Source: Sandaracinaceae bacterium
GTDB taxonomy: Bacteria; Myxococcota_A; Polyangia; Polyangiales; Sandaracinaceae
Direction of reading: 5' to 3'
Assembly (NCBI GenBank): GCA_040218145.1
Contig: JAVJQK010000122.1
Location: forward strand, 248,001-312,000
DNA length: 64,000 nucleotides
Below are positions 1-64,000 of the stretch, piece by piece. Made by a program: the position numbers and the translations under genes. A model generated the notes under the pieces. It had not been told where the DNA came from. It was given only the letters and a program-made list of their open reading frames with translations, and made no database searches. Position 1 is the stretch's first letter. The number at the start of each line of letters is the position of its first letter.

Positions 1-506
1 ACGCTGGCCGCCTCCACCTGGCCGATCCAGCTCCGCGCGGCCGTGCGAAAGACGGCGCGGCTCTCGTCGAGGCCCATCCCGTCGAGCATGCGGCGCACGA
101 TGACGGTCCGCGTGCGCTCGAGGATGGCCGCGACCTCCGGGTCGTTGCCGATGCCGCTCCGCATGAGGGCCATGTAGGCCGCCTCGTGCTCCTCCACGAA
201 GTCGAGATAGGCCTCGAGCCCGGCGCGGGCGCGCTCGCTCTCGGGCAACGTCAGGTCCGGCGCGATGCGCGCGAGCAGGAGCCCCGCCGCGTTCTCCACG
301 CACGCGACGTAGAACGCGCGCTTGCCGCCGAAGTAGTGGTAGAGCAGCCCCTTCGACACCCCGGCCTCGCGGGCGATGTCGTCGATGGAGACCTCGTCGT
401 AGGAGCGCTCCGAGAAGAGGCGGAGCCCCAACGCGAGCAGCTGCGCGCGCCGCTCGTCGACCTGGAGGCGCGTCCGCGTTTGGGCTTCGGGCATCCCTCG
501 CATCAT
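1..506 (-). CDS. TetR-family transcriptional regulator (3' end beyond window)
   Basis: This reads leftward off the window edge, so only the first 168 residues are present. The N-terminal helix-turn-helix is typical of TetR repressors: a helix ending in LFSERSYDEVSI, then DDIAREAGVSKGLLYHYF and GGKRAFY. The rest is the helical ligand-binding and dimerisation domain. The protein starts with two adjacent Met codons (506 and 503), and a third lies at 494. Ligand and targets are unknown; the neighbouring gene on the right is a divergent lipoprotein. A TTGA-N7-TCAA inverted repeat lies just upstream, suggesting autoregulation (inference). Confidence 0.9.
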   Translation of the reverse strand, partial: MMRGMPEAQTRTRLQVDERRAQLLALGLRLFSERSYDEVSIDDIAREAGVSKGLLYHYFGGKRAFYVACVENAAGLLLARIAPDLTLPESERARAGLEAYLDFVEEHEAAYMALMRSGIGNDPEVAAILERTRTVIVRRMLDGMGLDESRAVFRTAARSWIGQVEAAS

Positions 507-515
507 GCCCACGTA

Positions 516-530
516 TTGACTTCCGTTCAA
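516..530. promoter_or_regulatory. Possible TetR operator, TTGA-N7-TCAA
   Basis: A 15-base inverted repeat with TTGA and TCAA half-sites sits 10 bases upstream of the tetR start codon. Many TetR-family repressors bind similar short palindromes at their own promoter. There is no second copy for comparison, so this is suggestive only. Confidence 0.35.
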
Positions 531-684
531 CGCAGCTCGGGACGAGGCGCAGCGCTTCGAGCTGTTCCAGCGGGCTTCCACCCGGACGAGCCGACGACCA
601 CGGCCTCGCGCGCGATTGCCTCGAGCGCGTCGGCGCGCCGGTCTGACGCTTGTCGTGACGCGCCCGCCTCGTCACGATCGAGGC

Positions 685-1869
685 GTGGGGCGATCTCTTC
701 TCTTCCTCGCGGCCGTCGCGCTCGGTGGCTGCGGGCTGTCACTGGACTTCGATCCGCCCGCCGACGCGCGCGCGGGCATGGACGCGGGCGTCGGCGATGG
801 GGGACGCGCCGAGTGCGAGTCCGACGCGGTCTGCGACGACGGCCTGGTCTGCAACGGCGCGGAGCGCTGCGACGCGGGCGTCTGCGTGAGTGGGCAGGCG
901 CCGCGCTGCGACGACGGGTTGGACTGCACCGACGACGCGTGTGACGAGGCCACGGCGGGCTGCGTGTTCACGCCGCGGTCCGAGCGCTGCCCGAGCGTGG
1001 GCTGCGCGGTCGGCGTGTGCGAGGTCGAGGTCGGCTGTCAGCTCGCGCCGATGGACGACGCCTGCGACGACGTCGTCGCCTGCACGGTGGATCGGTGCGG
1101 GATCGACGGGGAGTGCGTCTCGCTCCCCGACGACGCGCTCTGCGGCGCGGGCGAGGTCTGCCGCGACGACGGCTGCGGGCCGCCGCCGAGCTGCGCGACG
1201 GACTCCGACTGCGACGCGCCGCCGGTGTGCAAGCGCGGGGGGCGCTGCGAAGACGGTCGCTGCCTCTACGAAGAGGCGGCCGAGGACGCGCGCTGCGCGA
1301 GCGGCGATCCGTGCGAGCCCGCCTTCTGCGACGGAGGGCGCTGTGAGCGCTACCCGCGCCTCGACTGCGGGCCGACCAACCTCCGATCCTGCGTGAGAAT
1401 GGTGTGCGGGACCAACGGAACGGGCGCGCCGGACTGCGTGTCCGCAAATCGAGATGGCGAGAGCTGCGTGGGACCGGACGCGTGCTCACCCGGCACGTGT
1501 GACGGCGCGACCTGCGTGGCCCCGCCCCAGTGTGTGGCGCCGAACGCGTGCGAGACCTCGACTTGTGGGCCGGGCGGGTTCTGCATTCCGGGGTCTCGGG
1601 CTTGTCCCCCTGGCGCGAGCTGCGACCCCCTCTCCGGATCTTGCCAGTGCGACGACGGGCTGGCGGACTGCGACGGTGACGGCATGTGCGAGTGCGACCG
1701 CACGAACGCCTGGTGCGACGGCTCGGTCTGTCGGCCGTACCGCGCCTGCTCGGCGTGCGGGGGCGCCGCGAGCGAATGCTGTCCCTGCACTGGAATCTGC
1801 TTCGATCCCAGGTGCCTGTCGTGCTGCATGTTCTGTCCGTCTCCTGCGATGCCGACGTCGATGCCCTGA
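685..1869 (+). CDS. Cys-rich secreted lipoprotein
   Basis: I chose the GTG at 685 because it gives a compact lipoprotein signal, RSLLFLAAVALGGC, with a lipobox ending LGGC; the upstream extension is Arg-rich and implausible. The mature part (about 380 residues) is packed with Cys in repeating units of the type CDDGLVCNG..C..GVC, with many Asp and Gly. The spacing suggests a chain of small disulfide-bonded, possibly calcium-binding modules. Such proteins are very common in myxobacterial surface proteomes and mostly have no known function. There is no enzyme domain. It is followed by ruvA but is probably transcribed separately. Confidence 0.8.
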   Translation: MGRSLLFLAAVALGGCGLSLDFDPPADARAGMDAGVGDGGRAECESDAVCDDGLVCNGAERCDAGVCVSGQAPRCDDGLDCTDDACDEATAGCVFTPRSERCPSVGCAVGVCEVEVGCQLAPMDDACDDVVACTVDRCGIDGECVSLPDDALCGAGEVCRDDGCGPPPSCATDSDCDAPPVCKRGGRCEDGRCLYEEAAEDARCASGDPCEPAFCDGGRCERYPRLDCGPTNLRSCVRMVCGTNGTGAPDCVSANRDGESCVGPDACSPGTCDGATCVAPPQCVAPNACETSTCGPGGFCIPGSRACPPGASCDPLSGSCQCDDGLADCDGDGMCECDRTNAWCDGSVCRPYRACSACGGAASECCPCTGICFDPRCLSCCMFCPSPAMPTSMP

Positions 1870-1910
1870 TCCGCTCGATCGCGATCGCTGCTCCGACGTT
1901 CAGCGTGTGG

Positions 1911-1916
1911 TAGCGT
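1911..1916 (+). promoter_or_regulatory. -10-like TAGCGT, six bases before ruvA start
   Basis: TAGCGT ends exactly six bases before the GTG of ruvA, and no Shine-Dalgarno lies between. The geometry would place the transcription start at the start codon, giving a leaderless message. The same spacing recurs before several other genes here. Confidence 0.45.
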
Positions 1917-1922
1917 CCGCCC

Positions 1923-2552
1923 GTGATCGGAAGGCTCCGCGGAGTGATCGCCGAACGCCTCCCCGACGGCTCCGCCATCGTGGACGTCGGGGGCGTCGGC
2001 TATGAGGTCTTCATCCCGCTCGGGACCCTGGGGAAGCTCGCCAGCCCGCCCGAGCCGGTGACGCTTCACGTGCACACGCACGTGCGAGAAGACGCGCTCG
2101 TGCTCTACGGGTTCGGCCGCTTCGAGGACCGGACGGCGTTCCGCACCCTGCTCGGCATCTCCAACATCGGGCCCAAGAGCGCGCTGGCGATCCTGAGCGC
2201 CATGGACGCCCGGCAGCTCGCGTCGGCGATCGCGAGCCAGGACAAGACGCGCTTCAAGGGCATCCCCGGCGTGGGCAAGCGCACGGTCGAGCGGCTGCTG
2301 CTCGAGCTCAAGGACAAGCTCGGCTTCGTCAGCCTCGCGGCGAGCGCGGCGCGGTCGGACGGTAAGTCCAACGGCCAGCCCGCCGCGGCGTCGCTCGACG
2401 ACGACGCCCCGCTCGCCCAGGTGGCGCAGATGCTCGTCACGATGGGCTTCAAGCCCGTCGAGGCGGACCGCGCGGTCGCCGCGGTGGCCGACGACGCGGA
2501 GGGCGAGCCCTTCGAGACCCTGATGAAGCGCGCCCTGGCGCAGCTGAGCTGA
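1923..2552 (+). CDS. ruvA: Holliday junction DNA helicase subunit RuvA
   Basis: RuvA binds the four-way Holliday junction as a tetramer and loads the RuvB motor for branch migration in recombinational repair. The 209-residue length is normal. The N-terminal OB-fold begins MIGRLRGVI and contains [10 protein letters not shown]. Two helix-hairpin-helix motifs follow, around residues 71-93 ([10 protein letters not shown]) and 113-138 (GIPGVGKRT). The flexible linker and the C-terminal RuvB-contact domain ([12 protein letters not shown]) are complete. ruvB follows after 7 bases, so the two form an operon. ruvC is not in the window. Confidence 0.97.
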
Positions 2553-2559
2553 GACCGAG

Positions 2560-3594
2560 ATGCCCATTCAGCGGAGCGAGCCCGAGCCGGGCATCCTGGA
2601 CCCGAGCCAGGACCTCGAGGACAACGCCGACGCGAGTCTGCGACCCAAGCACCTCGCCGACTTCGTCGGGCAGCCCTCGCTCGTCGAGAACCTGAGCATC
2701 TACGTGCAGGCCGCGCGCAGGCGCGGCGGCGCGCTGGACCACGTGCTGCTCTTCGGCCCGCCCGGGCTCGGCAAGACCACCCTCGCGTTCATCCTCGCCG
2801 AGGAGATGCAGAAGCAGATCACCGTCGCGCACGCGCCGGCCATCGAGCACAAGGGGCAGCTCGCCGCGCTGCTCACCAAGCTCGAGCCGGGCGACGTGCT
2901 CTTCATCGACGAGATCCACCGCCTCAGCAGCGTGGTCGAGGAGAACCTCTACACCGCGATGGAGGACTTCCGGATCGACATGGTGCAGGGCGACGGCCCG
3001 ATGGCGACGGCCTGGACCCTGAACCTCTCGCCCTTCACGCTCGTCGGCGCGACCACGCGCACGGGGCTGCTGACCGGGCCGATGCTCTCGCGCTTCGGCA
3101 TCGAGGCGCGGCTCGACTACTACGACGCGGCCAGCCTCGCGCGCATCGTGCGGCGGAGCGCGGCCATCCTCGAGGTCGACATCACCGACGAGGCCTGCGA
3201 GGAGATGGCGCGCCGCGCGCGGGGCACCCCGCGGATCGCCAACCGCCTGCTGCGGCGCGCGCGCGACTTCGCCGAGGTGCTCTCCGACGGGACCCTCGAC
3301 GCGCGGACCGCGCGAGAGGCGCTCGAGCGGCTCGAGGTGGACGAGGCGGGGCTCGACGAGATGAACCGGCGCTTCCTGCGCGTGATCATCGAGACCTACG
3401 GCGGCGGCCCGGTCGGCATCGAGGCGCTCGCCGCGACGCTGAGCGAGCCGCGGGACACGCTCGAGGACGTGATCGAGCCCTATCTCCTCCAGCAGGGGTT
3501 CCTGGCGCGAACGGCGCGGGGCCGGCTCGCCACGGACAGGGCGTACACGCACCTCGGGCTGAAGAAGGGTCGCACCCAGAACAGCCTCTTCTGA
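2560..3594 (+). CDS. ruvB: Holliday junction DNA helicase motor RuvB
   Basis: This AAA+ ATPase forms hexamers that pump DNA through the RuvA-bound junction. At 344 residues it is full length. Visible motifs are Walker A GPPGLGKT (residues 66-73), Walker B with DEIH (117-120), the arginine-finger region GPMLSRFG, and a C-terminal winged-helix DNA-binding domain starting near [10 protein letters not shown]. It lies 7 bases after ruvA and is co-transcribed with it. The next gene, cysD, is functionally unrelated and separated by 86 bases containing hairpins. Confidence 0.98.
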
Positions 3595-3600
3595 GACTTA

Positions 3601-3619
3601 CCCGACTTTTCCGGTCGGG
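3601..3619 (+). terminator. Weak hairpin after ruvB
   Basis: A six-base-pair stem (CCCGAC / GTCGGG) with a seven-base T-rich loop starts six bases after the ruvB stop. There is no U-tract behind it, so it may be a weak or factor-assisted terminator. A second small hairpin (GGGCT / AGCCC, 3653-3669) lies nearer cysD. Confidence 0.35.
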
Positions 3620-3680
3620 ATAGCGGTGTAAACTCCGCGACATCCCCGGAACGGGCTGCTATAGAGCCCGAAGCGAGACC

Positions 3681-4589
3681 ATGGCGACGTATCAGCTGAG
3701 TCATCTGAGGGCCCTCGAGGCCGAGGCCATCGACATCTTCCGCGAGCTGGCCGCCGAGCGAGAGCGGCCCGTGCTGCTGTTCTCTGGCGGCAAGGACAGC
3801 ATCGTGCTGCTCCACCTCGCGAAGAAGGCGTTCCGCCCGGCCCGCTTCCCCTTCCCCATCATGCACGTGGACACCGGGCACAACTTCCCGGAGGCCATCG
3901 AGTTCCGCGACCGCACCGTCGAGCAGCTCGGCGAGCGGCTGATCGTGGCCAGCGTCCAGAAGGCGATCGACGAGGGCAAGCTGGTCGAGGAGACGGGGCC
4001 GCGCGCGAGCCGGAACCGGCTGCAGATCGTGCCGCTGCTCGAGGCGATCGAGGAGCACCAGTTCGACGTGGCGATCGGCGGCGCGCGCCGCGACGAGGAG
4101 CGCGCGCGGGCCAAGGAGCGCATCTTCAGCCACCGCGACGAGTTCGGGCAGTGGGACCCGAAGAACCAGCGCCCCGAGCTCTGGTCGCTCTACAACGGCC
4201 GCCTGCGCAAGGGAGAGCACTTCCGGGTCTTCCCCCTGAGCAACTGGACCGAGCTCGACATCTGGCAGTACATCCAGCAGGACGAGATCGAGATCCCCGA
4301 GCTCTACTTCGCGCGGACGCGCAAGGTCTTCGCGCGCGACGGGCTGCTCTACTCGCCCGCGCCCTTCATCGAGCATCTGCCCGGCGAAGAGGTCATCGAG
4401 GCGAAGGTCCGCTTCCGCACCATCGGCGACATGAGCTGCACGGGCGCCGTCCGGAGCGACGCCGAGACGCTCGAGCAGGTCATCGAGGAGGTCGCGGCGG
4501 CCCGCATCACCGAGCGCGGGGCCACCCGCGCCGACGACCGCATGAGCGAGGCGGCGATGGAAGACCGCAAGCGTGAAGGGTACTTCTGA
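3681..4589 (+). CDS. cysD: Sulfate adenylyltransferase subunit 2
   Basis: CysD is the catalytic adenylyltransferase of ATP sulfurylase, forming adenosine 5'-phosphosulfate from ATP and sulfate; its CysN partner supplies GTP-hydrolysis energy. The PP-loop SGGKDS is at residues 35-40. The later conserved blocks IGGARRDEERARAKER and NWTELDIWQYI are intact, as is the C-terminal RFRTIGDMSCTGAV segment. Length (302) is normal. cysN follows after two bases. Two sulfotransferase-like genes elsewhere in the window would need activated sulfate, but a link is only suggestive. Confidence 0.97.
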   Translation: MATYQLSHLRALEAEAIDIFRELAAERERPVLLFSGGKDSIVLLHLAKKAFRPARFPFPIMHVDTGHNFPEAIEFRDRTVEQLGERLIVASVQKAIDEGKLVEETGPRASRNRLQIVPLLEAIEEHQFDVAIGGARRDEERARAKERIFSHRDEFGQWDPKNQRPELWSLYNGRLRKGEHFRVFPLSNWTELDIWQYIQQDEIEIPELYFARTRKVFARDGLLYSPAPFIEHLPGEEVIEAKVRFRTIGDMSCTGAVRSDAETLEQVIEEVAAARITERGATRADDRMSEAAMEDRKREGYF

Positions 4590-4591
4590 TC

Positions 4592-5890
4592 ATGGGTGAG
4601 CTCGTCGAGACCGGGACCGCCAGGGGCATCGCGGAGGGGCGCGATCTGCTCCGCTTCATCACCGCGGGCAGCGTGGACGATGGCAAGTCGACCTTGATCG
4701 GTCGGCTGCTCTACGACACGAAGACGATCTTCGAAGATCAGCTCGAGCACGTCGAGGACGTGAGCAAGCGCCGCGGCGACGAGCGCACGAACCTCGCGCT
4801 CTTGACCGATGGCCTGCGCGCCGAGCGCGAGCAGGGCATCACGATCGACGTCGCGTACCGCTACTTCTCGACCCCGCGCCGCAAGTTCATCATCGCCGAC
4901 GCGCCGGGGCACATCCAGTACACGCGCAACATGGTCACGGGCGCGACGACCGCGAACCTCGCGATCGTGCTCGTCGACGCGCGCCACGGGCTGGTGGAGC
5001 AGTCGCGCCGCCACGCCTTCCTGGCGTCGCTGCTGGGTATCCCGCACATCGTCTTCGCGGTGAACAAGATGGACCTCGTCGACTACGACGAGGCGGTCTT
5101 CGAGCGCATCAAGGCGGAGTTCACCGACTGGGCCGCGAAGCTGCGCGTTCGGGACATCTCCTTCATCCCGCTCAGCGCGCTCCACGGCGACAACGTCGTG
5201 GACAAGAGCGAGAACATGCCGTGGTACCGCGGCACGCCTCTCCTCTACCACCTCGAGACGGTGCACATCGCGTCCGACCGCAACCTCATCGACGTGCGCT
5301 ACCCGGTGCAGTGGGTGATCCGCCCGCAGTCCGACGAGCACCACGACTACCGCGGGTACGCGGGCACGGTGGCGGGCGGCATCCTCAAGCCCGGCGACGA
5401 CGTGATCGCGCTCCCGAGCGGCTTCACCAGCAAGATCAAGCGCATCGAGACCTACGACGGCGACGTCGACGAGGCCTTCCCGCCGATGGCGGTGACGGTG
5501 CACCTCGAAGACGACCTCGACGTCTCGCGCGGCGACATGCTCTGCCGCCCGAACAACCAGCCCACCGTCGGCCAGGACCTCGACGCGATGGTCAGCTGGA
5601 TGGTGGACCGCCCGCTCAAGAAGCGCGGCCGCTACGCGCTCAAGCACACGACGCGCTGGGTCCGCGCGATGGTCACGGAGCTCCAGTACCGGCTCGACGT
5701 CAACACGCTCCACCGCGACGAGAGCGCGACAGAGCTCGGCCTGAACGACATCGGCCGCGTGAAGCTCCGCACGACCGCGCCCATCTTCTTCGACAGCTAC
5801 GAGCGCAACCGGACCACGGGCTCGTTCATCCTCGTCGACGAGACCACCAACGACACCGTGGCCGCCGGCATGCTGCTCGGCGACCGCTGA
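4592..5890 (+). CDS. cysN: Sulfate adenylyltransferase subunit 1 (GTPase)
   Basis: CysN is the EF-Tu-like GTPase that drives CysD. The G1 motif GSVDDGKST is at residues 26-34, followed by the switch block EREQGITIDVAYRYF, the G3 motif DAPGH and the G4 motif NKMD. Beta-barrel domains II and III complete the 432 residues. There is no C-terminal APS kinase (CysC) fusion, which some bacteria carry, and no cysC or cysH next to it, so the kinase or reductase must be elsewhere. It is translationally close to cysD (2-base gap). Confidence 0.97.
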   Translation: MGELVETGTARGIAEGRDLLRFITAGSVDDGKSTLIGRLLYDTKTIFEDQLEHVEDVSKRRGDERTNLALLTDGLRAEREQGITIDVAYRYFSTPRRKFIIADAPGHIQYTRNMVTGATTANLAIVLVDARHGLVEQSRRHAFLASLLGIPHIVFAVNKMDLVDYDEAVFERIKAEFTDWAAKLRVRDISFIPLSALHGDNVVDKSENMPWYRGTPLLYHLETVHIASDRNLIDVRYPVQWVIRPQSDEHHDYRGYAGTVAGGILKPGDDVIALPSGFTSKIKRIETYDGDVDEAFPPMAVTVHLEDDLDVSRGDMLCRPNNQPTVGQDLDAMVSWMVDRPLKKRGRYALKHTTRWVRAMVTELQYRLDVNTLHRDESATELGLNDIGRVKLRTTAPIFFDSYERNRTTGSFILVDETTNDTVAAGMLLGDR

Positions 5891-6020
5891 GTCACAGGAC
5901 GATCTCCGCGAGGATCCCCAGCTGTCCGCCGATCGCCCTCGGGTCGAGGCGGACGGCGCCCGCCTGGGTGTAGACGGGGCCGTGGTCACCGCGACTCCAG
6001 ATCGTTTACCCTCCGGCAAC

Positions 6021-7595
6021 GTGATCGCGGCCATTCCCAGCGAGCGGGACGTCTACGCCAACCTCCTGCGCGACTCGCGCGGGCTCCGACGCGACCAGTC
6101 GTCCGCGCGGGACACCTGGTTCGCGCAGCTCCCGTGGGATCAGAAGGAGCAGACCCTCTTCGAGCTCGAGATGCTGCTGAAGGGGCTGGCCACGTTCGGA
6201 AACCCGCGCAATCACCCGGGCCCGCCGCGCGCGACGGCCGCGGTGGCGCACGACTTCCTGGAGGAGCTCCGCATCCTGCGCGAGGGCCTCAGCCGCGTCG
6301 GCCCCCTGGTTCGCAGCCTGCTCGGCGACCGCGAGAAGGCGTACACCTTCACGCGCTACCTCGAGACCGTGCTGCCCGAGGACTCCGCGCGCGGGCGCCT
6401 CCTCCAGGAGCAGCTGACCCAGGACACCCCCGAGGAGTCGCTCTTCGTCCTGCGGAACGCGTTCGGCGCGATGCAGGACCTCGCGGACGGCCTGCTGCGG
6501 CTCCAGCTGGTGCCCAACCGCCTCTACTCGGCGCTCCACGGAACGCTGACCCGCGAGATCGGGCGGAACGTCTACTTCAACCCCCTGCTCGCCCTCGAGT
6601 TCAGGCCGGAGTTCGACCGGATCCGGAGCGCCGAGGTGCTCGAGGCGCTGCACACGGTGCGGAGCGAGGCCGCCCACCGGGTCGTCGCGCTGACGATGCT
6701 GGCCCTCTTCCGCGCGCTCCGGTACCTCGAGATGGTCGATCGCTACGCCGCCGACGCGTCCTCCGCGCGGCGCGCCTACCTCATCCTCGCGGTGCTCCGG
6801 AGCGACATGCGCGCGCTCACCCGATACCTCGGGCGACACGCCGGGGACGTCATCGCGGGCGGGCTCGAGCGCGAGCTGCTCTCGGTTCACGCGGTCGAGA
6901 TCGGAGATCGGCGCCCCGACCTCGAGCACGAGGCGCGCTGGCTCTCGAACCTGCGGAACGGGCTCGAGACGGTCGCGAACGCGCTGCGCGTGGACGTCCG
7001 CAAGGTCTTCCTCTTCGATCTGCCCGGCCCGAGCGAGGGGGTCGTCGGCGCGGAGCTCGGCCCTCAGCTCATCGTCGCGTCGGCCACCCTCCGCGCCTCG
7101 GCGCACCACGCGATCGTCTCGCTCTGTCGGGTGCTCTCCCCGGGTCACCCCGCGCCCGTGCTGTCGTCGGACGCGCTGAGCCGCAAGGCGGAGAGCGAGC
7201 GGCTGCGGCGCGAGGTCTGGATGTTCATGCAGATCCTCCGCGCCTTCCTCGCCAAGGCCCGCGCGGCCGACGGCAGCGCCGATCGCTGGGCGGGCGCGGC
7301 GAGCTTCCAGTTCGTGCGGGACTTCCTCTCGCACTTCCGCGCCATCGGCTATCAGCTCGTGCGCGCCAACGACTACGAGCGCCTCGACCCCTTCATCTCC
7401 GCGCTCGAGGGTCTCCGCGACGTGGATCTGCTCGAGTCCGAGCGGCTCGCCGCCGCCGCGACGGAGTGCCGCCGCTTCTACACCTTCCTGGAGGAGCTCT
7501 TCCGCGAGGTCTCGCAGCGGGCGGAGCTGCGCGGGGTCACCTTCGACCGGCGCGACGCGACCGAGACCTTGAAGATCTACCTCGGTCGGGCCTGA
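6021..7595 (+). CDS. Helical protein of unknown function
   Basis: I do not recognise a family. The product is about 524 residues, predominantly alpha-helical, Arg/Leu/Ala-rich, without a signal peptide, transmembrane segment or nucleotide-binding motif. It contains runs such as EELRILREGLSRVGPL and FVRDFLSHFRAIGYQL, so it is probably a soluble cytoplasmic scaffold or helical-repeat protein. An in-frame GTG at 5982 would add 13 residues, but TACCCT lies 8 bases before the GTG at 6021, resembling other start regions here, so I prefer 6021. Codon use is native. Neighbours give no functional clue. Confidence 0.75.
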   Translation: MIAAIPSERDVYANLLRDSRGLRRDQSSARDTWFAQLPWDQKEQTLFELEMLLKGLATFGNPRNHPGPPRATAAVAHDFLEELRILREGLSRVGPLVRSLLGDREKAYTFTRYLETVLPEDSARGRLLQEQLTQDTPEESLFVLRNAFGAMQDLADGLLRLQLVPNRLYSALHGTLTREIGRNVYFNPLLALEFRPEFDRIRSAEVLEALHTVRSEAAHRVVALTMLALFRALRYLEMVDRYAADASSARRAYLILAVLRSDMRALTRYLGRHAGDVIAGGLERELLSVHAVEIGDRRPDLEHEARWLSNLRNGLETVANALRVDVRKVFLFDLPGPSEGVVGAELGPQLIVASATLRASAHHAIVSLCRVLSPGHPAPVLSSDALSRKAESERLRREVWMFMQILRAFLAKARAADGSADRWAGAASFQFVRDFLSHFRAIGYQLVRANDYERLDPFISALEGLRDVDLLESERLAAAATECRRFYTFLEELFREVSQRAELRGVTFDRRDATETLKIYLGRA

Positions 7596-7629
7596 CCGGC
7601 GGGCTCTCCCCGGCGGGCTCGGCGTCTGC

Positions 7630-7635
7630 TAGCTT
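7630..7635 (+). promoter_or_regulatory. -10-like TAGCTT, six bases before start
   Basis: TAGCTT is followed by six bases and the GTG of the lipoprotein gene. There is no Shine-Dalgarno, consistent with a leaderless transcript. Confidence 0.45.
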
Positions 7636-7641
7636 GGTCCC

Positions 7642-9105
7642 GTGCGTGAACTTTTCCTGGGCCTCACCTTCGCTTCTCTCTGCCTGGCGTGCAGCGCCGA
7701 GGCGCCGGCCGCGCCGGACGGCGGGACCGTGTCGAATCCCGACGGCGGCGTCGTCGAGCCCCCGGGCCCGGAGTGCGCGGGCGACGAGGACTGCGGCCGC
7801 GGCTTCGTCTGCGCCGCCGTCGCGGGCGTGCCGACCTGCGTGGCCGACCCCAATCCGCCGCCCCCCGGGGACGGCAGCGACTGCTCGCCCTGCCCGTCGC
7901 CCGGCGAGTGCCGCGACGACATCTGCGTGCAGCCTTCGGCGAGCGGCGCCTTCTGCGAGTTCGACCCGGAGTGCGGCGAAGGCCTGCTCTGCATCGCGGG
8001 CCGCTGCACGCCCGATCCGCGAGAGCCGACCCCCTGCGAGGACACGAGCGACTGCTACGCCGGCCTGACCTGCGGGCCCGACATGCTCTGCATCTGCACC
8101 TACACGACGGACTGCCCGATCGGGCTGATCTGCGCGGACGGCAGCTGCGTCCCCGGCCCGGGCGGTGAGCCCTGTGTGGCCGACTCCGAGTGCATGGAGC
8201 CGGGCCACGTGTGCGACGGAGGCCGCTGCCGCCCCGGCGCGGTCTGCGACATCGCCCACCCGGACTTCGCGGGCACCTGGAGCATGACGAGCGAGCTGCG
8301 CATCCGGGAGGCGCTCCCCGACTGGCTCGACAGCTTCCTGACCACCGTCGAGGGGCCCCTCCGCTTCATCGCGGGCGACGCGGCGTGCTTCGAGTTCGGG
8401 CTGCCCAACTGGGTCGAGATGGAGATCTGCGATCTGGTCCGCCCGCTCATCGAGCGCCACGTACCGGCGTGGGCGCCCCCGCTCGCGCGCGCCATCGCCG
8501 ACATGAACGACACCCTCAACACGTGGGTGATCGACGAGACGATGGTGCTCGAGAACGGCGCGGTCACCGACAGCTACCGCGGCACCCACACCTGGGATCG
8601 CATCACCATCTACTACCGCTCGACGCCGCTGATGGGCACGCCCGAGACCATCCGCGACTGGCGCTTCTCGCCCTCCCCGTTCAACGCGTCGGCGGTCTGC
8701 GGCAGCTTCCACATCGAGCGCCACGACGTGAACGTCTCGATCGGCGCGATCATCGCCTGGGTCGTCGACGTGCTCGTCTACACCCTGACCGACGGCGAGC
8801 ACGACACGCTCGGCGGCGCGCTCGCGGGCGCGGCCAGCGGCTTCTGCCGCGCGCTGGGCGACTTCGCGGAGGACAACGTCGACTACCGCAACGTCGGCGA
8901 CACCGTCTACAACGTCTGCACGATGCAGATCGCGGCCCAGGTCGACCGCGCGCTCATGGCGCTGCTCGACGCCCGCATCGGCACCTCCCCGATCACCCTA
9001 CGCGGCCACGCGCCCGTCACCGGCCCCAGCTCGCTCCGCCCCGGCCACTGGGACGGGACCCTGCTCGGCTCGGAGTTCACCGGCGACTTCAACGCCGAGC
9101 GCTGA
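7642..9105 (+). CDS. Cys-rich lipoprotein with C-terminal unknown domain
   Basis: The GTG start gives MRELFLGLTFASLCLACS, a lipoprotein signal with lipobox CLAC. Residues about 35-205 form several Cys-rich modules (for example CAGDEDCGRGFVC, CVADSECMEPGHVC). From about residue 210 there is a larger globular domain beginning HPDFAGTWSMTSEL. A protein encoded at 11692-13593 has a comparable middle section (FAGVWDLDNRF), so the two probably share a fold described only in myxobacterial lipoproteins. It is likely anchored in the outer membrane. No catalytic motif is visible. Confidence 0.8.
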   Translation: MRELFLGLTFASLCLACSAEAPAAPDGGTVSNPDGGVVEPPGPECAGDEDCGRGFVCAAVAGVPTCVADPNPPPPGDGSDCSPCPSPGECRDDICVQPSASGAFCEFDPECGEGLLCIAGRCTPDPREPTPCEDTSDCYAGLTCGPDMLCICTYTTDCPIGLICADGSCVPGPGGEPCVADSECMEPGHVCDGGRCRPGAVCDIAHPDFAGTWSMTSELRIREALPDWLDSFLTTVEGPLRFIAGDAACFEFGLPNWVEMEICDLVRPLIERHVPAWAPPLARAIADMNDTLNTWVIDETMVLENGAVTDSYRGTHTWDRITIYYRSTPLMGTPETIRDWRFSPSPFNASAVCGSFHIERHDVNVSIGAIIAWVVDVLVYTLTDGEHDTLGGALAGAASGFCRALGDFAEDNVDYRNVGDTVYNVCTMQIAAQVDRALMALLDARIGTSPITLRGHAPVTGPSSLRPGHWDGTLLGSEFTGDFNAER

Positions 9106-9124
9106 ACGCGCTCAGCGCTTCGGC
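9094..9124 (+). terminator. Hairpin overlapping the lipoprotein stop codon
   Basis: A stem of AGCGCTGA with TCAGCGCT (8 pairs) is extended by GCCG/CGGC after a one-base bulge, and it overlaps the TGA stop. It lacks a U-tract but is the only strong structure between this gene and the next promoter. Confidence 0.4.
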
Positions 9125-9180
9125 TCGCTGGGATTCGATGGCGCCACGCAACCGGGGCGACGTCGGCCCGACATGGGGTA

Positions 9181-9196
9181 GCCTGCGGTCGCAGGC
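9181..9196. promoter_or_regulatory. Inverted repeat at the predicted transcription start
   Basis: GCCTGCG and CGCAGGC flank two bases. The left arm overlaps the last four bases of a -10-like TAGCCT (9179-9184), so the repeat would cover the transcription start of the next gene. It could be an operator or a 5' hairpin; nothing decides between them. Confidence 0.3.
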
Positions 9197-9221
9197 AAGA
9201 CCTCTGTCCCCAGGAGCCCAC

Positions 9222-9950
9222 ATGCGCAGACTGCTCGCCGCCGCCACTTTGGCCACTCTGGCCAGCTCGGCCGCCCCCCAACTGGCGCTCGCCCAGCCAT
9301 CGGATGCCGCCATGGAGGAGGCCCAACGCGTCTTCCAGGACGCGGCCGACCGCTTCGGAGAAGAGAACTACGCGCTGGCCATGCAGGGCTTCCAGCGCTC
9401 CTACGACCTGCTCGAGGGCTTCGAACGCCAGCACTTGGTCCTCTTCAACATCGCCCGCTGCCACGAGGAGCTCGGACAGCTGCGGCAGGCGATCGACACA
9501 TTTCGTCGATACCTGGACGCGGGGGGCAGCTCTGGCGAGAACGCCGACGAGACTCGCCGTCGGATTCACGAGCTCGAGGAGCGGCTTCGCATGTCGCAGG
9601 CCAGAGAGCCCTCCGGTCCGGACTCGACGTGGCTCGCGGTCGCCATCTCGCTCGAGATCGTGGGCGGCCTGGCGGGGATCGCGAGCTTGGCCACCGGGCT
9701 CGTCGCGCATGATCTCTACACGGGGCTGGATGCGCGCTGCCAGCCCGGCTGCCCGCCGGGGAGCGAGAGCGACATCTCGACCGGCGAGAGCCTCGCGTGG
9801 GCCTCGACCATCCTGCTGCCGGTCTCGATCCTCTCGATCGGCGCCGGCACGCTGATGCTCTTCCTTCAACCGGACCAGGACGCAGGTGAGAGCGCGAGCG
9901 TCCGAATTGTACCCACCCTCGGTGGGCTCCAGCTCTCGGGGAGGTTCTGA
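9222..9950 (+). CDS. Periplasmic TPR protein with C-terminal membrane segments
   Basis: The ATG at 9222 is preceded by AGGAG with good spacing and gives a Sec signal ending LALA-QPSDA. Residues about 28-110 form tetratricopeptide-like helices (EEAQRVFQDAADRF, LVLFNIARCHEELGQ). Two hydrophobic stretches follow (IVGGLAGIASLATGLV and STILLPVSILSIGAGTLML), separated by a Cys-containing loop. This architecture is common in myxobacterial envelope proteins of unknown role, possibly protein-protein adaptors. It overlaps the next gene by one base (TGATG), so the two are translationally coupled. Confidence 0.8.
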   Translation: MRRLLAAATLATLASSAAPQLALAQPSDAAMEEAQRVFQDAADRFGEENYALAMQGFQRSYDLLEGFERQHLVLFNIARCHEELGQLRQAIDTFRRYLDAGGSSGENADETRRRIHELEERLRMSQAREPSGPDSTWLAVAISLEIVGGLAGIASLATGLVAHDLYTGLDARCQPGCPPGSESDISTGESLAWASTILLPVSILSIGAGTLMLFLQPDQDAGESASVRIVPTLGGLQLSGRF

Positions 9951-11626
9951 TGACTCGCTTCGTGTTCGTGGTCTGCTGCCTCCTCGTGAGCGGCTGCGCC
10001 TTCATCGACGACTTCAGCCGCTTCGAGGTCGACCCCAACCGCGCCGACGCTGGCGACGCGGGGACACCTCCCGACGCCCGCGTCATCGACGCCCCCGGCT
10101 GCGTCGCCCGCCCGGAGACCTGCAATCACGAAGACGACGACTGCGACGGGACCATCGACGAAGCTCCGACCGAATGCAGCTTTCCGAACGGCGTGACGGG
10201 CTGCGTCGATGGACTGTGCGCCATGACGGGCTGCATGGAAGGTTTCGGCGACTGTACGGGTGAACTCGGATGCGAGACAGATCTCAGCTCCGCCGAGAAC
10301 TGTGGCAGCTGCGGCGTGGCGTGCGCTTGGGGCGAGGTCTGTATGGCCAGCGCCTGTGGCGCTCCAGGCATCGTCGACGTGCTGATCCTCCCGAGCACGG
10401 ATTTGTCGATCGTCGGCGCGTTGGAATGGGACGAAGCCACGGGCGACATGCTCTTGGGAATCGGGCATCGCGGAACCGTCCGGCTACCCGACCGCTCCTT
10501 GACAACCTCCGACCTCGAATCGAGCCTGCTGCGGCTCAGGCCGGACGGGACGACCGCGTGGGTGGTCAGTCTGGCGGAGGCCTCCGTTGTCGAGATCCAG
10601 TCACTGCCGACGGGCGAGGTCTTCCTCGCCGGGAGCTTCGGTGGATCGCTATCCGTTGGCGGAACCACCTACGACGCCGCCCCGTCGCGGTTCGCGGGCT
10701 ACATCAGATCGTTGACTGCCACCGGTGAAGATCGAAGCTTCGAGCACTACCGCGCAACCGATACGGTCGGACCGCGTGCGATGGGCGTAGCCGGAGGTCA
10801 TGCACTGCTCGTCGGGACTGCTTCCGGGGACTTCGAGTTCAGCGGCGCACTCGGGCAGGACGACGGCTTCCTCGTCGACCGCAACGACGCCTCAGAGTCG
10901 TCGAGCACGAGACTCTACGGCGGTAGCAGAATGGACCGAATCGATGACCTCGCCATCGCGGCCGACGGTTCGTTCGCCATCGCAGCGAGCTACGTCGGAC
11001 CCGCGTGCGACGGTCCCGCCGCGACCAGTCCCACCGCCAACGAGTTCGACTCCCAAGTTCTCATCGCCGTCTTCGATCGTCTCGGGGCGCAGCGGTGGCA
11101 GCTGACGGCGGGCGCACCAGGAAGCTCGCCGGAGCAAGCGCGGGCGGTGACGATGGACCCGGCCGGAAACGTCTACTGGAGTGGCCTGGTCGCTGGTGCC
11201 GCCGACTTCGGCGGCGGGCCGATCTCGCCGATCGACACATTCCCAGCCGTAGTCGCCAGCCACACGCCGGACGGGACCTACCGGTGGGCTATCCAGCTTC
11301 GCAACTTCACCCCCACACGAATGACGACCGACGGCGACCTGGTCTACCTGGTCGGGGAGATCTCAGACGGCGACATCTCACCGGATGGATCCGTCCCATT
11401 CTCTGGTCGGTTCGACGGGCTGGTTGCAGCCCTCGATGCGGACGATGGGCGAGTCGTTTGGGCGCGCTCTTGGGGTGGAACCGACACCGACAGGCCTACG
11501 TCCATCGAGCTCGACGCCGCGGGACGCGTCTGGGTCGCAGCTTCATCCGCGAGCGCGGTGACGCTCGGAACGCTGCATACGCCAGAGGGGTCCCGCGACG
11601 GCTACGTCTTTCGTCTGGAACACTGA
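9950..11626 (+). CDS. Lipoprotein with beta-propeller-type repeats
   Basis: The signal VFVVCCLLVSGC ends in a lipobox. Residues about 45-135 are a Cys-rich region (CNHEDDDCDGTIDE, CGSCGVACAWGEVC). The remaining 400 residues contain repeating strands of the type GxVFLAGSFGGSLSVGG, DGSFAIAASYVG and GNVYWSGLVAGAADFGG, typical of SBBP/beta-propeller repeats. It is probably a surface-exposed binding protein. Codon choice is visibly less GC-biased at third positions than in the flanking housekeeping genes, which may indicate transfer or relaxed selection. A strong terminator follows. Confidence 0.82.
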   Translation: MTRFVFVVCCLLVSGCAFIDDFSRFEVDPNRADAGDAGTPPDARVIDAPGCVARPETCNHEDDDCDGTIDEAPTECSFPNGVTGCVDGLCAMTGCMEGFGDCTGELGCETDLSSAENCGSCGVACAWGEVCMASACGAPGIVDVLILPSTDLSIVGALEWDEATGDMLLGIGHRGTVRLPDRSLTTSDLESSLLRLRPDGTTAWVVSLAEASVVEIQSLPTGEVFLAGSFGGSLSVGGTTYDAAPSRFAGYIRSLTATGEDRSFEHYRATDTVGPRAMGVAGGHALLVGTASGDFEFSGALGQDDGFLVDRNDASESSSTRLYGGSRMDRIDDLAIAADGSFAIAASYVGPACDGPAATSPTANEFDSQVLIAVFDRLGAQRWQLTAGAPGSSPEQARAVTMDPAGNVYWSGLVAGAADFGGGPISPIDTFPAVVASHTPDGTYRWAIQLRNFTPTRMTTDGDLVYLVGEISDGDISPDGSVPFSGRFDGLVAALDADDGRVVWARSWGGTDTDRPTSIELDAAGRVWVAASSASAVTLGTLHTPEGSRDGYVFRLEH

Positions 11627-11642
11627 GCTACCGCACGAAAAA

Positions 11643-11669
11643 GGGCTCGCTCCGAAGCGGAGCGAGCCC
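11643..11669. terminator. Strong bidirectional terminator
   Basis: A perfect 12-base-pair stem (GGGCTCGCTCCG / CGGAGCGAGCCC) with a three-base loop is flanked by A residues on the left and TCTTTA on the right. It lies between two convergent lipoprotein genes and can stop transcription from both. It is the clearest intrinsic terminator in the window. Confidence 0.85.
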
Positions 11670-11691
11670 TCTTTATCGACCTCGGGAGCGG

Positions 11692-13593
11692 TCAGCCGCC
11701 CGTACGCGGCGTACCGGTGAAGGTGCCGCTGATGTTGCGCTCCATGGCGCCCTCTCCCCAGAAGCCCGACCAGACACCGTTCTCGAGGTTGCCGACTCGA
11801 GCATTCGTCATGTCGACATCCGCACCATCAACCGTGCCTTCGATCGTGAGCACACCGTCGATGTCGAGCGCGCTCCCGATGGCGCCTTCGATCGCGCTGC
11901 CAGCCGCGCCGAGCCCGACCGTGCAGTAGGAGGTCAGGCTTCCCTCGTCGGGACCGACTCCCGGTCCAAGCCAATCATCGAGCGCGATCCGCAAGCGGCG
12001 ACCGACGCTGGAGCAATCAATCCACGTGCCGAGGAGCTCACCGGTGTCGCCGACACCGAAGATCTCACGGAGGAAGATCTCCCGGTAGATGTAGAGGACG
12101 AGCTCACCCCAGTTCAGCGTGAAGCTGTGCTCGGGGATGGTGAGCGTGTTGCCTTCGACGGTCAGCCGCTCGGTCGCGTCGAGGCTCGTGAAGCCCGCGT
12201 CGGCGAGCGCGAAGGTGAAGGTCCGCTCCATGCCGGGCGGCTCCGACGTCGGGTCGCGCACGACGACGATCATCTGCTGGAGCTCATGCGACATGGGAAG
12301 CTCGAACTCGGCTCCCGCCATGGGAGCATTCACGGTCATCACCGAGAGGATGTGCGCATTGTTGATCGCGCGTGACAGGTCCCCGGCCAGGTTGAGCCAG
12401 TTGGTGACGAATTCCGGCACGAAGCGGGCTACCTGGTCATTGATCAGAACCTGAACGTTCGTGTGTGCGAACTCCCAAGCTCCGCAGCCACCTGTGAAGC
12501 GCGCCACCGCACCCGGACCCGAACTGCTGGGGTCCCAGGAGGTGAAGTCCTGGAGATAGATCGCGCTCATATCGCCAAGGCGATGATTCGTGGATGCACA
12601 GCTGGAGTAGGAGTCGCCCTCCATGCACTCCCAGGCACACGTCTGCCGCATCAGCACGTCCGTGATGAATGCTCCCGGGTCGACGCCGTACTCGGGGAAC
12701 ACACCGTCCATGTCCTCGTCGGTGAACCGCTCGGATCCGGGCGCGCCGCTGCTGTCCGTCGCGTCGTCGTCAGTCAGCTCGTCGAGCGCATCGATGAAGG
12801 TCTCGACGCTCCCCGGGAGCGTACCGCCGAAGTCGAAGCGGTTGTCGAGGTCCCAGACGCCGGCGAAGTCCGGCGGGATCTCGAGGTCCATCAGGGAGAT
12901 GTTGACCGCGGTCTCCTCGCGGGCCTGGACCACGATTCCGTCGCGGCAGCCGAAGGCGGCGTTGACGCCGCCGGTCTGGGCGCGCACCGCCACGGTGTAG
13001 TCGTTGCCCACGGGGACGCCGGCGAAGGCGGGCATCGCGGCGACGCTGCTCGCGCTGGGCGCCATGCGGATCGCCGTCGGGAGCAGGCTCACGTCGGTGA
13101 GCGAGGAGCAGCTCACGCCATCGTAGAGGAACGTGTCGACGCGATTGAGGTCGCGATCGCCGGCGTAGCTGATCGACACGACGATGGTGCCGAGGTCGGT
13201 GTCCGAGACGGCGATGTCGAAGAAGACGTCGTCGCCGATCGGGGGGGTCACCTGGACCTGGAACATGGCGTCGGAGTCACCGGCCGTCAGGTCCACCGCC
13301 GCTTCGCCGCCCGACGTGGTCGAGGTCTGGAGCGCGGAGAGACGCGAGCCGCCGGCGACGGCGGGGAGATCGAAGCCGATCGGCGCGTTGGCGATCGGCA
13401 TGCCGTCGGCGTCGACGTAGCGAACGCGAAGCTCGGTGGTCTGGCCGTAGCGCAGGTTCACCGCGGGGGAGCCGACGATCTCGAGCCGCGCGCCCTCCAG
13501 GCGCGGGTCCATCGGGTCGAAGGTTTCATCCCCGCACGCGGCGGCGACGAGGGTCGCGACGACGGCGACCAAGAGAAGACGAGCTCTATCCAT
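11692..13593 (-). CDS. Ig-like-domain lipoprotein
   Basis: The ATG at 13593 follows GAGGTG and gives LLLVAVVATLVAAAC, a lipoprotein signal. Residues about 25-135 look like a Big/invasin-type immunoglobulin fold (LRVRYVDADGMPIANAPIGF). Further beta-rich segments follow, and from about residue 245 a domain starts FAGVWDLDNRFDFGG, resembling the C-terminal domain of the lipoprotein at 7642. Total length is 633 residues. The 3' third of the gene has lower third-position GC than the 5' part. Probably outer-membrane anchored; function unknown. An upstream in-frame start at 13638 is unlikely because it would bury the signal peptide. Confidence 0.8.
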   Translation of the reverse strand: MDRARLLLVAVVATLVAAACGDETFDPMDPRLEGARLEIVGSPAVNLRYGQTTELRVRYVDADGMPIANAPIGFDLPAVAGGSRLSALQTSTTSGGEAAVDLTAGDSDAMFQVQVTPPIGDDVFFDIAVSDTDLGTIVVSISYAGDRDLNRVDTFLYDGVSCSSLTDVSLLPTAIRMAPSASSVAAMPAFAGVPVGNDYTVAVRAQTGGVNAAFGCRDGIVVQAREETAVNISLMDLEIPPDFAGVWDLDNRFDFGGTLPGSVETFIDALDELTDDDATDSSGAPGSERFTDEDMDGVFPEYGVDPGAFITDVLMRQTCAWECMEGDSYSSCASTNHRLGDMSAIYLQDFTSWDPSSSGPGAVARFTGGCGAWEFAHTNVQVLINDQVARFVPEFVTNWLNLAGDLSRAINNAHILSVMTVNAPMAGAEFELPMSHELQQMIVVVRDPTSEPPGMERTFTFALADAGFTSLDATERLTVEGNTLTIPEHSFTLNWGELVLYIYREIFLREIFGVGDTGELLGTWIDCSSVGRRLRIALDDWLGPGVGPDEGSLTSYCTVGLGAAGSAIEGAIGSALDIDGVLTIEGTVDGADVDMTNARVGNLENGVWSGFWGEGAMERNISGTFTGTPRTGG

Positions 13594-13661
13594 GCAAACA
13601 CCTCGGAAGTGAAGCCGCCATCCTACAGGAGCATACAAATTCGGGCCAGCGGTGGCGGGAG

Positions 13662-14225
13662 TCAGCGCACGGAGAGGGGGGAGACCAGCATCACGACCGA
13701 GTAGCCGATGGCCCGGGTGCGCCCGAGGTTGGCGTAGCTGTGCCGCTGGTCGCCCCGGAAGGCGACGACGTCGCCTGGCTTCAGATCGAAGCGCTCACCG
13801 CTCGCCACCAGGGTGATCTGCCCCTTCTCGCAGGCGAGATACTCGCGCGTGCCCGGGGTGTGGGGGACGCCGGTCATGCGCGCGTCGGGGGGCAGCTCGA
13901 GCCGATCGATCTCCATGCCCGGCACGGGATCGGGCAGCAGCTTGCGCACCCGGACGTTGCCCCGCTCCCTCACCTCGAGCTCCGCCTTCGGATAATGGCG
14001 CCCCGTGGCGCGCGGCGGCGCGAGGAGCTCCTCGAGCGAGACGCCCAGCGCGGACGCCGCCGCGTGCAGGACCGAGAGCGTCGGGTTCGCGCCTCCGGAC
14101 TCGAGGTTCGCCCAGGTCGCGCGCGGCAACTCGGCGAGCTTCGCCATCTGCAGCTGCGTCTTGCCGCGAGCGGCTCTCAGCTGCCGGACGTTGTCCGCGA
14201 GCCGATCCCCCAGCGCCCCACTCAT
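13662..14225 (-). CDS. XRE-family regulator with C-terminal cupin
   Basis: Residues about 8-65 are a Cro/CI-type helix-turn-helix (LRAARGKTQLQMAKLAELPRA..LESGGANPTLSVLHAAASALG). Residues about 100-187 form a cupin barrel (HTPGTREYLACEKGQI, FDLKPGDVVAFRGDQRHSYAN). This is the layout of small-molecule-sensing regulators of the SutR/PuuR type. It is the last gene of a three-gene run: its start overlaps the end of the upstream membrane-protein gene by four bases. The ligand is not deducible; the cupin carries His and Glu residues that might bind metal. Confidence 0.88.
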   Translation of the reverse strand: MSGALGDRLADNVRQLRAARGKTQLQMAKLAELPRATWANLESGGANPTLSVLHAAASALGVSLEELLAPPRATGRHYPKAELEVRERGNVRVRKLLPDPVPGMEIDRLELPPDARMTGVPHTPGTREYLACEKGQITLVASGERFDLKPGDVVAFRGDQRHSYANLGRTRAIGYSVVMLVSPLSVR

Positions 14226-14965
14226 CGCCTCGACTCCACCCAGCGCTCATACGCGCGGGGTGGGAAGAAGGCCAGCGCGAGCGCGCCCGCGGCGAGGAGC
14301 CCCGCGAGGCTGACCAATCCCACCGCCCACAGATGCGCCTCCATCGGGGCGCCGTGGAGGCATCGGTGTACGGTGGCGACGGCGTGGGCGAGCGCCGAAC
14401 ACAGCGTCGCGACCCCCCAGAGCAGCACGCGGTTCGCCACCAGAGGCTCGGCCAGACCGATCCGCATCCTGCGGCGCATCATGCGGTGGCTGCGCAGGGC
14501 CAGGGCAGACAGGAGAGCGGGCACCAGGCCGCGCATCGCGAGCCCGAGCGGGATCCAGGGCCCCGAGGACGTCTTGCCATCCAGGTAGTGGACCCACTGA
14601 CCGCTCAGGAGCTCACCGGTCGCGCACCCGGCCAGGCCCAGGACGACGAGGATCGCGACGCCGGTCCCCCAGCGCTCCCGTCCGAGGAACACACGCCAGC
14701 CGAAGAGCGCGAGCGAGGCGGCTCCCAGGTAGTCCGGCACCAGGGTGAGCGCGAACATCGCCCACGGTGAGTCCTCGCCGACCTGGTGGGTCTGGCGGAC
14801 GGCGATCTCGAGGGCCACCCCGACCGCGCCGGAGCCGAGCAACCCGAGCCCGAGGAGCAGCTCGGGGGAGCGCCGGGTGCGCGCGTAGAGCCAGAGCATG
14901 CGGACACCGACGACCCCACCCGCGACGAGGAAGGCGCCCACGCCGACCAGCGCGAGCGGGCTCAC
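14222..14965 (-). CDS. Seven-helix integral membrane protein, unknown function
   Basis: This 247-residue protein has about seven hydrophobic helices (for example LALVGVGAFLVAGGVVGV, GVAILVVLGLAGCATGELL, AGLLAAGALALAFF) joined by short Arg-rich loops. I see no transporter signature or catalytic cluster. It is coupled on both sides by four-base overlaps: to a 109-residue protein upstream and the XRE-cupin regulator downstream. The set therefore probably senses or handles one small molecule or lipid, with the cupin regulator as output (inference). Confidence 0.75.
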   Translation of the reverse strand: MSPLALVGVGAFLVAGGVVGVRMLWLYARTRRSPELLLGLGLLGSGAVGVALEIAVRQTHQVGEDSPWAMFALTLVPDYLGAASLALFGWRVFLGRERWGTGVAILVVLGLAGCATGELLSGQWVHYLDGKTSSGPWIPLGLAMRGLVPALLSALALRSHRMMRRRMRIGLAEPLVANRVLLWGVATLCSALAHAVATVHRCLHGAPMEAHLWAVGLVSLAGLLAAGALALAFFPPRAYERWVESRR

Positions 14966-15291
14966 CGGCGCCTCCGACCGAGGCGCGCGAAGACGTCGTG
15001 CGCGGACTCGCCGTGCGCCTCGAGATCGCCCCGCGACGCACGCGCGCGCAGCCCCTCCGCCAGCGCGGTGCAGACGCCGGCCGCGCGCTCGGGAGCGACC
15101 CCTCGCGTGACGAGCGCGGCGTGGAAGAGGCGGTCGATCAAGACCTCGAGCTGCGCCACGGTGAGCTCGAACGGCGAGATCCCGGCCTCCTTCAACACGA
15201 GCCGCACCGTGCCACGCGCCTGGATCGTCGAGAACGAGGTCTCCTCCTCCAGGGCCTCCGCGACCCAGTCGAAGACGGGCGAGTCAGCCAC
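14962..15291 (-). CDS. Small protein of unknown function, first in regulator operon
   Basis: A 109-residue helical protein starts with GTG behind a GAGGTG ribosome-binding site. It has no signal peptide or membrane segment, and includes FELTVAQLEVLIDRLFHAAL and an Arg-rich C-terminus. The family is not recognised. Its stop overlaps the start of the membrane-protein gene by four bases, so the products are probably made together. The region upstream to 15402 is shared with a divergent SDR gene. Confidence 0.65.
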   Translation of the reverse strand: MADSPVFDWVAEALEEETSFSTIQARGTVRLVLKEAGISPFELTVAQLEVLIDRLFHAALVTRGVAPERAAGVCTALAEGLRARASRGDLEAHGESAHDVFARLGRRRR

Positions 15292-15390
15292 GCCACCTCG
15301 GGTCGCGCGAGGGGGACCAGTCGTGGGAGCGACTCCAACGCTTTGGAGCCCAGATCGCTTTCCTCGTCATCGGTGGCCAGTGTTTCAGCG

Positions 15391-15398
15391 AAGGAGGT
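15391..15398 (+). promoter_or_regulatory. Consensus Shine-Dalgarno for the SDR gene
   Basis: AAGGAGGT, the full anti-16S complement, ends four bases before the ATG at 15403. It fixes the start of the SDR and is unusual in a window where many starts have no Shine-Dalgarno at all. Confidence 0.8.
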
Positions 15399-15402
15399 AC
15401 GG

Positions 15403-16107
15403 ATGAATCTTCGTGAGCTGAATGTGGTGGTCACCGGAGCGAGCCGGGGGCTGGGGCTCGCGCTGAGCCGTCGCTTGGCCGCCGCGGGGGCCGTGGTGGT
15501 GATGGTAGCGCGGGGTGTGGTCGATCTGGAGGAGGCCGTGGCGGGTGTCCGCGAGGTGGGCGAAGCGCACGCGCTCCCGGCCGACGTGGGGGCTCCCGAC
15601 GCGGCGGCGCAGATCGCGGGCGCGGCGGCGGCGATGGTCGGACCCATCGACGTGCTCGTGCACAACGCCAGCACGCTGGGCCCCGTGCCCTTGAGGCCGC
15701 TCGCCGAGACGTCGGACGCCGACTTCGACGCGGCGTTCGCCGTGAACATGGCGGGCCCCTTCAGGCTCACGCGCGCCATCGTCGGCTCGATGGTGGCCCG
15801 AGAGCGCGGCGTGGTGGTTCACGTCAGCAGCGACGCGGCCGTCGAGGCCTACCCCACCTGGGGCGCGTACGGCGCCTCGAAGGCGGCCGCCGATCACCTC
15901 TCGCGGGTGTGGGCGGCGGAGCTCGAAGGGACGGGCGTGCGGGTCCTGTCGGTCGACCCGGGCGAGATGAACACGAAGATGCACGCCGACGCGATCCCGG
16001 AGGCGGACCCGGCCTCGCTGCGCGATCCGAACGATGTCGCGGCCGGGATCGTGGCGTTGATCGCGGAGGGCGCCGAGAGCGGCGTGCGTGTGCAGGTGGC
16101 GTCGTGA
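15403..16107 (+). CDS. Short-chain dehydrogenase/reductase (SDR)
   Basis: A classical SDR of 234 residues. The NAD(P)-binding TGASRGLG is at residues 11-18 and the NxA motif appears as HNAS (87-90). The catalytic triad is Ser142/143, Tyr156 and Lys160 in YGASK. The substrate is not predictable from these motifs. Its stop overlaps the GTG start of a QueA-like gene by four bases, so the pair is translationally coupled. Such a tight SDR-QueA-like arrangement suggests a joint pathway rather than a stand-alone dehydrogenase (inference). Confidence 0.9.
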   Translation: MNLRELNVVVTGASRGLGLALSRRLAAAGAVVVMVARGVVDLEEAVAGVREVGEAHALPADVGAPDAAAQIAGAAAAMVGPIDVLVHNASTLGPVPLRPLAETSDADFDAAFAVNMAGPFRLTRAIVGSMVARERGVVVHVSSDAAVEAYPTWGAYGASKAAADHLSRVWAAELEGTGVRVLSVDPGEMNTKMHADAIPEADPASLRDPNDVAAGIVALIAEGAESGVRVQVAS

Positions 16108-17120
16108 TCGCCGCGGCCGAGCCTCGCGCCGATCTCCGGGCCCAGCGCCTGATGCACCTCGACGTCTCGCGGGGCGCGCTCACCGACGGCCGCATCGCCA
16201 ACTTGCCCGAGCTCGTTCGGGAAGGAGACGTGTGGGTGTTGAACGACGCGGCCACCCTGCCGGCGTCGCTCGCTGGGCGCGCGGCGGGGCGGGACGTGGA
16301 GCTGCGCCTCCTCGGGGAGCGGCTCGACGGCGCCTGGCGCGCCGTGCTCTTCGGGGAGGGCTCCTGGCGAGACGACACGGATGGCCGGCCAGCTCCGCCG
16401 CGCCTGTCGGTGGGTGACCGGATCGTGCTCGGCGGCTCACTCGGCGCGTCGATCACCGAGGTCGACGCGTCGGCGCCGCGCCTGATCAGCGTGCGATTCG
16501 AGCCCGGCGGTGACGCGTTCTGGCGCGCGCTCTACACGCTGGGGCGGCCCGTTCAGTACAGCTATCTGGCGCGTGAGCTCTCGCTCTCGGAGGTGCAGAC
16601 CGCCTACGCGGGTCGACCGTGGGCGGTGGAGCTCCCCTCGGCCGGGCGGCCGCTCGCGCCGAGCTCGCTCCTCGCGCTCCGACGACGCGGCGCCGAGGTG
16701 GTCACGCTCACCCACGCGGCGGGCCTGAGCGCGACGGGTGACGCCGCCCTCGACGCGCGGCTCCCGCTGCCGGAGCGCTACGACATCCCCGCGCAGACCG
16801 CGGAGGCCGTGTCGAGGGCGAGGAGGGACGGTCGGCGCGTGGTCGCGGTCGGCACGTCCGTGACCCGCGCGCTCGAGGGCGCCTTCCTCTCGCATGGGCG
16901 GGTGCCCGCCGGCCCCGGTGAGACGGGCCTGGTGCTCGGCCCACACACCCCGCTGAACGTGGTCGATGCCTTGCTGACCGGAGCGCACGATCCGCAGAGC
17001 TCGCACTATCAGCTGCTGCGCGCCTTCGCCCCGGACGCGCTGCTCGAGCGCGCGGTGCGGCGATCGCGCGAGCTGGGCTATCTGGGTCACGAGCTCGGAG
17101 ACAGCTGGCTGATCGCCTGA
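16104..17120 (+). CDS. QueA-like S-adenosylmethionine:tRNA ribosyltransferase-isomerase family protein
   Basis: The 338-residue product matches the QueA family: LVREGDVWVLNDAATLPASL, GRPVQYSYL, VELPSAGRPL, ERYDIPAQTAEAV, VVAVGTSVTRALE and HTPLNVVDALLTGAHDP are recognisable family blocks. True QueA transfers the ribosyl part of SAM to preQ1-tRNA in queuosine synthesis. The N-terminus here is shortened and lacks the usual opening that reads like FDYDLPxxLIAQ, and the central part is compact, so it may be a paralogue with another substrate. The GTG start at 16104 overlaps the SDR stop. I do not call it queA for that reason. Confidence 0.8.
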   Translation: MIAAAEPRADLRAQRLMHLDVSRGALTDGRIANLPELVREGDVWVLNDAATLPASLAGRAAGRDVELRLLGERLDGAWRAVLFGEGSWRDDTDGRPAPPRLSVGDRIVLGGSLGASITEVDASAPRLISVRFEPGGDAFWRALYTLGRPVQYSYLARELSLSEVQTAYAGRPWAVELPSAGRPLAPSSLLALRRRGAEVVTLTHAAGLSATGDAALDARLPLPERYDIPAQTAEAVSRARRDGRRVVAVGTSVTRALEGAFLSHGRVPAGPGETGLVLGPHTPLNVVDALLTGAHDPQSSHYQLLRAFAPDALLERAVRRSRELGYLGHELGDSWLIA

Positions 17121-17121
17121 T

Positions 17122-17364
17122 ATGTCAGGGCCCATGCGCAAGGCCGGCCTCACCCACCTCTCGGTACAGGACCTGAAGAACCTCCTCGCGCGCGTGCACG
17201 ACGGCTCCCTGCCGTGCCCGTTCACGATCAAGGAGCTGACCGACGCGGGGCTCGCCTACCTGCAGGACCGGGTCGACTTCCTGGCGGGGCTGGACGAGCG
17301 CGCGGTGCGGGCGGTCCTGGTCGCGGTGATCGCGGAGCGTCAGCGCTCCGCGAGTCGGTCCTGA
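17122..17364 (+). CDS. Small protein of unknown function, downstream of QueA-like gene
   Basis: An 80-residue protein starts one base after the QueA-like stop (another ATG at 17134 is possible). It contains LSVQDLKNLLARVHDGSLP and LTDAGLAYLQDRVDFLAGL, and looks like a compact helical bundle. The family is not recognised. Its position implies co-transcription with the SDR and QueA-like genes. The last 25 bases overlap a convergent gene on the other strand. Confidence 0.6.
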   Translation: MSGPMRKAGLTHLSVQDLKNLLARVHDGSLPCPFTIKELTDAGLAYLQDRVDFLAGLDERAVRAVLVAVIAERQRSASRS

Positions 17365-17792
17365 CGCCAGGCGAACGCACCGGGATCCTCCTCGCCCGGG
17401 AGGCGCTGGACTTCGAGCGCGTGACCCTCGAGCCGGACCACGTCGCCCTCCCAGCGCACGCCGTCACCCGGCACCCGGAGCACGTCGTCGACGCCGACCA
17501 GGGCGGCCGCCTCGAGGGCCTCGTCTTCCCAGGTCCCTCCCGGCGCGTAGAGGGCGACGACGACGCGGCCGTGGCAGCGCTCGCCCGCGAACCAGCGCTG
17601 ATAGCGGGCCTCGGCCGTCCAGCCGTCGGACCGCTGGTCGACGCCGAGGCGGCGATCGATCGTGCGGCATCCGTCGGGGGTGCGAGGCCAGAAGACGAAG
17701 GCCGCCGCCGCGCCCAGCGCGATCGCGGGGAGCACCCACAACAGAGGGCGAGCGCGTCGCCGGATCCCGCCTCGCTCTGCCGCGCCACGCAC
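17340..17792 (-). CDS. Membrane-anchored small protein
   Basis: This 150-residue product has an Arg-rich N-terminus and one transmembrane helix (LLWVLPAIALGAAAAFVFW, about residues 17-36), followed by a soluble domain with a Cys pair (C42, C73) and the strands GRVVVALYAPGG and DVVRLEGHALEVQRL. It is probably anchored in the inner membrane facing the periplasm. The GTG start lies one base after the stop of the dehydrogenase gene, so it is the second gene of that operon. The family is not recognised. Confidence 0.6.
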   Translation of the reverse strand: MRGAAERGGIRRRARPLLWVLPAIALGAAAAFVFWPRTPDGCRTIDRRLGVDQRSDGWTAEARYQRWFAGERCHGRVVVALYAPGGTWEDEALEAAALVGVDDVLRVPGDGVRWEGDVVRLEGHALEVQRLPGEEDPGAFAWRQDRLAER

Positions 17793-17793
17793 C

Positions 17794-19002
17794 TCAGGCG
17801 TCCTTGGGGGTCACGGAGGCGTCGTACACCGCCTCGTGCGCGTTGACCTTCTGCATGGTCGCGGCGTCGGGCTCGCCCACGATCTCGATGCGGGCGCAGG
17901 CCGCCTCGCCGCCCGAGAAGACGATGTTCTGCATCTCCTGCACGTTGATGCCCGCCTCGCGCAGCACGTCCAGCACGCCCGCGAGCACACCGACGCGGTC
18001 CTGATGGCGCACGACCAGCTGGTGGGTGGCCTCGGACTCGCTCGCGAGGTTCACGCAGTTGGGGATCAGGCGGCCGTGCGCGTAGGCGTCGACGATGCTG
18101 ACCACCTCCTCGCCGACCGCCTCCGCCGCCTCGACCGTGCTCGCCCCGATGTGGTGCGTGCCATAGACGTTGCGGTGCTTGGCGATGGGATCGTCGAACG
18201 CAGCCTCTCCGCTCGAGGGCTCGGTGGCGAAGACGTCGAGGCCGGCTCGGAGATCCTTGGCGTCGAGGGCGCGGAGGAGCGCGTCCTGGTCGACGACCTC
18301 CCCGCGCGACGTGTTGATGAAGTAGGCGCCGGGCTTCATGCGCCCGAAGATGCTCTCACCGATCCGCCCGCGCGTCTCGGGCGTGAGCGCCAGGTGCACG
18401 GTGACGGCGTCGGCGCCCTCGACCGCCTCCTCCGGGGTGGCCGCGCGCTCGACGTCGAGCGCCTCGCAGCGCTCGTCGGTCAGGCTCCGCGACCAGGCGC
18501 GCACCTTCATGCCGAGCGCCTGCGCGCGATGGATCACCTCCCGGCCGATGGTGCCGCAGCCGAGCACCGCGAGGGTCCGCCCGCGCAGGCCGCGCGCGCC
18601 GCCGAAGCCCTTCTTGTTCCAGCGCCCCTGCCGCAGCTCCGCGACGTTGTCGGCGATGCGCCGGTCGAGGTTGACGAGGTGCCCGATGGTCAGCTCCGCC
18701 ACGGCGCAGGCGTTCTTGCCCGGGCAGTTCGCGACGTAGACGCCGCGGTTCGAGGCCGCCTCGAGGTCGATCGTGTTCACCCCCGCGCCCGCCCGGATGA
18801 TGAGCGAGAGGGCGCGCGCCGCCGCGATGTCGGCCGCGGTCACCTTGGTGCTGCGCACGACGAGCACGGACGGGTCGAGCTCCTTCAGCGCGGCTGTCAG
18901 CGCCTCGCCCGAGAGATCGGCGCGAACGTGTACGTCGGCGCCCAGGTCCTGGAGGCGACCGGCGACCATCGGGGCGAGCTTGTCGGCGAGGAGTACGCGC
19001 AT
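17794..19002 (-). CDS. serA: D-3-phosphoglycerate dehydrogenase with ACT domain
   Basis: SerA oxidises 3-phosphoglycerate to 3-phosphohydroxypyruvate, the first step of serine synthesis. The NAD-binding GCGTIG is at residues 148-153; the substrate and catalytic region NTSRGEVVDQDAL (Arg233) and THHIGAS (His284) are intact. A C-terminal ACT domain (about 327-400; HQDRVGVLAGVLDVLREAGI) would sense an amino acid, usually serine. The ATG at 19002 has TATGCT six bases upstream. The 402-residue form is the short type without the intervening domain. A different 2-hydroxyacid dehydrogenase is possible but less likely. Confidence 0.88.
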   Translation of the reverse strand: MRVLLADKLAPMVAGRLQDLGADVHVRADLSGEALTAALKELDPSVLVVRSTKVTAADIAAARALSLIIRAGAGVNTIDLEAASNRGVYVANCPGKNACAVAELTIGHLVNLDRRIADNVAELRQGRWNKKGFGGARGLRGRTLAVLGCGTIGREVIHRAQALGMKVRAWSRSLTDERCEALDVERAATPEEAVEGADAVTVHLALTPETRGRIGESIFGRMKPGAYFINTSRGEVVDQDALLRALDAKDLRAGLDVFATEPSSGEAAFDDPIAKHRNVYGTHHIGASTVEAAEAVGEEVVSIVDAYAHGRLIPNCVNLASESEATHQLVVRHQDRVGVLAGVLDVLREAGINVQEMQNIVFSGGEAACARIEIVGEPDAATMQKVNAHEAVYDASVTPKDA

Positions 19003-19008
19003 AGGGAC

Positions 19009-19014
19009 AGCATA
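19009..19014 (-). promoter_or_regulatory. -10-like TATGCT, six bases before serA start
   Basis: On the minus strand TATGCT is followed by six bases and the ATG of serA, with no Shine-Dalgarno. This is the same geometry seen upstream of ruvA and others. Confidence 0.45.
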
Positions 19015-19076
19015 CGCGTTGCTGACGACGCGAAAGTGACGGCCCGCACGTCGCGCGGTTACTCTCCGACGGAAAC

Positions 19077-19529
19077 ATGATCGACCCCGCGATCCGAACC
19101 GCGTATCGCGTCGCTCACGCGATGTTGCGCTCTTACTGGTTCGTCCGACGCCCGCACACTTCGGGCGCGCTCGTCGCGCTGTGGCACGACGGCAAGGTCT
19201 TGCTCGTGAAGAGCTCCTATCGGCGCCAGTACACGCTGCCCGGGGGGTACGTGCGGCCTGGCGAGGCGCCTCGGGACGCGGCGGCGCGGGAGCTCCGGGA
19301 GGAGGTCGGGCTCGACGTGGCGAGCGAGGCGCTGGAGCTCGGCTACCACGGGACGAAGACCTTCGAGCATCGCCAGGACACGCTCGACATCTACGAGCTC
19401 GAGGTCGACGCGCCGCCCGAGCACCAGGTCGACCGACGTGAGGTGATCTGGGCCGGGTTCGTGACCCCCGAGCAGGCGCGCGGCATGGACATCGTCCCGC
19501 ACCTCGCCGAGTACCTCGAAGATCGCTGA
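19077..19529 (+). CDS. NUDIX hydrolase
   Basis: The NUDIX box runs from Gly57 to Leu79 (GYVRPGEAPRDAAARELREEVGL) and matches the Gx5Ex7REUxEExGU consensus fully, so metal-dependent hydrolysis of a nucleoside diphosphate linked to another group is expected. Substrate specificity cannot be read. The 150-residue length is ordinary. The N-terminal 25 residues precede the fold and include a short hydrophobic-aromatic stretch (LRSYWFV). The gene is divergent from serA with 74 bases between. Confidence 0.9.
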   Translation: MIDPAIRTAYRVAHAMLRSYWFVRRPHTSGALVALWHDGKVLLVKSSYRRQYTLPGGYVRPGEAPRDAAARELREEVGLDVASEALELGYHGTKTFEHRQDTLDIYELEVDAPPEHQVDRREVIWAGFVTPEQARGMDIVPHLAEYLEDR

Positions 19530-19558
19530 GCCCGGGCTCGCCCACGCGGACGGCGTGA

Positions 19559-19564
19559 TAGCGT
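19559..19564 (+). promoter_or_regulatory. -10-like TAGCGT, six bases before start
   Basis: TAGCGT, identical to the ruvA element, is followed by six bases and the GTG at 19571. There is no Shine-Dalgarno. Confidence 0.45.
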
Positions 19565-19570
19565 GGGCGC

Positions 19571-20539
19571 GTGAGCCTTCTCGGAGGTGGCCGTCGACGT
19601 CGGTCGGGCGGCCGCCCGTACGCCAGCGCGGTGCTCTTCCTCGGAGTCGTCTCGGGCGCGCTCGGGTGCGCCGTGCCTGGAGACCTGCTCCAGGACCGGG
19701 CCTGTCCCTGCCTCGCGGGGTACCGATGCGTCGTGGAGGAGAACCGCTGCGTGCCCGGCGACGCGCTGGACGCTGGCTCACGCGATGCGGGTCCGCGCGA
19801 CGCCGGCTCCATGGACGCGACGCTCGACGCCGCGCCGGACGCCAGCGTGCACGACGCCGGGCCTGCGGGCCCCGTGGCCAGCTTTCCCTGCGAAGCCCTC
19901 GACGGCGCCTTCCTGCGCGACCGCTCCGGTCACGGACGGGACGCGCGCTGCGACGGCGCCGGCTGCCCCGACATCGTCCCCGGCCGGGTCGGCAACGCGT
20001 GCGACTTCACCGCCGAGTCGCGCCGGCTGCGGGTGTCGTACGATCCCGTGTTCATGCCCGGCGCCCGGAGCGGCGCGCCCGAGACCCTGACGGTCGCGTT
20101 CTGGGTGTACTTCCACGACCCGGCGCCGGAGGCGTTCGCCTCTTCCTCGGCCATCGGGCTCCCCGCCGGGTCGGGCTCCGCCAACGTGTGGCAGTCGTAC
20201 TTCTCGACCGCCAGCGATCCGGCGCTGGCGGGCTTCATCTCCGCCGACGACGCCGAGATCCGGAGCCTCTACGCCACCGAGCCCATCCTCGTGGAGCGCT
20301 GGATCCACCTCGCGTTGGTCTACGATGGCGGGACGAAGTTGCTCTACTTCGACGGCGTCGAGGCGGCGCGCGCGGAGGGAGAGACCTTGCGGGTCAGCAA
20401 CCAGGACGTGTTGATCGGCGCCGACGAGAACGACGGCTCGGTGCTCGTCTTCCCGCTCCGCGGGATGCTGGACGAGATCCTCCTCTACGACCGCGCGCTG
20501 TCGCCCGACGAGATCCGGGCGCTGGCCAGCGCGGGCTGA
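19571..20539 (+). CDS. LamG/concanavalin-fold lipoprotein
   Basis: After an Arg-rich N-terminus the signal VLFLGVVSGALGC carries a lipobox. A Cys pair region and a low-complexity linker of repeated DAG/DA units (about residues 60-100) follow. Residues about 105-318 form a LamG/jelly-roll domain (LTVAFWVYFHDP, WIHLALVYDGGTKLLYFDG, GMLDEILLYDRALSPDEIRAL). These domains bind glycans or proteins. It is probably an exported surface lipoprotein. It ends six bases from the convergent dapF stop. Confidence 0.85.
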   Translation: MSLLGGGRRRRSGGRPYASAVLFLGVVSGALGCAVPGDLLQDRACPCLAGYRCVVEENRCVPGDALDAGSRDAGPRDAGSMDATLDAAPDASVHDAGPAGPVASFPCEALDGAFLRDRSGHGRDARCDGAGCPDIVPGRVGNACDFTAESRRLRVSYDPVFMPGARSGAPETLTVAFWVYFHDPAPEAFASSSAIGLPAGSGSANVWQSYFSTASDPALAGFISADDAEIRSLYATEPILVERWIHLALVYDGGTKLLYFDGVEAARAEGETLRVSNQDVLIGADENDGSVLVFPLRGMLDEILLYDRALSPDEIRALASAG

Positions 20540-20545
20540 GGCGAC

Positions 20546-21370
20546 TCAGACCCGCGCGACGCCGTCGAACACACGCGCGGCGGGGCCGCGCATGCGCACC
20601 GGCGCGTCCGGCTCGCCGACCGTGATGAGGAGCGGGCCGCCGGGCAGGACGACGCGCAGCGCCTCGCCCCGCGGCGCGCGCCCGGTCTCCACCGCCGCGA
20701 CCGCCGCCGCGCACGCTCCGGTCCCGCAGGCCTGCGTGAAGCCCACGCCGCGCTCCCAGACCGCGAGGTCGAAGCCGCCCGGGCGGATGTTGCTCGCGAA
20801 GCCCACGTTGACGCGCTCGGGGAAGCGCGCGTCGATCTCCAGCGCGGGGCCGACGCGCTCGCGCGGCACCGGGTCGAAGGTGACCGCGTGCGGGTTGCCC
20901 ATCGAGACGGCCGTCACGCGGAGGCGCTCGCCGGCGACCTCGATCGGCTCGTCCCTCCACGGCGCCTCCGCGGTGAGCGGCAGGTCGCGCGGCGCGAGCG
21001 AGGGAGACCGCATCCAGACCCCCACGTCGCCGACCGGACCGGGCGCGTGGACCTGCACCCGGTGAGGGCCCGCGTCGGTGTCGAGGTCGAACGGCGCGTC
21101 GGTGACGTGCCCACCCTCGAACAGGTGCAGCGCGACGCAGCGGACGCCGTTTCCGCACATCTGCGGGGTGGTGCCGTCGGCGTTGATGACGCGCATGAAG
21201 GGTCGCCCCTCTCGCACGCCGGTGAGCAGCACTCCGTCCCCGCCCACCCCGAGGTGGCGGTCGCAGAGCGCCCGCGCCTCCGCGGGCCCCAGGGCCGCGA
21301 TCAGCGCCGGATCGTCGACCACCAGGAAGTCGTTCCCGAGCCCCTGGTACTTGCGGAAGACCACCTCCAT
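20546..21370 (-). CDS. dapF: Diaminopimelate epimerase
   Basis: DapF interconverts LL- and meso-diaminopimelate for lysine and peptidoglycan synthesis. The start MEVVFRKYQGLGNDF is canonical. The two catalytic cysteines are visible: Cys72 in NADGTTPQMCGNG and Cys215 in TQACGTGAC. Length (274) is normal. The ATG at 21370 is the only sensible start; the long upstream open frame is Glu-Pro repeat antisense. It stands alone, divergent from the Glu-Pro repeat gene. Confidence 0.96.
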   Translation of the reverse strand: MEVVFRKYQGLGNDFLVVDDPALIAALGPAEARALCDRHLGVGGDGVLLTGVREGRPFMRVINADGTTPQMCGNGVRCVALHLFEGGHVTDAPFDLDTDAGPHRVQVHAPGPVGDVGVWMRSPSLAPRDLPLTAEAPWRDEPIEVAGERLRVTAVSMGNPHAVTFDPVPRERVGPALEIDARFPERVNVGFASNIRPGGFDLAVWERGVGFTQACGTGACAAAVAAVETGRAPRGEALRVVLPGGPLLITVGEPDAPVRMRGPAARVFDGVARV

Positions 21371-21430
21371 CGGCGATGAACCTGGCGCGGACGGCGTTCG
21401 GTGTAAAGTCGCTCCGCCCTGGAGATCAGC

Positions 21431-22066
<636 letters not shown>

Positions 22067-22100
22067 CGACCGGCCAACCGGGCGGTGACGGAGCGGCCCG

Positions 22101-23345
22101 ATGAGGCGGAGGCCGCTCGCCGCGCGCGTGGCCATGCTCGGCGCGCTCTATCTGGCGCAAGGGCTCCCGTTCGGCTTCCAGGCGACGGCCCTCCCCGTGA
22201 TGCTCCGGCGACAGGGCGTCGGGCTCGAGGAGGTCGGCTTCGCGGGTGCGCTCGCGCTGCCCTGGATGATCAAGCTCGTCTGGGGCCCCGCGGTCGACGC
22301 GTTATATGTCGCCGCGATCGGCCGACGGCGCTCCTGGATCCTGCCGCTGCAGGCCGGCCTCGCTCTGAGCTGCGGCGCGGCCGCCTTCGTCGACCCCGAG
22401 ACCCAGCTCCCGGCGCTGCTCGCGCTCGTCTTCGCGATGAACCTCTGCGCGGCGACCCTCGACGTCGCGGTCGACGGCCTGGCCATCGACCTGCTCGCCC
22501 CCGACGAGCTCGGCCCGGGCAACATCGCCCAGGTGGTCGGCTTCAAGCTGGGCATGCTGACCACGGGCGGGCTGCTGCTCGCGTCACTGAGCGCCGTCGG
22601 CTGGCACGGCTTCTTCGCGATCATGGCCGGGCTGGTCGCGCTCGTGCTCATGATCACGATCGTCTGGCGCGAGCCGGAGACCGGCGGAGCCGAGCGCGCG
22701 GAGGGGCTGGGCGAGGTGTGGCGCGCCATGAAGCGCGCGGTGAGCCAGCCCGGCGCCGCGTGGGTGCTGGGCTTCATCGCCACCTACAAGCTCGGCGAGG
22801 CCGCGGCCGACGCGATGTTCAAGCCCTTCCTCGTCGACGCGGGCTTCGAGGACTTCGAGATCGGCATGTGGGTAGGCACGTGGGGCACCGTCGCGTCGCT
22901 CACCGGCTCGATCGCGGGGGGCCTGCTCGCGCGCCGCGTCCCGCTCCTGCGGGCGGTCGCGATCACCGCGCTGCTGCGCGCGGGCCCGGTGGCCGGGCAA
23001 TGGGCGCTGGCGTGGTTCGGCCCGAGCGCGGCGGGCGTCATCGCCGTCACGACCAGCGAGCACTTCTTCGGCGGCGCGCTCACCACCGCGATGTTCGCCT
23101 TCATGATGAGCCGCGTCGATCGCACCATCGGGGCGACGCACTACACGGCCCTCGCCACCATCGAGGTGCTGGGCAAGGCCCCCGCGGGCCTCCTGAGCGG
23201 CGTGCTCGCGAGGGCGCTCGGCTACGCGGGCGTGTTCGGCGTGGCGACCGTCCTGTCGGTCGCCTTCCTCGGCCTCCTCTGGCCCGTGCGACGGGCGGTC
23301 AGCGGACCCGCACCAGCGTCCCGCGACCCTCGCTCCCCGGGATGA
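22101..23345 (+). CDS. Major facilitator superfamily transporter, AmpG-like
   Basis: 414 residues with about twelve hydrophobic helices. The opening [25 protein letters not shown] and the motif [12 protein letters not shown] are typical of the AmpG/acetyl-CoA transporter branch of MFS, which imports muropeptides or related substrates. Substrate is inferred from resemblance only. A cell-wall role would fit its neighbours dapF and an L,D-transpeptidase. The last 47 bases overlap the convergent L,D-transpeptidase gene. Confidence 0.8.
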
Positions 23346-24498
23346 TGGCGTCCCACCCAGGCGGCAAGTTGGGTTGCGTGAACGAGAAGAGCCAGCGCGC
23401 GTCGCGCGGAGACAGGTTCACGCAGCCGTGGCTCCTCGGTCGGCCGAAGCGGTCGTGCCAGAAGGCCGCGTGGAAACCGATCGAGCCGTGGAAGTACTGC
23501 ACCCACGGCACGGCCTGGATGGCGTAGTTCTCGGACACGTCCTCGCGCTCGAGGTCGTCCATGTCGTCCTCGGCGAGCTTCACCCAGATGCGGTAGCTGC
23601 CCGTGGGCGTCGCGGTGGCGCCTCGCCCCGTGCTGACCGCGGTCACCCAGACCGGACGATCGCCGACGTAGGCGGTGACCACCTGAGCGCGGGTGTCGAC
23701 GTCGATCCAGCGCTCGCCCTCCCCCGCCTCGTCCGGTCGCTCGGTCGGGCGCGCGCGGGCGACGTCGCGGCGATGCACCCAGTGCCCGTCCGCGGTGCGG
23801 AGGTATTCGCCGCGCTCCTCCTCGACGGTGACCCGCACGAGCCGGCTCCCCCGCTCGACGACGCGGCCTCCGGGGCTGGACCGCAGCGGCGCGCGCTCGC
23901 GCACGATCCACGCGACCGAGCCGAGCGACTGACCGTCCAGGCTGAGCCCCTCGAAGTCACTCGGCCGCGCGAAGCGGAGCTCCGCCACCGGGACCCAGAG
24001 GTTGGTGATGGTGCGGGCCATCTCGACCCCGTCGACGTTTCGACGCTCGACGATCGCCAGCCCGAAGCCGCGCCCGAGCGACTCCACCCAGCGGTCGCGG
24101 AAGTAGTCCTCGGGGCGCGCGTAGGCCCACGTCCCGTCCGTGCTCACGAACGCGTGCGCTCGCGGTGTCAACGAACCATCCTCGACGCGGGGCAGCTCAT
24201 CCCCCTGAGGAGGCGCGGGCGAGAACTGGACGAGCGTCTCGCAGACGAAGGCGCGGGGGCCGATCTGGATCCACTCCCCGCCCGGGCAGCCCTGCCCCAT
24301 CACCCGCCCGAGGAAGGGCGCGCGCGTCCCCACCTGCACCGTGCCGCGGCGCGAGGCGCCCGTGCTCGGCCCCGACCGCACCGTCGTCCCCGGCCGCGTG
24401 ATGCGCACCGAGCGCACCCAGTCCGGCGCCGGCAGCCGCTGCGCGGAGGCGGGCGCCGCGATCAGCAACACGAGCAGAGTGGCGAGCCGGAGGAGCAC
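23299..24498 (-). CDS. L,D-transpeptidase (YkuD) with SH3-like domain
   Basis: A Sec signal ([16 protein letters not shown]) is followed by an SH3-like segment (about 27-90; [17 protein letters not shown]) and a second one (about 195-248). The YkuD domain is C-terminal: His343 and SHGCVNL (356-362) with catalytic Cys359. The enzyme forms 3-3 peptidoglycan cross-links or attaches proteins to peptidoglycan in the periplasm. Start is GTG at 24498. The stop overlaps the end of the AmpG-like transporter gene. Confidence 0.92.
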
Positions 24499-24578
24499 CG
24501 CGTGAGTATGCCGCGCACACGCCGCGCGTCGAAGAAAGCCTCCGCGCCAACCCCGCTACCGGGTCGTCGGAGGGCTGA

Positions 24579-24584
24579 TAGGCT
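24579..24584 (+). promoter_or_regulatory. -10-like TAGGCT, seven bases before start
   Basis: TAGGCT is followed by seven bases and the ATG of the glycosyltransferase gene, with no Shine-Dalgarno between them. Confidence 0.4.
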
Positions 24585-24591
24585 GGCATCG

Positions 24592-26019
24592 ATGACGCGC
24601 CCCGTCCTCTCTCTGCGGCTCGACGACGCCGATCTGAGGGTCGAGCGAGACTCCGTTCGGCGCGTCAACACGCAGATCCGACGCGCGCTCGAGGCGCGCT
24701 TCGATCTGGCTCCCGAGCCAGACCTCGTGGTGGCAGGCGCGCTCCAGGTGCCGGAGCCCGACGCTCCGCCTCACCTGTTCGTCCCGCACGGGGCCGTCGC
24801 GGACCCCGGACACTGGCTGCGGCACTTCTCGCGCTTGCGCTCCTGCGATGCGGTGATCGCGACGTCCGACTCGTGCGTGGCCATCCATCACGCCCTCACC
24901 GAGGACGGTCGCTACGGAGTGATCCGGATCCCGCTGGGCGTCGACGTGGAGCGCTTCCGTCCCGACGAGGCCGCGCGTGCGCGCACGCGGACCGCGCTCG
25001 GGGTGGGCGACGCGCCCCTGCTCCTGTGGACCGCGGGCTGCGCGCCGGAGAAGAACCTCGCCAACGCGCTCCAGCTCCTCGAGGGGATCGCGCGAGCGCT
25101 ACCAGGCGTGCGCATGGCCATCCTCGCGGACGACGACACGCGGCGGCCACCCATGCTCGACGTCGCGCGCGCCTCGGGCGTCGCGGAGAGGCTGATCTGG
25201 CACTCCCCGGTCGACCCCGAGGCGCTCAACGACCTCTACGCGGCCGCGGACGCGCTCGTCCACCTGACCCTGATGTGGAAAGAGAACTTCGGCCTCACGC
25301 TCGCCGAAGCGCAGGCGGCCGGTCTCCCCGTGTTCGCGTCGGCGTGGGGCGGATTGCCCAGCACGGTCTGCGCCCCGAAGCGCGTCGTGCTCGCGGACAC
25401 GTGGGTCGTGCGCGGGGGCCGCAGAGTCCAGTGGCAGGCGCTCGTCCCGCCGTGCGTGGCGCGGCTCAGCCAGCCGCACACACCGCGGATCGTCCCCGAG
25501 GAGATCCGGGCGCGTCTGGGGCTCGGGCGCTTCGCGCACGATCTGGAGCGCGCGGTAGAGGCCGCGCTCGCGCGCTCGAAGACCGCGTCGCGCGAGCCCA
25601 TCACGCTCTCGGAGGCGGGCCGGGAGACGGTGCTCCGGTTCGCCAGCGAGGCCGCACGTCACCCCGGGCGGGACACGGCGGAGCTCTGCCGCGGCGCCAA
25701 CGCGCGCACGCTCGAGCATCCACAGGCGCTGATCCACGCGCACATGGCGTCGCGCGCGGAGCCTCCCACCGGAAGCCACGCCTCGTTGCAGGAGCCGCTC
25801 GACTTCGAGGGCGAGGCGATCCGCGGGCTCAACCCCGCGTGGACCCCGGACCTGGACGCGCTCTCCGAGCCCAGCCGACGCGCGTTGCGCTGGCTGCGCG
25901 AGCCACGGGCGCGGGACGAGGTCGAAGCGCAGCTCTCTCGAGAGACGCGCTCCGCGCTGCGCGATGCTGGGCTCATGGGATGGGGGCCAGCCCCATTCAC
26001 ATCAAATCAAAACGTATAG
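24592..26019 (+). CDS. Family 4 glycosyltransferase with helical C-terminal tail
   Basis: 475 residues. The middle is a GT-B glycosyltransferase: GVDVERFRP, a Rossmann half starting LLLWTAGCAPEKN, and the donor-site motif ENFGLTLAEAQAAGLPVFAS with the conserved E-x7-E. The N-terminal acceptor half is short (VLSLRLDDADLRVERDS). The last ~90 residues do not belong to GT4: LDALSEPSRRALRWLR then RDEVEAQLS and LRDAGLMGWG look like a small winged-helix. It ends inside a convergent sulfotransferase-like gene (13-base overlap). Donor and acceptor are unknown. Confidence 0.85.
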   Translation: MTRPVLSLRLDDADLRVERDSVRRVNTQIRRALEARFDLAPEPDLVVAGALQVPEPDAPPHLFVPHGAVADPGHWLRHFSRLRSCDAVIATSDSCVAIHHALTEDGRYGVIRIPLGVDVERFRPDEAARARTRTALGVGDAPLLLWTAGCAPEKNLANALQLLEGIARALPGVRMAILADDDTRRPPMLDVARASGVAERLIWHSPVDPEALNDLYAAADALVHLTLMWKENFGLTLAEAQAAGLPVFASAWGGLPSTVCAPKRVVLADTWVVRGGRRVQWQALVPPCVARLSQPHTPRIVPEEIRARLGLGRFAHDLERAVEAALARSKTASREPITLSEAGRETVLRFASEAARHPGRDTAELCRGANARTLEHPQALIHAHMASRAEPPTGSHASLQEPLDFEGEAIRGLNPAWTPDLDALSEPSRRALRWLREPRARDEVEAQLSRETRSALRDAGLMGWGPAPFTSNQNV

Positions 26020-26570
26020 CCTAGCGATGCCAGCTCGACGGCGAAGAGCTCCTCCACCAGAGCGCGCGTCGTGGGGTCGTAGTACCCGCGGTAGTCACCC
26101 TCGCGGCCGGCGGTCGGGTTGCGGTGCGGCAGCTGGACCGCGGGGAGACCGACCCGGGAGAGCACCGCGTCGAGGTCGGCCGAGAGGCGCTCGAAGCGGA
26201 GCACCGCGTTGGAATCCTGGAGGTGCATCCAGTACAAGCGGCCGCCTCGCACGATCTCCGTCGAGCCCCCGATCACCTCCTCGGGGAGGGTCGCGAGGCA
26301 GAAGATGAAGTCGCGAAAGGACCGGCCGCGGTCGTGCCGCGTCCACCACGTGACGAGCGCGTCGAAGGGGTTTCGCACCGTCGTGCAGACCGTGGCGCCC
26401 TCGAGCCAGTCTTCGGTGATCAGCCCCTGCGCCTTCAGATCGGAGACCCCGTCGTGGTGGCCAGCCGAGCGCCGTCCCCCGATGTCCTCGAGCGCGTCGA
26501 TCGTGGCGTTGGACCCGGTGTACCGATGCGCCAGGTAGACGAAGCGGTGTTCGACGAACACGACGGCCAT
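26007..26570 (-). CDS. Sulfotransferase-like protein
   Basis: A compact 187-residue protein. YLAHRYTGSNATIDAL resembles the 5'-phosphosulfate loop and VRNPFDALVTWWTRH matches the 3'-phosphate motif (RxPxDxxxS/T). It lacks the clear P-loop Lys, so substrate binding may differ. Its neighbours are a GT4 glycosyltransferase (convergent) and an HPr-kinase-like gene (divergent). Start ATG at 26570; a longer frame upstream overlaps the kinase gene and is unlikely. It might sulfate a glycan or peptide (inference). Confidence 0.65.
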   Translation of the reverse strand: MAVVFVEHRFVYLAHRYTGSNATIDALEDIGGRRSAGHHDGVSDLKAQGLITEDWLEGATVCTTVRNPFDALVTWWTRHDRGRSFRDFIFCLATLPEEVIGGSTEIVRGGRLYWMHLQDSNAVLRFERLSADLDAVLSRVGLPAVQLPHRNPTAGREGDYRGYYDPTTRALVEELFAVELASLGYTF

Positions 26571-26643
26571 CGCTGGGACTCTGCGCCGTGGGACCCTGAC
26601 GGGCAACGTTGCTCCCGCGGGCGCTGCGTGCGATGGGTCGAGG

Positions 26644-27429
26644 GTGAGCGCGCGGTGGGTCATGGGGGGCGTCGCCTTCGAGGTCGCGTTCGAGGGGGAC
26701 GCGCTCGCCCTCGGCGAGGAGCACCTGCGCTTCGTCTCGCCCCCCGAACTCGCGCGGCCGCTCGTCGTGGTGAAGGTCGACGCGTCGGTGCGGTCGGCAG
26801 GGCCGCGAGAGGATCCACGCCGCATCGACGCGGGGCCCGACTGGGTCCGGACCGCGGACGCGCACGTGCGCTGGCGCCGAGAGGGGCAGGGGCGGTACGC
26901 GGCGGAGGCGGAGCTCGAGGCGCCCTACGGGCTCTCCCACATGACCACCGCGCTGACGGGCGCGCTCGTCAGCGCCGAAGGAGGCGTGGTCCTGCACGCG
27001 GCCGCCGTGGTGCTGGAGGAGCGCGCGGTGCTGCTCATCGGGCCGTCGGGCGCGGGCAAGACGAGCGCGGCGTGCCTCTGTGAGGGCACGCGCTGGCTGG
27101 CCAAGGACCGCGTGGCGCTGCTGCCAACGAGCGCCGGTTGGCGCGCCTGGGGCATGCCGGGCGGAGACGACATCACGCTCCCTCAGGCGCCCAACCGGCC
27201 GCTGCCGGTCGCGGCCATCGCGCGGGTTCGACGCGCGGACGAGGCGCCATCGCTGCGGAGGCTGGACTCGCTCCGAGCGCTGGTCGCGCTCCGCGAGTCG
27301 ACGCAGACGGCGGGCTCGGAGCCCGCGCTCGACGCGCCCGCCGCGCTCGCGGAGGCCGTCACCGTCTACGAGCTGCGCGGGAGGCTCGATCGGCCGCTCA
27401 CCGCGTCGCTGCGGGAAGCGCTGGCCTGA
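26644..27429 (+). CDS. HPr-kinase-like (lasso-kinase type) P-loop protein, copy 1
   Basis: 261 residues. The C-terminal half carries VLHAA (116-120), Walker A GPSGAGKT (133-140), a KDR triplet (154-156) and the loop GMPGGDD. This is the stand-alone HPr Ser kinase fold without the HPrK N-terminal domain, the form found in lasso-peptide kinases that phosphorylate a C-terminal Ser. A second copy at 48642-49502 sits in the PqqD/radical SAM cluster; both share GPSGAGK and the Gly-Pro-Gly-Gly loop. Starts GTG 26644 or ATG 26662 are both possible. It ends back-to-back with the regulator stop (TGATCA). Confidence 0.8.
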   Translation: MSARWVMGGVAFEVAFEGDALALGEEHLRFVSPPELARPLVVVKVDASVRSAGPREDPRRIDAGPDWVRTADAHVRWRREGQGRYAAEAELEAPYGLSHMTTALTGALVSAEGGVVLHAAAVVLEERAVLLIGPSGAGKTSAACLCEGTRWLAKDRVALLPTSAGWRAWGMPGGDDITLPQAPNRPLPVAAIARVRRADEAPSLRRLDSLRALVALRESTQTAGSEPALDAPAALAEAVTVYELRGRLDRPLTASLREALA

Positions 27430-28814
<1,385 letters not shown>

Positions 28815-28818
<4 letters not shown>

Positions 28819-29498
28819 GCGATGTCCTCTCGCAGCGCTCGAATGGCCTTCTCGTAGTCTTCCTCGCCGAAAATCGCGCTGCCCGCAACCAGCACGTCGG
28901 CGCCCGCCCGGACCACCTGCTCGGCCGTGCCGACCCGGATCCCACCGTCGACCTCGAGGCGCACGTCGCGGCGAGACGCTTCGATCATCCAGTGGATCGC
29001 CTCGATCTTCGGGACGACGCTCTCGATGAAGGCCTGCCCCCCGAAGCCGGGGTTCACGCTCATCACGAGGACGAGGTCGAGCTGGTCGAAGCAGTAACGG
29101 AGGACGTCCTCGGGGGTGTGGGGGTTGAGGCTCACGCCCGCCTTCGCGCCGCACGCGCGGATGGCCTGAAGGGTGCGGTGCAGATGGGTCGAGGCCTCGG
29201 CGTGCACCGTGATGTAGTCGGCGCCCGCCTCCGCGAAGGCTTCGATGTATCGCTCCGGCTCCACGATCATCAGGTGGACGTCGAGGGTCCGCTCGGTGAC
29301 CCTTCGGAGCGCCTTCACGACCGGCGGGCCGATCGTCAGGTTGGGCACGAAGCGCCCGTCCATCACGTCGACGTGGATCCAGTCCGCGCCCGCCTCCTCG
29401 ACCGCGCGCACCTCCTCGCCGAGGCGGGCGAAGTCCGCCGAGAGGATGGAGGGGGCGATGCGTACGGGGCGGTCGGACTTCGGCACGGCCGCAGTCAA
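28815..29498 (-). CDS. rpe: Ribulose-phosphate 3-epimerase
   Basis: Rpe converts ribulose 5-phosphate to xylulose 5-phosphate in the pentose phosphate and Calvin pathways. The TIM-barrel motifs are all present: [49 protein letters not shown] and [14 protein letters not shown]. Length (227) is normal. It is translationally coupled to the FHA/sigma-54 activator, which is an odd partner for a housekeeping enzyme. Confidence 0.97.
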
Positions 29499-29599
29499 AC
29501 CTCCGGCCGCACGAGTGTCAACGGTGGGGAGAGATGACCCGGGCAGAAAGCATCGGGGTCATTCGGGTTTCCGTCCTGAGCCTCCGGCCATCTCTCGTC

Positions 29600-29628
29600 T
29601 TGCTGCGACCGGCCCGTGTCCATACAAT
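29600..29628 (+). promoter_or_regulatory. Sigma-70-type promoter of the Ser/Thr kinase gene
   Basis: TTGCTG (29600-29605), a 17-base spacer and TACAAT (29623-29628) form the best housekeeping promoter in the window. The predicted start near 29635 lies after the alternative GTG at 29616, so the kinase must start at the ATG 29649. Confidence 0.65.
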
Positions 29629-29648
29629 CCGGCCCTACCTCGGGAAGC

Positions 29649-31145
29649 ATGGCAGTCGAACAGCGATACAGAGTGGTGGACCGACTGGAAGCCGGCGGCA
29701 TGGCGGAGGTCTTCCGCGGTGAGGCGCTGAGCGTCCAGGGCTTCAAGAAGCAGGTCGCCATCAAGCGCGTCCTGCCTCACCTGGCGCAGAACAAGAGCTT
29801 CATCTCGATGTTCCTGGACGAGGCCCGCCTCGGCGCCCGGCTGAACCACGCGAACATCGTCTCGGTCTTCGACATCGGAGCCGCCGACAACACGTTCTTC
29901 ATCGTCATGGAGTTCATCGATGGCTGCAATCTCAAAGCAGTCATGGAGAACTTCCGGCAGACGGGCCGCCGCCTCGGCGTGAAGGAGAGCGTTTACATCT
30001 GCATGGAGGTCTGCCGCGGCCTCAGCTACGCGCACGAGCTGATCGACGACGAGGGCGACGAGCTGGCGATCGTGCACCGCGACATCTCGCCGCCGAACAT
30101 CCTCCTGAGCAAGCGCGGCGAGATCAAGGTCACCGACTTCGGCCTCGCGAAGGCGACCACGCAGCTCGAGAAGACCGATCCGGGCGTGGTGAAGGGGAAG
30201 TTCAGCTACCTCGCGCCCGAGGCGGCGCTGGGCGAGCGGGTCGACGCCCGGGCCGACCTCTTCGGGCTCGGCATCGTGCTCTGGGAGATGCTGGCCGGCC
30301 GCCGGCTGTTCCTCGGCGAGACCGACTACCAGACGGTCAAGCTCGTCCAGCAGGCGAACGTGCCGAGCCTGCAGCGCCTGAACCCGGAGGTCGACGCCGA
30401 CCTCGAGGAGGTGCTGCAGAAGTGCCTCGCGAAGGATCCCGACCAGCGGTATCTGAGCGCGCGCGACATGGGCGACGCCCTGGCTGGCTACCTCTTCGGC
30501 AAGCAGCTGAAGGTCACCAGCTACGACATCGCCAACCTCGTCAAGGACGTCATCGACCGCAAGACGCGGTCGCCCAAGCAGCAGGAGGCGTCGATCATCG
30601 ACCGCCTCATCCAGGAGGAGCTGCTGCGGTTCACGTCGCTCGACGACATGTCGGGCTCGGATCCGTCGCTCGGCGACCAGCCGCTGAGCCCCGAGAACGT
30701 CGCGGGCGCCCAGCCGCTCGACGCGAGCCTCTTCGAGAACCCGGCCGACTGGTTCACCGATGACGCCGAGGTCGCCGACGCCGTGGCCAGCGCGTCCGGG
30801 ACCGAGAGCGAGCCGGGCTGGCGAGAGAGCGGGCTCGAGACGGACGCCGAGTCGCTCGCCGCGCTGCTCGAGTCGGACGCGCCCACGATGATCGCCGACG
30901 TCGCGTCCCTGAGCCCCGAGCGCGTCTCCGCGCCCCCGGCTCCGCGCCTGCCGTCGGTGCCCGAGAACCAGCCCCAGCGCGCCCCGACCCCGGCGCCGCC
31001 GCAAGCGGCTCGAGCGCAGTCGATCCCGCCCGAAGCCAGCCCTCCCGCCACGAGCGGCGGCGCGGCCAAGTGGGTCGTGCTCGCCGCGCTCCTGCTGCTC
31101 GCCGCCGGGGGCGCCGCCGCCTGGTTCGGCGGCTTCATCCCCTGA
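29649..31145 (+). CDS. Membrane-bound Ser/Thr protein kinase
   Basis: 498 residues. The kinase domain (about 8-280) is Pkn2/PknB type: glycine-rich loop EAGGMAEVF, catalytic VAIKRVL, IVHRDISPPN, TDFGLAK and APEAALGERVDARAD. A Ser/Pro/Asp-rich linker follows and a single transmembrane helix at the C-terminus (VVLAALLLLAAGGAAAWF), leaving only a few residues outside. It may phosphorylate partners of the nearby FHA activator (inference). Start set by the promoter and SD-like GGGAAG. The 3' end abuts a tandem repeat. Confidence 0.92.
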   Translation: MAVEQRYRVVDRLEAGGMAEVFRGEALSVQGFKKQVAIKRVLPHLAQNKSFISMFLDEARLGARLNHANIVSVFDIGAADNTFFIVMEFIDGCNLKAVMENFRQTGRRLGVKESVYICMEVCRGLSYAHELIDDEGDELAIVHRDISPPNILLSKRGEIKVTDFGLAKATTQLEKTDPGVVKGKFSYLAPEAALGERVDARADLFGLGIVLWEMLAGRRLFLGETDYQTVKLVQQANVPSLQRLNPEVDADLEEVLQKCLAKDPDQRYLSARDMGDALAGYLFGKQLKVTSYDIANLVKDVIDRKTRSPKQQEASIIDRLIQEELLRFTSLDDMSGSDPSLGDQPLSPENVAGAQPLDASLFENPADWFTDDAEVADAVASASGTESEPGWRESGLETDAESLAALLESDAPTMIADVASLSPERVSAPPAPRLPSVPENQPQRAPTPAPPQAARAQSIPPEASPPATSGGAAKWVVLAALLLLAAGGAAAWFGGFIP

Positions 31146-31147
31146 GC

Positions 31148-31271
31148 GTGCTCACCGGCACGTGCTCAACGGCACCGTGCTCAACGGCACCGGGCTCAAC
31201 GGCACCGGGCTCAGCCACACCGGCACCGGGGGCACCGCACCGTGCTCACCGGCACCGGGCTCAGCGACACC
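31148..31271. repeat. 15-base tandem repeat between convergent genes
   Basis: Seven units with consensus G(T/G)GCTCA(A/C/G)CGGCACC: 31148, 31162, 31177, 31192, 31207, 31242 and 31257, with one irregular GGCACC-rich block (31222-31241) inside. The array starts just after the kinase stop and runs into the last codons of the TPR gene. No coding function is apparent. It is a minisatellite that may also act as a transcription barrier. Confidence 0.85.
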
Positions 31272-34200
31272 GAGCGGCGACGCGCCTGACGTCGGGGGCG
31301 TCGTAGCCGTTCGGCGCCGCCTCGAGGTAGCGCCGGGCCAAGGTGCAGGCCTCCTCGCCGCGCCCGAGCCGCGGGGCGAGACGGCCGAGCGCCTCCGGCG
31401 GCGGCATCACGCCCGTGACGGCCGCGCGGAGCGCCTCGAGCGGCGCGTTGCCACGCTCGATGGCCACGTTCGCCAGGAGGAGGTGGGCCGGGCCGAAGCG
31501 CGCGTCGGCGGCGAGCGCCGCGTTGGCCGCCTCCACCGTCTCGTCGAAGTCGCCGTGCTCGAACTCCAGACGCCCGCGCGCCACCGCGAGCGCGGGCGCG
31601 AGCGCCTCCGCGAGGCCGCGTGACTCCGCCTCTCGCTCCGCCGTCGCGATCGCCCGCCGAGCGCTGGAGAGATCGCCGCGGCGGATGTCGATCAGCGACT
31701 GGCCGAGCAGCGCCTCGGGCTGATTGCGATCCCTCGAGAGGGCCTGGGCGAAGGCGCGCGAGGCGTCGCGGTCCTCCTCCGCCTGCGCGTAGAGCGCACC
31801 GAGCGCGGTGAACAGCTCCGCGTCTCGGTGCTCGCGGGCGAGCGGCTCGAGGGTCGACGCGCTCGCCGCGCCGTCGCCCCGGAAGACCATCATTCGCCCG
31901 CGCAGGCGCGCCACCTCGAGCGCCTCGTGCCCCGTGGCCGCCGCCTCCTCGATGCGGGTCGCCGCGGTCTCGACGTCTCGGGCCGCGAGCGCGAGGTGCG
32001 CGAGCCCGACCAGCGCGCGGGGGTGGGCGGGCCGAAGGGACAGCGCGCGCTCGTAGGCCTGCTGCGCCTCCGCGGCCTCCCCGGCCTGACGCGCCGCGTC
32101 CCCGAGATCAGCGGCCAGGTCGGGGTCGTTCTCGCGCGAGGCGGAGGCGCGGCGGAGAGACGTCAACGCCTCCTGCACCTGCCCGCGCCGCAGCTGGAGC
32201 GAGCCGCGGGCCGCGAGCAGCTCGGCCGCCTCGGGCCGACGCCGAAGCGCCGCGTCGAGGATCTCGGAGGCGTCGTCGAGGCGCCCCTCCGCGAGGTAGG
32301 CGCGCGCGAGCAGGGGGGCCGTCTCGAGGTCGTCGACCGCGCTGGCGCGGAGCGGCTCGAGCAGCTGGATCGCGCGGCCGGCGTGCCCGCCGTCCATCTC
32401 GATGGCGGCCAGCCGCACACGCGCGTGGCGACCCTCGGGCCCGGGCACCTCCAGGGCGGCCTCGTAGAGCGGGCGCGCCTCGTCCGTCTGACCGCGCGCT
32501 TCGAGGATGCGGGCCCGGAGCAAGCTCCGCCGCGGCGTGGCCTCGGCCGCGCCCAACGCCTCGAGCGCCTCGTCGAGGGCGCCCGCGTCCAGGAGCACCT
32601 CCGCCGTGAGCAGCGCGCGCCCCGACTCGTCGATCGGCGGCTCCGGAAGCGCCGACAGATGCTCGCGCGCCTCCGTGGCCGAGCCGGCCCGCAGGAACGT
32701 CTCGATCATCCCCATCGCAAAGGCTTCGTCGCTGGGCGGAGGATGCGTCGCGGCCGCCCGCACCTCCTGGAGCGCGGTCGACGCGTCGCCCTGCGCCGCG
32801 GCGTGTTTCGCGCGCAGCAGGTGGGCCCAGGCGAGCTCGAAGGGGGTCGCCCGCTCGGCCAGGTCGTCGACCACCGCCGTCGCCTCGTCCAGCGCGCGGG
32901 CGGGGTCGCTCCCGCTGTCCTGAAGGATGCGCGCACGGATCACGCGCACCGACGGATGCGTCTCGCCCGAAGGGATGGAGTCGAGCAGCGTGAGCCCGGC
33001 CGCGCTGTCGCCCGTGCGGTGGCGCATCAACGCGTGCAACGTGACGTGACGCGGAGAGCCGGGCCGCGCCGTCGCCGCCTGTCGGGACGCCTCCTCCGCC
33101 TGCGACCAGCGACCGAGCGCGGCGGTCGCGAACGCCCGGGCACGGAACGCCTCGGGGATCTGCTCTCCCTCCGCGGTGAGGCCGCTGAGCACGGACAGGG
33201 CCTCGGTCGACGCGCCGCGATCGACCGCGAGCAGCGCGGACGCGATCGACGCGTCGGTGCTCGCCCCCTCACCCTGGAGCGAATCGAGGATGGCCTGCGC
33301 TTCGTCCGCCCTCTCCACGTCGTGCTCGAGCACGAGCGTGGCGAGGAGCCGCGCCTTCAGCGCCCGCTGCCGGACGTCTCCGTCGTCGCCGATCTCCGCG
33401 ACCACCGCCTCGACCGCCGCCCGGTCGCCGCTGTCCCCCGCGGTCGCCGCCGCGCCCCGAACCTCTTCGCGGGCCGCGGCGTCGAGCCAGGCCGAAGCGG
33501 CGAGCCCGCCGCCCACCCCGAGCACGACCAGGAGCAGCGCCCCGAGGGCCGCGGGGACGACCCAGCGACGCTTGCCGCGACGCTCGGCCACGCGCTCGGT
33601 GGCGATGTCGCGGGCGAGCCCTCGCGGGGGCTCCGCGGCGGGCGCGGACGCTGGCGTGGGGTGCGGCGCGGCTTCGTACGCGGGCGGCACGGACGCGGCG
33701 GGGAACGGCGTCGGCGCGTGCACGTTTCCGCCCGTGGGGATCGGGGCCGGGCGGGCCTCGGGCATCGGCACACGCGCCATCGTCGGCGGCTCGACCTCGG
33801 AGTCGTCGTCGAGGCCGTCGAGGAGGCGGGCGCGGGTGGGCTCCTCGTCGAGGTCTTCGATGGGCGACGTGAACGCGTCGGTCGGCAACAGGTCGCCGGC
33901 GAACGGCTCGAAGTCGTCCTGGATCTCCAGGTCGAGCGGCGCGATCGGCTCGAAGGTCGGGCCGGGGGGCGGGAACGGCTTGGGGGTGAGCCCCTTCGCG
34001 CTCGGCACCTGGGCGCGGGTCGGCTCGCCCTCGAGCGCCAGCGGCACCGCGTCCCTGGAGTCGAGCGGGAGCTCCTCCGTCACCGGCTCGGGCACGAGCC
34101 CCGTCAGCCCCTCGTCCGCGTCGCGCGGCTTGGGCTTGGCGACCGCCGTCGGCTGCTGCGGCAGCGGGTCCGCGGACGTGGGAGGCTTCGCGGGCGGCGC

Positions 34201-34839
34201 CGGGAGCGGGGCGGCCGCGAACCCGAGCGCCGTCGGCTTGCGGGCGCGGACCCGCGGCGCGGGGCGCGCTGGGCTGGTCTTGGGCCGCTCGCGCGCCTCC
34301 GCGACCGCCTCCTCGACCAGGCTGGGATCCACCTGCACGGAGGGCTCCGGCTCGTGCGGGAGATCGGCCGCCGTCGCGGGAACCGGCGTGTTGGTCTCCT
34401 CCCACTCGGGCGATCGCGTCTCGACCGTGGGCTCCGCCTCGTCGGCGAACCAGCGCTCGATGGTGTTCGAGACCGGGGCGTTCTCGTCGGCCGCCTCTCC
34501 GAGGAGCTCCTGGGCGACCTCGTCGCTGGGATCGAGCTTCAGCGCCTTCCGCAGCGCCTCCACCGCTTGAGTGGGCCGGCCGTCGCGAAGGTACGCCTCG
34601 CCCAGGAGTCGATGCACCGGGGCGTGATCGGGCTTCTTGCGGGCGAGCGCCATCATCTCGACCCGGACCTCGTCGTAGCGCTCGAGCGCCAGCAAGGCCT
34701 CGCCGAGCAGCAGACGCACCTCGACCTGATCCGGGCGCACGAGCAGCGCCCTTCGACACGCACGAACCGCTTCTTGATAGCGGCGCTCCGAAATCAGGAG
34801 CTTCGCGCGCTCGGTCAGCTCCTGGCTCGCTGCGCCCAT
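31261..34839 (-). CDS. Giant TPR protein with single membrane helix
   Basis: 1192 residues. The N-terminal ~120 residues carry TPRs (ERRYQEAVRACRRALLVRP). A long Pro/Ala/Asp-rich region (about 140-410) precedes a transmembrane helix near 421-445 (WVVPAALGALLLVVLGVGGG). About 20 further TPR-like helices fill the rest (LGEAYLRDGRP and RGSLQLRRGQVQEAL types). I chose the ATG at 34839 because the longer frame overlaps the upstream gene. It is probably an inner-membrane scaffold. It lies downstream of the MoxR/DUF58/transglutaminase genes in the same direction. The last codons come from the 15-base repeat. Confidence 0.82.
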   Translation of the reverse strand: MGAASQELTERAKLLISERRYQEAVRACRRALLVRPDQVEVRLLLGEALLALERYDEVRVEMMALARKKPDHAPVHRLLGEAYLRDGRPTQAVEALRKALKLDPSDEVAQELLGEAADENAPVSNTIERWFADEAEPTVETRSPEWEETNTPVPATAADLPHEPEPSVQVDPSLVEEAVAEARERPKTSPARPAPRVRARKPTALGFAAAPLPAPPAKPPTSADPLPQQPTAVAKPKPRDADEGLTGLVPEPVTEELPLDSRDAVPLALEGEPTRAQVPSAKGLTPKPFPPPGPTFEPIAPLDLEIQDDFEPFAGDLLPTDAFTSPIEDLDEEPTRARLLDGLDDDSEVEPPTMARVPMPEARPAPIPTGGNVHAPTPFPAASVPPAYEAAPHPTPASAPAAEPPRGLARDIATERVAERRGKRRWVVPAALGALLLVVLGVGGGLAASAWLDAAAREEVRGAAATAGDSGDRAAVEAVVAEIGDDGDVRQRALKARLLATLVLEHDVERADEAQAILDSLQGEGASTDASIASALLAVDRGASTEALSVLSGLTAEGEQIPEAFRARAFATAALGRWSQAEEASRQAATARPGSPRHVTLHALMRHRTGDSAAGLTLLDSIPSGETHPSVRVIRARILQDSGSDPARALDEATAVVDDLAERATPFELAWAHLLRAKHAAAQGDASTALQEVRAAATHPPPSDEAFAMGMIETFLRAGSATEAREHLSALPEPPIDESGRALLTAEVLLDAGALDEALEALGAAEATPRRSLLRARILEARGQTDEARPLYEAALEVPGPEGRHARVRLAAIEMDGGHAGRAIQLLEPLRASAVDDLETAPLLARAYLAEGRLDDASEILDAALRRRPEAAELLAARGSLQLRRGQVQEALTSLRRASASRENDPDLAADLGDAARQAGEAAEAQQAYERALSLRPAHPRALVGLAHLALAARDVETAATRIEEAAATGHEALEVARLRGRMMVFRGDGAASASTLEPLAREHRDAELFTALGALYAQAEEDRDASRAFAQALSRDRNQPEALLGQSLIDIRRGDLSSARRAIATAEREAESRGLAEALAPALAVARGRLEFEHGDFDETVEAANAALAADARFGPAHLLLANVAIERGNAPLEALRAAVTGVMPPPEALGRLAPRLGRGEEACTLARRYLEAAPNGYDAPDVRRVAARCR

Positions 34840-34933
34840 CTTCTCTCGCGGGCCCGTGCTCCCACGTGCTCTCCGTCCTCGTCCCCCGCAGGCCAAGCTC
34901 GCACGTCGCGCGTGCTGGATCCAAGGGTAGTCA

Positions 34934-37075
34934 TTAATCGACGCGCGGGAAAAGATCCCGTCGCCCCACCAACGCACGGATCCGTCGCTCGAGGCGCTCC
35001 CCATCGGCCGCGTCGAGGCTGCCGCCGCCGTAGCGCGCGTCTCGGTGGCGGTCCGTGACCTCCCGGACGAGCTCCATCTCGGTGAACCCGGCCGCCTCGA
35101 GCGCGGCCAGCTGCTCGTCGGGGGTGCGCGAAGGCGGGCGAGGGTGGCCCAGCTTCGCCAGCACGCGGTCGAGCGCTCGATAGAGGCGGATGGCGACCCG
35201 CGCGCGCTCGGGATCCTGCGCGGCCTTCGCGCGACGGCGCCGCAGCAGCAGGAACACGGCGAGCGCGATCACGAGCAGCCCGGCGCCGGCGAGCAGCCAC
35301 CCGTCGGGACGAGCGGGGCGCGCGCCCGACTCCGAGGAGCGCGCCGGCGCGTTGGCCTCTCCGTCCCCGAAGAGATCCCGCAGCTGTCGGACGATCGAGA
35401 TCTGGGAGCGCAGGTCGTAGCCGACCACGTCGTCCGCCCAGCGGGTCTCGATCGCGTCGAAGATCTGGCGCAGCGTCGCGAGCCAGCCCCCGCCGGGCCC
35501 GAAGGCGTCGCGGCCGGAGGGGGTGGGATCGAGCACGACCCAGCCGCGCCCGGGGAGCCACACCTCCACCCAGCTGTGCGCGTCGCCCTGGCTGATCGCG
35601 TAGTAGCTCCCATAGGCGTTGTAGCGTCCGCCCAGAAAGCCCGTGACGTTGCGCGTGGGGACGCCGAGGGTTCGCAGCATCACCGCCAGCGACGTGGAGT
35701 AGTACTCACAGTGCCCGCGCTTGGCCTCGAAGAGGAAGACCTCGAGCGGGAGCCGTCCTCCGAGCGGCGGGGTCTCGAGCGAGTACGTGTACTCACCGCT
35801 CTCTCGCAGGCGCTGCACGATCCGCTCGACCCGATCCCCGTCGCTCTCGGCGCCCGCCGTCCATGCGCGGGCGAGCTCCGCCACCCGCTCGTGCCCCTCC
35901 GGCACCTGGAGATATCGTCGCAGGAGATCGGGATCGGGGTCTTCGGCGCGCACCTCGACCGCCGTCCAGGCGACGTAGCGCAGCCCCATCCCGTCGGCGT
36001 CGCCGTAGCGAACGTCCACGCCGGGCGCGATGTGCACGTCGCGACCGACGGGCACGCCTCCCGTCATGCGGGGCGGGATCTCGAGCCCGACGGTGTCCGG
36101 CGGGAGGAAGATCACCGGCTCGTCGAGCGCGTCGAGCACGATCGACCAGGCGCGATCCTGCGTGGGCTGCGGGAAGCGATGCGGCACCGGGTAGAAGTCG
36201 TCCGCGTGCCCGACGCTCTCGCTCTCGAGCTCGCTGCTCCGGGTCCAGCGTCGGCCGTCGTAGTGATCGAAGCTGGTCCCGCGCAGGCGGAGCGACATCC
36301 GCTCGGGCGGGTCCGCCGGGAGACTCGGCGGCTCGACGCGCAGCACGACGGTCGGATCGGTCCGGATCAACCCGAAGTCCCCGAGCTCGACGTCCGCGCC
36401 GAAGCCGCTCACGCGTTGACCGAGATCGCGGCCGAGGGTCAGGAAGCCGAGCCCGACCCGCGGGAACGCGAGGAAGATGCCCGCCGTCATCGCGAACAGC
36501 GGGACCGCGAGCGCGGCCGTGCCGAGCAGGAACCCAGTGCCGACGAGCGGGCTGCGCAGGGTGCGCGCGATGGCCTCCTCGCGCTCGGGCTCCGGCAGCG
36601 GCGCGTGCTGCGCCTCGAGCTCCGCGCGGAGGTGCCCGAGGGCCAGCGTCCAGGGCACGACGACGACGAAGCCGAGGAAGACCAGGGCGTAGGTGATCTC
36701 GGTCGACAGCACCGTCGCCGCGATCAGATGGAGCAGCGCGAGCGCGGCGATCTGCTGGTGCTCACGCGCACCGCGTCGGTTGAACAGGCGCGAGATCTGG
36801 AGCGCGGCGGTGAGCTCCAGCACGAGCGGGAGGAGCGGGGCGCCGAAGAATCCACGGGCGGACTGCACGAGCAGGAACACCACCACGCCGATGGTCCAGC
36901 CTCGGGTCCACCGAGGATCGCGGATGCGCGCCCCCTCGGCGAACCAGCTGGCGATCCACGCGGCGAAGATGAGCAGCTCGGCCGGCAGCTCGAGCTCCGG
37001 CCCGATCGAGAGCGCGAAGAGCCCGAGCCCCGAGAGCCCGTAGCTGACCCACTTGTGGAGCCGCTCGAAGCTCAC
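34934..37075 (-). CDS. TgpA-type transglutaminase-like membrane protein
   Basis: 713 residues. The N-terminal ~200 residues hold several transmembrane helices (DUF3488 type). The large periplasmic domain contains the transglutaminase core: Cys in RGHCEYYSTSLAVMLR, His in DAHSWVEVWLPGRGW and Asp in VLDPTP, the complete Cys-His-Asp triad. A further transmembrane helix (LLAGAGLLVIALAVFLL) and a DUF4129 tail follow. These proteins accompany MoxR and DUF58 partners in many bacteria. GTG start overlaps the DUF58 stop by four bases. Confidence 0.92.
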   Translation of the reverse strand: MSFERLHKWVSYGLSGLGLFALSIGPELELPAELLIFAAWIASWFAEGARIRDPRWTRGWTIGVVVFLLVQSARGFFGAPLLPLVLELTAALQISRLFNRRGAREHQQIAALALLHLIAATVLSTEITYALVFLGFVVVVPWTLALGHLRAELEAQHAPLPEPEREEAIARTLRSPLVGTGFLLGTAALAVPLFAMTAGIFLAFPRVGLGFLTLGRDLGQRVSGFGADVELGDFGLIRTDPTVVLRVEPPSLPADPPERMSLRLRGTSFDHYDGRRWTRSSELESESVGHADDFYPVPHRFPQPTQDRAWSIVLDALDEPVIFLPPDTVGLEIPPRMTGGVPVGRDVHIAPGVDVRYGDADGMGLRYVAWTAVEVRAEDPDPDLLRRYLQVPEGHERVAELARAWTAGAESDGDRVERIVQRLRESGEYTYSLETPPLGGRLPLEVFLFEAKRGHCEYYSTSLAVMLRTLGVPTRNVTGFLGGRYNAYGSYYAISQGDAHSWVEVWLPGRGWVVLDPTPSGRDAFGPGGGWLATLRQIFDAIETRWADDVVGYDLRSQISIVRQLRDLFGDGEANAPARSSESGARPARPDGWLLAGAGLLVIALAVFLLLRRRRAKAAQDPERARVAIRLYRALDRVLAKLGHPRPPSRTPDEQLAALEAAGFTEMELVREVTDRHRDARYGGGSLDAADGERLERRIRALVGRRDLFPRVD

Positions 37076-38094
37076 GCGGCTCCCTCCGCGAGCGCGGCCC
37101 CGTCCTCGAGCGGCGCGTCACCCTCCGCGAGCGGCACCGCCTCGAGCAAAGCGAGGTGACGCCACAGCGGGTCCGGCGACTGGCCCGGAAGCACGAGCGG
37201 AGAGGCGCTCGCACGCGACGCGATCTCCACGGCGACGCCACGCTCGAGCTCGTCCGCCGCCGCGCGGGCGGCGCGGGAGATCGTCGCCTCGAGCTGCGCG
37301 TCCCACGCCTCCCCCGCGCCGTGCGGGCGGCCCTCGTCGACCACGATGGTCAGCTTGCGGGCGACGTCGCGTTGCCGCTCGCGGACCACGACCCGGCCCA
37401 GCGCCGCGCTGCGCCGCCAGTGGATCGCGCGCGCGTCGTCTCCGGAGACGTACTCGCGCAGCCCGGCGACCTCGGAGCCCGGGCCGAGCCGATGCGAGGG
37501 GGCGTCGGGTCCGCTCTTGGGACGCGCGCGCGCGCCCGAGGGATCGCCGTCGATCGCGGGGTAGACGAGCAGCTCGTCCTCGAGATCGATGACGCGCCAC
37601 TTCTCGAAGAGCCCGAACGGGTAGCGCGTACGGAGGTTCAGCTGGGTGAGCTTCATCGTTCCGCGCCGCGCAGGACGCTGAGAGTAGGCGCGCACCTCGC
37701 GCGCGCCCGGCCCCACCTTGAGGAAGTAGACGCGCGGGGCGGCGTCCCCTTCACGGACCTCCTCGAGCTCGACCGAGTACGAGGGGAAACGAGTCTTCGC
37801 GTTCGACAGCTCGAGCTCGACGAGACACGGCGTGCCGGCGAACGCGCGCCGGGGGAGGTGGCGCTTCACCGCCACGTGCCGCAGGACGACCTCACTGAGG
37901 ATGCCGCTGAGCACGATGAGGCTCAGCATGAAGCCGAGCACGAGGTAGAGCAGGTTGTTGCCCGTGTTGACGGCCGCCGCGCCGACGCCGACGGTGACGA
38001 GCACGAAGACGCGCCCCTCCCGCGTGAACTTCAAGCGCCGCGGTGGGCCCCGTCGCTTGCGCTTCTTCTTCGTGGGCGTGGTCGCGCGGCTCAC
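37072..38094 (-). CDS. DUF58-domain protein
   Basis: 340 residues. A basic N-terminus is followed by a hydrophobic pair (FVLVTVGVGAAAVNTGNNLLYLVLGFML) and the DUF58 domain with the conserved block GSEVAGLREYVSGDDARAIHWRRSAALGRVVVRE. The domain has a von Willebrand A-like core and works with MoxR ATPases as a chaperone-like complex. It lies between moxR (4-base gap) and the transglutaminase gene (4-base overlap), the standard order. Confidence 0.92.
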   Translation of the reverse strand: MSRATTPTKKKRKRRGPPRRLKFTREGRVFVLVTVGVGAAAVNTGNNLLYLVLGFMLSLIVLSGILSEVVLRHVAVKRHLPRRAFAGTPCLVELELSNAKTRFPSYSVELEEVREGDAAPRVYFLKVGPGAREVRAYSQRPARRGTMKLTQLNLRTRYPFGLFEKWRVIDLEDELLVYPAIDGDPSGARARPKSGPDAPSHRLGPGSEVAGLREYVSGDDARAIHWRRSAALGRVVVRERQRDVARKLTIVVDEGRPHGAGEAWDAQLEATISRAARAAADELERGVAVEIASRASASPLVLPGQSPDPLWRHLALLEAVPLAEGDAPLEDGAALAEGAA

Positions 38095-38098
38095 GCGC

Positions 38099-39088
38099 TC
38101 ACACCGGCACGGGGATGGCGTTGAGCAGGTCGCGGATCACGCGCTCGGCGTCCTCGCGCTCCCCCGCCGCGTGCGCGCCCGCAACGCGCACCCGGTGCGC
38201 GAGCGTCGCGACCGCGACCGCCTTCACGTCGTCGGGCGTGGCGTAGGAGCGGCCGGCGACCAGGGCGTGGGCGCGGGACGCGCGCTCGAACGCGAGGGCG
38301 GCGCGGGTGGAGGCGCCGAGCTCGAGGAGCGGACTGGCGCGGGTGGCGAGCACGATCTCGTGCACGTAGTCGACCAGCGAGGCCTCCGCGCGGACGTCGT
38401 CGACGGCGGCCCGCGCGGCGCGGATCTGCGCGGCGTCCGCGACGGAATCCAAGGCGTCGAGCGGATCGCTGCCGCGCCGGCCGAGGAGCACGCGGCGCTC
38501 GACGTCCTTCGACGGATAGCCGAGGCGGAGCCGGAGCAGGAAGCGGTCGAGCTGCGACTCGGGCAGCGGGTAGGTGCCGTAGAACTCTTCGGGGTTCTGC
38601 GTGGCGACGACGAAGAACGGATCGTCGAGCACGTGGGTCTGACCGTCGATGGAGACGCGGCGCTCACCCATCGCCTCGAGCAGCGCGCTCTGGGTCTTGG
38701 GGGTCGTGCGGTTGATCTCGTCCGCGAGCAGCACGTTCGTGAAGATGGGCCCGGGTCGGAAGTCGAACTCGGCGCGCGACTGGTCGTAGACAGCGCCTCC
38801 GAGCACGTCCGCCGGCATCAGATCGCTGGTGAACTGCACCCGGCGGAACTCGAGCCCGACCGAACGCGCGAGCGCTCGCGCCAGGGTCGTCTTGCCCACC
38901 CCCGGCACGTCTTCGAGGAGCACGTGGCCGCCGGCGATCAACGCGACGACGGCGAGCTCCACCTCTCGCTCCTTGCCCTCGAGGACCCGACCCACGTTCT
39001 CGACGATGGCGCGGGCGAGGGCGGTGGCCATCGGGACCGGAGCCCCAGGGCTCTGCCCGAGGACCTCGGCTTCAGCGGTGACGGTCAC
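38099..39088 (-). CDS. MoxR-family AAA+ ATPase
   Basis: 329 residues. Walker A lies in LLEDVPGVGKTTLARAL, Walker B in LLADEINRTTPKTQSALLEAMGE, and the sensor block is FFVVATQNPEEFYGTYPLPESQLDRFL. MoxR proteins remodel client proteins with a vWA/DUF58 partner, here encoded four bases downstream. It follows two histidine kinase genes by nine bases, so sensing and MoxR activity may be linked in one operon. Confidence 0.94.
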   Translation of the reverse strand: MTVTAEAEVLGQSPGAPVPMATALARAIVENVGRVLEGKEREVELAVVALIAGGHVLLEDVPGVGKTTLARALARSVGLEFRRVQFTSDLMPADVLGGAVYDQSRAEFDFRPGPIFTNVLLADEINRTTPKTQSALLEAMGERRVSIDGQTHVLDDPFFVVATQNPEEFYGTYPLPESQLDRFLLRLRLGYPSKDVERRVLLGRRGSDPLDALDSVADAAQIRAARAAVDDVRAEASLVDYVHEIVLATRASPLLELGASTRAALAFERASRAHALVAGRSYATPDDVKAVAVATLAHRVRVAGAHAAGEREDAERVIRDLLNAIPVPV

Positions 39089-39097
39089 GGCGGAAAC

Positions 39098-40516
39098 TTA
39101 GGGCTCAGTTCCACCGGCGTCGAGCGGGATGGCGACGCAGAGGATGGTGCCGGCGCCCGGGAAGCTGTCGGCCCAGGCCTCCCCGCCGTGGGAGCGGACC
39201 AGCCCGCGCGCGAGGGACAAGGCCATGCCGAGCCCCCCCACGCGTCGCCCGGCGGGCTCCGTGATCTCCTGGAACGCCTCGAAGATGCGCTCGACCTCCT
39301 CGGGAGGGATGGCGCCGAGCGCGTCGTGGATCTCCACCCGGAGGTGCCGCTCGGGCCCTGGCGGACCGTACGCCACTCGCGCGCGCAGGCGGATCCGCGT
39401 GTTGGAGAGCGCGGACGCGGAGTGGCGGAAGAGCGCCACGACGGCCTGGACGATGCGCCGCTGATCCACGTGGACCGGCGGGAGCCCTGGCTGCAGCTCG
39501 GCGACGATCTCGACCTCCTGCCCCTGGACGAGCGTCTTCGCGCGCGTCACCGCCTCGGTGAGGATCTCGACCGACGGCGTCCAGACCCGCCGCAGCTCGA
39601 GCAGCCCCGCCTCGAGCCGGGCGAGATCGAGGATGTCCGTCAGCAGGGTGATCAGCTCCTCCGCGCTGCGCCGGACCATGGTGACGCTCTCGCGCTGGCC
39701 TTCGGTGAGCTCGCCCTCCATCCCGTGCTCGAGGATCTGCGCGAACCCGACGATCGAGTTGAGCGGGCTCCGGAGCTCGTGACTCATCGCGGCCATGAAG
39801 CGCGTGCGCAGCTCGCGCGCGTCGGAGATCTGGTCTCTCGCGCGGGCGTCGGAGCGCGCGTCGGCCTCGAGCTGCGTGGCGCGCGCGGCCAGCTCCGCGT
39901 CGAGCGCTCGAAGGCTGGGATCGCGGAGCAGCGGCACCACCGGGCGGATGAGCCCGTCCGGCCGCACCTCGATGCGGTCGAGGAAGTCGGCGTAGGTCCC
40001 CGCCTCGCGGTCGTTTCGGCGGGCGCGACGGAAGGCGAAGGCGGCGAGACCCAGCGCGAGGGCCACGGGCGCGGCGGCGAACCAGGCGCCGACCACGGAG
40101 GCGCAGACGAGACCGAGACCGGCGAGCGGCGCGAACGCGGCCAGCGCGGCCGGTCCGGCTTCGGCGTCGTCCGGCTGCTCGCGGGCCCAGGCTCGCTCGA
40201 CGGGGACGGCGCCGAGGAGCACCACGCCGAGCGTCAGCAGCGGCGCGTCGGCCGTCCCGAGCCAGAACCGCGGCAGCAGGAAGAGCGCCGTCGCGACGGG
40301 GGGCACGAGCGCGGCCCGGAGCGCCGCGTGCCGGCCGCCCGTGAGGAGCGCGCGGAGCGCCCAGACACCGCCGAGCACCTGCACCGCCGCGAGGAGCAGC
40401 GCCGCGTTGACCGGCGGCATCTTGATCTCGAGCGCGAGCGCGAGCGCGGCCAGCGCGAGGGCCTCGGCCGTCGCGGTGAGGACCACCCGCAGCGCGGTTC
40501 GACCGAGCGTCCCCAT
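39098..40516 (-). CDS. Membrane histidine kinase 1
   Basis: 472 residues. The N-terminal ~180 residues contain about six hydrophobic helices. After a linker there is a HisKA domain with the H-box MAAMSHELRSPLNSIVGF, then the HATPase domain, which is abbreviated: the N-box appears as VVALFRHSASALSN, where the expected N(L)xxNA is replaced, and the G-boxes are weak (RRVGGLGMALSLARGLV). ATP binding may therefore be reduced. It overlaps the upstream kinase by four bases (ATGA). No response regulator is next to it. Confidence 0.88.
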   Translation of the reverse strand: MGTLGRTALRVVLTATAEALALAALALALEIKMPPVNAALLLAAVQVLGGVWALRALLTGGRHAALRAALVPPVATALFLLPRFWLGTADAPLLTLGVVLLGAVPVERAWAREQPDDAEAGPAALAAFAPLAGLGLVCASVVGAWFAAAPVALALGLAAFAFRRARRNDREAGTYADFLDRIEVRPDGLIRPVVPLLRDPSLRALDAELAARATQLEADARSDARARDQISDARELRTRFMAAMSHELRSPLNSIVGFAQILEHGMEGELTEGQRESVTMVRRSAEELITLLTDILDLARLEAGLLELRRVWTPSVEILTEAVTRAKTLVQGQEVEIVAELQPGLPPVHVDQRRIVQAVVALFRHSASALSNTRIRLRARVAYGPPGPERHLRVEIHDALGAIPPEEVERIFEAFQEITEPAGRRVGGLGMALSLARGLVRSHGGEAWADSFPGAGTILCVAIPLDAGGTEP

Positions 40517-41448
40517 CAGTCGGCCTGCCGCGGGAGGATCACGTGGAACGCGGAGCCCTCCCCGAGCCGGGTCTCCACATCGATGCGTCCCCCGTGCCAC
40601 TCGACCAGATCGCGGGTGAGCGCGAGCCCGAGGCCCGTGCCGCCCCGTCGCGACTCTCGCGAGCCCGCCTGGGAGAATTCCTCGAACAGTCGGGGGATGT
40701 CCGTCTCGGGGATGCCCGGTCCGGAGTCGCGCACGGTCAGCCGCACCCCGTCCTCGTGCGGCGCCGCCTCCAGGGCGATGAAGCCCTCGCGGGTCGCGCG
40801 GATCGCGTTGGTCCCGAGGTTGATGAGCACCTGCCGGAGCCGACGACCATCCGCGTAGGGCGACGGCGTCGTCGGGTCGACCTCGCACCGCATCTCCACC
40901 ACGCCCTGCGGGAGCTGGCCTTCGAGCAGACGCGCCACCTCGCGGACGAGCGCGCCGATGTCGATGGGCTCGAGCAGCTGGGGCGTCTCCTGGCTCGGCA
41001 CCCACTCGGACAGCACCGCCTCGACGAGCTCCTGGAGATAGACGCCGGCCGAGCGGATCGCCTCCACGTCCTCGCGCTGCGTCTCGTCGAGAGGCCCGTC
41101 CACCCCCTGGAGCAGCACCTCGGTGAACCCGAGGATCGCGTTCAGCGGCGTCTTGAGCTCGTGCCGCACCGCGGCGACGAACTCCTCGCGGAACCTCCCC
41201 GCCGTCTCCGCCTCGAGGCGCATCCGATGCCGCGCCTCGGCCGCGCCCTCGATCCGCTCCTCGAGCGAACGGAGCGCGGCCGCGAGGCGGGCGGACTCTG
41301 CCCGGCGCGGTTTGGCCAGAAGCAGCGCGAACGTCGACACGACCCCGAGCGCGATCCCCGTCCCCCAATCGGCGCCGGCGGCCTGAGCCACGCCGAGGGC
41401 TCCGACACAGACGACCGCGGCGGCGGCGAGACGGAACGGTGCAGACAC
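40516..41448 (-). CDS. Histidine kinase 2
   Basis: 310 residues. One or two N-terminal hydrophobic helices (LAAAAVVCVGALGVAQAA), then a coiled coil, the H-box VAAVRHELKTPLNAILGFTEV, the N-box LINLGTNAIRAT and G-boxes DSGPGIPE and GGTGLGLALTRDLV. It is a full orthodox kinase core with almost no sensor domain. GTG at 41448 is preferred because TACCGT lies six bases upstream. It is paired with kinase 1, and neither has a linked response regulator. Confidence 0.88.
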   Translation of the reverse strand: MSAPFRLAAAAVVCVGALGVAQAAGADWGTGIALGVVSTFALLLAKPRRAESARLAAALRSLEERIEGAAEARHRMRLEAETAGRFREEFVAAVRHELKTPLNAILGFTEVLLQGVDGPLDETQREDVEAIRSAGVYLQELVEAVLSEWVPSQETPQLLEPIDIGALVREVARLLEGQLPQGVVEMRCEVDPTTPSPYADGRRLRQVLINLGTNAIRATREGFIALEAAPHEDGVRLTVRDSGPGIPETDIPRLFEEFSQAGSRESRRGGTGLGLALTRDLVEWHGGRIDVETRLGEGSAFHVILPRQAD

Positions 41449-41469
41449 GGCGGCACGGTACACTGCGCC
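41449..41469. promoter_or_regulatory. Overlapping divergent -10 elements
   Basis: Two opposite start codons lie only 21 bases apart. TACCGT on the minus strand (41460-41455) ends six bases before the kinase GTG. TACACT on the plus strand (41459-41464) ends five bases before the sulfotransferase ATG. They share the TA at 41459-41460, so polymerase binding for one gene would exclude the other. Confidence 0.45.
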
Positions 41470-42408
41470 ATGGCGTCCGGCATGCCCCGTCCTCGACGGC
41501 TTTGGCTGGTAGGCGAGCAGCGAAGCGGCACCCGCTTCGCGACCGAGGTTCTGTGCGCCTTCCCAGGCGTCGAGACGGCGGGCAGCGTGCTCCAAGCGCC
41601 GCTGCGGCTGGCCTCCGAGCTCGGCGTCGGAGCTGGCTCGGCGTTGACGCGAAGGGAACGGCTGGCCCTCACGCGATCGATGCGCCACCCGGGTGACGGC
41701 GAGCGTCTCTTCGAGGCGTCGGAGGAGCCGAGCCTGGACGCGCTGCTGTGCCGTCGCTTTGGCTGGCGGCATCCGGACGCGGTGTGGGTCGTCTCGAAAG
41801 ATCACGGTCCGTTCGAGTGGGTGCCTCGGCTGCTCGCGGAGACGGACTTCACAGTCATCGCCTTGGTCCGCGATCTGAGGGACGTGGTGCTCAGTCGTTG
41901 GACGCGCGGGGAGGAGGCCCTCGACGGCGTGGTGAGCGCCTGGAAGCGCAGCGCGCGCCAGCTGGCGGAGCTCTCTCACCCTCGATTGCTGGCGCTGCGC
42001 TTCGAAGATCTGATGAGCGCGCCCGAGCAGGCCTTGCGACGGGTGGGTCAGCTGCTGGATCGGGAGGTGAGCCTGGAGCAGACGATCGCCGCGACCGAGG
42101 CGTGGAGCCACCTGCGGGCCGACTCCAGCCACGGCGACGTGCGGCGCCCCTTCGAAGGCGTCGCGGTCGAGCGCTGGCGTCGACACGGCGACGCCGAGTG
42201 GGTGAAGCACGCCTCGGTCGTCGCCGCGGACGAGTTGCGCCTCTGGGGATACGAGGTGCCTCGGGCTCCCGTCGGCGACGTGGTTCAGGCGTGGAGGCGC
42301 TACGCGAGGGCCGAGCTGCTACGGGGCGCTCGCGTCATCGCGACGCGTGCCCGCCGACGCGCTCTTCCGCCCATGAGAGAGCCGCGTCCGGACGCGGGCG
42401 ACGAGTAG
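41470..42408 (+). CDS. Sulfotransferase family protein
   Basis: 312 residues. The 5'-phosphosulfate loop is LWLVGEQRSGTRFATEVL (positions 11-28), with RSGTRF as the P-loop-like core, and the 3'-phosphate motif is LVRDLRDVVLSRW. It would transfer sulfate from PAPS; the acceptor is unknown. It is transcribed toward, and overlaps by 90 bases, the S26 peptidase gene of the peptide cluster. A tailoring role for that peptide is possible but not shown. The Arg-rich C-terminus may bind membrane or nucleic acid. Confidence 0.82.
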   Translation: MASGMPRPRRLWLVGEQRSGTRFATEVLCAFPGVETAGSVLQAPLRLASELGVGAGSALTRRERLALTRSMRHPGDGERLFEASEEPSLDALLCRRFGWRHPDAVWVVSKDHGPFEWVPRLLAETDFTVIALVRDLRDVVLSRWTRGEEALDGVVSAWKRSARQLAELSHPRLLALRFEDLMSAPEQALRRVGQLLDREVSLEQTIAATEAWSHLRADSSHGDVRRPFEGVAVERWRRHGDAEWVKHASVVAADELRLWGYEVPRAPVGDVVQAWRRYARAELLRGARVIATRARRRALPPMREPRPDAGDE

Positions 42409-42720
42409 ACGCCCGGCCTCGAGCAGATCGCCGGGCTTGAGCCTACGAGGCCGCGGATCGCGCTGGAGCTCGACCCGCCCGATCACGCTCTCGGAGCGAG
42501 TCATCCCGACGCGCGCGCCAAAGTGGTCTCCTGCGTGCAGGAGCCAACCCGCCCTTCGCCCCGTGGGAACCGACAGCAGGACACGATGGCAGATTATCGG
42601 GTCGGCGCCGAACGCCACGATGTCACCCGCGCGAGGCGGCCGCTCGAGGGGCACCAAGGACACCACGTCCCCCACTTGAAGGGTGGGGGACATGGAGCGC
42701 CCGGCGATGAGCAGCCGCAT
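42319..42720 (-). CDS. SipW-type S26 signal peptidase-like protease
   Basis: 133 residues from the ATG at 42720. Catalytic Ser9 lies in GRSMSPTL, followed by VGDVVSLVP and AGDIVAF. His45 in ICHRV replaces the general-base Lys of LepB, and Asp65 lies in AGDHF, so this is the Ser-His-Asp (ER/SipW) variant. There is no clear transmembrane anchor, so it may be cytoplasmic and act on a small substrate. It starts 11 bases after the stop of the 55-residue peptide gene, and I infer leader removal. A longer frame to 42792 would overlap the peptide gene in another frame and is unlikely. Confidence 0.75.
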   Translation of the reverse strand: MRLLIAGRSMSPTLQVGDVVSLVPLERPPRAGDIVAFGADPIICHRVLLSVPTGRRAGWLLHAGDHFGARVGMTRSESVIGRVELQRDPRPRRLKPGDLLEAGRLLVARVRTRLSHGRKSASAGTRRDDASAP

Positions 42721-42731
42721 CGACCCACGAG

Positions 42732-42899
42732 TCAGCTGTTCGTCGTGCCACCGAAGACACAACTCGCGGGACCGCCGGGCAGCTTCGCGCACGCGAGCGC
42801 GAGCGTCTCGAACTGCGCGGTCTCCTGAACGCGCGGTCGCTCGTAGGGCCGCTTGCGCTCGGTGGTGCCAGAGCGCGGGGAGTATTCGGAATCGTCCAT
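42732..42899 (-). CDS. Putative RiPP precursor peptide (55 residues)
   Basis: Too short for usual gene calls. From the ATG at 42899 it encodes 55 residues: N-terminal MDDSEYSPRSGTTE, leader-like KRPYERPRVQETAQFE (residues 16-31) and a C-terminal part with Cys37 and Cys47 in CAKLPGGPASC, ending GGTTNS. Tyr19-x-x-Pro22 fits the leader motif recognised by PqqD-type RRE domains of lasso pathways. The final Ser is the residue that lasso HPr-kinase homologues phosphorylate. Third-position GC is high, as in real genes here. An AGAGG lies 11 bases upstream. It sits between the FG-GAP gene (15-base gap) and the S26 peptidase (11 bases). Function inferred. Confidence 0.7.
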   Translation of the reverse strand: MDDSEYSPRSGTTERKRPYERPRVQETAQFETLALACAKLPGGPASCVFGGTTNS

Positions 42900-42914
42900 G
42901 ACTCTGTCTGCCTC

Positions 42915-45900
42915 TCAGTAGTGAATGAGCATGCGGCCCTGGTTGGACATGAAGGCGGGATCGCCCACCGCGAGGTCGGCCGCGCCGTCCCCGTTCACGT
43001 CCCCGATGTAGGCCGCATGGAAGCCCTGGAGCAATCCCGAGCCGCTCGCGCCACTGAACGTCACGCTGTCGGAGCGCACCCCCGCGGTGGTCGAGCCGTC
43101 CCGGTAGAACAGGTGCGAGGTGCCGGGCATCGTGCCGTTCTGTTGGGAGCCGGCGTAGATGTCCGCCACGCGGTCACCGTCGACGTCTCCGAGCGTCATC
43201 AGCCACGGGTGGCGCCCGAGGCCCAACCAGCGCCCGAAGAAGTCCTCGACGCCGCTGGTCGAGTCATTCGTGTACGTGATGGTCGTCGCCCCGGTGAACC
43301 CACTGGCCGTGCCGAGGTAGGCGACGATTCGTCCCCCCGACACGGTGTTGTGCACCAGCGCGTCGAGGAAGCCGTCTCCGTTGATATCTCCGCCCCCGGA
43401 GATCGCGAGCCCGAACGAGCTGGCGCCACCCACTCCGATGGTCTGGAGCCCAGTGAGCGGGATGCGAACGAGCCCCGAGCCCACGTAGGCGCGACCCGTC
43501 AAGAAGCCTACGACAGCGCCAATACCCATCCCGGAGTCACCGGCCGAAGCGATGATCAGGTCGTGGAGCATGTCACCGCCTAGGTCGCCGCCGAGCGTCG
43601 ACACAACGTTGCCGAAGCCAGCGTACGTGATTCCGTCGCCCGACATGACGAACCCATCGGGTCCGGTCGCGCCCGGGACCGCGGAAGCGGTACCCGACGT
43701 GTAGGCCATCGAGCCGAGGAGGATGTAGACGTGTCCTGAACCGCCGCCGGTCGCGCCCATGGCGAGATCCATCAGCCCGTCGCCGTCGAAGTCTCCGGCC
43801 GTGCTAATGCTCCATCCCAACCCGGCGAACGTGTCCGGCCCCGAGCCCGGCACTCCGTCGTCTCCCACGAAGCACACGTCGGCGCCGGTGCAGGTGAAGG
43901 GCGCCGTCGAGGACGCGAAGACGTCGATCGTCGAGGGCCAAGGAGTGGTGGAGGGCCGACCGAAGAGCACGTAGACCGCGCCATGGAAGTTCTCGCCGTC
44001 CACCGCGAAGCCCGTGTCGCCGATGGCGATATCGCCGCGTCCGTCGCCGTTGAAGTCGCCGATCCCGGCGATGGTGCGACCGAAGCGGTTGCCGCTGGCG
44101 GTGGAGGTGAAGGTGACGTTGGCGGTGGCGCCGAGCCCGGTGCTCGAACCGAAGTAGAGGTAGGCCTCTCCGCGGCCGCCCACGAGGACGTCGTCGACGC
44201 CGTCGCCATTGACGTCACCGATCGGCGCGACCAGCTCACCCATGCGGGCGCTGCCGACGCTGCCGCTCTGCACCTCCTGCTCGAGGAAGGCCAGCGTGAC
44301 GCTGGCGCCCATCGCGGGGATGGGGGTCAGCGCGCCGCCCGCGTCCGCGGCCCGGAGCACGCAGAAGACCGTCTCCCCAGGCCGGAAGCCGCCGATGTCC
44401 TCGGACTGCATCGCGCCTGGAGACCCGGGCGCCACCGACACGACGAACGTGTCGGCTGCCATCCAGCCCGCCTCGTCCGTGATCGCCGCGTCGGCGCAGC
44501 GGAGGTCGTAGCTCTGCAGCCGGCCGCCACCCACGTCGGCGACCGCCGTCCAGCTGAACCGGGCGACGCCCCCGCGGCGGTCGGTGACCGTGGCTGCGAG
44601 ATCGTCGATCGCATTGGTCGGGGGCAGCGTGTCGACGGTGACGTTCACCGTCGCGCTCCCCGAGCCGCGCGCGTCCGTCACGCGGACCGTGATGGCCGAC
44701 GGCCCCTCCGGGAGCGAAGTGCAGAGGCTGATCGCGCCGCCCGCGCCCACCGTCGTCATGACCGGCGGGCTGCCGCCCACCGTCACGTCCACGGTGGAGC
44801 CGGCCGCCGCGTCGGTGGTGCCCTGGATGAGGCCCTGGAAGCCCGCCATGCCGCCGTCGCAGTCGTCACTCGAGGTGAGCACGCTGCCGTCCATCGGAGC
44901 CGTGATGCTGACGCTGGGCAGGTCTTCCACCGTCACCGTGCACGCGGAGCTAGTCCCGGCGTTGCCAGCGTTGTCGACGGTGGACGCGGTCACCGAGAGC
45001 ATGCCGCCCGCGCCGTAGTTCGCGTTGACGAACGTCACGAGGGTCCCACCGGTGAACATGCGCGAGGGCATGTCGATCGGCGCGCCGCCGCCCGCCGGGG
45101 CGATGGTCAGCGTCACCGTGTCGCCGACAATCCCGTTCGTGTAGACCACGTTGGTCTGGTACTGGAACCCCGGCGTCGCCATGTCCTCGTCCTGCGTGGT
45201 GGGGCGGAGGATGGCCCCGCACATCGGGCGACCGATGGACAGGCTCGGCGCGACGCAGTCCGCGGTGATCGAGACACCGCTGGAGGTCCCGATGAGCCCG
45301 GACACCTCCTGCCGTGCGATGAGGTTGTACGACATCCCGTCGCCCCGCGTCGGCAGCGGCGCCATCGCGAAGGTCGCCAGACCCGCGTACGGAGGCGGCG
45401 CGCCTGCGTCGGCCACACAAGCGGCGGTGCCGAGAACGGTGGAGGGGGTCTCGCGCAGGAGCGTGACGTCGACGCCCACGTCGGTGCAGTAGACCTCGAC
45501 CAGCGCCTCGCACGCGGGCGTGGACGGCATCAGGTCGGCGGTGCGGCCAGCGGTTCCGGCGAGGTTGTAGCCTGCACCCACGCTGGGCGTGAGGATCTCC
45601 ACCTGCGGCGCCATGGTGCGGACGCGGATCCCGCTCATGCCCTGGCTCACGTTGCCCGCTTCGTCGCGGGTCTGCACGCAGATGTCCTGCGTCGCCGAGG
45701 CCCCGAGGGTCACGCGCTGCATCCACGAGGCAGAGGCCGCGCCGAAGGGCTGCGCGTCGATCCCCGTGCACGGCCCGACTCGTAGGTCCACGCAATCCGC
45801 GCCCGCAGTGCCGAGCGCGTCGATGTCGATCTCCGTGGTCGAGCCGTCGAGGTCGTCCATCTCCGTGAAGAGTTGCCCCTCCGTGGGCTCGTCGAGCGTC

Positions 45901-46946
45901 ACTCCACACGGCGTGATGTCCACCGTCCACTCGGCGGTGGACGTGGTGAGGTTCCCGGCATCGTCAAAACACTGGGCCTGGACCCGATGCACGCCCTCGC
46001 TCAGCTCGACGTTTCCGAACGTGGCGACCATCGCGGAGGGCATCTCGCTGAGCGCGCCCGCGGTGTCTCCGTCCAGCACGAGCCGGATCGGCTGGTTGGC
46101 GCCGTCCGCGCTCGTCGTCACTTCGAAGTCGGACTGGAACCCATCGGCGTCGGAGTCGTCGTCGCTCTGGTTCAGGAAGCCGCTGTCCGTCGCCGGGTCG
46201 GTGATCTCGCAGCTGGGGCCGTCACAGTCGACGAAGATGTCGCCGCCGAAGGTGGTGTCGCAGGTCACGCCGCTCTCGTCGGTGACCTCGACCCGAAGGG
46301 TGTTGGGGGTCTCGCCGCGGTTGCCGAAGACCACTCCGTCGAAGCGGACCGCGCCGCCTTCGACGCGCGCCGTGCGACGCGGGGTGCCGTTGACGAAGAC
46401 GCGCGCCTCGGCGCCGTCCGCAGCTCCGGTCGACGCGAGCACGGTCGTCTCGAACGACATGCCGCAGGCCATGCCGTCCGTGTCGTCTTCGCGCCCGAGG
46501 GTGGTGCTGTCCCCGCCCGGCTCGGGCGTCAAGATGTTCACCGCGAAGCAGTCGCCGTTCACGGTCACCGAGACCTCGGCGGACACGACGCCTCCCTCCT
46601 CCGTCAGGGCCACCAGGGTGTGGGCCCCCGTGCTGAGGGTGACGCCGGACCAGGTGATGAGGCCGGCGTCCGTCACGTTCGCGGTGGCGACCGACGCGCC
46701 GTCGAGGCGGAGCGTGACCTCCTGGCTCACCGCCAGGCCCGTGGCCATCGCCTCGACGGAGATCTGGACCCCCTCGAGCTCGTCGTCGACGTCATCGGCC
46801 AGCGAGAGGGCGGCGCCATCCATCGGGCTCGTGATGACGATGGACGCCTCGTCGGGGTCGGGTCCGCACGAACAACCTGTCGCAGCCATGACGAGCGAGA
46901 GGCCCGCGATGACGACCAAGCGATTGAATTTGACTGAACGGGCCAC
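42915..46946 (-). CDS. Large FG-GAP/Ig-like repeat lipoprotein
   Basis: 1343 residues from the GTG at 46946, preceded by GGGGAGG. The signal VVIAGLSLVMAATGC leads to a lipobox-type Cys. The N-terminal two thirds contain Ig-like modules with repeated ITSPMDGAALSL / ITDPATDSGFL / ITAPMDGSVLTS openings, many Asp and pairs of Cys. The last ~400 residues have FG-GAP/VCBS repeats (IGDFNGDGRGDIAIGD, GDFDGDGLMDLAMG, GDVNGDGAADLAVGDP), integrin-like calcium-binding blades. It is probably surface-exposed. It lies inside the peptide-modification cluster and directly precedes the peptide gene. Confidence 0.85.
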   Translation of the reverse strand: MARSVKFNRLVVIAGLSLVMAATGCSCGPDPDEASIVITSPMDGAALSLADDVDDELEGVQISVEAMATGLAVSQEVTLRLDGASVATANVTDAGLITWSGVTLSTGAHTLVALTEEGGVVSAEVSVTVNGDCFAVNILTPEPGGDSTTLGREDDTDGMACGMSFETTVLASTGAADGAEARVFVNGTPRRTARVEGGAVRFDGVVFGNRGETPNTLRVEVTDESGVTCDTTFGGDIFVDCDGPSCEITDPATDSGFLNQSDDDSDADGFQSDFEVTTSADGANQPIRLVLDGDTAGALSEMPSAMVATFGNVELSEGVHRVQAQCFDDAGNLTTSTAEWTVDITPCGVTLDEPTEGQLFTEMDDLDGSTTEIDIDALGTAGADCVDLRVGPCTGIDAQPFGAASASWMQRVTLGASATQDICVQTRDEAGNVSQGMSGIRVRTMAPQVEILTPSVGAGYNLAGTAGRTADLMPSTPACEALVEVYCTDVGVDVTLLRETPSTVLGTAACVADAGAPPPYAGLATFAMAPLPTRGDGMSYNLIARQEVSGLIGTSSGVSITADCVAPSLSIGRPMCGAILRPTTQDEDMATPGFQYQTNVVYTNGIVGDTVTLTIAPAGGGAPIDMPSRMFTGGTLVTFVNANYGAGGMLSVTASTVDNAGNAGTSSACTVTVEDLPSVSITAPMDGSVLTSSDDCDGGMAGFQGLIQGTTDAAAGSTVDVTVGGSPPVMTTVGAGGAISLCTSLPEGPSAITVRVTDARGSGSATVNVTVDTLPPTNAIDDLAATVTDRRGGVARFSWTAVADVGGGRLQSYDLRCADAAITDEAGWMAADTFVVSVAPGSPGAMQSEDIGGFRPGETVFCVLRAADAGGALTPIPAMGASVTLAFLEQEVQSGSVGSARMGELVAPIGDVNGDGVDDVLVGGRGEAYLYFGSSTGLGATANVTFTSTASGNRFGRTIAGIGDFNGDGRGDIAIGDTGFAVDGENFHGAVYVLFGRPSTTPWPSTIDVFASSTAPFTCTGADVCFVGDDGVPGSGPDTFAGLGWSISTAGDFDGDGLMDLAMGATGGGSGHVYILLGSMAYTSGTASAVPGATGPDGFVMSGDGITYAGFGNVVSTLGGDLGGDMLHDLIIASAGDSGMGIGAVVGFLTGRAYVGSGLVRIPLTGLQTIGVGGASSFGLAISGGGDINGDGFLDALVHNTVSGGRIVAYLGTASGFTGATTITYTNDSTSGVEDFFGRWLGLGRHPWLMTLGDVDGDRVADIYAGSQQNGTMPGTSHLFYRDGSTTAGVRSDSVTFSGASGSGLLQGFHAAYIGDVNGDGAADLAVGDPAFMSNQGRMLIHY

Positions 46947-46996
46947 GATCTGCCTCCCCTTCGACCAGCGCGTCTCGCCCGCGAGGGCTCCGCTGA

Positions 46997-47002
46997 AGTA
47001 TA
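46997..47002 (-). promoter_or_regulatory. -10-like TATACT before the FG-GAP gene
   Basis: On the minus strand TATACT lies 50 bases upstream of the GTG at 46946 in the short gap after the radical SAM gene. The -35 is poor. It suggests that the FG-GAP gene, peptide and peptidase can be transcribed apart from the modification genes. Confidence 0.35.
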
Positions 47003-47043
47003 ACAAGCTCACTGCCGGCATTCTGGCCGGCCTCACCGCCGAG

Positions 47044-47094
47044 TTCAATCTCCACAGTGCCGAGCACTCGGGGTGACTGGTACGGCTTCTTCCC
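47044..47094 (-). pseudogene. Leader-like segment of a second precursor, start lost
   Basis: In a frame different from the radical SAM gene, codons 47091-47044 read KKPYQSPRVLGTVEIE. Aligned to residues 16-31 of the 55-residue peptide it is identical at eight of 16 positions (K, P, Y, P, R, V, T, E) and similar at others. The codon just before is GGG, one base from GTG, with AAGG about seven bases further upstream. Third-position GC is higher in this frame than in the overlapping radical SAM tail. The frame stays open to 46792, with a following LGGEAGQNAGSE and no Cys. It could be a start-less precursor, a sequence error, or chance. Confidence 0.4.
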
Positions 47095-48358
47095 GTGCGA
47101 CCTTAGCCCCCGGCCGGCGGATCTGAACCAGCTGTCCGGGGCGAACGCGTCCGGCGTGGGGCGAGGCAGGGGCGCCGCGCGTCCACCCGAGCTCGTCCGC
47201 GAGCGATCGGTCCATCGCCGTCTCACGGTATTCACCGTGGGTGAAGGAGCCATCGTCCATTCGAACGTACGGTCCCAGTCCGGGATCGCGATCGGGCGCC
47301 GGCTGTATCTTCGGCGCCACACCGTGCGCGAGCTCGTAGCCCACCTGCGCCTTGCGGCACGCGCCCGGATAGGGCGCGAGGGAATCTCCCACCGCGCTGC
47401 GCGCGGTCGCGAAGCAGCGGTTGCAGTAGCGATTCAGGTCGCAGCTTCGACATCCCGGCAGATCGGCCCAGCGGAGCGCTCGGATGCGGGCCCCCGCGTC
47501 GTTCGACCGCCACGCGTCAGCGACGCCATCCCGCAACGCGTGACCGACGGGCACGTCGAGCTGAGTACACGGCCGGAGCTCCCCGTTGGCCTCGACATGC
47601 AAATTACCCTGGCATGCGCCACAGACGGACGCGTCGAGATCTCGAGGGCCGGGGGGAGGTTTGGGTGGCCCGGCGAGGAGAGGGTGACGATGGACGCGCC
47701 GATAGGTGGCGTCGTCGATGGCGAATCGCTCCGGATCCGTCTCGCCGTCCTCACGGGGATCGAGCTGGGGATCCAGGAGGTAGTCGGCCCCGAGAGAGGA
47801 CACGAACTCGATGTACGCGTCGATCTCGTCCTCGTTGAAGGTCATCACCGGGGTCTTGAGGATGACCTTCACGTTCTCCGCGATCAGGTGCCGCGCGCCG
47901 TCGACCGTCTTCTGCCATGACCCGGGCACGCGAGTCACCCAGTCGTGGACCTCTGCGCGCGTGGAGTAGAGGCTAATTTGCACCTCTTGTACCGCGAGCT
48001 CGCCAAGCTCGCGCGCGAGCTCGGGTGTCATGTTGAGCCCGTTGGTGAAGAGCTTAACCGCGAAGCGCTTCTTTCGGGCGTAGGCCACCAGCTCGAGGAA
48101 GTCGCGCCGGAGGGTCGCTTCGCCTCCCGAGATGGTCAGGAGGATCACGCCGAGGTCGGCGAGCTCGTCCATGACGCGCTTCCAGTCGGCGGTCTCGAGC
48201 TCGCCCTTCTTTCCCTGGATCTGGTAGCAGTGGACGCAGGTCTCGTTGCACCGATCCGCCACCTCGATCATCGCGCTCATGGGCGCGTTCGACCCAGCGC
48301 TGACCTGACGGAGCACGCTGGCGATGCTCTTCTTGTGCCGAGCCGAGACGGAGCTCAT
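47045..48358 (-). CDS. Radical SAM/SPASM enzyme
   Basis: 437 residues. The radical SAM cluster motif is C37-x3-C41-x2-C44 (CNETCVHC) and SGGEA follows at 77-81. The C-terminal SPASM domain has its iron-sulfur ligands: C246, C249, C264 (GELRPC), C303, C306, C312, C315 and C334. The enzyme is of the PqqE/sactionine-synthase kind that acts on a peptide. Its gene overlaps the PqqD gene by four bases, so the PqqD product probably presents the substrate. The tail (from about residue 417) shows lower third-position GC and overlaps a second leader-like frame. Confidence 0.93.
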   Translation of the reverse strand: MSSVSARHKKSIASVLRQVSAGSNAPMSAMIEVADRCNETCVHCYQIQGKKGELETADWKRVMDELADLGVILLTISGGEATLRRDFLELVAYARKKRFAVKLFTNGLNMTPELARELGELAVQEVQISLYSTRAEVHDWVTRVPGSWQKTVDGARHLIAENVKVILKTPVMTFNEDEIDAYIEFVSSLGADYLLDPQLDPREDGETDPERFAIDDATYRRVHRHPLLAGPPKPPPGPRDLDASVCGACQGNLHVEANGELRPCTQLDVPVGHALRDGVADAWRSNDAGARIRALRWADLPGCRSCDLNRYCNRCFATARSAVGDSLAPYPGACRKAQVGYELAHGVAPKIQPAPDRDPGLGPYVRMDDGSFTHGEYRETAMDRSLADELGWTRGAPASPHAGRVRPGQLVQIRRPGAKVAREEAVPVTPSARHCGD

Positions 48359-48645
48359 CCGTCCCCCCGCACGACCGTCAGGGCGCCCATGTCGATCAGC
48401 TCGCCCGCGAACTCGAGCACGTCGCGCTGCGCGTCGTCGCGTGAGACCTCGAACTCGCTCACGACGCGATCGATGATCTCGGAGATGGCGACCGCCGTCT
48501 CGGTCTCGGCCCAGACGACCGTGCCGACCGAGTTGAGGGTGTGTAGCGTCTGGGCGTCGATGACGATGACGACTGCCTGTCCTTCCACGATACGTGACGC
48601 GGTGCGGTGAGACTGAGCGACACGAGAATCCAGGTCGAGGCTCAT
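48355..48645 (-). CDS. PqqD-family peptide chaperone (RRE)
   Basis: 96 residues matching PqqD throughout: DSRVAQSHRTASRIVEGQ, then LNSVGTVVWAETETAVAI, EIIDRVVSEFEVS and DVLEFAGELIDMGALTV. PqqD-type domains bind the leader of a ribosomal peptide and hand it to the radical SAM enzyme encoded next. It has four-base overlaps on both sides (HPr-kinase-like gene upstream, radical SAM downstream), showing strict co-production. A peptide with a Tyr-x-x-Pro leader is encoded downstream. Confidence 0.92.
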   Translation of the reverse strand: MSLDLDSRVAQSHRTASRIVEGQAVVIVIDAQTLHTLNSVGTVVWAETETAVAISEIIDRVVSEFEVSRDDAQRDVLEFAGELIDMGALTVVRGDG

Positions 48646-49502
48646 GTGCGCGCCCCCTCGGCGAATTGCCGCACGAGGTCTGACGGATCGCGCCCGAGCA
48701 CGGTGTCGATGAACCCGAGCCGCACCGAGCGCGCGAGGCTCTCGATCGTGGCGAGCACGCGCTGCTCGTTCTCGAGGCCGTTCGCCACCTGGCATGACTC
48801 GCGGAGGATCCGGAACGCCTCGATGGGCGAGGCGAAAGAGACGCCGACGGCTTCGGCTTGCCGAACGCGAAGGATGCCAGCGAGGGCACGCGGGCTCGCG
48901 TCGGCGCGCGGCAGAGACGGATCCTCGCCGCCGGGCAGCCCGCTGACGTACCAGGCGCCGCCGTGAGGAAAGACGATGGCGCGATCCGCAGCGAACCAGC
49001 TCGCCTGAGAGCACAGGTTGGCCGCGGTCGACTTTCCCGCGCCGCTCGGACCGAGGAAGAGCACGCCGCTCTCATCGATCGCGATGCCCGTCGCGTGGAG
49101 GACGAGCCCCCCTTCGCGCACGGCCAGCACCGACGCCAGGCTCGTCAGGAGATCCGAGCAGCCGTCGGCGCTCGGAGCGACCTGGCCGCTGGCGGCGTAG
49201 CGGCCCGCCGTCAGCGCCCGAAGAGAGGCCCTCGCGCGGCCCGTCTCCACCCGCCCGTTCTCGCCGGTCCAGTGCGCGTCGACGCGGACGCTGGGGCGAG
49301 GGGCGCCGAGCGACGGGTCGGGCGCCACAGCGCAATGCACGTGGGCGAGCGTCGGGGCGTCGAGGGCCGAGGTGCGCAGCGACAGAAGCGACGGCGTCAG
49401 GCTCCAGGCGACGCCCGCCGAGGGGTGCACGTCGAAGGAGACGCCGCCGTAGACGAAACGAAGCGCCGCGGATGGTTCGGAGGCAGTTACGGGCTCGCTC
49501 AC
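48642..49502 (-). CDS. HPr-kinase-like (lasso-kinase type) P-loop protein, copy 2
   Basis: 286 residues. Key features are VLHATG (His136), Walker A GPSGAGKST (151-159), AADRAIVF (Asp173) and the loop GLPGGED. The N-terminal 130 residues are a beta-rich domain unlike true HPrK. Relatives in lasso-peptide clusters phosphorylate the C-terminal Ser of the precursor. Here it is coupled by overlaps to the cNMP-binding gene upstream and PqqD downstream. A second copy is at 26644. Start is GTG at 49502. Confidence 0.85.
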   Translation of the reverse strand: MSEPVTASEPSAALRFVYGGVSFDVHPSAGVAWSLTPSLLSLRTSALDAPTLAHVHCAVAPDPSLGAPRPSVRVDAHWTGENGRVETGRARASLRALTAGRYAASGQVAPSADGCSDLLTSLASVLAVREGGLVLHATGIAIDESGVLFLGPSGAGKSTAANLCSQASWFAADRAIVFPHGGAWYVSGLPGGEDPSLPRADASPRALAGILRVRQAEAVGVSFASPIEAFRILRESCQVANGLENEQRVLATIESLARSVRLGFIDTVLGRDPSDLVRQFAEGART

Positions 49503-50797
49503 AACAGCACCACCTCTTCCACGTCGAGGGCTTCCTGCGCAACCACGGTTCGCATCTCGTCCTCTCGTTTCGTGGCGAGCTCGTAGAGTTCACTCAGCAG
49601 GGACGGATGCTCGCGGATGGCCTCGCGGAACTGCTCAGCCGCCAGCTCGAGCGCCACCGTCTGATGCGTCGCGATGACGTCGGCCGTGGCCGGGCGGCGG
49701 AGCACGAGGCTGATCTCTCCGACGACGTCGCCCGGGCCGAGCTCCGCGATCTGCAGCTCGTCGCCGTCCCCGTCGCGCCCGACGACCTTCACGCTCCCGC
49801 TCGCCACCAGGAAGAGGCCCTCCGGCTCCTGCTCGTGCGTGATGAGGCGCTCCCCCGGCTTGAAGCGGCGGGTCTCGAAGCGCGCCATCAGGCTCGCGCG
49901 CTCGCTCGCGCCCACGGCCGCGAGGATGGGGCTGTGCCGAATCAGGTTGGACACCATCCGGGCGCGGCAGAACTCGGAGAGCTGCTGGCCGATGACGGGC
50001 GTCTTGGCGGCGAGGCGCTCGAGGGCGTCGCGCCCCGCGACCAACAGCTGCACCGGCTCGGCGGCCACGACGGAGGCGGCGCGTGGCGCCTCGCTCACGA
50101 GCGCCATCTCACCGAAGAGCGCTCCCGGGCCGAGCTCGGCGAGCGTCACCGCCTCGTCGCCGGCGCCTCGCTGGGCGCGCAGATGTCCGCGGACCACCAC
50201 GAACGCGTCCCGTCCCTCCGTGCCCTCTTCGATCGCGGCTTCCCCCTCGGCGAGCGAGCGGATCTCCCAGACCGAGAGGAGCTGCTGGAGCGCGGGCGGC
50301 GACAGGGCCCCGAACAGAGGCAGACGCGGCACGGGTCGGGTGGTGTCGATCTCTCCCACGTCGAGCCCGGCGAGGGCCTCCGCCGCGCGTTCGAGGAGCG
50401 CGGCGCCGGACACGCTCGACAGGTCGGCGGCCTCGGGAGCGGGCAGCGGCGGAGGGGCTGGCGCCACGTCGGCCACGCGCTTCGACCCGTGCCCGAAGGT
50501 GGCCGCGATGCCGCGGAGAGCCTTCTTCTTGCCCGCCTCGGTCAGCGTGTGCGCGGCGACCACCGCGCGCGGCAGGTCACCCCGCGCGGTGAACGCGTCG
50601 ACCAGTCGCCGGGACACGCGATCGTCGGGCTTGGCGCCCGCCTCGACCAGCAACTCCACCAGCAGCAGGGCCGCGCCGAGCTGCCCGGAGGAGGCCTCCA
50701 AGATCGCCGTGCACCGACGGATCGCTTCATCACGCTGCCCGGACAGCCAAGCTGCCCAGGCGGCGTCGAGCTCGGATGACTGCGACTCCCCCGTCAT
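49499..50797 (-). CDS. Double cyclic-nucleotide-binding domain protein
   Basis: 432 residues. The N-terminal ~110 residues look like TPR helices. Two cNMP-binding beta-barrels follow, about 155-270 (FGEMALVSEAPRAASVV) and 285-405 (VVGEISLVLRRPATADVI), each with the phosphate-binding-cassette-like motif G-E-x-x-L. There is no helix-turn-helix, so it is not a Crp-type DNA binder; it may sense cAMP or c-di-GMP and affect the enzymes it is coupled to. It is the first gene of the modification operon; -10-like TAGCCT lies 10 bases before its ATG. Confidence 0.88.
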   Translation of the reverse strand: MTGESQSSELDAAWAAWLSGQRDEAIRRCTAILEASSGQLGAALLLVELLVEAGAKPDDRVSRRLVDAFTARGDLPRAVVAAHTLTEAGKKKALRGIAATFGHGSKRVADVAPAPPPLPAPEAADLSSVSGAALLERAAEALAGLDVGEIDTTRPVPRLPLFGALSPPALQQLLSVWEIRSLAEGEAAIEEGTEGRDAFVVVRGHLRAQRGAGDEAVTLAELGPGALFGEMALVSEAPRAASVVAAEPVQLLVAGRDALERLAAKTPVIGQQLSEFCRARMVSNLIRHSPILAAVGASERASLMARFETRRFKPGERLITHEQEPEGLFLVASGSVKVVGRDGDGDELQIAELGPGDVVGEISLVLRRPATADVIATHQTVALELAAEQFREAIREHPSLLSELYELATKREDEMRTVVAQEALDVEEVVLL

Positions 50798-50864
50798 GAG
50801 GCCCGCGAGGCTAGCGCGCCCGTCCGTTCGAAACCACCGGAACCATGGGGTGGAACACGGGGCC

Positions 50865-50881
50865 CGCCAGCTCGACTGGCG
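50865..50881. terminator. Hairpin downstream of the disulfide-repeat gene
   Basis: A perfect six-base-pair stem (CGCCAG / CTGGCG) with a five-base loop lies just past the stop of the 50891-52321 gene and before the start of the cNMP gene. There is no U-tract. It may separate the two transcripts. Confidence 0.35.
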
Positions 50882-50890
50882 CTCCAGGCC

Positions 50891-52321
50891 TCACATGCCG
50901 GGCATCGGGCCGCCCGTGCCTCCCGAGATCCCGAGCGTCTCACCGCGGATCGCGCTGAAGGTGAACGCCGCCGAGTGCCCGTCCCCGATCCGCGGATCGG
51001 AGAAGCAGCCACGCCCATCGATCGTCATCCCGTCGCCGTCCACGCAGCCCGTAACGACGGGCTGGCAGCCGGAGGGACCATCGGAGGTGATGGTGAAGCC
51101 CTCGAGGCCGTCACCATCGAGGTCCAGATCGGGCGGGGTCGCCACGAACCGGAGGGGGAACATCATGCCCCCGAAGTTCGCCGTCGCCTCGCCGCCCGCG
51201 ATGATCAGGTCGAGCAGCGTCGCCGGGTCGCCGCCATCGCAGGGGGGATCCGTCTCGAGCATGTCTCCGACGAAGCCTCCGAGCAGCGCCAGCAGGTTGA
51301 GCGGGATCCCGCCGCACAGCAGGCCGTCGTCGATGCGGAAGAGCTCTCCCGCGTCAGGCACCGTGGTGCCTTCGATACGCCCCTGCCGGAGCTCGATCGG
51401 GAGGAAGCCGATCGGGAGCGGGATGTCCTCGGGGCCGCCGGTGAGGGTGTTGCTCACGATCTGGCTCTGGATGGAGGTCAGAGGCGCGCCGTCGGGCCCG
51501 AGCGCGTCCGAGGTGACCCGGAACTGGCCGGCGCCGCCGAAGTTGTTGTCGGGATCCATGTCGGCGTCTTCGCCCACCATCCACGCGATCCGGAAGTCGT
51601 CGTCGTTCACCCCGGCTCGGTCGTCGAGCCCGAGCATGCCGAGCAAGAGGATCAGGTCACCGCTCTCGATCTGCTGCTCGATGAGGGGCCCGATCGCCGT
51701 GGCGAGCAGCCCGAGCGCCCGCGCGAAGGCGTTGTCGGGGCTGCCGTCCCCGTTGAAGTCACAGCCGTCGCTCCGACCGCCGAGGCCGAGCGAGCTCATC
51801 ACGAGGACGATCTCCTCCTGGCACGCGGCGTCGCAGCCGTCCCAGCGCTCGAGGTTGCTGTCGTCGCAGACCTCGGGCTCCGTCACGGTTCCGTCGCCGC
51901 AGCCCGTGACGGTCATGCAGTCGGCGCCGCAGGTGGGGGAGCCGTCGCAGAGCTCGCCGGCCGCGTGGTCGACGATGCCGTTGCCGCACGACTCATCGCT
52001 CCGGCAGTCGCTCCTGCAGCCATCTCCGGATCGGTTGTTTCCGTCGTCGCAGGCCTCGTCGCCGGTGACCTCGCTGTCCCCGCAGAAGGGCTCCCGCACG
52101 CACTCGGCGTCGCAGCCGTCCCCGGGGGTGGTGTTGCCGTCATCGCACCGCTCGCCGGGGTCGAGTCGACCGTTGCCGCAGAGATCGCCCGGGCCGGTGT
52201 CGGGGAGCGTGGCGTCGAACGTGATCATCGTGCCCGCGTCGTCGCCCGTGCCGTGGGACTCCCCACAGGCGGCGCATACGCCGATCATCGCGACGGCTAC
52301 CATCAAGCCAAGCTGCCTCAT
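50891..52321 (-). CDS. Myxobacterial disulfide-repeat (DUF4215) lipoprotein
   Basis: The ATG at 52321 follows GGAGGAGG. The signal LGLMVAVAMIGVCAAC contains a lipobox (CAAC). Residues about 40-180 are four DUF4215/myxo disulfide repeats of the type CGNGRLDPGERCDDGN..GDGC..EC. The C-terminal ~290 residues are an Asp/Gly-rich beta domain with an EF-hand-like CDFNGDGSPDN and few Cys. 476 residues in all, probably on the outer surface. It is separated from the peptide operon by a small hairpin, so any functional link is positional only. Confidence 0.88.
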   Translation of the reverse strand: MRQLGLMVAVAMIGVCAACGESHGTGDDAGTMITFDATLPDTGPGDLCGNGRLDPGERCDDGNTTPGDGCDAECVREPFCGDSEVTGDEACDDGNNRSGDGCRSDCRSDESCGNGIVDHAAGELCDGSPTCGADCMTVTGCGDGTVTEPEVCDDSNLERWDGCDAACQEEIVLVMSSLGLGGRSDGCDFNGDGSPDNAFARALGLLATAIGPLIEQQIESGDLILLLGMLGLDDRAGVNDDDFRIAWMVGEDADMDPDNNFGGAGQFRVTSDALGPDGAPLTSIQSQIVSNTLTGGPEDIPLPIGFLPIELRQGRIEGTTVPDAGELFRIDDGLLCGGIPLNLLALLGGFVGDMLETDPPCDGGDPATLLDLIIAGGEATANFGGMMFPLRFVATPPDLDLDGDGLEGFTITSDGPSGCQPVVTGCVDGDGMTIDGRGCFSDPRIGDGHSAAFTFSAIRGETLGISGGTGGPMPGM

Positions 52322-52447
52322 CGTTCCTCCTCCCGCGCGCCATCCCCCGCGCCGCGGCGCCGGCAATCTACAGGAGGAGAGGCCGCGATAGAAGGTGGGG
52401 CCGCCCCTTACGCCCCGCTGTCAGGCGTCCTGTGTCACGCTCGAAGC

Positions 52448-53290
52448 GTGCGCCGCGCCAGCCTCGAGAAAACGGCAGCCCGTTTCCTGACGCGCCCCGG
52501 CGTGCGCGCGGTGGCCGCGCCAGCGTACGACGCGCTCATCCGGATGCAGCTCGCCGTACAGGCGCGGCTGGACGCCCTCGCGCCGCGAGAGCCACACGCC
52601 GAGGACTGTACGATCGTGGTGAAGACACATGAGCGTCCCGAGGTGATCGCGCGGCTCGTCCGGAGCGCGCACCGACGGCTCACGAGCCCGCGGATCTTGG
52701 TCGCCGACGACAGCCGGACCCCCTCCGAACCGGAGGGCGCCCGCACCATGAGGCTCCCATACGACGTCGGCCTCTCGGCCGGTCGCAACCGGGCCCTCGA
52801 GGCCGTCGACACGCCCTACTTCCTCCTCGCCGACGACGACTTCATATTCTGGCGCGGCACCAGGATCACCCAGACGCTCGAGACGCTCCGCCGCCACCCC
52901 GAGATCGACATCGCGGGGGGCCGGGTCATCGACCTCCCGCTCCACCGGTGCGTCGACGTGGCTCATCGCCGCGCGCTCGGCGCCGGCGGAGCGCCGGTCG
53001 AGGGAGAGATCGGCGGCCTGCCGCGCAGGGAGGTCGTACGGAACTTCTTCGTCGCGCGCACCGAGCGGGTGCGGGCTGTGGGCTGGGACGAGCAGCTGAA
53101 GCTCGTGGAACACGCCGACTTCTTCGGGCGCGCGCTCGGCCGACTCGAGGTCGTCTTCGACGCCCGCCTGTCGATTCTCCACGCGAAGACGCCGTTCGAC
53201 CGGGAGTACATGGCGCGACGCACGGACGTCGAGCGCTACCAGGCGCTGCTCCGTCTCAAGTGGCCCGGTAAGTCGAAGAGCGGCCGCTGA
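52448..53290 (+). CDS. Family 2-type glycosyltransferase
   Basis: 280 residues. The GT-A fold is visible: CTIVVKTHERPEVIARLV, VADDSRTP, GLSAGRNRALEAVDTPYFLLADDDF (metal-binding DDD near residue 135) and the acceptor-side NFFVARTERVRAVGWDE. The N-terminal ~55 residues are Arg/Ala-rich and may associate with membrane. Donor and acceptor are unknown. The GTG start lies in a palindrome (CACGCT-CGA-AGCGTG). It is divergent from the disulfide-repeat lipoprotein. Confidence 0.85.
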   Translation: MRRASLEKTAARFLTRPGVRAVAAPAYDALIRMQLAVQARLDALAPREPHAEDCTIVVKTHERPEVIARLVRSAHRRLTSPRILVADDSRTPSEPEGARTMRLPYDVGLSAGRNRALEAVDTPYFLLADDDFIFWRGTRITQTLETLRRHPEIDIAGGRVIDLPLHRCVDVAHRRALGAGGAPVEGEIGGLPRREVVRNFFVARTERVRAVGWDEQLKLVEHADFFGRALGRLEVVFDARLSILHAKTPFDREYMARRTDVERYQALLRLKWPGKSKSGR

Positions 53291-53311
53291 CCTCGAGCAC
53301 TCGAGCGTCAG
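53287..53311. terminator. Bidirectional hairpin between convergent genes
   Basis: CTGAC-CTCGAG pairs with CTCGAG-GTCAG around a two-base loop, with one bulged C. It spans the two stop codons of the convergent GT2 and TPR genes. There is no U-tract on either side. Confidence 0.55.
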
Positions 53312-54051
53312 TCCGACTCGATGACGGCGAGGGTCTCGCGGGCGCAGCGCAGCTCTTCGCGGAGCGTGATGGCCTTGGCGGGGTCGGCGGAGGCGTTGCG
53401 GCGGAGGAAGGCGCGGAGGTGGACCGCGGCGCGGCGGGGGTCGCCGAGGCGATGGCGGATCATGCCGAGGACGAGCTGGCCGTAGCCCTTGCCGCCGCGC
53501 GAGCGCTCCAGCTCGTCGCAGATGGACTCGAGCTGCGAGGGGACCTGGCCCGCCTCGAGGCGGAGCCACGCGCGGTGGGCACGCAGGAGCGGTCGGTCCT
53601 CGTGAGCCCAGCGCTCGCCGCGGCGGAGCGCGCGAATGGCCGCGTCGCGTCGATCGCCGTGCTGGAGCAGCGTCGCGAGCGACCACCACTGGAAGCTTCT
53701 GCGATCGGGAGGCGCCGCGCGCGCGGCGAGGCGCTGCTGCGAGATGGCCTCGTCCAGATCTCCCAGCGCCGCGAAGGCGCGGCTCGCGTCGTGATGCGCG
53801 ACGTCCTTCAGCGGGCCGAGGCGGGTCATGCGCAGGGCGATGTCCGCCGCGTCGCGAAATCGATGCGTATCGAGCCGCGCCAGGTAGAGCTGGCGTAGCA
53901 AGAGCACTTCGGTATCAGGTTCGAGGTCTCCCTCCGTGGCGAGGCCCTGCTCGGCGAATGACGCCCGCAGGCTGGGGCTCTCCGCCTGAAGAGCCTCCCG
54001 CAGGCACTCCTCGGGTGAGGGCGAACTCGAGACCACTTTCAGAGGAGGCAT
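53308..54051 (-). CDS. TPR-repeat protein
   Basis: 247 residues from the ATG at 54051 (an upstream in-frame ATG at 54078 is possible but weaker). Helix pairs such as LRQLYLARLDTHRFRDAADI, HDASRAFAALGDLDEAISQQ and MIRHRLGDPRRAAVHL are TPRs. There is no signal peptide or membrane segment, so it should be a cytoplasmic adaptor. Its promoter region carries two copies of CTATCCACAA. No functional link to neighbours is visible. Confidence 0.78.
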   Translation of the reverse strand: MPPLKVVSSSPSPEECLREALQAESPSLRASFAEQGLATEGDLEPDTEVLLLRQLYLARLDTHRFRDAADIALRMTRLGPLKDVAHHDASRAFAALGDLDEAISQQRLAARAAPPDRRSFQWWSLATLLQHGDRRDAAIRALRRGERWAHEDRPLLRAHRAWLRLEAGQVPSQLESICDELERSRGGKGYGQLVLGMIRHRLGDPRRAAVHLRAFLRRNASADPAKAITLREELRCARETLAVIESD

Positions 54052-54070
54052 GACACGCTCTTTGATACCT

Positions 54071-54148
54071 CTATCCACAACGATAGCACAGGCTCCGATT
54101 CTGTCGATTTGGCCGTGGTCTCGAAGGCTTGGAGAGATCTATCCACAA
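54071..54148. repeat. Two CTATCCACAA decamers upstream of the TPR gene
   Basis: Identical decamers lie at 54071-54080 and 54139-54148, in direct orientation, 68 bases apart. Each matches the DnaA box TTATCCACA in eight of nine bases. The stretch is locally AT-richer than its surroundings. They could be DnaA or other regulator sites; two boxes are too few for an origin. Confidence 0.5.
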
Positions 54149-54179
54149 TTTGTCCCAGCCTCTCCCCATGCCTTGGGGA

Positions 54180-55346
54180 TCACGGGGCTCCGAGGCCCAG
54201 GAACGCCTCCAGCTCGTCGTGTCGGGCCGCGGCGTCCGCCCAGCCGAGGTCGATGAGCTCGGACGCGAAGCCGCCGTCGAAGAGCAGATAGCTCGCCATG
54301 TCGGCAGAGTCGGCGCCCTCTCCGACGTCCATGAGGCGCAGGAACGCGCGGCCGAGCTTCCGGCGGATCGCCACCCGCTCGCGGCGAAGGTAGTCGGCGG
54401 CCATCTCGCCCATGTCCCGACTCGGTCGGATGACGAGCGCCTCGACGAGTCGGCGGGGCGGGTGTCCCCGCTTGGCGGCCTCGGCGTTCAGCTTCTCGAG
54501 GAAGTCGGGGCCGAACGCGGCGATCCCGTCCTTCAGCAACAGGTTGACCCGCTCGAGCTCCTCGACGTCCAGGTTGACGTGGTCGAGCAGGAAGGCGTCG
54601 AGCACCTTGCCCAGCAAGAACGGCAGGCCCGGGAAGCGGTCGGGGGGGATCTCCACCCGCTCGTTGCTCTCGCCGGTCATGCCGATCACGAGGACGCGGT
54701 CCGCTCCCAGCCGGATGGCGGGCCCGAGCGGGGTGTTGAGGCGGAGCCCGCCGTCGCAGTAGAGGTCGGTCCGGATGAACACCGGGGGGAAGAGGATCGG
54801 TATCGCTGCCGATGCGAGCACGTGGTACGGCATCACGTGGGCGGTGCGCACCACGACGTTGCGCGCCGAGAGCTGCGGGAGCGCCACGCTGGGGTGCTTG
54901 TCGACGAAGACGGTCGGCTGCCCGGTCGGGACGTGCGTAGCGGTCACCGTCAGCGCCCGGAGGTGCCCGCTGCGGATGTTGCGAGCGATCTGCCGGTAGT
55001 GGATCTCCGAGCGGATGATGTCGGTCATCGGGGACGCATCGAAGAGCCCCGCGCCCTTCCGCCCCCCGAGCAGCACCCGGTGGAGGCGCTGCGCCTGCAC
55101 CATGTTGAACCCGAGCACGTGAGGCATCTCGAGCTCGCGCCACACCTCGAGCAGGCGGCGGACGCCGGGCACTGGATCGTGTGCGACGGAGGCGAGGAAG
55201 GCGCCGTTGATCGCCCCGACGCTGGTGCCGCTCACGATGTCGAAGGCGGGCGGTCGCTGCCCGGCGAGCTGCCCGTAGAGGTACGACAGGACGCCCACCT
55301 CGTAGGCGCCTCGCGCCCCTCCCCCGCTCATCACCAGCGCGAGCAT
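54180..55346 (-). CDS. Patatin-like phospholipase
   Basis: 388 residues. The oxyanion-hole motif GGGARG is at 8-13, the nucleophile elbow GTSVG at 40-44 (Ser42), and the catalytic Asp lies in DGG of the segment YCDGGLRLNTP. Patatins hydrolyse acyl esters of phospholipids. There is no signal peptide, so it works in the cytoplasm or is exported otherwise. It starts three bases after the stop of the giant kinase, so the two are one operon. A weak TCCCC/GGGGA hairpin (54163-54179) follows the stop. Confidence 0.92.
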   Translation of the reverse strand: MLALVMSGGGARGAYEVGVLSYLYGQLAGQRPPAFDIVSGTSVGAINGAFLASVAHDPVPGVRRLLEVWRELEMPHVLGFNMVQAQRLHRVLLGGRKGAGLFDASPMTDIIRSEIHYRQIARNIRSGHLRALTVTATHVPTGQPTVFVDKHPSVALPQLSARNVVVRTAHVMPYHVLASAAIPILFPPVFIRTDLYCDGGLRLNTPLGPAIRLGADRVLVIGMTGESNERVEIPPDRFPGLPFLLGKVLDAFLLDHVNLDVEELERVNLLLKDGIAAFGPDFLEKLNAEAAKRGHPPRRLVEALVIRPSRDMGEMAADYLRRERVAIRRKLGRAFLRLMDVGEGADSADMASYLLFDGGFASELIDLGWADAAARHDELEAFLGLGAP

Positions 55347-55349
55347 CGG

Positions 55350-58300
55350 TCAGGCGATCGGTAGGTCCCGCCGGATGGACTTCACCCACTTCGACTCGAC
55401 GTAGAGGGTGCGGAGGCGAGGATCCCGGATGTGCTCGAGCCGGGCGTCGACCACGGCGCGGGCGTTGGCGAGCGCGCGCTCGGCCTCCCGGGGCTCGCTG
55501 CAACGCGCGAGCGCGACGGCGACCTGATAGTAGACGCGCTCGGCGCGCTCGACGTCGGAGCGGTCGCGGGCGTTCCGGAGCACGTCCGTCGCGACGCGGC
55601 GCGCCTCGTCGAGCTCGTCGAGCCGGGAGAGCGCGTCGGAGCGGGCCGCCATCGCGAGCAGCTCGTAGCCCCGCGCTCCCGCGGCGCGCGCGTGAGACGC
55701 GGCCTCCTTCGCCAGACGCTCCGCGCGCCGGGGCTCGTCGCGATGGATCCACAGGCCGGCCTCCACGAGCCCCACGTGCGCGAGATCATAGGGATCTTGA
55801 ATTCGCTCGGCGAGAGAGCGCGCGTCGGAGAGCACTCCGTCCGCGGCCTCGAGGTCGCCGACCTGCTCCGCGAGGAGCTCGGCCATCGCGCAGAGGGTGT
55901 CCGACTGCCCGGACTGGTCGTCGACCAGCTCGAAGACGTCGAGGGCGCGCTGCAGGAACCCGATGGCGTTGTCCACGTCGCCGAGCTCCGCGTAGAGCTG
56001 GCCCACGTTCGACACCTTCCGCCCCAGGTGCAGGCGGTCGCCGATCTCCCGGTCGAGGAGGATGGACGCGCGCATCATGGCGATGGCGTCCTCGAAGCTC
56101 CCCTTGTGCGCGAGCGCGACGCCGAGGCTCGAGAGGGCGTGCGCCTCGTGGCCCTTGAGGCCGAGGCGCCGGAAGATCGCCACCGCCTCCGCGCCCGCCT
56201 CCAGCGAGTCGTCGACCCGGCCCGAGCGCCAGAGGAGGATCGCCTTCTGCACGAGGGTCTGGCCGCGCGCGCTCAGGAAGTCGACGTCTCTCCCCGCGCG
56301 CGCCAAAGCGCGGTCCAGGGCCTCGATGGCGCCCTGCGTATCACCCTGGTCACGGCGGAGCTGTCCGAGCAGGCGCAGCGCCTCGATCTCCGAGGCCTTG
56401 TCCTCGCCCTGGATGGCCGCGTCGAGCGCGCGTCGGAGGAGCGCGTCGACGCCGGTCGGCCGCGCCGCGTCGAGGTCGAAGCGCGCCAGCCGGCTGAACG
56501 CGATCGCGATCTGGTGCGAGTCGCGCGAGCGCTCGGCCAGGGCGCGGAGGGCCTCCAGCTCGTTGCGCTGCTCTTTGCGACGCCCCAGCGCGCGCAGGAT
56601 CTGCTCACGCCCCTCGTGCGCCTCGAACGCCTGGACGGAGTCGGGCGCGACGAGCGAGAGCGCCCGCCCGTAGAAGCGCATCGCGTCCTCGTGGCTGTAC
56701 ATGAGGTGCGCGCCCTGCGCCGCGGCCAGGTAGGCGTTGGCCGCCCCCGAGCGATCCCCGGCCTGCTCGCGATGGTGCGCCAGGCGCGCCGGAGGGACCG
56801 CGTCCAGCGCGGTCAGGTAGTTCGCCATCATGCGGTGCATGCGGACGCGGTCGCTGCTGTCGATGCTCTCGTAGGCGACGTGACGCACCACCGCGCTCGG
56901 GAAGAACAGCACCCCGCCCGCGCGCTCCTGCACGAGCCCGCGCTCGGCCAGCGCCCCGAGGTCGCTCTCCAGGTTCTCCCCCGTCAGGGTGCGGAGCTCG
57001 GACAGGCGAAGCCCCGGGCCGGTGACGGCCAGCCACCGCAGGGCGTGTCGCTCGTGCTCCGGCAGCTCGGCGAGGCGGGCCGCGATGACGTCCTCGAGCG
57101 TGGTCGGGAGCGCGAACGCGGCGCCGCTGCGGCGCACGACGCGCCGGGCGTCACCCTCGCCCTCGATCCGGACCACGTCGCGCTCGAGCAGCGCGTCGAT
57201 GAGCTCGATCAGGAAGAACGGGTTGCCGCCAGCGCGGTGCACGATCTTGTCCTGGACCTCGCGCGGCACCTCGGCGCCCCCGAAGCGGGCCGCGACCAGG
57301 CTCACGCGGTCGTCGTCGTCCAGCTCCTCGAGGTCGATGCGCGGCACGCCGCCCAGCAGCTCGTCGACGCGCTCCTCGGCCCGGGTCGAGAGCACGACCA
57401 TGAGGGGGACGGGGTAGCTCTGCGCCATCAGCCGGGCCATCAGCTGGAGGCTCGGCGTGTCGGTGAACTGGAGCGCGTCCACCCAGACCACGAGCGGCCC
57501 CTGGTCCGCGAGGCCCGCGAGCAGGGCGCGCACGGCCCGTATCAAACCTGCGCTGCGGTCTCCCGGGTCCTCGCTCGCGACGGGGGCGATCAGCGGCTCG
57601 AGCGCGTCGCGGGCGGTCGCGCGCACGTCGCGCGGGAGGATGCCCTCGAGCTTGTCGGTGAGCTTGCGCCGCGCCTCCTCGCCCGACGCGTCCTCGGGGA
57701 TGTCACACGCCTCCCGCACCAGCTCCGCCACCGCGCCGTAGGGCACCTCGGAGCTGCCGAAGACGCACTCGATCCGGAGGAGACGCGGCGTGGGCTCGAA
57801 GGCCTCGATCGCGGCCGCGACGAGCGCGCTCTTGCCCACCCCGAGCTCGCCGCCGATGCAGAAGTAGGCCGACTGCTGATCCCGCACGAGCTCCTCGTAG
57901 GCGTCGACCAGGGCCTGGATCTCCATCGAGCGACCGAAGAGCCCCACCTGCCCCGCCACCGCGAGGGCCTCCGCCGCGCGCTCCTCACGCGTGCGGGCGC
58001 CTCGCAGTCGATACGCCCGGAAGCGGCGAGGCCCGGCCTGGGTGCCGGTCACGGTGATCTCGCGGACGTCGCGCTCGTCGAACGAGAACGCCCGACGCGC
58101 GAGCCGGAAGACCTCCCCGGTGGCGAGGATCTCCTCCGACTCTCCATGATCGCCGAGCTCTCTCGCGACCTCGAAGACGCCCTCGAGGGGCTGGTATCGG
58201 AGCCGACCGTTGGGCGCGCGAACCGTGGCCACCACACCGCGCGAGAGGCCGATCGACGCGGTGAGCGGCACGAGGAGGTCGGCGCTCAGCCCCTCGAAGG

Positions 58301-59579
58301 CGTCCAGCACGTCCATCGCGAGGCGGACCGCGTGGAGGGGATCGTCCACCGACACCCGGCCCAGCCCGATGAGCAGCCGGAAGCTGCGCTTGCCCTGCCC
58401 GTCCGGCCAGTCGAGGATCGCGTGATACTTGTAGGCGATGTCGTCGAGGACGCGGACGGCCTGGTCGGAGATGCTCCGGCCCGTTCGCTCGACGCCCGTG
58501 ATCTCGGCCTCCCCGCGGAGACGGCCGTGCACCACGACGACGTTGCGCCGCTCCCGGAGCTCGCGCCCCGCGGCGTGCGGGAGCGAGGCGTGGGTCTCGG
58601 CCGTGCCGGACGTGCGCCCGCCGGTCGGGCCGTCCGGGCTCGTGACCTCGCGCGGCGCGATCTCGTTGATGAATTGCTCGAGATCGAGCGCGTCGAGGAT
58701 CTCCTCCTGCCCGTGGAGCCACCGCGAGAGCGCGCCGGCCAGAGAGCGCGCAGTCTGATACCGCTCCTCGCGATCGTAGGCGGTGGCGCGCCGCACGATC
58801 TCGTCGAGCTCCGGCGGGCAGTCGCGGTTCACCTGGCGCGGCAACGTGAGCTTGCCGTCGCGCACCTTCTCGAGCACCTCCATGCCCTGCTGGCCCGGAT
58901 ACATGACCCGGTTCATCAGCAGCTCGGCGAAGAGGACGCCGATGGAGTAGACGTCGCTCCGGCGGTCCACGCGCTGCCCGCGCGCCTGCTCGGGCGACAT
59001 GTAGGAGAATTTCCCCTTGATGACGCCCGTCTCCTCGCTGACCAGCCGGGCCCGCGCGATGCCGAAGTCGGCGATCTTCACGATCCCGTCGTAGCTGAGC
59101 AAGACGTTCTGCGGGCTGACGTCGCGGTGCACGATGTCCATCGGCACGCCGCTCTCGTCCTTGCGGTTGTGGGCGTAGTCGAGCCCCTTGGCCATCTCGC
59201 TCACGACGTAGGCGGCGAGCCCGGGCGGGATGGCGCGGCCCTGGCGGCGCGCGCCGGAGATGAGCCGGCCGAGGTCGAGCCCGTCGACGAACTCCATCGC
59301 GAGCAAGAACTCGTCCCGCACCTGCTCGAACGCGTAGACCTGAACGATGTTCGGGTGGTTGAGGCGCATGGCGACCTTGGCCTCGTCCACGAACATCGAG
59401 ATGAATTTCGGGCTCCTCGCGAAGGTGGGGAGCACGCGCTTGACCACGAGGATCTTCTCGATGCCCTCGGCGCCCGTGCTCTTGGCCAGGAACACCTCGG
59501 CCATGCCGCCCGCCCCGAGGCGACGCACGACCCGATAGCGCCCGAGGCTCTCCGGCGGCGGCGTGGATGGGGTGGGCAC
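55350..59579 (-). CDS. Ser/Thr kinase-pseudocyclase-STAND ATPase-TPR protein
   Basis: 1409 residues from the GTG at 59579. The kinase (about 14-290) has LGAGGMAEVF, VVKRVL, IVHRDVSPQN and ADFGIARA. A class III cyclase-like domain (about 340-530) follows, but the metal-binding Asp of the usual DIVGFT is missing, so it should be inactive. A STAND/AAA ATPase has Walker A near GGELGVGKS (about 577-585) and Walker B VVWVDALQF. About ten TPR-like repeats end the protein. This is a phosphorylation-coupled signalling scaffold. -10-like TATACT lies eight bases upstream. Patatin follows. Confidence 0.9.
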   Translation of the reverse strand: MPTPSTPPPESLGRYRVVRRLGAGGMAEVFLAKSTGAEGIEKILVVKRVLPTFARSPKFISMFVDEAKVAMRLNHPNIVQVYAFEQVRDEFLLAMEFVDGLDLGRLISGARRQGRAIPPGLAAYVVSEMAKGLDYAHNRKDESGVPMDIVHRDVSPQNVLLSYDGIVKIADFGIARARLVSEETGVIKGKFSYMSPEQARGQRVDRRSDVYSIGVLFAELLMNRVMYPGQQGMEVLEKVRDGKLTLPRQVNRDCPPELDEIVRRATAYDREERYQTARSLAGALSRWLHGQEEILDALDLEQFINEIAPREVTSPDGPTGGRTSGTAETHASLPHAAGRELRERRNVVVVHGRLRGEAEITGVERTGRSISDQAVRVLDDIAYKYHAILDWPDGQGKRSFRLLIGLGRVSVDDPLHAVRLAMDVLDAFEGLSADLLVPLTASIGLSRGVVATVRAPNGRLRYQPLEGVFEVARELGDHGESEEILATGEVFRLARRAFSFDERDVREITVTGTQAGPRRFRAYRLRGARTREERAAEALAVAGQVGLFGRSMEIQALVDAYEELVRDQQSAYFCIGGELGVGKSALVAAAIEAFEPTPRLLRIECVFGSSEVPYGAVAELVREACDIPEDASGEEARRKLTDKLEGILPRDVRATARDALEPLIAPVASEDPGDRSAGLIRAVRALLAGLADQGPLVVWVDALQFTDTPSLQLMARLMAQSYPVPLMVVLSTRAEERVDELLGGVPRIDLEELDDDDRVSLVAARFGGAEVPREVQDKIVHRAGGNPFFLIELIDALLERDVVRIEGEGDARRVVRRSGAAFALPTTLEDVIAARLAELPEHERHALRWLAVTGPGLRLSELRTLTGENLESDLGALAERGLVQERAGGVLFFPSAVVRHVAYESIDSSDRVRMHRMMANYLTALDAVPPARLAHHREQAGDRSGAANAYLAAAQGAHLMYSHEDAMRFYGRALSLVAPDSVQAFEAHEGREQILRALGRRKEQRNELEALRALAERSRDSHQIAIAFSRLARFDLDAARPTGVDALLRRALDAAIQGEDKASEIEALRLLGQLRRDQGDTQGAIEALDRALARAGRDVDFLSARGQTLVQKAILLWRSGRVDDSLEAGAEAVAIFRRLGLKGHEAHALSSLGVALAHKGSFEDAIAMMRASILLDREIGDRLHLGRKVSNVGQLYAELGDVDNAIGFLQRALDVFELVDDQSGQSDTLCAMAELLAEQVGDLEAADGVLSDARSLAERIQDPYDLAHVGLVEAGLWIHRDEPRRAERLAKEAASHARAAGARGYELLAMAARSDALSRLDELDEARRVATDVLRNARDRSDVERAERVYYQVAVALARCSEPREAERALANARAVVDARLEHIRDPRLRTLYVESKWVKSIRRDLPIA

Positions 59580-59639
59580 GGCCGCGAAGTATAGCTGGAA
59601 ACGGTCACGTCCGTGGCCTCGCCCCGGCGTGAAATTGCG

Positions 59640-59645
59640 TATGCT
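59640..59645 (+). promoter_or_regulatory. -10-like TATGCT, six bases before start
   Basis: TATGCT is followed by six bases and the GTG of the aminotransferase, with no Shine-Dalgarno. The divergent kinase gene has TATACT at 59593-59588 on the other strand. Confidence 0.45.
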
Positions 59646-59651
59646 CCCGGC

Positions 59652-60728
59652 GTGATTCGTCTCGCCAAGCCCTGGATCGGTCCCCCGGAGCTCGAAGGCG
59701 TCGCCGCCGTGCTCGAGAGCGGCATGCTCGTGATGGGCGCTCGCGTGGCCGAGCTGGAGGAGCGCCTCGCCGCGCTCTGCGGCCGTCGTCACGCCGTGGT
59801 CTGCGGCTCGGGGACGGCCGCGCTCGAGCTCGCGCTCGAGGCCCTCGAGGTCTGCGACGGCGCGGTGCTGTGTCCCGACCTGAGCTGGCCGAGCCCCGCC
59901 CACGCGATCTGCCGCCGCGGCGCGCGACCCCAGCTCGTGGACGTGGACGCGCGCACCTGGAACGCCAGCGCGACGGCGCTCGCTTCGGGGCGCACGATGG
60001 AGACGCGCGCCGCGATCGTGATCGATCAGTTCGGCAGCCCCGCCGATCACCCCGCCATCGAGGCCGCGCTCGACGGGCTGCCCCTCATCGTGGACGCCGC
60101 CTGCTCGCTCGGCGCCTCGGTCGCGGGCCGCCCCTCTCCCTCTTACGGCGCGATCGCGTGCCTGAGCTTCCATCCCCGCAAGCTGCTGACGACGGGGGAA
60201 GGCGGCGCCTGCCTCACGGATGATGACGACCTCGCGGAGCGCCTGCGCCTGCTGCGCAACCACGGCCAGCGAGGCCCGGGGGACTTCGGGGAGCCAGCCG
60301 GGAACCACCGCCTGACCGAGATGGCGGCCGCGATGGGGCTGGCGCAGCTGGATCGACTGGACGCGATCGTGAGCCGCCGACGCGCCCTGGCCGCGCGATA
60401 CCGGGAGGCGTTCGCGGGGTTCGAGCTGCAGCAGCCAGCGCCCAGGGCCGAGGGCAACTGGCAGACCTTCGGGGTCGTGCTGCCGGACGGCGCCGACCGG
60501 GACGCCGTGGTGAGCGGCATGCGTGACGCGGGGGTCGAGGCGGGGCGCTTGAGCTACGCGCTCCACGCCATCGGCAGCCTCGCGGGGCGGGTGTCCGGCG
60601 GCCCCTTCCCCGTGGCGGAGCGAATCGAGCGTCAGGGCTTGGCGCTGCCCCTCCATCCCTTGCTCGAGGACGGCGAGCGCGACCAGGTGATCGAGACGTT
60701 CCTGCGGATCAGCGGGGGCCCCGGATGA
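59652..60728 (+). CDS. DegT/DnrJ/EryC1/StrS aminotransferase family protein
   Basis: 358 residues. This PLP fold-type I enzyme shows GSGTAALELAL, the PLP-contacting VDAACSLG (Asp148) and the Schiff-base Lys177 in FHPRKLLTTGEGG. The family transaminates keto-sugars for envelope glycans. GTG at 59652 is preferred to the upstream ATG at 59613 because TATGCT sits six bases before it. The stop overlaps the start of an ABC ATPase by four bases, suggesting that its glycan product is exported (inference). Confidence 0.9.
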   Translation: MIRLAKPWIGPPELEGVAAVLESGMLVMGARVAELEERLAALCGRRHAVVCGSGTAALELALEALEVCDGAVLCPDLSWPSPAHAICRRGARPQLVDVDARTWNASATALASGRTMETRAAIVIDQFGSPADHPAIEAALDGLPLIVDAACSLGASVAGRPSPSYGAIACLSFHPRKLLTTGEGGACLTDDDDLAERLRLLRNHGQRGPGDFGEPAGNHRLTEMAAAMGLAQLDRLDAIVSRRRALAARYREAFAGFELQQPAPRAEGNWQTFGVVLPDGADRDAVVSGMRDAGVEAGRLSYALHAIGSLAGRVSGGPFPVAERIERQGLALPLHPLLEDGERDQVIETFLRISGGPG

Positions 60729-61648
60729 GCGAGGCAGTGCTGACGGTCGAGGGGCTGAAGAAGACGTTTCGGATCGGCTTCTTCCGCAAGCGCGTCGAGG
60801 CCGTGCGAGGCGTCGACTTCGCGGTCCAGCCGGGCGAGATCTTCGGCCTGCTCGGCCCCAACGGCGCGGGCAAGACGACCTCCATCAAGTGCGTGCTGAG
60901 CCTGATCTTCCCGGACGAGGGGAAGATCACCCTCTTCGGGGAGCGCTCGCCGGGCCCGGAGGTGATGGGCAAGGTCGGCTACCTCCCCGAGAACCCCTAC
61001 GTCTACCAGTACCTGCGACCGCTCGAGTTCCTCGATCTCTGCGGTCGTCTCGTCGGCCTCGACGCGCAGGCGCGCGAGAGCCGCGGGCGCGAGATGATCG
61101 AGCGGGTCGGCCTGTCCCACGCCGTCGACCGGCCGATCGGCAAGTTCAGCAAGGGCATGATGCAGCGCATCGGGCTCGCGCAGGCCCTCCTCCACGACCC
61201 GGAGCTGTTGATCCTCGACGAGCCGATGAGCGGGCTCGACCCCATCGGGCGCAAGGAGGTGCGGGACCTGATCCTGGAGCAGCGCCGCGCCGGCAAGACC
61301 ATCGTCTTCACGAGTCACATCCTCGCCGACGTGGAGCTGCTCTGCGACCGGGTGGGGATCCTGCGCCGCGGAGAGATGATCCACTACGGCAAGCTCGCCG
61401 ACCTGCTCCGCGCGGAGACGCGGCGCACCGAGGTCGAGCTGTCCCAGGTCGACGAGTCCTTGCGAGCCCAGCTCGAGCCCCTCGCGGTCTCGATCGAGGA
61501 CGAGGACGATCGATGCGTGCTGGTGGTGGAGGGCGGGGACGGAGCCCGCCCCGTCCTCGAGGCGGCCATCGCGGCTGGCGCGACCGTGCTCGGCGTGACC
61601 CCGATGCGCGAGACGCTCGAAGACGTCTTCGTGCGCGACGCGCTCTGA
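60725..61648 (+). CDS. ABC transporter ATP-binding protein without adjacent permease
   Basis: 307 residues. Walker A GPNGAGKTT (44-52), a signature of the SKGMMQR type, Walker B LLILDEPMSGLDP and the switch His in TSHIL are intact. The C-terminal ~70 residues are the extension found in DrrA/NatA-type exporters. It overlaps the aminotransferase by four bases. No membrane subunit lies next to it; the next gene encodes a rhodanese. It must pair with a permease elsewhere, or the permease has been lost. Confidence 0.92.
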   Translation: MSEAVLTVEGLKKTFRIGFFRKRVEAVRGVDFAVQPGEIFGLLGPNGAGKTTSIKCVLSLIFPDEGKITLFGERSPGPEVMGKVGYLPENPYVYQYLRPLEFLDLCGRLVGLDAQARESRGREMIERVGLSHAVDRPIGKFSKGMMQRIGLAQALLHDPELLILDEPMSGLDPIGRKEVRDLILEQRRAGKTIVFTSHILADVELLCDRVGILRRGEMIHYGKLADLLRAETRRTEVELSQVDESLRAQLEPLAVSIEDEDDRCVLVVEGGDGARPVLEAAIAAGATVLGVTPMRETLEDVFVRDAL

Positions 61649-61694
61649 GCGGGGGACCGTTGACGGCGACTCGCCCGGCGACCATGTCTCCGGG

Positions 61695-62120
61695 ATGGTC
61701 GAACGCATCTCGCCGAAGCAAGCGATGGCCCGGCTCGAGGAGGGCTGGACGTACGTGGACGTGCGCTCCGTGCCCGAATTCGAGCAAGGGCACCCCGCGG
61801 GCGCCTACAACGTGCCGCTGATGCACATGGGGGCGGCCGGCATGGCGCCGAACCCCGAGTTCCTGTCCGTGATGCAGGAGCGCTTCCCGACCGACGCCAG
61901 GCTCGTGCTGGGGTGTCGATCCGGCGCGCGGTCGCTGAGAGCGGCCGAGATGCTCGAGGCGGCCGGCTTCGAGCACGTGGTCGATCAGCGGGCCGGCTGG
62001 GACGGCGCGCGCGATCCCTTCGGCCGGGAGCTCGAGCCGGGCTGGCGGGGCGAGGGGCTGGCGACCTCCATGGAGGCGGAGCCCGGACGGAGCTGGGACG
62101 AGCTGTCGAAGGGAGTTTGA
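61695..62120 (+). CDS. Rhodanese-domain protein
   Basis: 141 residues. A single rhodanese fold with YVDVRSVPEFEQGHPAGAYNVP and the catalytic-loop Cys74 in LGCRSGARS. It could carry a persulfide or act as sulfurtransferase in the cytoplasm. There is no second domain. TTGACG lies 17 bases ahead of a poor CATGTC in the short gap upstream, a possible own promoter. Confidence 0.92.
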   Translation: MVERISPKQAMARLEEGWTYVDVRSVPEFEQGHPAGAYNVPLMHMGAAGMAPNPEFLSVMQERFPTDARLVLGCRSGARSLRAAEMLEAAGFEHVVDQRAGWDGARDPFGRELEPGWRGEGLATSMEAEPGRSWDELSKGV

Positions 62121-62151
62121 TCGCGCGGCCGAATGCTCCATCGTGTGAGCG

Positions 62152-63273
62152 ATGAAGATCGGCGACCCAGTGCACCCGGACCTCCCCTGGGTCCGTCAGA
62201 TTCACGACCTCGACGAGTCACGCGCTCACCGGAGCGCGGGCCGGCGGCTGGACGCCGTGCGCCGGAGCGCCGAGCGGCTGGGGGACGATCTGCGCGACGG
62301 GCCGCGCGTCGTCGCGGTGCGCACGCTGGACGTCACCGACCTCGTCTATCCCACCAAGTACGCGTTCCAGACCGCGTGCCCTCTCCCGTTCCCGTTCGTG
62401 ACCATGCGCCACCGCTGCCTGCTCATCCAGGTCGAGGCCGGCGGGGAGCTGCGGAACATCCTGTTCAACCCGACCGACCGGGCGACCTCGCGCAACACGC
62501 CGTTCTTCGCGCAGCTGCTCGAGAAGCTCGGATGGGCGGAGGACCTCATCGGCAAGTCGTTCGGCACGGTCGAAGCCGGGCTGCGCGACTTCGGCGTGGC
62601 CCCCGAGGACGTGGACCTCATCGCCTTCGATCACTTCCACACGCAGGATCTGCGGCCCAGCCTGGGCACGACGAAGGGCGACGGGCTCCACGGCCCGCTG
62701 GAGGCCCGCTTCCCCAACGCCAAGCTGCTCGCGCCGCGCGCGGAGTGGGAGGACTGGGATCGCCTCCACCCGATGCAGCGCGCGTGGTTCATCGCGGATG
62801 GCAAGAAGGACGTGCCCCTCGATCGCGTGGTCCTCACCGACGGCGATCTGACGCTCGGCGAGGGCTGCCTCCTGATGCGCACGCCCGGCCACACGAGCGG
62901 GAACCAGACGCTCTTCGCGCACACCGAAGACGGCGTGTTCGGGTGCAGCGAGAACGGGACGTGCGCGGACAACTGGAGCCCCTACGAGTCGCGCATCCCC
63001 GGCCTGCGCTCCTTCGCCCGCAGCTACGACGTGGAGGTCGTGCTGAACGCGAACACCCCCGAAGAGGGCGCCGAGCAGTACATCTCCATGGTGCTCGAGC
63101 GCTCCATCGTCGATCGCGTCCCCGGGGCGCCCGCGTTCGTGCAGATGTTCCCGTCGAGCGAGGTCACGCCGTCCGCGGTGGCGCCTGGCTTGCGACCGAG
63201 CCTCGTGTTCGGCGAGCGGACGAGCGGGATCCTGCGCAGCAAGACCTCGGCGCCGGCCGTCGCGGCCGAGTGA
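62152..63273 (+). CDS. Metallo-beta-lactamase-fold hydrolase
   Basis: 373 residues. The MBL metal site is partly recognisable: the HxHxD-type segment is AFDHFHTQDL, the second metal His lies in TPGHTSGN, and further His and Asp residues follow. HFHTQD replaces the usual HxHxDH, so metal binding may be altered. The N-terminal ~60 residues are charged and precede the fold. No substrate is evident. It ends three bases from the convergent oxidoreductase stop. Confidence 0.75.
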   Translation: MKIGDPVHPDLPWVRQIHDLDESRAHRSAGRRLDAVRRSAERLGDDLRDGPRVVAVRTLDVTDLVYPTKYAFQTACPLPFPFVTMRHRCLLIQVEAGGELRNILFNPTDRATSRNTPFFAQLLEKLGWAEDLIGKSFGTVEAGLRDFGVAPEDVDLIAFDHFHTQDLRPSLGTTKGDGLHGPLEARFPNAKLLAPRAEWEDWDRLHPMQRAWFIADGKKDVPLDRVVLTDGDLTLGEGCLLMRTPGHTSGNQTLFAHTEDGVFGCSENGTCADNWSPYESRIPGLRSFARSYDVEVVLNANTPEEGAEQYISMVLERSIVDRVPGAPAFVQMFPSSEVTPSAVAPGLRPSLVFGERTSGILRSKTSAPAVAAE

Positions 63274-63276
63274 AGC

Positions 63277-64000
63277 TCAGGCGCCCGGGCAGTCCGCGAG
63301 GTCCTCGTTCCGACAGGTGGTGTCGACCTCGAGCGCGCGCGCGAGCTCCCGCAGCGCGGTCTTGAGGCCCTCCTCGAGCACCGGGTGATAGATGGGGAGC
63401 TGCAAGGCTTGCTGCACCGTCAGGCGTTGCTGCACCATGAAGGCGACCAGGTGTGAGAGGTGCTCGACGTCGGGACCGAGCATCTCGGCCCCGAGCAGAA
63501 CGCAGCCGTCGCGCTCCCCGTAGACGCGCACGAGGCCGCGGTTCCTCGCGATGACCTTCGCTCGTCCCTGGTCGACGAAGGAGACCTCGCCGACGGCCGC
63601 CGAGCTGGGGAGCTCCTCGAACGGCTGCCCGACCATCGCGATCTGCGGGTCGGTGAAGGCGATGCTGAGGGGCGTGCGCCGCACGTGCGCGCCGACCTTC
63701 GGGTACCGCGCGGCGTTCTCGCCCGCGATGCTGCCTTCGTCGGACGCCTCGTGGAGCACGGGCCGATGACCCGTGACGTCCCCCGCCATGAAGATGGGCG
63801 CGTCGCCGCACTGGCAGGTCCGCGGATCCCAGCTCGGCCTCCCCTTGTCGTCGAGCGAGAGCCCCGTCTTCTCGAGATCGAGACGGCCCAGGTTCGGGCG
63901 ACGACCCGCGCTCGCGAGGACGCGCGCGAACCGGCGTGACGTCCGCGTCCCGTCTTCGTCCCAGGACAGCTCGTAGCCGGCCTCGTCGCGCGTCGCCTCC
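63277..64000 (-). CDS. Class I pyridine-nucleotide disulfide oxidoreductase (5' end beyond window)
   Basis: The last ~240 residues of a flavoprotein such as dihydrolipoyl dehydrogenase or a related reductase. Visible are RRPNLGRLDLEKTGL, the FAD-contacting IFMAGDV, and the dimerisation domain with AFTDPQIAMVG. The catalytic His-Glu pair probably lies in YHPVLEEG near the C-terminus. The N-terminal FAD site and redox Cys pair are outside the window, so substrate cannot be decided. The tail ends in Cys-containing residues (TTCRNEDLADC). Confidence 0.88.
   Translation of the reverse strand, partial: EATRDEAGYELSWDEDGTRTSRRFARVLASAGRRPNLGRLDLEKTGLSLDDKGRPSWDPRTCQCGDAPIFMAGDVTGHRPVLHEASDEGSIAGENAARYPKVGAHVRRTPLSIAFTDPQIAMVGQPFEELPSSAAVGEVSFVDQGRAKVIARNRGLVRVYGERDGCVLLGAEMLGPDVEHLSHLVAFMVQQRLTVQQALQLPIYHPVLEEGLKTALRELARALEVDTTCRNEDLADCPGA

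Follow-up and report, generated by a model that had tools for sequence, protein, structure and literature searches.

Which product could be made by a row of seven genes on one strand of a myxobacterial genome, and to which known system are they related? The window, the whole stretch of DNA analysed, comprises 64,000 nt of a Sandaracinaceae bacterium (GCA_040218145.1, contig JAVJQK010000122.1), and all coordinates follow its numbering. A first-pass annotation had described seven frames as a candidate RiPP pathway. We find all of them, on the minus strand, and a further gene on the other strand:

42319..42720, minus strand: S26 peptidase, SipW/Sec11-type with a Ser-His-Asp triad, likely leader peptidase (profile matches, conserved triad)
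42732..42899, minus strand: putative precursor peptide, 55 aa, with leader YERPRV...FET, member of a conserved family with 74 distinct homologues
42915..46946, minus strand: large Ig/FG-GAP lipoprotein, a frequent accessory (PF01839, 5.6e-25)
47045..48358, minus strand: predicted radical SAM/SPASM maturase, 437 aa (Pfam Radical_SAM 3.9e-22, SPASM 1.2e-6)
48355..48645, minus strand: PqqD-family RiPP recognition element (RRE), 96 aa (PF05402, 1.1e-10)
48642..49502, minus strand: HPrK-like protein of P-loop kinase fold, 286 aa (profile and AlphaFold2/Foldseek; Hpr_kinase_C alone gives 0.005)
49499..50797, minus strand: protein with a pair of cNMP-binding domains; it opens the operon and is clade-specific (PF00027, 5.7e-41)
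40543..42408, plus strand: long frame whose sulfotransferase domain begins near 41500 (PF13469, 1.3e-10), a gene of doubtful membership

The cNMP, HPrK-like, PqqD and radical SAM genes overlap by four bases each, as had been described. The last three genes were placed 11–15 bases apart: we measure 15 from the FG-GAP gene to the peptide and 11 from the peptide to the S26 gene, with ATG 42720 as the start of the latter. The start of the FG-GAP gene has been corrected; it is most likely GTG 46946, directly 3' of GGGGAGG and about 98 bases past the radical SAM stop. Judged from sequence, the locus is very probably biosynthetic, dedicated to a radical-SAM-modified RiPP, and a radical-SAM-bearing relative of the LPP toolkit described below.

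The precursor family and its cassette

Two checks had been set beforehand: conservation of the 55-residue frame in relatives and the presence of another PqqD pathway in the genome. The frame has 74 distinct homologues across Myxococcota, a conserved family which rules out a chance ORF. The PqqD of the window is the sole PqqD of the 11-Mb genome. Together with synteny, these results support the interpretation of the locus as a RiPP pathway.

The homologues share the leader motif [YW]xxPx[VIF]x5[FL]Ex2[AS]L[AS]C. Two cysteines are found in 67 of the 74 peptides; in 66 the first one lies exactly 18 residues past the motif Tyr/Trp. The cleavage-motif positions are occupied by F or L in 65 and by E in 63. 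Residues Y19, P22, C37 and C47 are invariant in the first 15 homologues, and in the core only the two cysteines come near to invariance across the family. The window peptide has FET at residues 30–32, followed by a core with Cys37, Cys47 and the C-terminal Ser55. This last residue, to which the first-pass annotation had drawn attention, turns out to be a feature of the whole family: Ser ends 57/74 peptides, Ser or Thr 63/74, against a background of 12.4%. These statistics leave out L090 (truncated), L153, L156 and L161 (truncated or doubtful) and the near-duplicates L143, L144 and L158. The peptide profile has no match in the PDB, and none of the NCBIfam precursor models matches the window peptide. 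A wider profile gave no credible match in 349 Bacilli genomes; five marginal hits (E 0.003–0.01), four of them with internal stops, were treated as noise.

The cassette recurs together with the peptide. A radical SAM match with E<=1e-50 is present in 41 of 290 Polyangia genomes, and 36 of these 41 also match the peptide profile. Conversely, 21 loci were found by the peptide profile alone and have 6 kb on both sides; at 19 of them radical SAM, PqqD, HPrK-like protein and S26 peptidase are all present. Since the gene set and the peptide recur among Polyangia genomes, the cassette is not due to chance. It has the features expected of a RiPP pathway: a short precursor gene with a conserved leader and adjoining modification enzymes, kept across genomes. 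By sequence comparison its core is formed by five genes, namely peptide, radical SAM, PqqD, HPrK-like protein and S26 peptidase. Of the seven genes whose synteny the first-pass annotation had proposed to check, these five are conserved together but the other two are not constant. The cNMP protein is near the peptide in only 11/78 loci and has been rejected as a core member, while the FG-GAP lipoprotein is found in 51/78. The S26 gene is near the peptide in 52/78 loci, some of which are cut by contig ends; it is missing beside the peptide in some close relatives (L059, L062, L063, L068). No transporter is a constant member among the family loci.

In 48/78 loci the gene directly upstream of the peptide is FG-GAP. 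The peptide might then serve this lipoprotein as a small partner, structural or regulatory, while the enzymes act on another substrate. We consider this most improbable: the peptide leader carries the YxxP motif bound by RREs, the genome has no other PqqD, and loci L126–L130 and L139 show a minimal five-gene form, without FG-GAP but with peptide, PqqD, radical SAM, HPrK-like protein and S26.

Predicted steps of maturation

The precursor family, its synteny, the motifs and the catalytic residues are established by sequence comparison. From them we infer each chemical step, the order of steps, the final structure and the role of the product. The 55-residue peptide would be the precursor. By analogy with the LppB, TbiB1 and PbaB1 complexes, PqqD would bind the YxxPxV leader motif and pass the peptide to the enzymes; its profile matches TbiB1 (3e-15) and LppB (PDB 9x8z, 1e-12). 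The radical SAM enzyme has a CX3CX2C motif and seven SPASM-type cysteines, and its nearest solved relatives are SkfB (2e-40) and PqqE (4e-33). Its target would be the core, where the two conserved cysteines are the most likely site and a Cys thioether crosslink is one example of the change. We favour this site because SkfB stands closest among solved structures and no other core residues are near-invariant. The two cysteines could also simply pair as a disulfide. Several SPASM cysteines are gone from the L126 radical SAM enzyme, so the chemistry may vary within the family.

Removal of the leader would then fall to the S26 peptidase, with the cut placed after FET, where LPP is cleaved, or after the AxA-like motif immediately preceding Cys37. 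Its match to Peptidase_S24/S26 in Pfam is weak; its profile finds SEC11C with 1.4e-11, ranked above bacterial signal peptidase I, and the Ser, His and Asp of the triad are conserved. An AlphaFold2 model of this protein alone (pLDDT 42) was set aside.

The HPrK-like protein and phosphorylation

A profile of 26 HPrK-like sequences matches HPrK structures (4e-6) and PEPCK (9e-7). AlphaFold2 predicts the HPrK/PEPCK fold with pLDDT 78: Foldseek gives E 2.7e-5 to PEPCK and 1.1e-4 to HPrK, and VIA-align a Z of 12.1 with an rmsd of 4.9 Å over 232 residues. In the family at large this kinase probably phosphorylates the C-terminal Ser/Thr, and an NTP transferase may then decorate the phosphorylated residue. 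PadeK-type kinases are known to phosphorylate a C-terminal Ser (PMC9266682), the D-[DE] kinase motif is intact in 60 of the 80 loci with HPrK, and the NTP transferase (PF14907), which occurs in about 20–22 relatives, is found only in loci with an intact kinase (19/60 vs 0/20). The kinase motif is also associated with the C-terminal residue (46/50 vs 11/18, Fisher p ~0.005); this is not independent evidence, since on the radical SAM tree the motif changes about three times (at least 3), and the association with the NTP transferase is limited likewise by few changes on the tree.

These data, together with the frequency of terminal Ser/Thr, would also fit an LPP-type phosphopeptide in which kinase action on the C-terminal Ser provides the defining modification and the radical SAM enzyme is secondary. 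We find this rather unlikely: the cysteines are better conserved than the terminal Ser, and the window clade, which has lost the NTP transferase and also the first Asp of the kinase motif, keeps the radical SAM enzyme and both cysteines.

In the window protein the His, the P-loop Lys and the second Asp are kept, but Ala stands in place of the first residue of the Asp-Asp pair, so that the His-Lys-Asp-Asp motif of the kinases of phosphorylated lasso peptides is incomplete. The first Asp is also replaced in 12 relatives (L059–L070). There is no NTP transferase in the window, and the single PF14907 match of the genome is on another contig. With the first Asp lost in this clade and no NTP transferase beside it, we doubt that phosphorylation takes place in this genome. 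The branch looks altered or lost in the window clade; by sequence it is plausible for the family and uncertain here. Thus, from the peptide previously described as radically modified, phosphorylated on its final Ser and cleaved, the roles of PqqD, radical SAM enzyme and protease (by synteny) are upheld, but the phosphorylation is weakened by the missing Asp.

There is a nearly even chance that the HPrK-like protein of this clade is a pseudokinase or a scaffold which binds the precursor, with a local product that is radical-SAM-modified and cleaved but unphosphorylated. Both Asp matter in BsfK (PMC10368454), and 4 of 11 peptides in the group with an altered first Asp lack a terminal Ser/Thr. 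However, P-loop Lys/Thr are retained besides His and second Asp, most peptides keep their terminal Ser, and the loss corresponds to few events on the tree, with an association that is not phylogenetically significant. This reading concerns a single step and is compatible with a radical-SAM-modified RiPP as product of the locus.

Relation to known systems

Among known systems the LPP family comes closest, linear polyphosphorylated peptide RiPPs of the Paenibacillus lpp cluster (Popov et al. 2026, PMC13381572). Both have a SipW-like leader peptidase, in our case with the Ser-His-Asp triad, beside a discrete PqqD/RRE and an HprK-like protein, and both have a YxxPxV...FET leader. The window peptide has YERPRV and FET, without the HQ part. 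Some relatives of the cassette share the NTP transferase as well. The differences are also clear. The cassette adds a radical SAM/SPASM enzyme, never mentioned in the text of the LPP paper, and two near-invariant cysteines in the core. The spacing from Tyr to Phe is 11 instead of 13. The core is shorter and ends in Ser, whereas in LPP Ser3 of the core is phosphorylated; past FET the window core begins with LAL and has no Ser at position 3. A constant MsbA-type transporter is absent from the cassette, and neither it nor the NTP transferase is found in the window cluster. Finally, the hosts are Myxococcota, while LPP was reported as restricted to Bacillota (PMC13381572). The pathway had been presented as a candidate new one; the kit without the radical SAM enzyme was already known from LPP.

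Paeninodin-type and Bsf lasso peptides (PadeK/ThcoK/BsfK; PMC9266682, PMC10368454) share with the cassette the discrete RRE, the YxxP leader, an HPrK-family kinase, an NTP transferase gene and, in the paeninodin type, the conserved C-terminal Ser. As previously noted, no lasso cyclase or B2 protease is found among the cassette genes, which have radical SAM and S26 in their place, and a lasso peptide was rejected on this ground. The sole Transglut_core3 match of the genome sits within a very long frame of another contig. Sactipeptide, ranthipeptide and PQQ-type systems (SkfB, PqqE, mycofactocin) also have a radical SAM-SPASM maturase and a core with Cys, several of them with an RRE; the cassette differs by its kinase-fold protein and SipW-type peptidase.

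SynChlorMet, judged from its family names, also unites in one cassette an HprK-related protein (ScmC), a PqqD-related protein (ScmD) and radical SAM enzymes (ScmE/ScmF). The NCBIfam model ScmC is matched by 15 of 26 HPrK-like members and ScmD by 18 of 26 PqqD members. The window proteins stay far below the curated cut-offs (ScmC 18/125 bits, ScmD 24/100, ScmE 106/400). Among open-licence papers we found none on SynChlorMet or on the combination of PqqD, HPr kinase and radical SAM; neither the papers nor the family libraries that we searched show a peptide cassette with radical SAM, kinase-like and signal-peptidase-like proteins.

Tentatively, we consider it possible that these loci form a new RiPP class of Myxococcota. 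It would combine a radical SAM Cys crosslink, HPrK-type phosphorylation of the C-terminal Ser, further decorated in some cases, and release of the leader by a cytoplasmic SipW-type peptidase, with the nucleophilic Ser changed to Cys in some clades. The precursor family and the five-gene cassette are now defined in a phylum valued for its natural products, and they tie radical-SAM chemistry to the recently described kinase and signal-peptidase machinery of LPP and paeninodin. Dozens of precursors are ready for expression. Two questions also come within reach of experiment: how the radical SAM enzyme alters a core with two cysteines, and whether HPrK-like proteins keep their kinase activity when the Asp-Asp motif is damaged.

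The sulfotransferase-domain gene is convergent on the S26 gene. Only L059 and L066 have a homologue next to the peptide, and its membership in the cassette is doubtful.

A peptide and its conserved gene cassette

The host genome has 11.06 Mb in 148 contigs, the window being positions 248001-312000 of contig C122, and the PqqD of the window is the only one in it. Seven genes follow one another at the locus, given here in gene order:

50797-49499, minus, two-cNMP-domain protein
49502-48642, minus, HPrK-like protein
48645-48355, minus, PqqD
48358-47045, minus, radical SAM/SPASM enzyme (rSAM)
46946 (probable GTG start)-42915, minus, large Ig/FG-GAP lipoprotein
42899-42732, minus, 55-residue peptide
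42720-42319, minus, S26-type peptidase

The coordinates confirm the order on a single strand (50797 down to 42319) and the three 4-base overlaps from cNMP to rSAM reported in the first-pass annotation. The gaps which it gave for the last three genes also stand (15 bases FG-GAP/peptide, 11 bases peptide/S26); only the FG-GAP start needs correction, to the GTG at 46946. A sulfotransferase-domain gene (40543-42408, plus) overlaps the S26 gene with its 3' end, tail to tail, and its homologues converge on the peptide in the related loci L059 and L066; it could be an extra tailoring enzyme or a mere neighbour.

Purpose-made profiles for the cassette proteins were run across all fetched loci. Within 10 kb of the peptide we found HPrK-like proteins in 69 of the 78 peptide loci, rSAM in 68, PqqD in 61, S26 in 52, FG-GAP in 51 (directly upstream of the peptide in 48) and the cNMP protein in 11. 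When loci were fetched through the peptide alone, with 6 kb on each side, 19 out of 21 had rSAM, PqqD, HPrK and S26 together. The gene order is variable, the set is kept together: the peptide is last in most loci, it precedes the enzymes in L132, L133, L136 and L142, and L126-L130 and L139 have nothing but S26-HPrK-PqqD-rSAM-peptide. These counts establish the conservation of the cassette at the sequence level.

The 55-residue frame, proposed as a peptide gene from the window alone, belongs to a conserved precursor family, as judged from 74 distinct peptides. With rSAM as query, 41 of 290 Polyangia genomes match at E<=1e-50; the FG-GAP 3' end was read in 14 relatives, and in every one the gene is followed by a peptide that carries YxxP and two Cys. 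At E<=0.01 the 15-row peptide profile A1 matches 69 of these Polyangia genomes, and extending the search to the whole phylum brought matches in further classes. A wider profile, A7, gave no credible match in 349 Bacilli genomes. The motif Tyr/Trp lies exactly 18 residues from the first conserved Cys in 66/74 peptides, and exactly two Cys are found from there onward in 67/74. Upstream of this Cys there is F/L at -7 (65/74), E at -6 (63/74) and small residues (A/G/S/T) at -3 (84%) and -1 (89%), versus 22% at -2 and 11% at -4. The terminal residue is Ser in 57/74 and Ser/Thr in 63/74, while Ser+Thr make up 12.4% elsewhere in the core; the p-value for this contrast takes no account of relatedness. 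In L085 rSAM, HPrK, S26 and an NTP transferase are present with no recognisable peptide; its precursor may have diverged.

Enzymes and proposed pathway

The PqqD profile matches the lasso RRE TbiB1 (3e-15) and LppB (PDB 9x8z, 1e-12). The rSAM has an invariant CX3CX2C and a SPASM pattern of seven Cys; its closest solved relatives are SkfB (2e-40) and PqqE (4e-33), and the best among the matches listed to NCBIfam equivalogs is far under their cut-offs. The top S26 matches are eukaryotic Sec11 subunits of the Ser-His type (1.4e-11), followed by bacterial signal peptidase I; Ser, His and Asp are invariant across the peptidase alignment A5. From their sequences, both enzymes have intact catalytic residues. 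Outside A5, the nucleophile position is Cys (G-x-C-M) in L126-L128, L130, L136, L139 and L142. The L126 rSAM (10000-11028, minus) lacks several SPASM cysteines; peptide and cassette are retained there.

In the proposed pathway PqqD would bind the leader, rSAM would carry out Cys-centred radical chemistry, cleavage would take place after FET or before Cys37, and the terminal Ser would be phosphorylated family-wide; phosphorylation in the window's own genome is uncertain.

Comparison with LPP and paeninodin-type systems

The LPP RiPPs, described as restricted to Bacillota, have a SipW-like LppS (triad S29/H68/D93), the RRE LppB, the kinase LppK, an NTP transferase and an MsbA-like exporter; the leader consensus is YxxPxVLxHQxIxFETxxS, cleavage after FET is RRE-dependent and core Ser3 is polyphosphorylated (Popov et al. 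2026, PMC13381572). That paper makes no mention of radical SAM. The LPP architecture is also that of the window peptide, YERPRVQETAQFET/LALAC..., in which the stretch between motif and FET is two residues shorter. The cassette works like an LPP pathway plus a radical SAM enzyme. We do not file it as an LPP member, because the window lacks both NTP transferase and exporter and its peptide has no Ser3. Paeninodin-type kinases phosphorylate the precursor C-terminal Ser (PMC9266682), a closer match than LPP Ser3 to the terminal Ser conserved in this family. Novelty was judged against family libraries and open-licence literature.

The HPrK-like Asp motif

Profile and structure model give the HPrK-like protein a PEPCK/HPrK fold, with His and P-loop Lys conserved. 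The Asp pair, both members of which matter in BsfK (PMC10368454), is D-[DE] in 60/80 loci. The first acidic residue is lost in the window, in 12 relatives (L059-L070) and in L133, L136, L137, L142, L148, L150 and L155. A PF14907 NTP transferase, present in about 20 relatives, is found in 19/60 loci with the first Asp versus 0/20 without it. Such associations are only suggestive, since few evolutionary changes underlie them.

A second HPrK-like gene of the same family lies at 26644-27429 (plus; 171 bits, 34% identity), also without the first Asp (LAKDRVAL). No PqqD or rSAM is near it; by eye, a small sulfotransferase-like gene (26007-26825, minus) and a glycosyltransferase-like stretch adjoin it. 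L071, L074-L078 and L080 have paired adjacent HPrK-like genes beside S26; the Asp-Asp motif is intact in one gene of the pair and degenerate (HN/SN) in the other.
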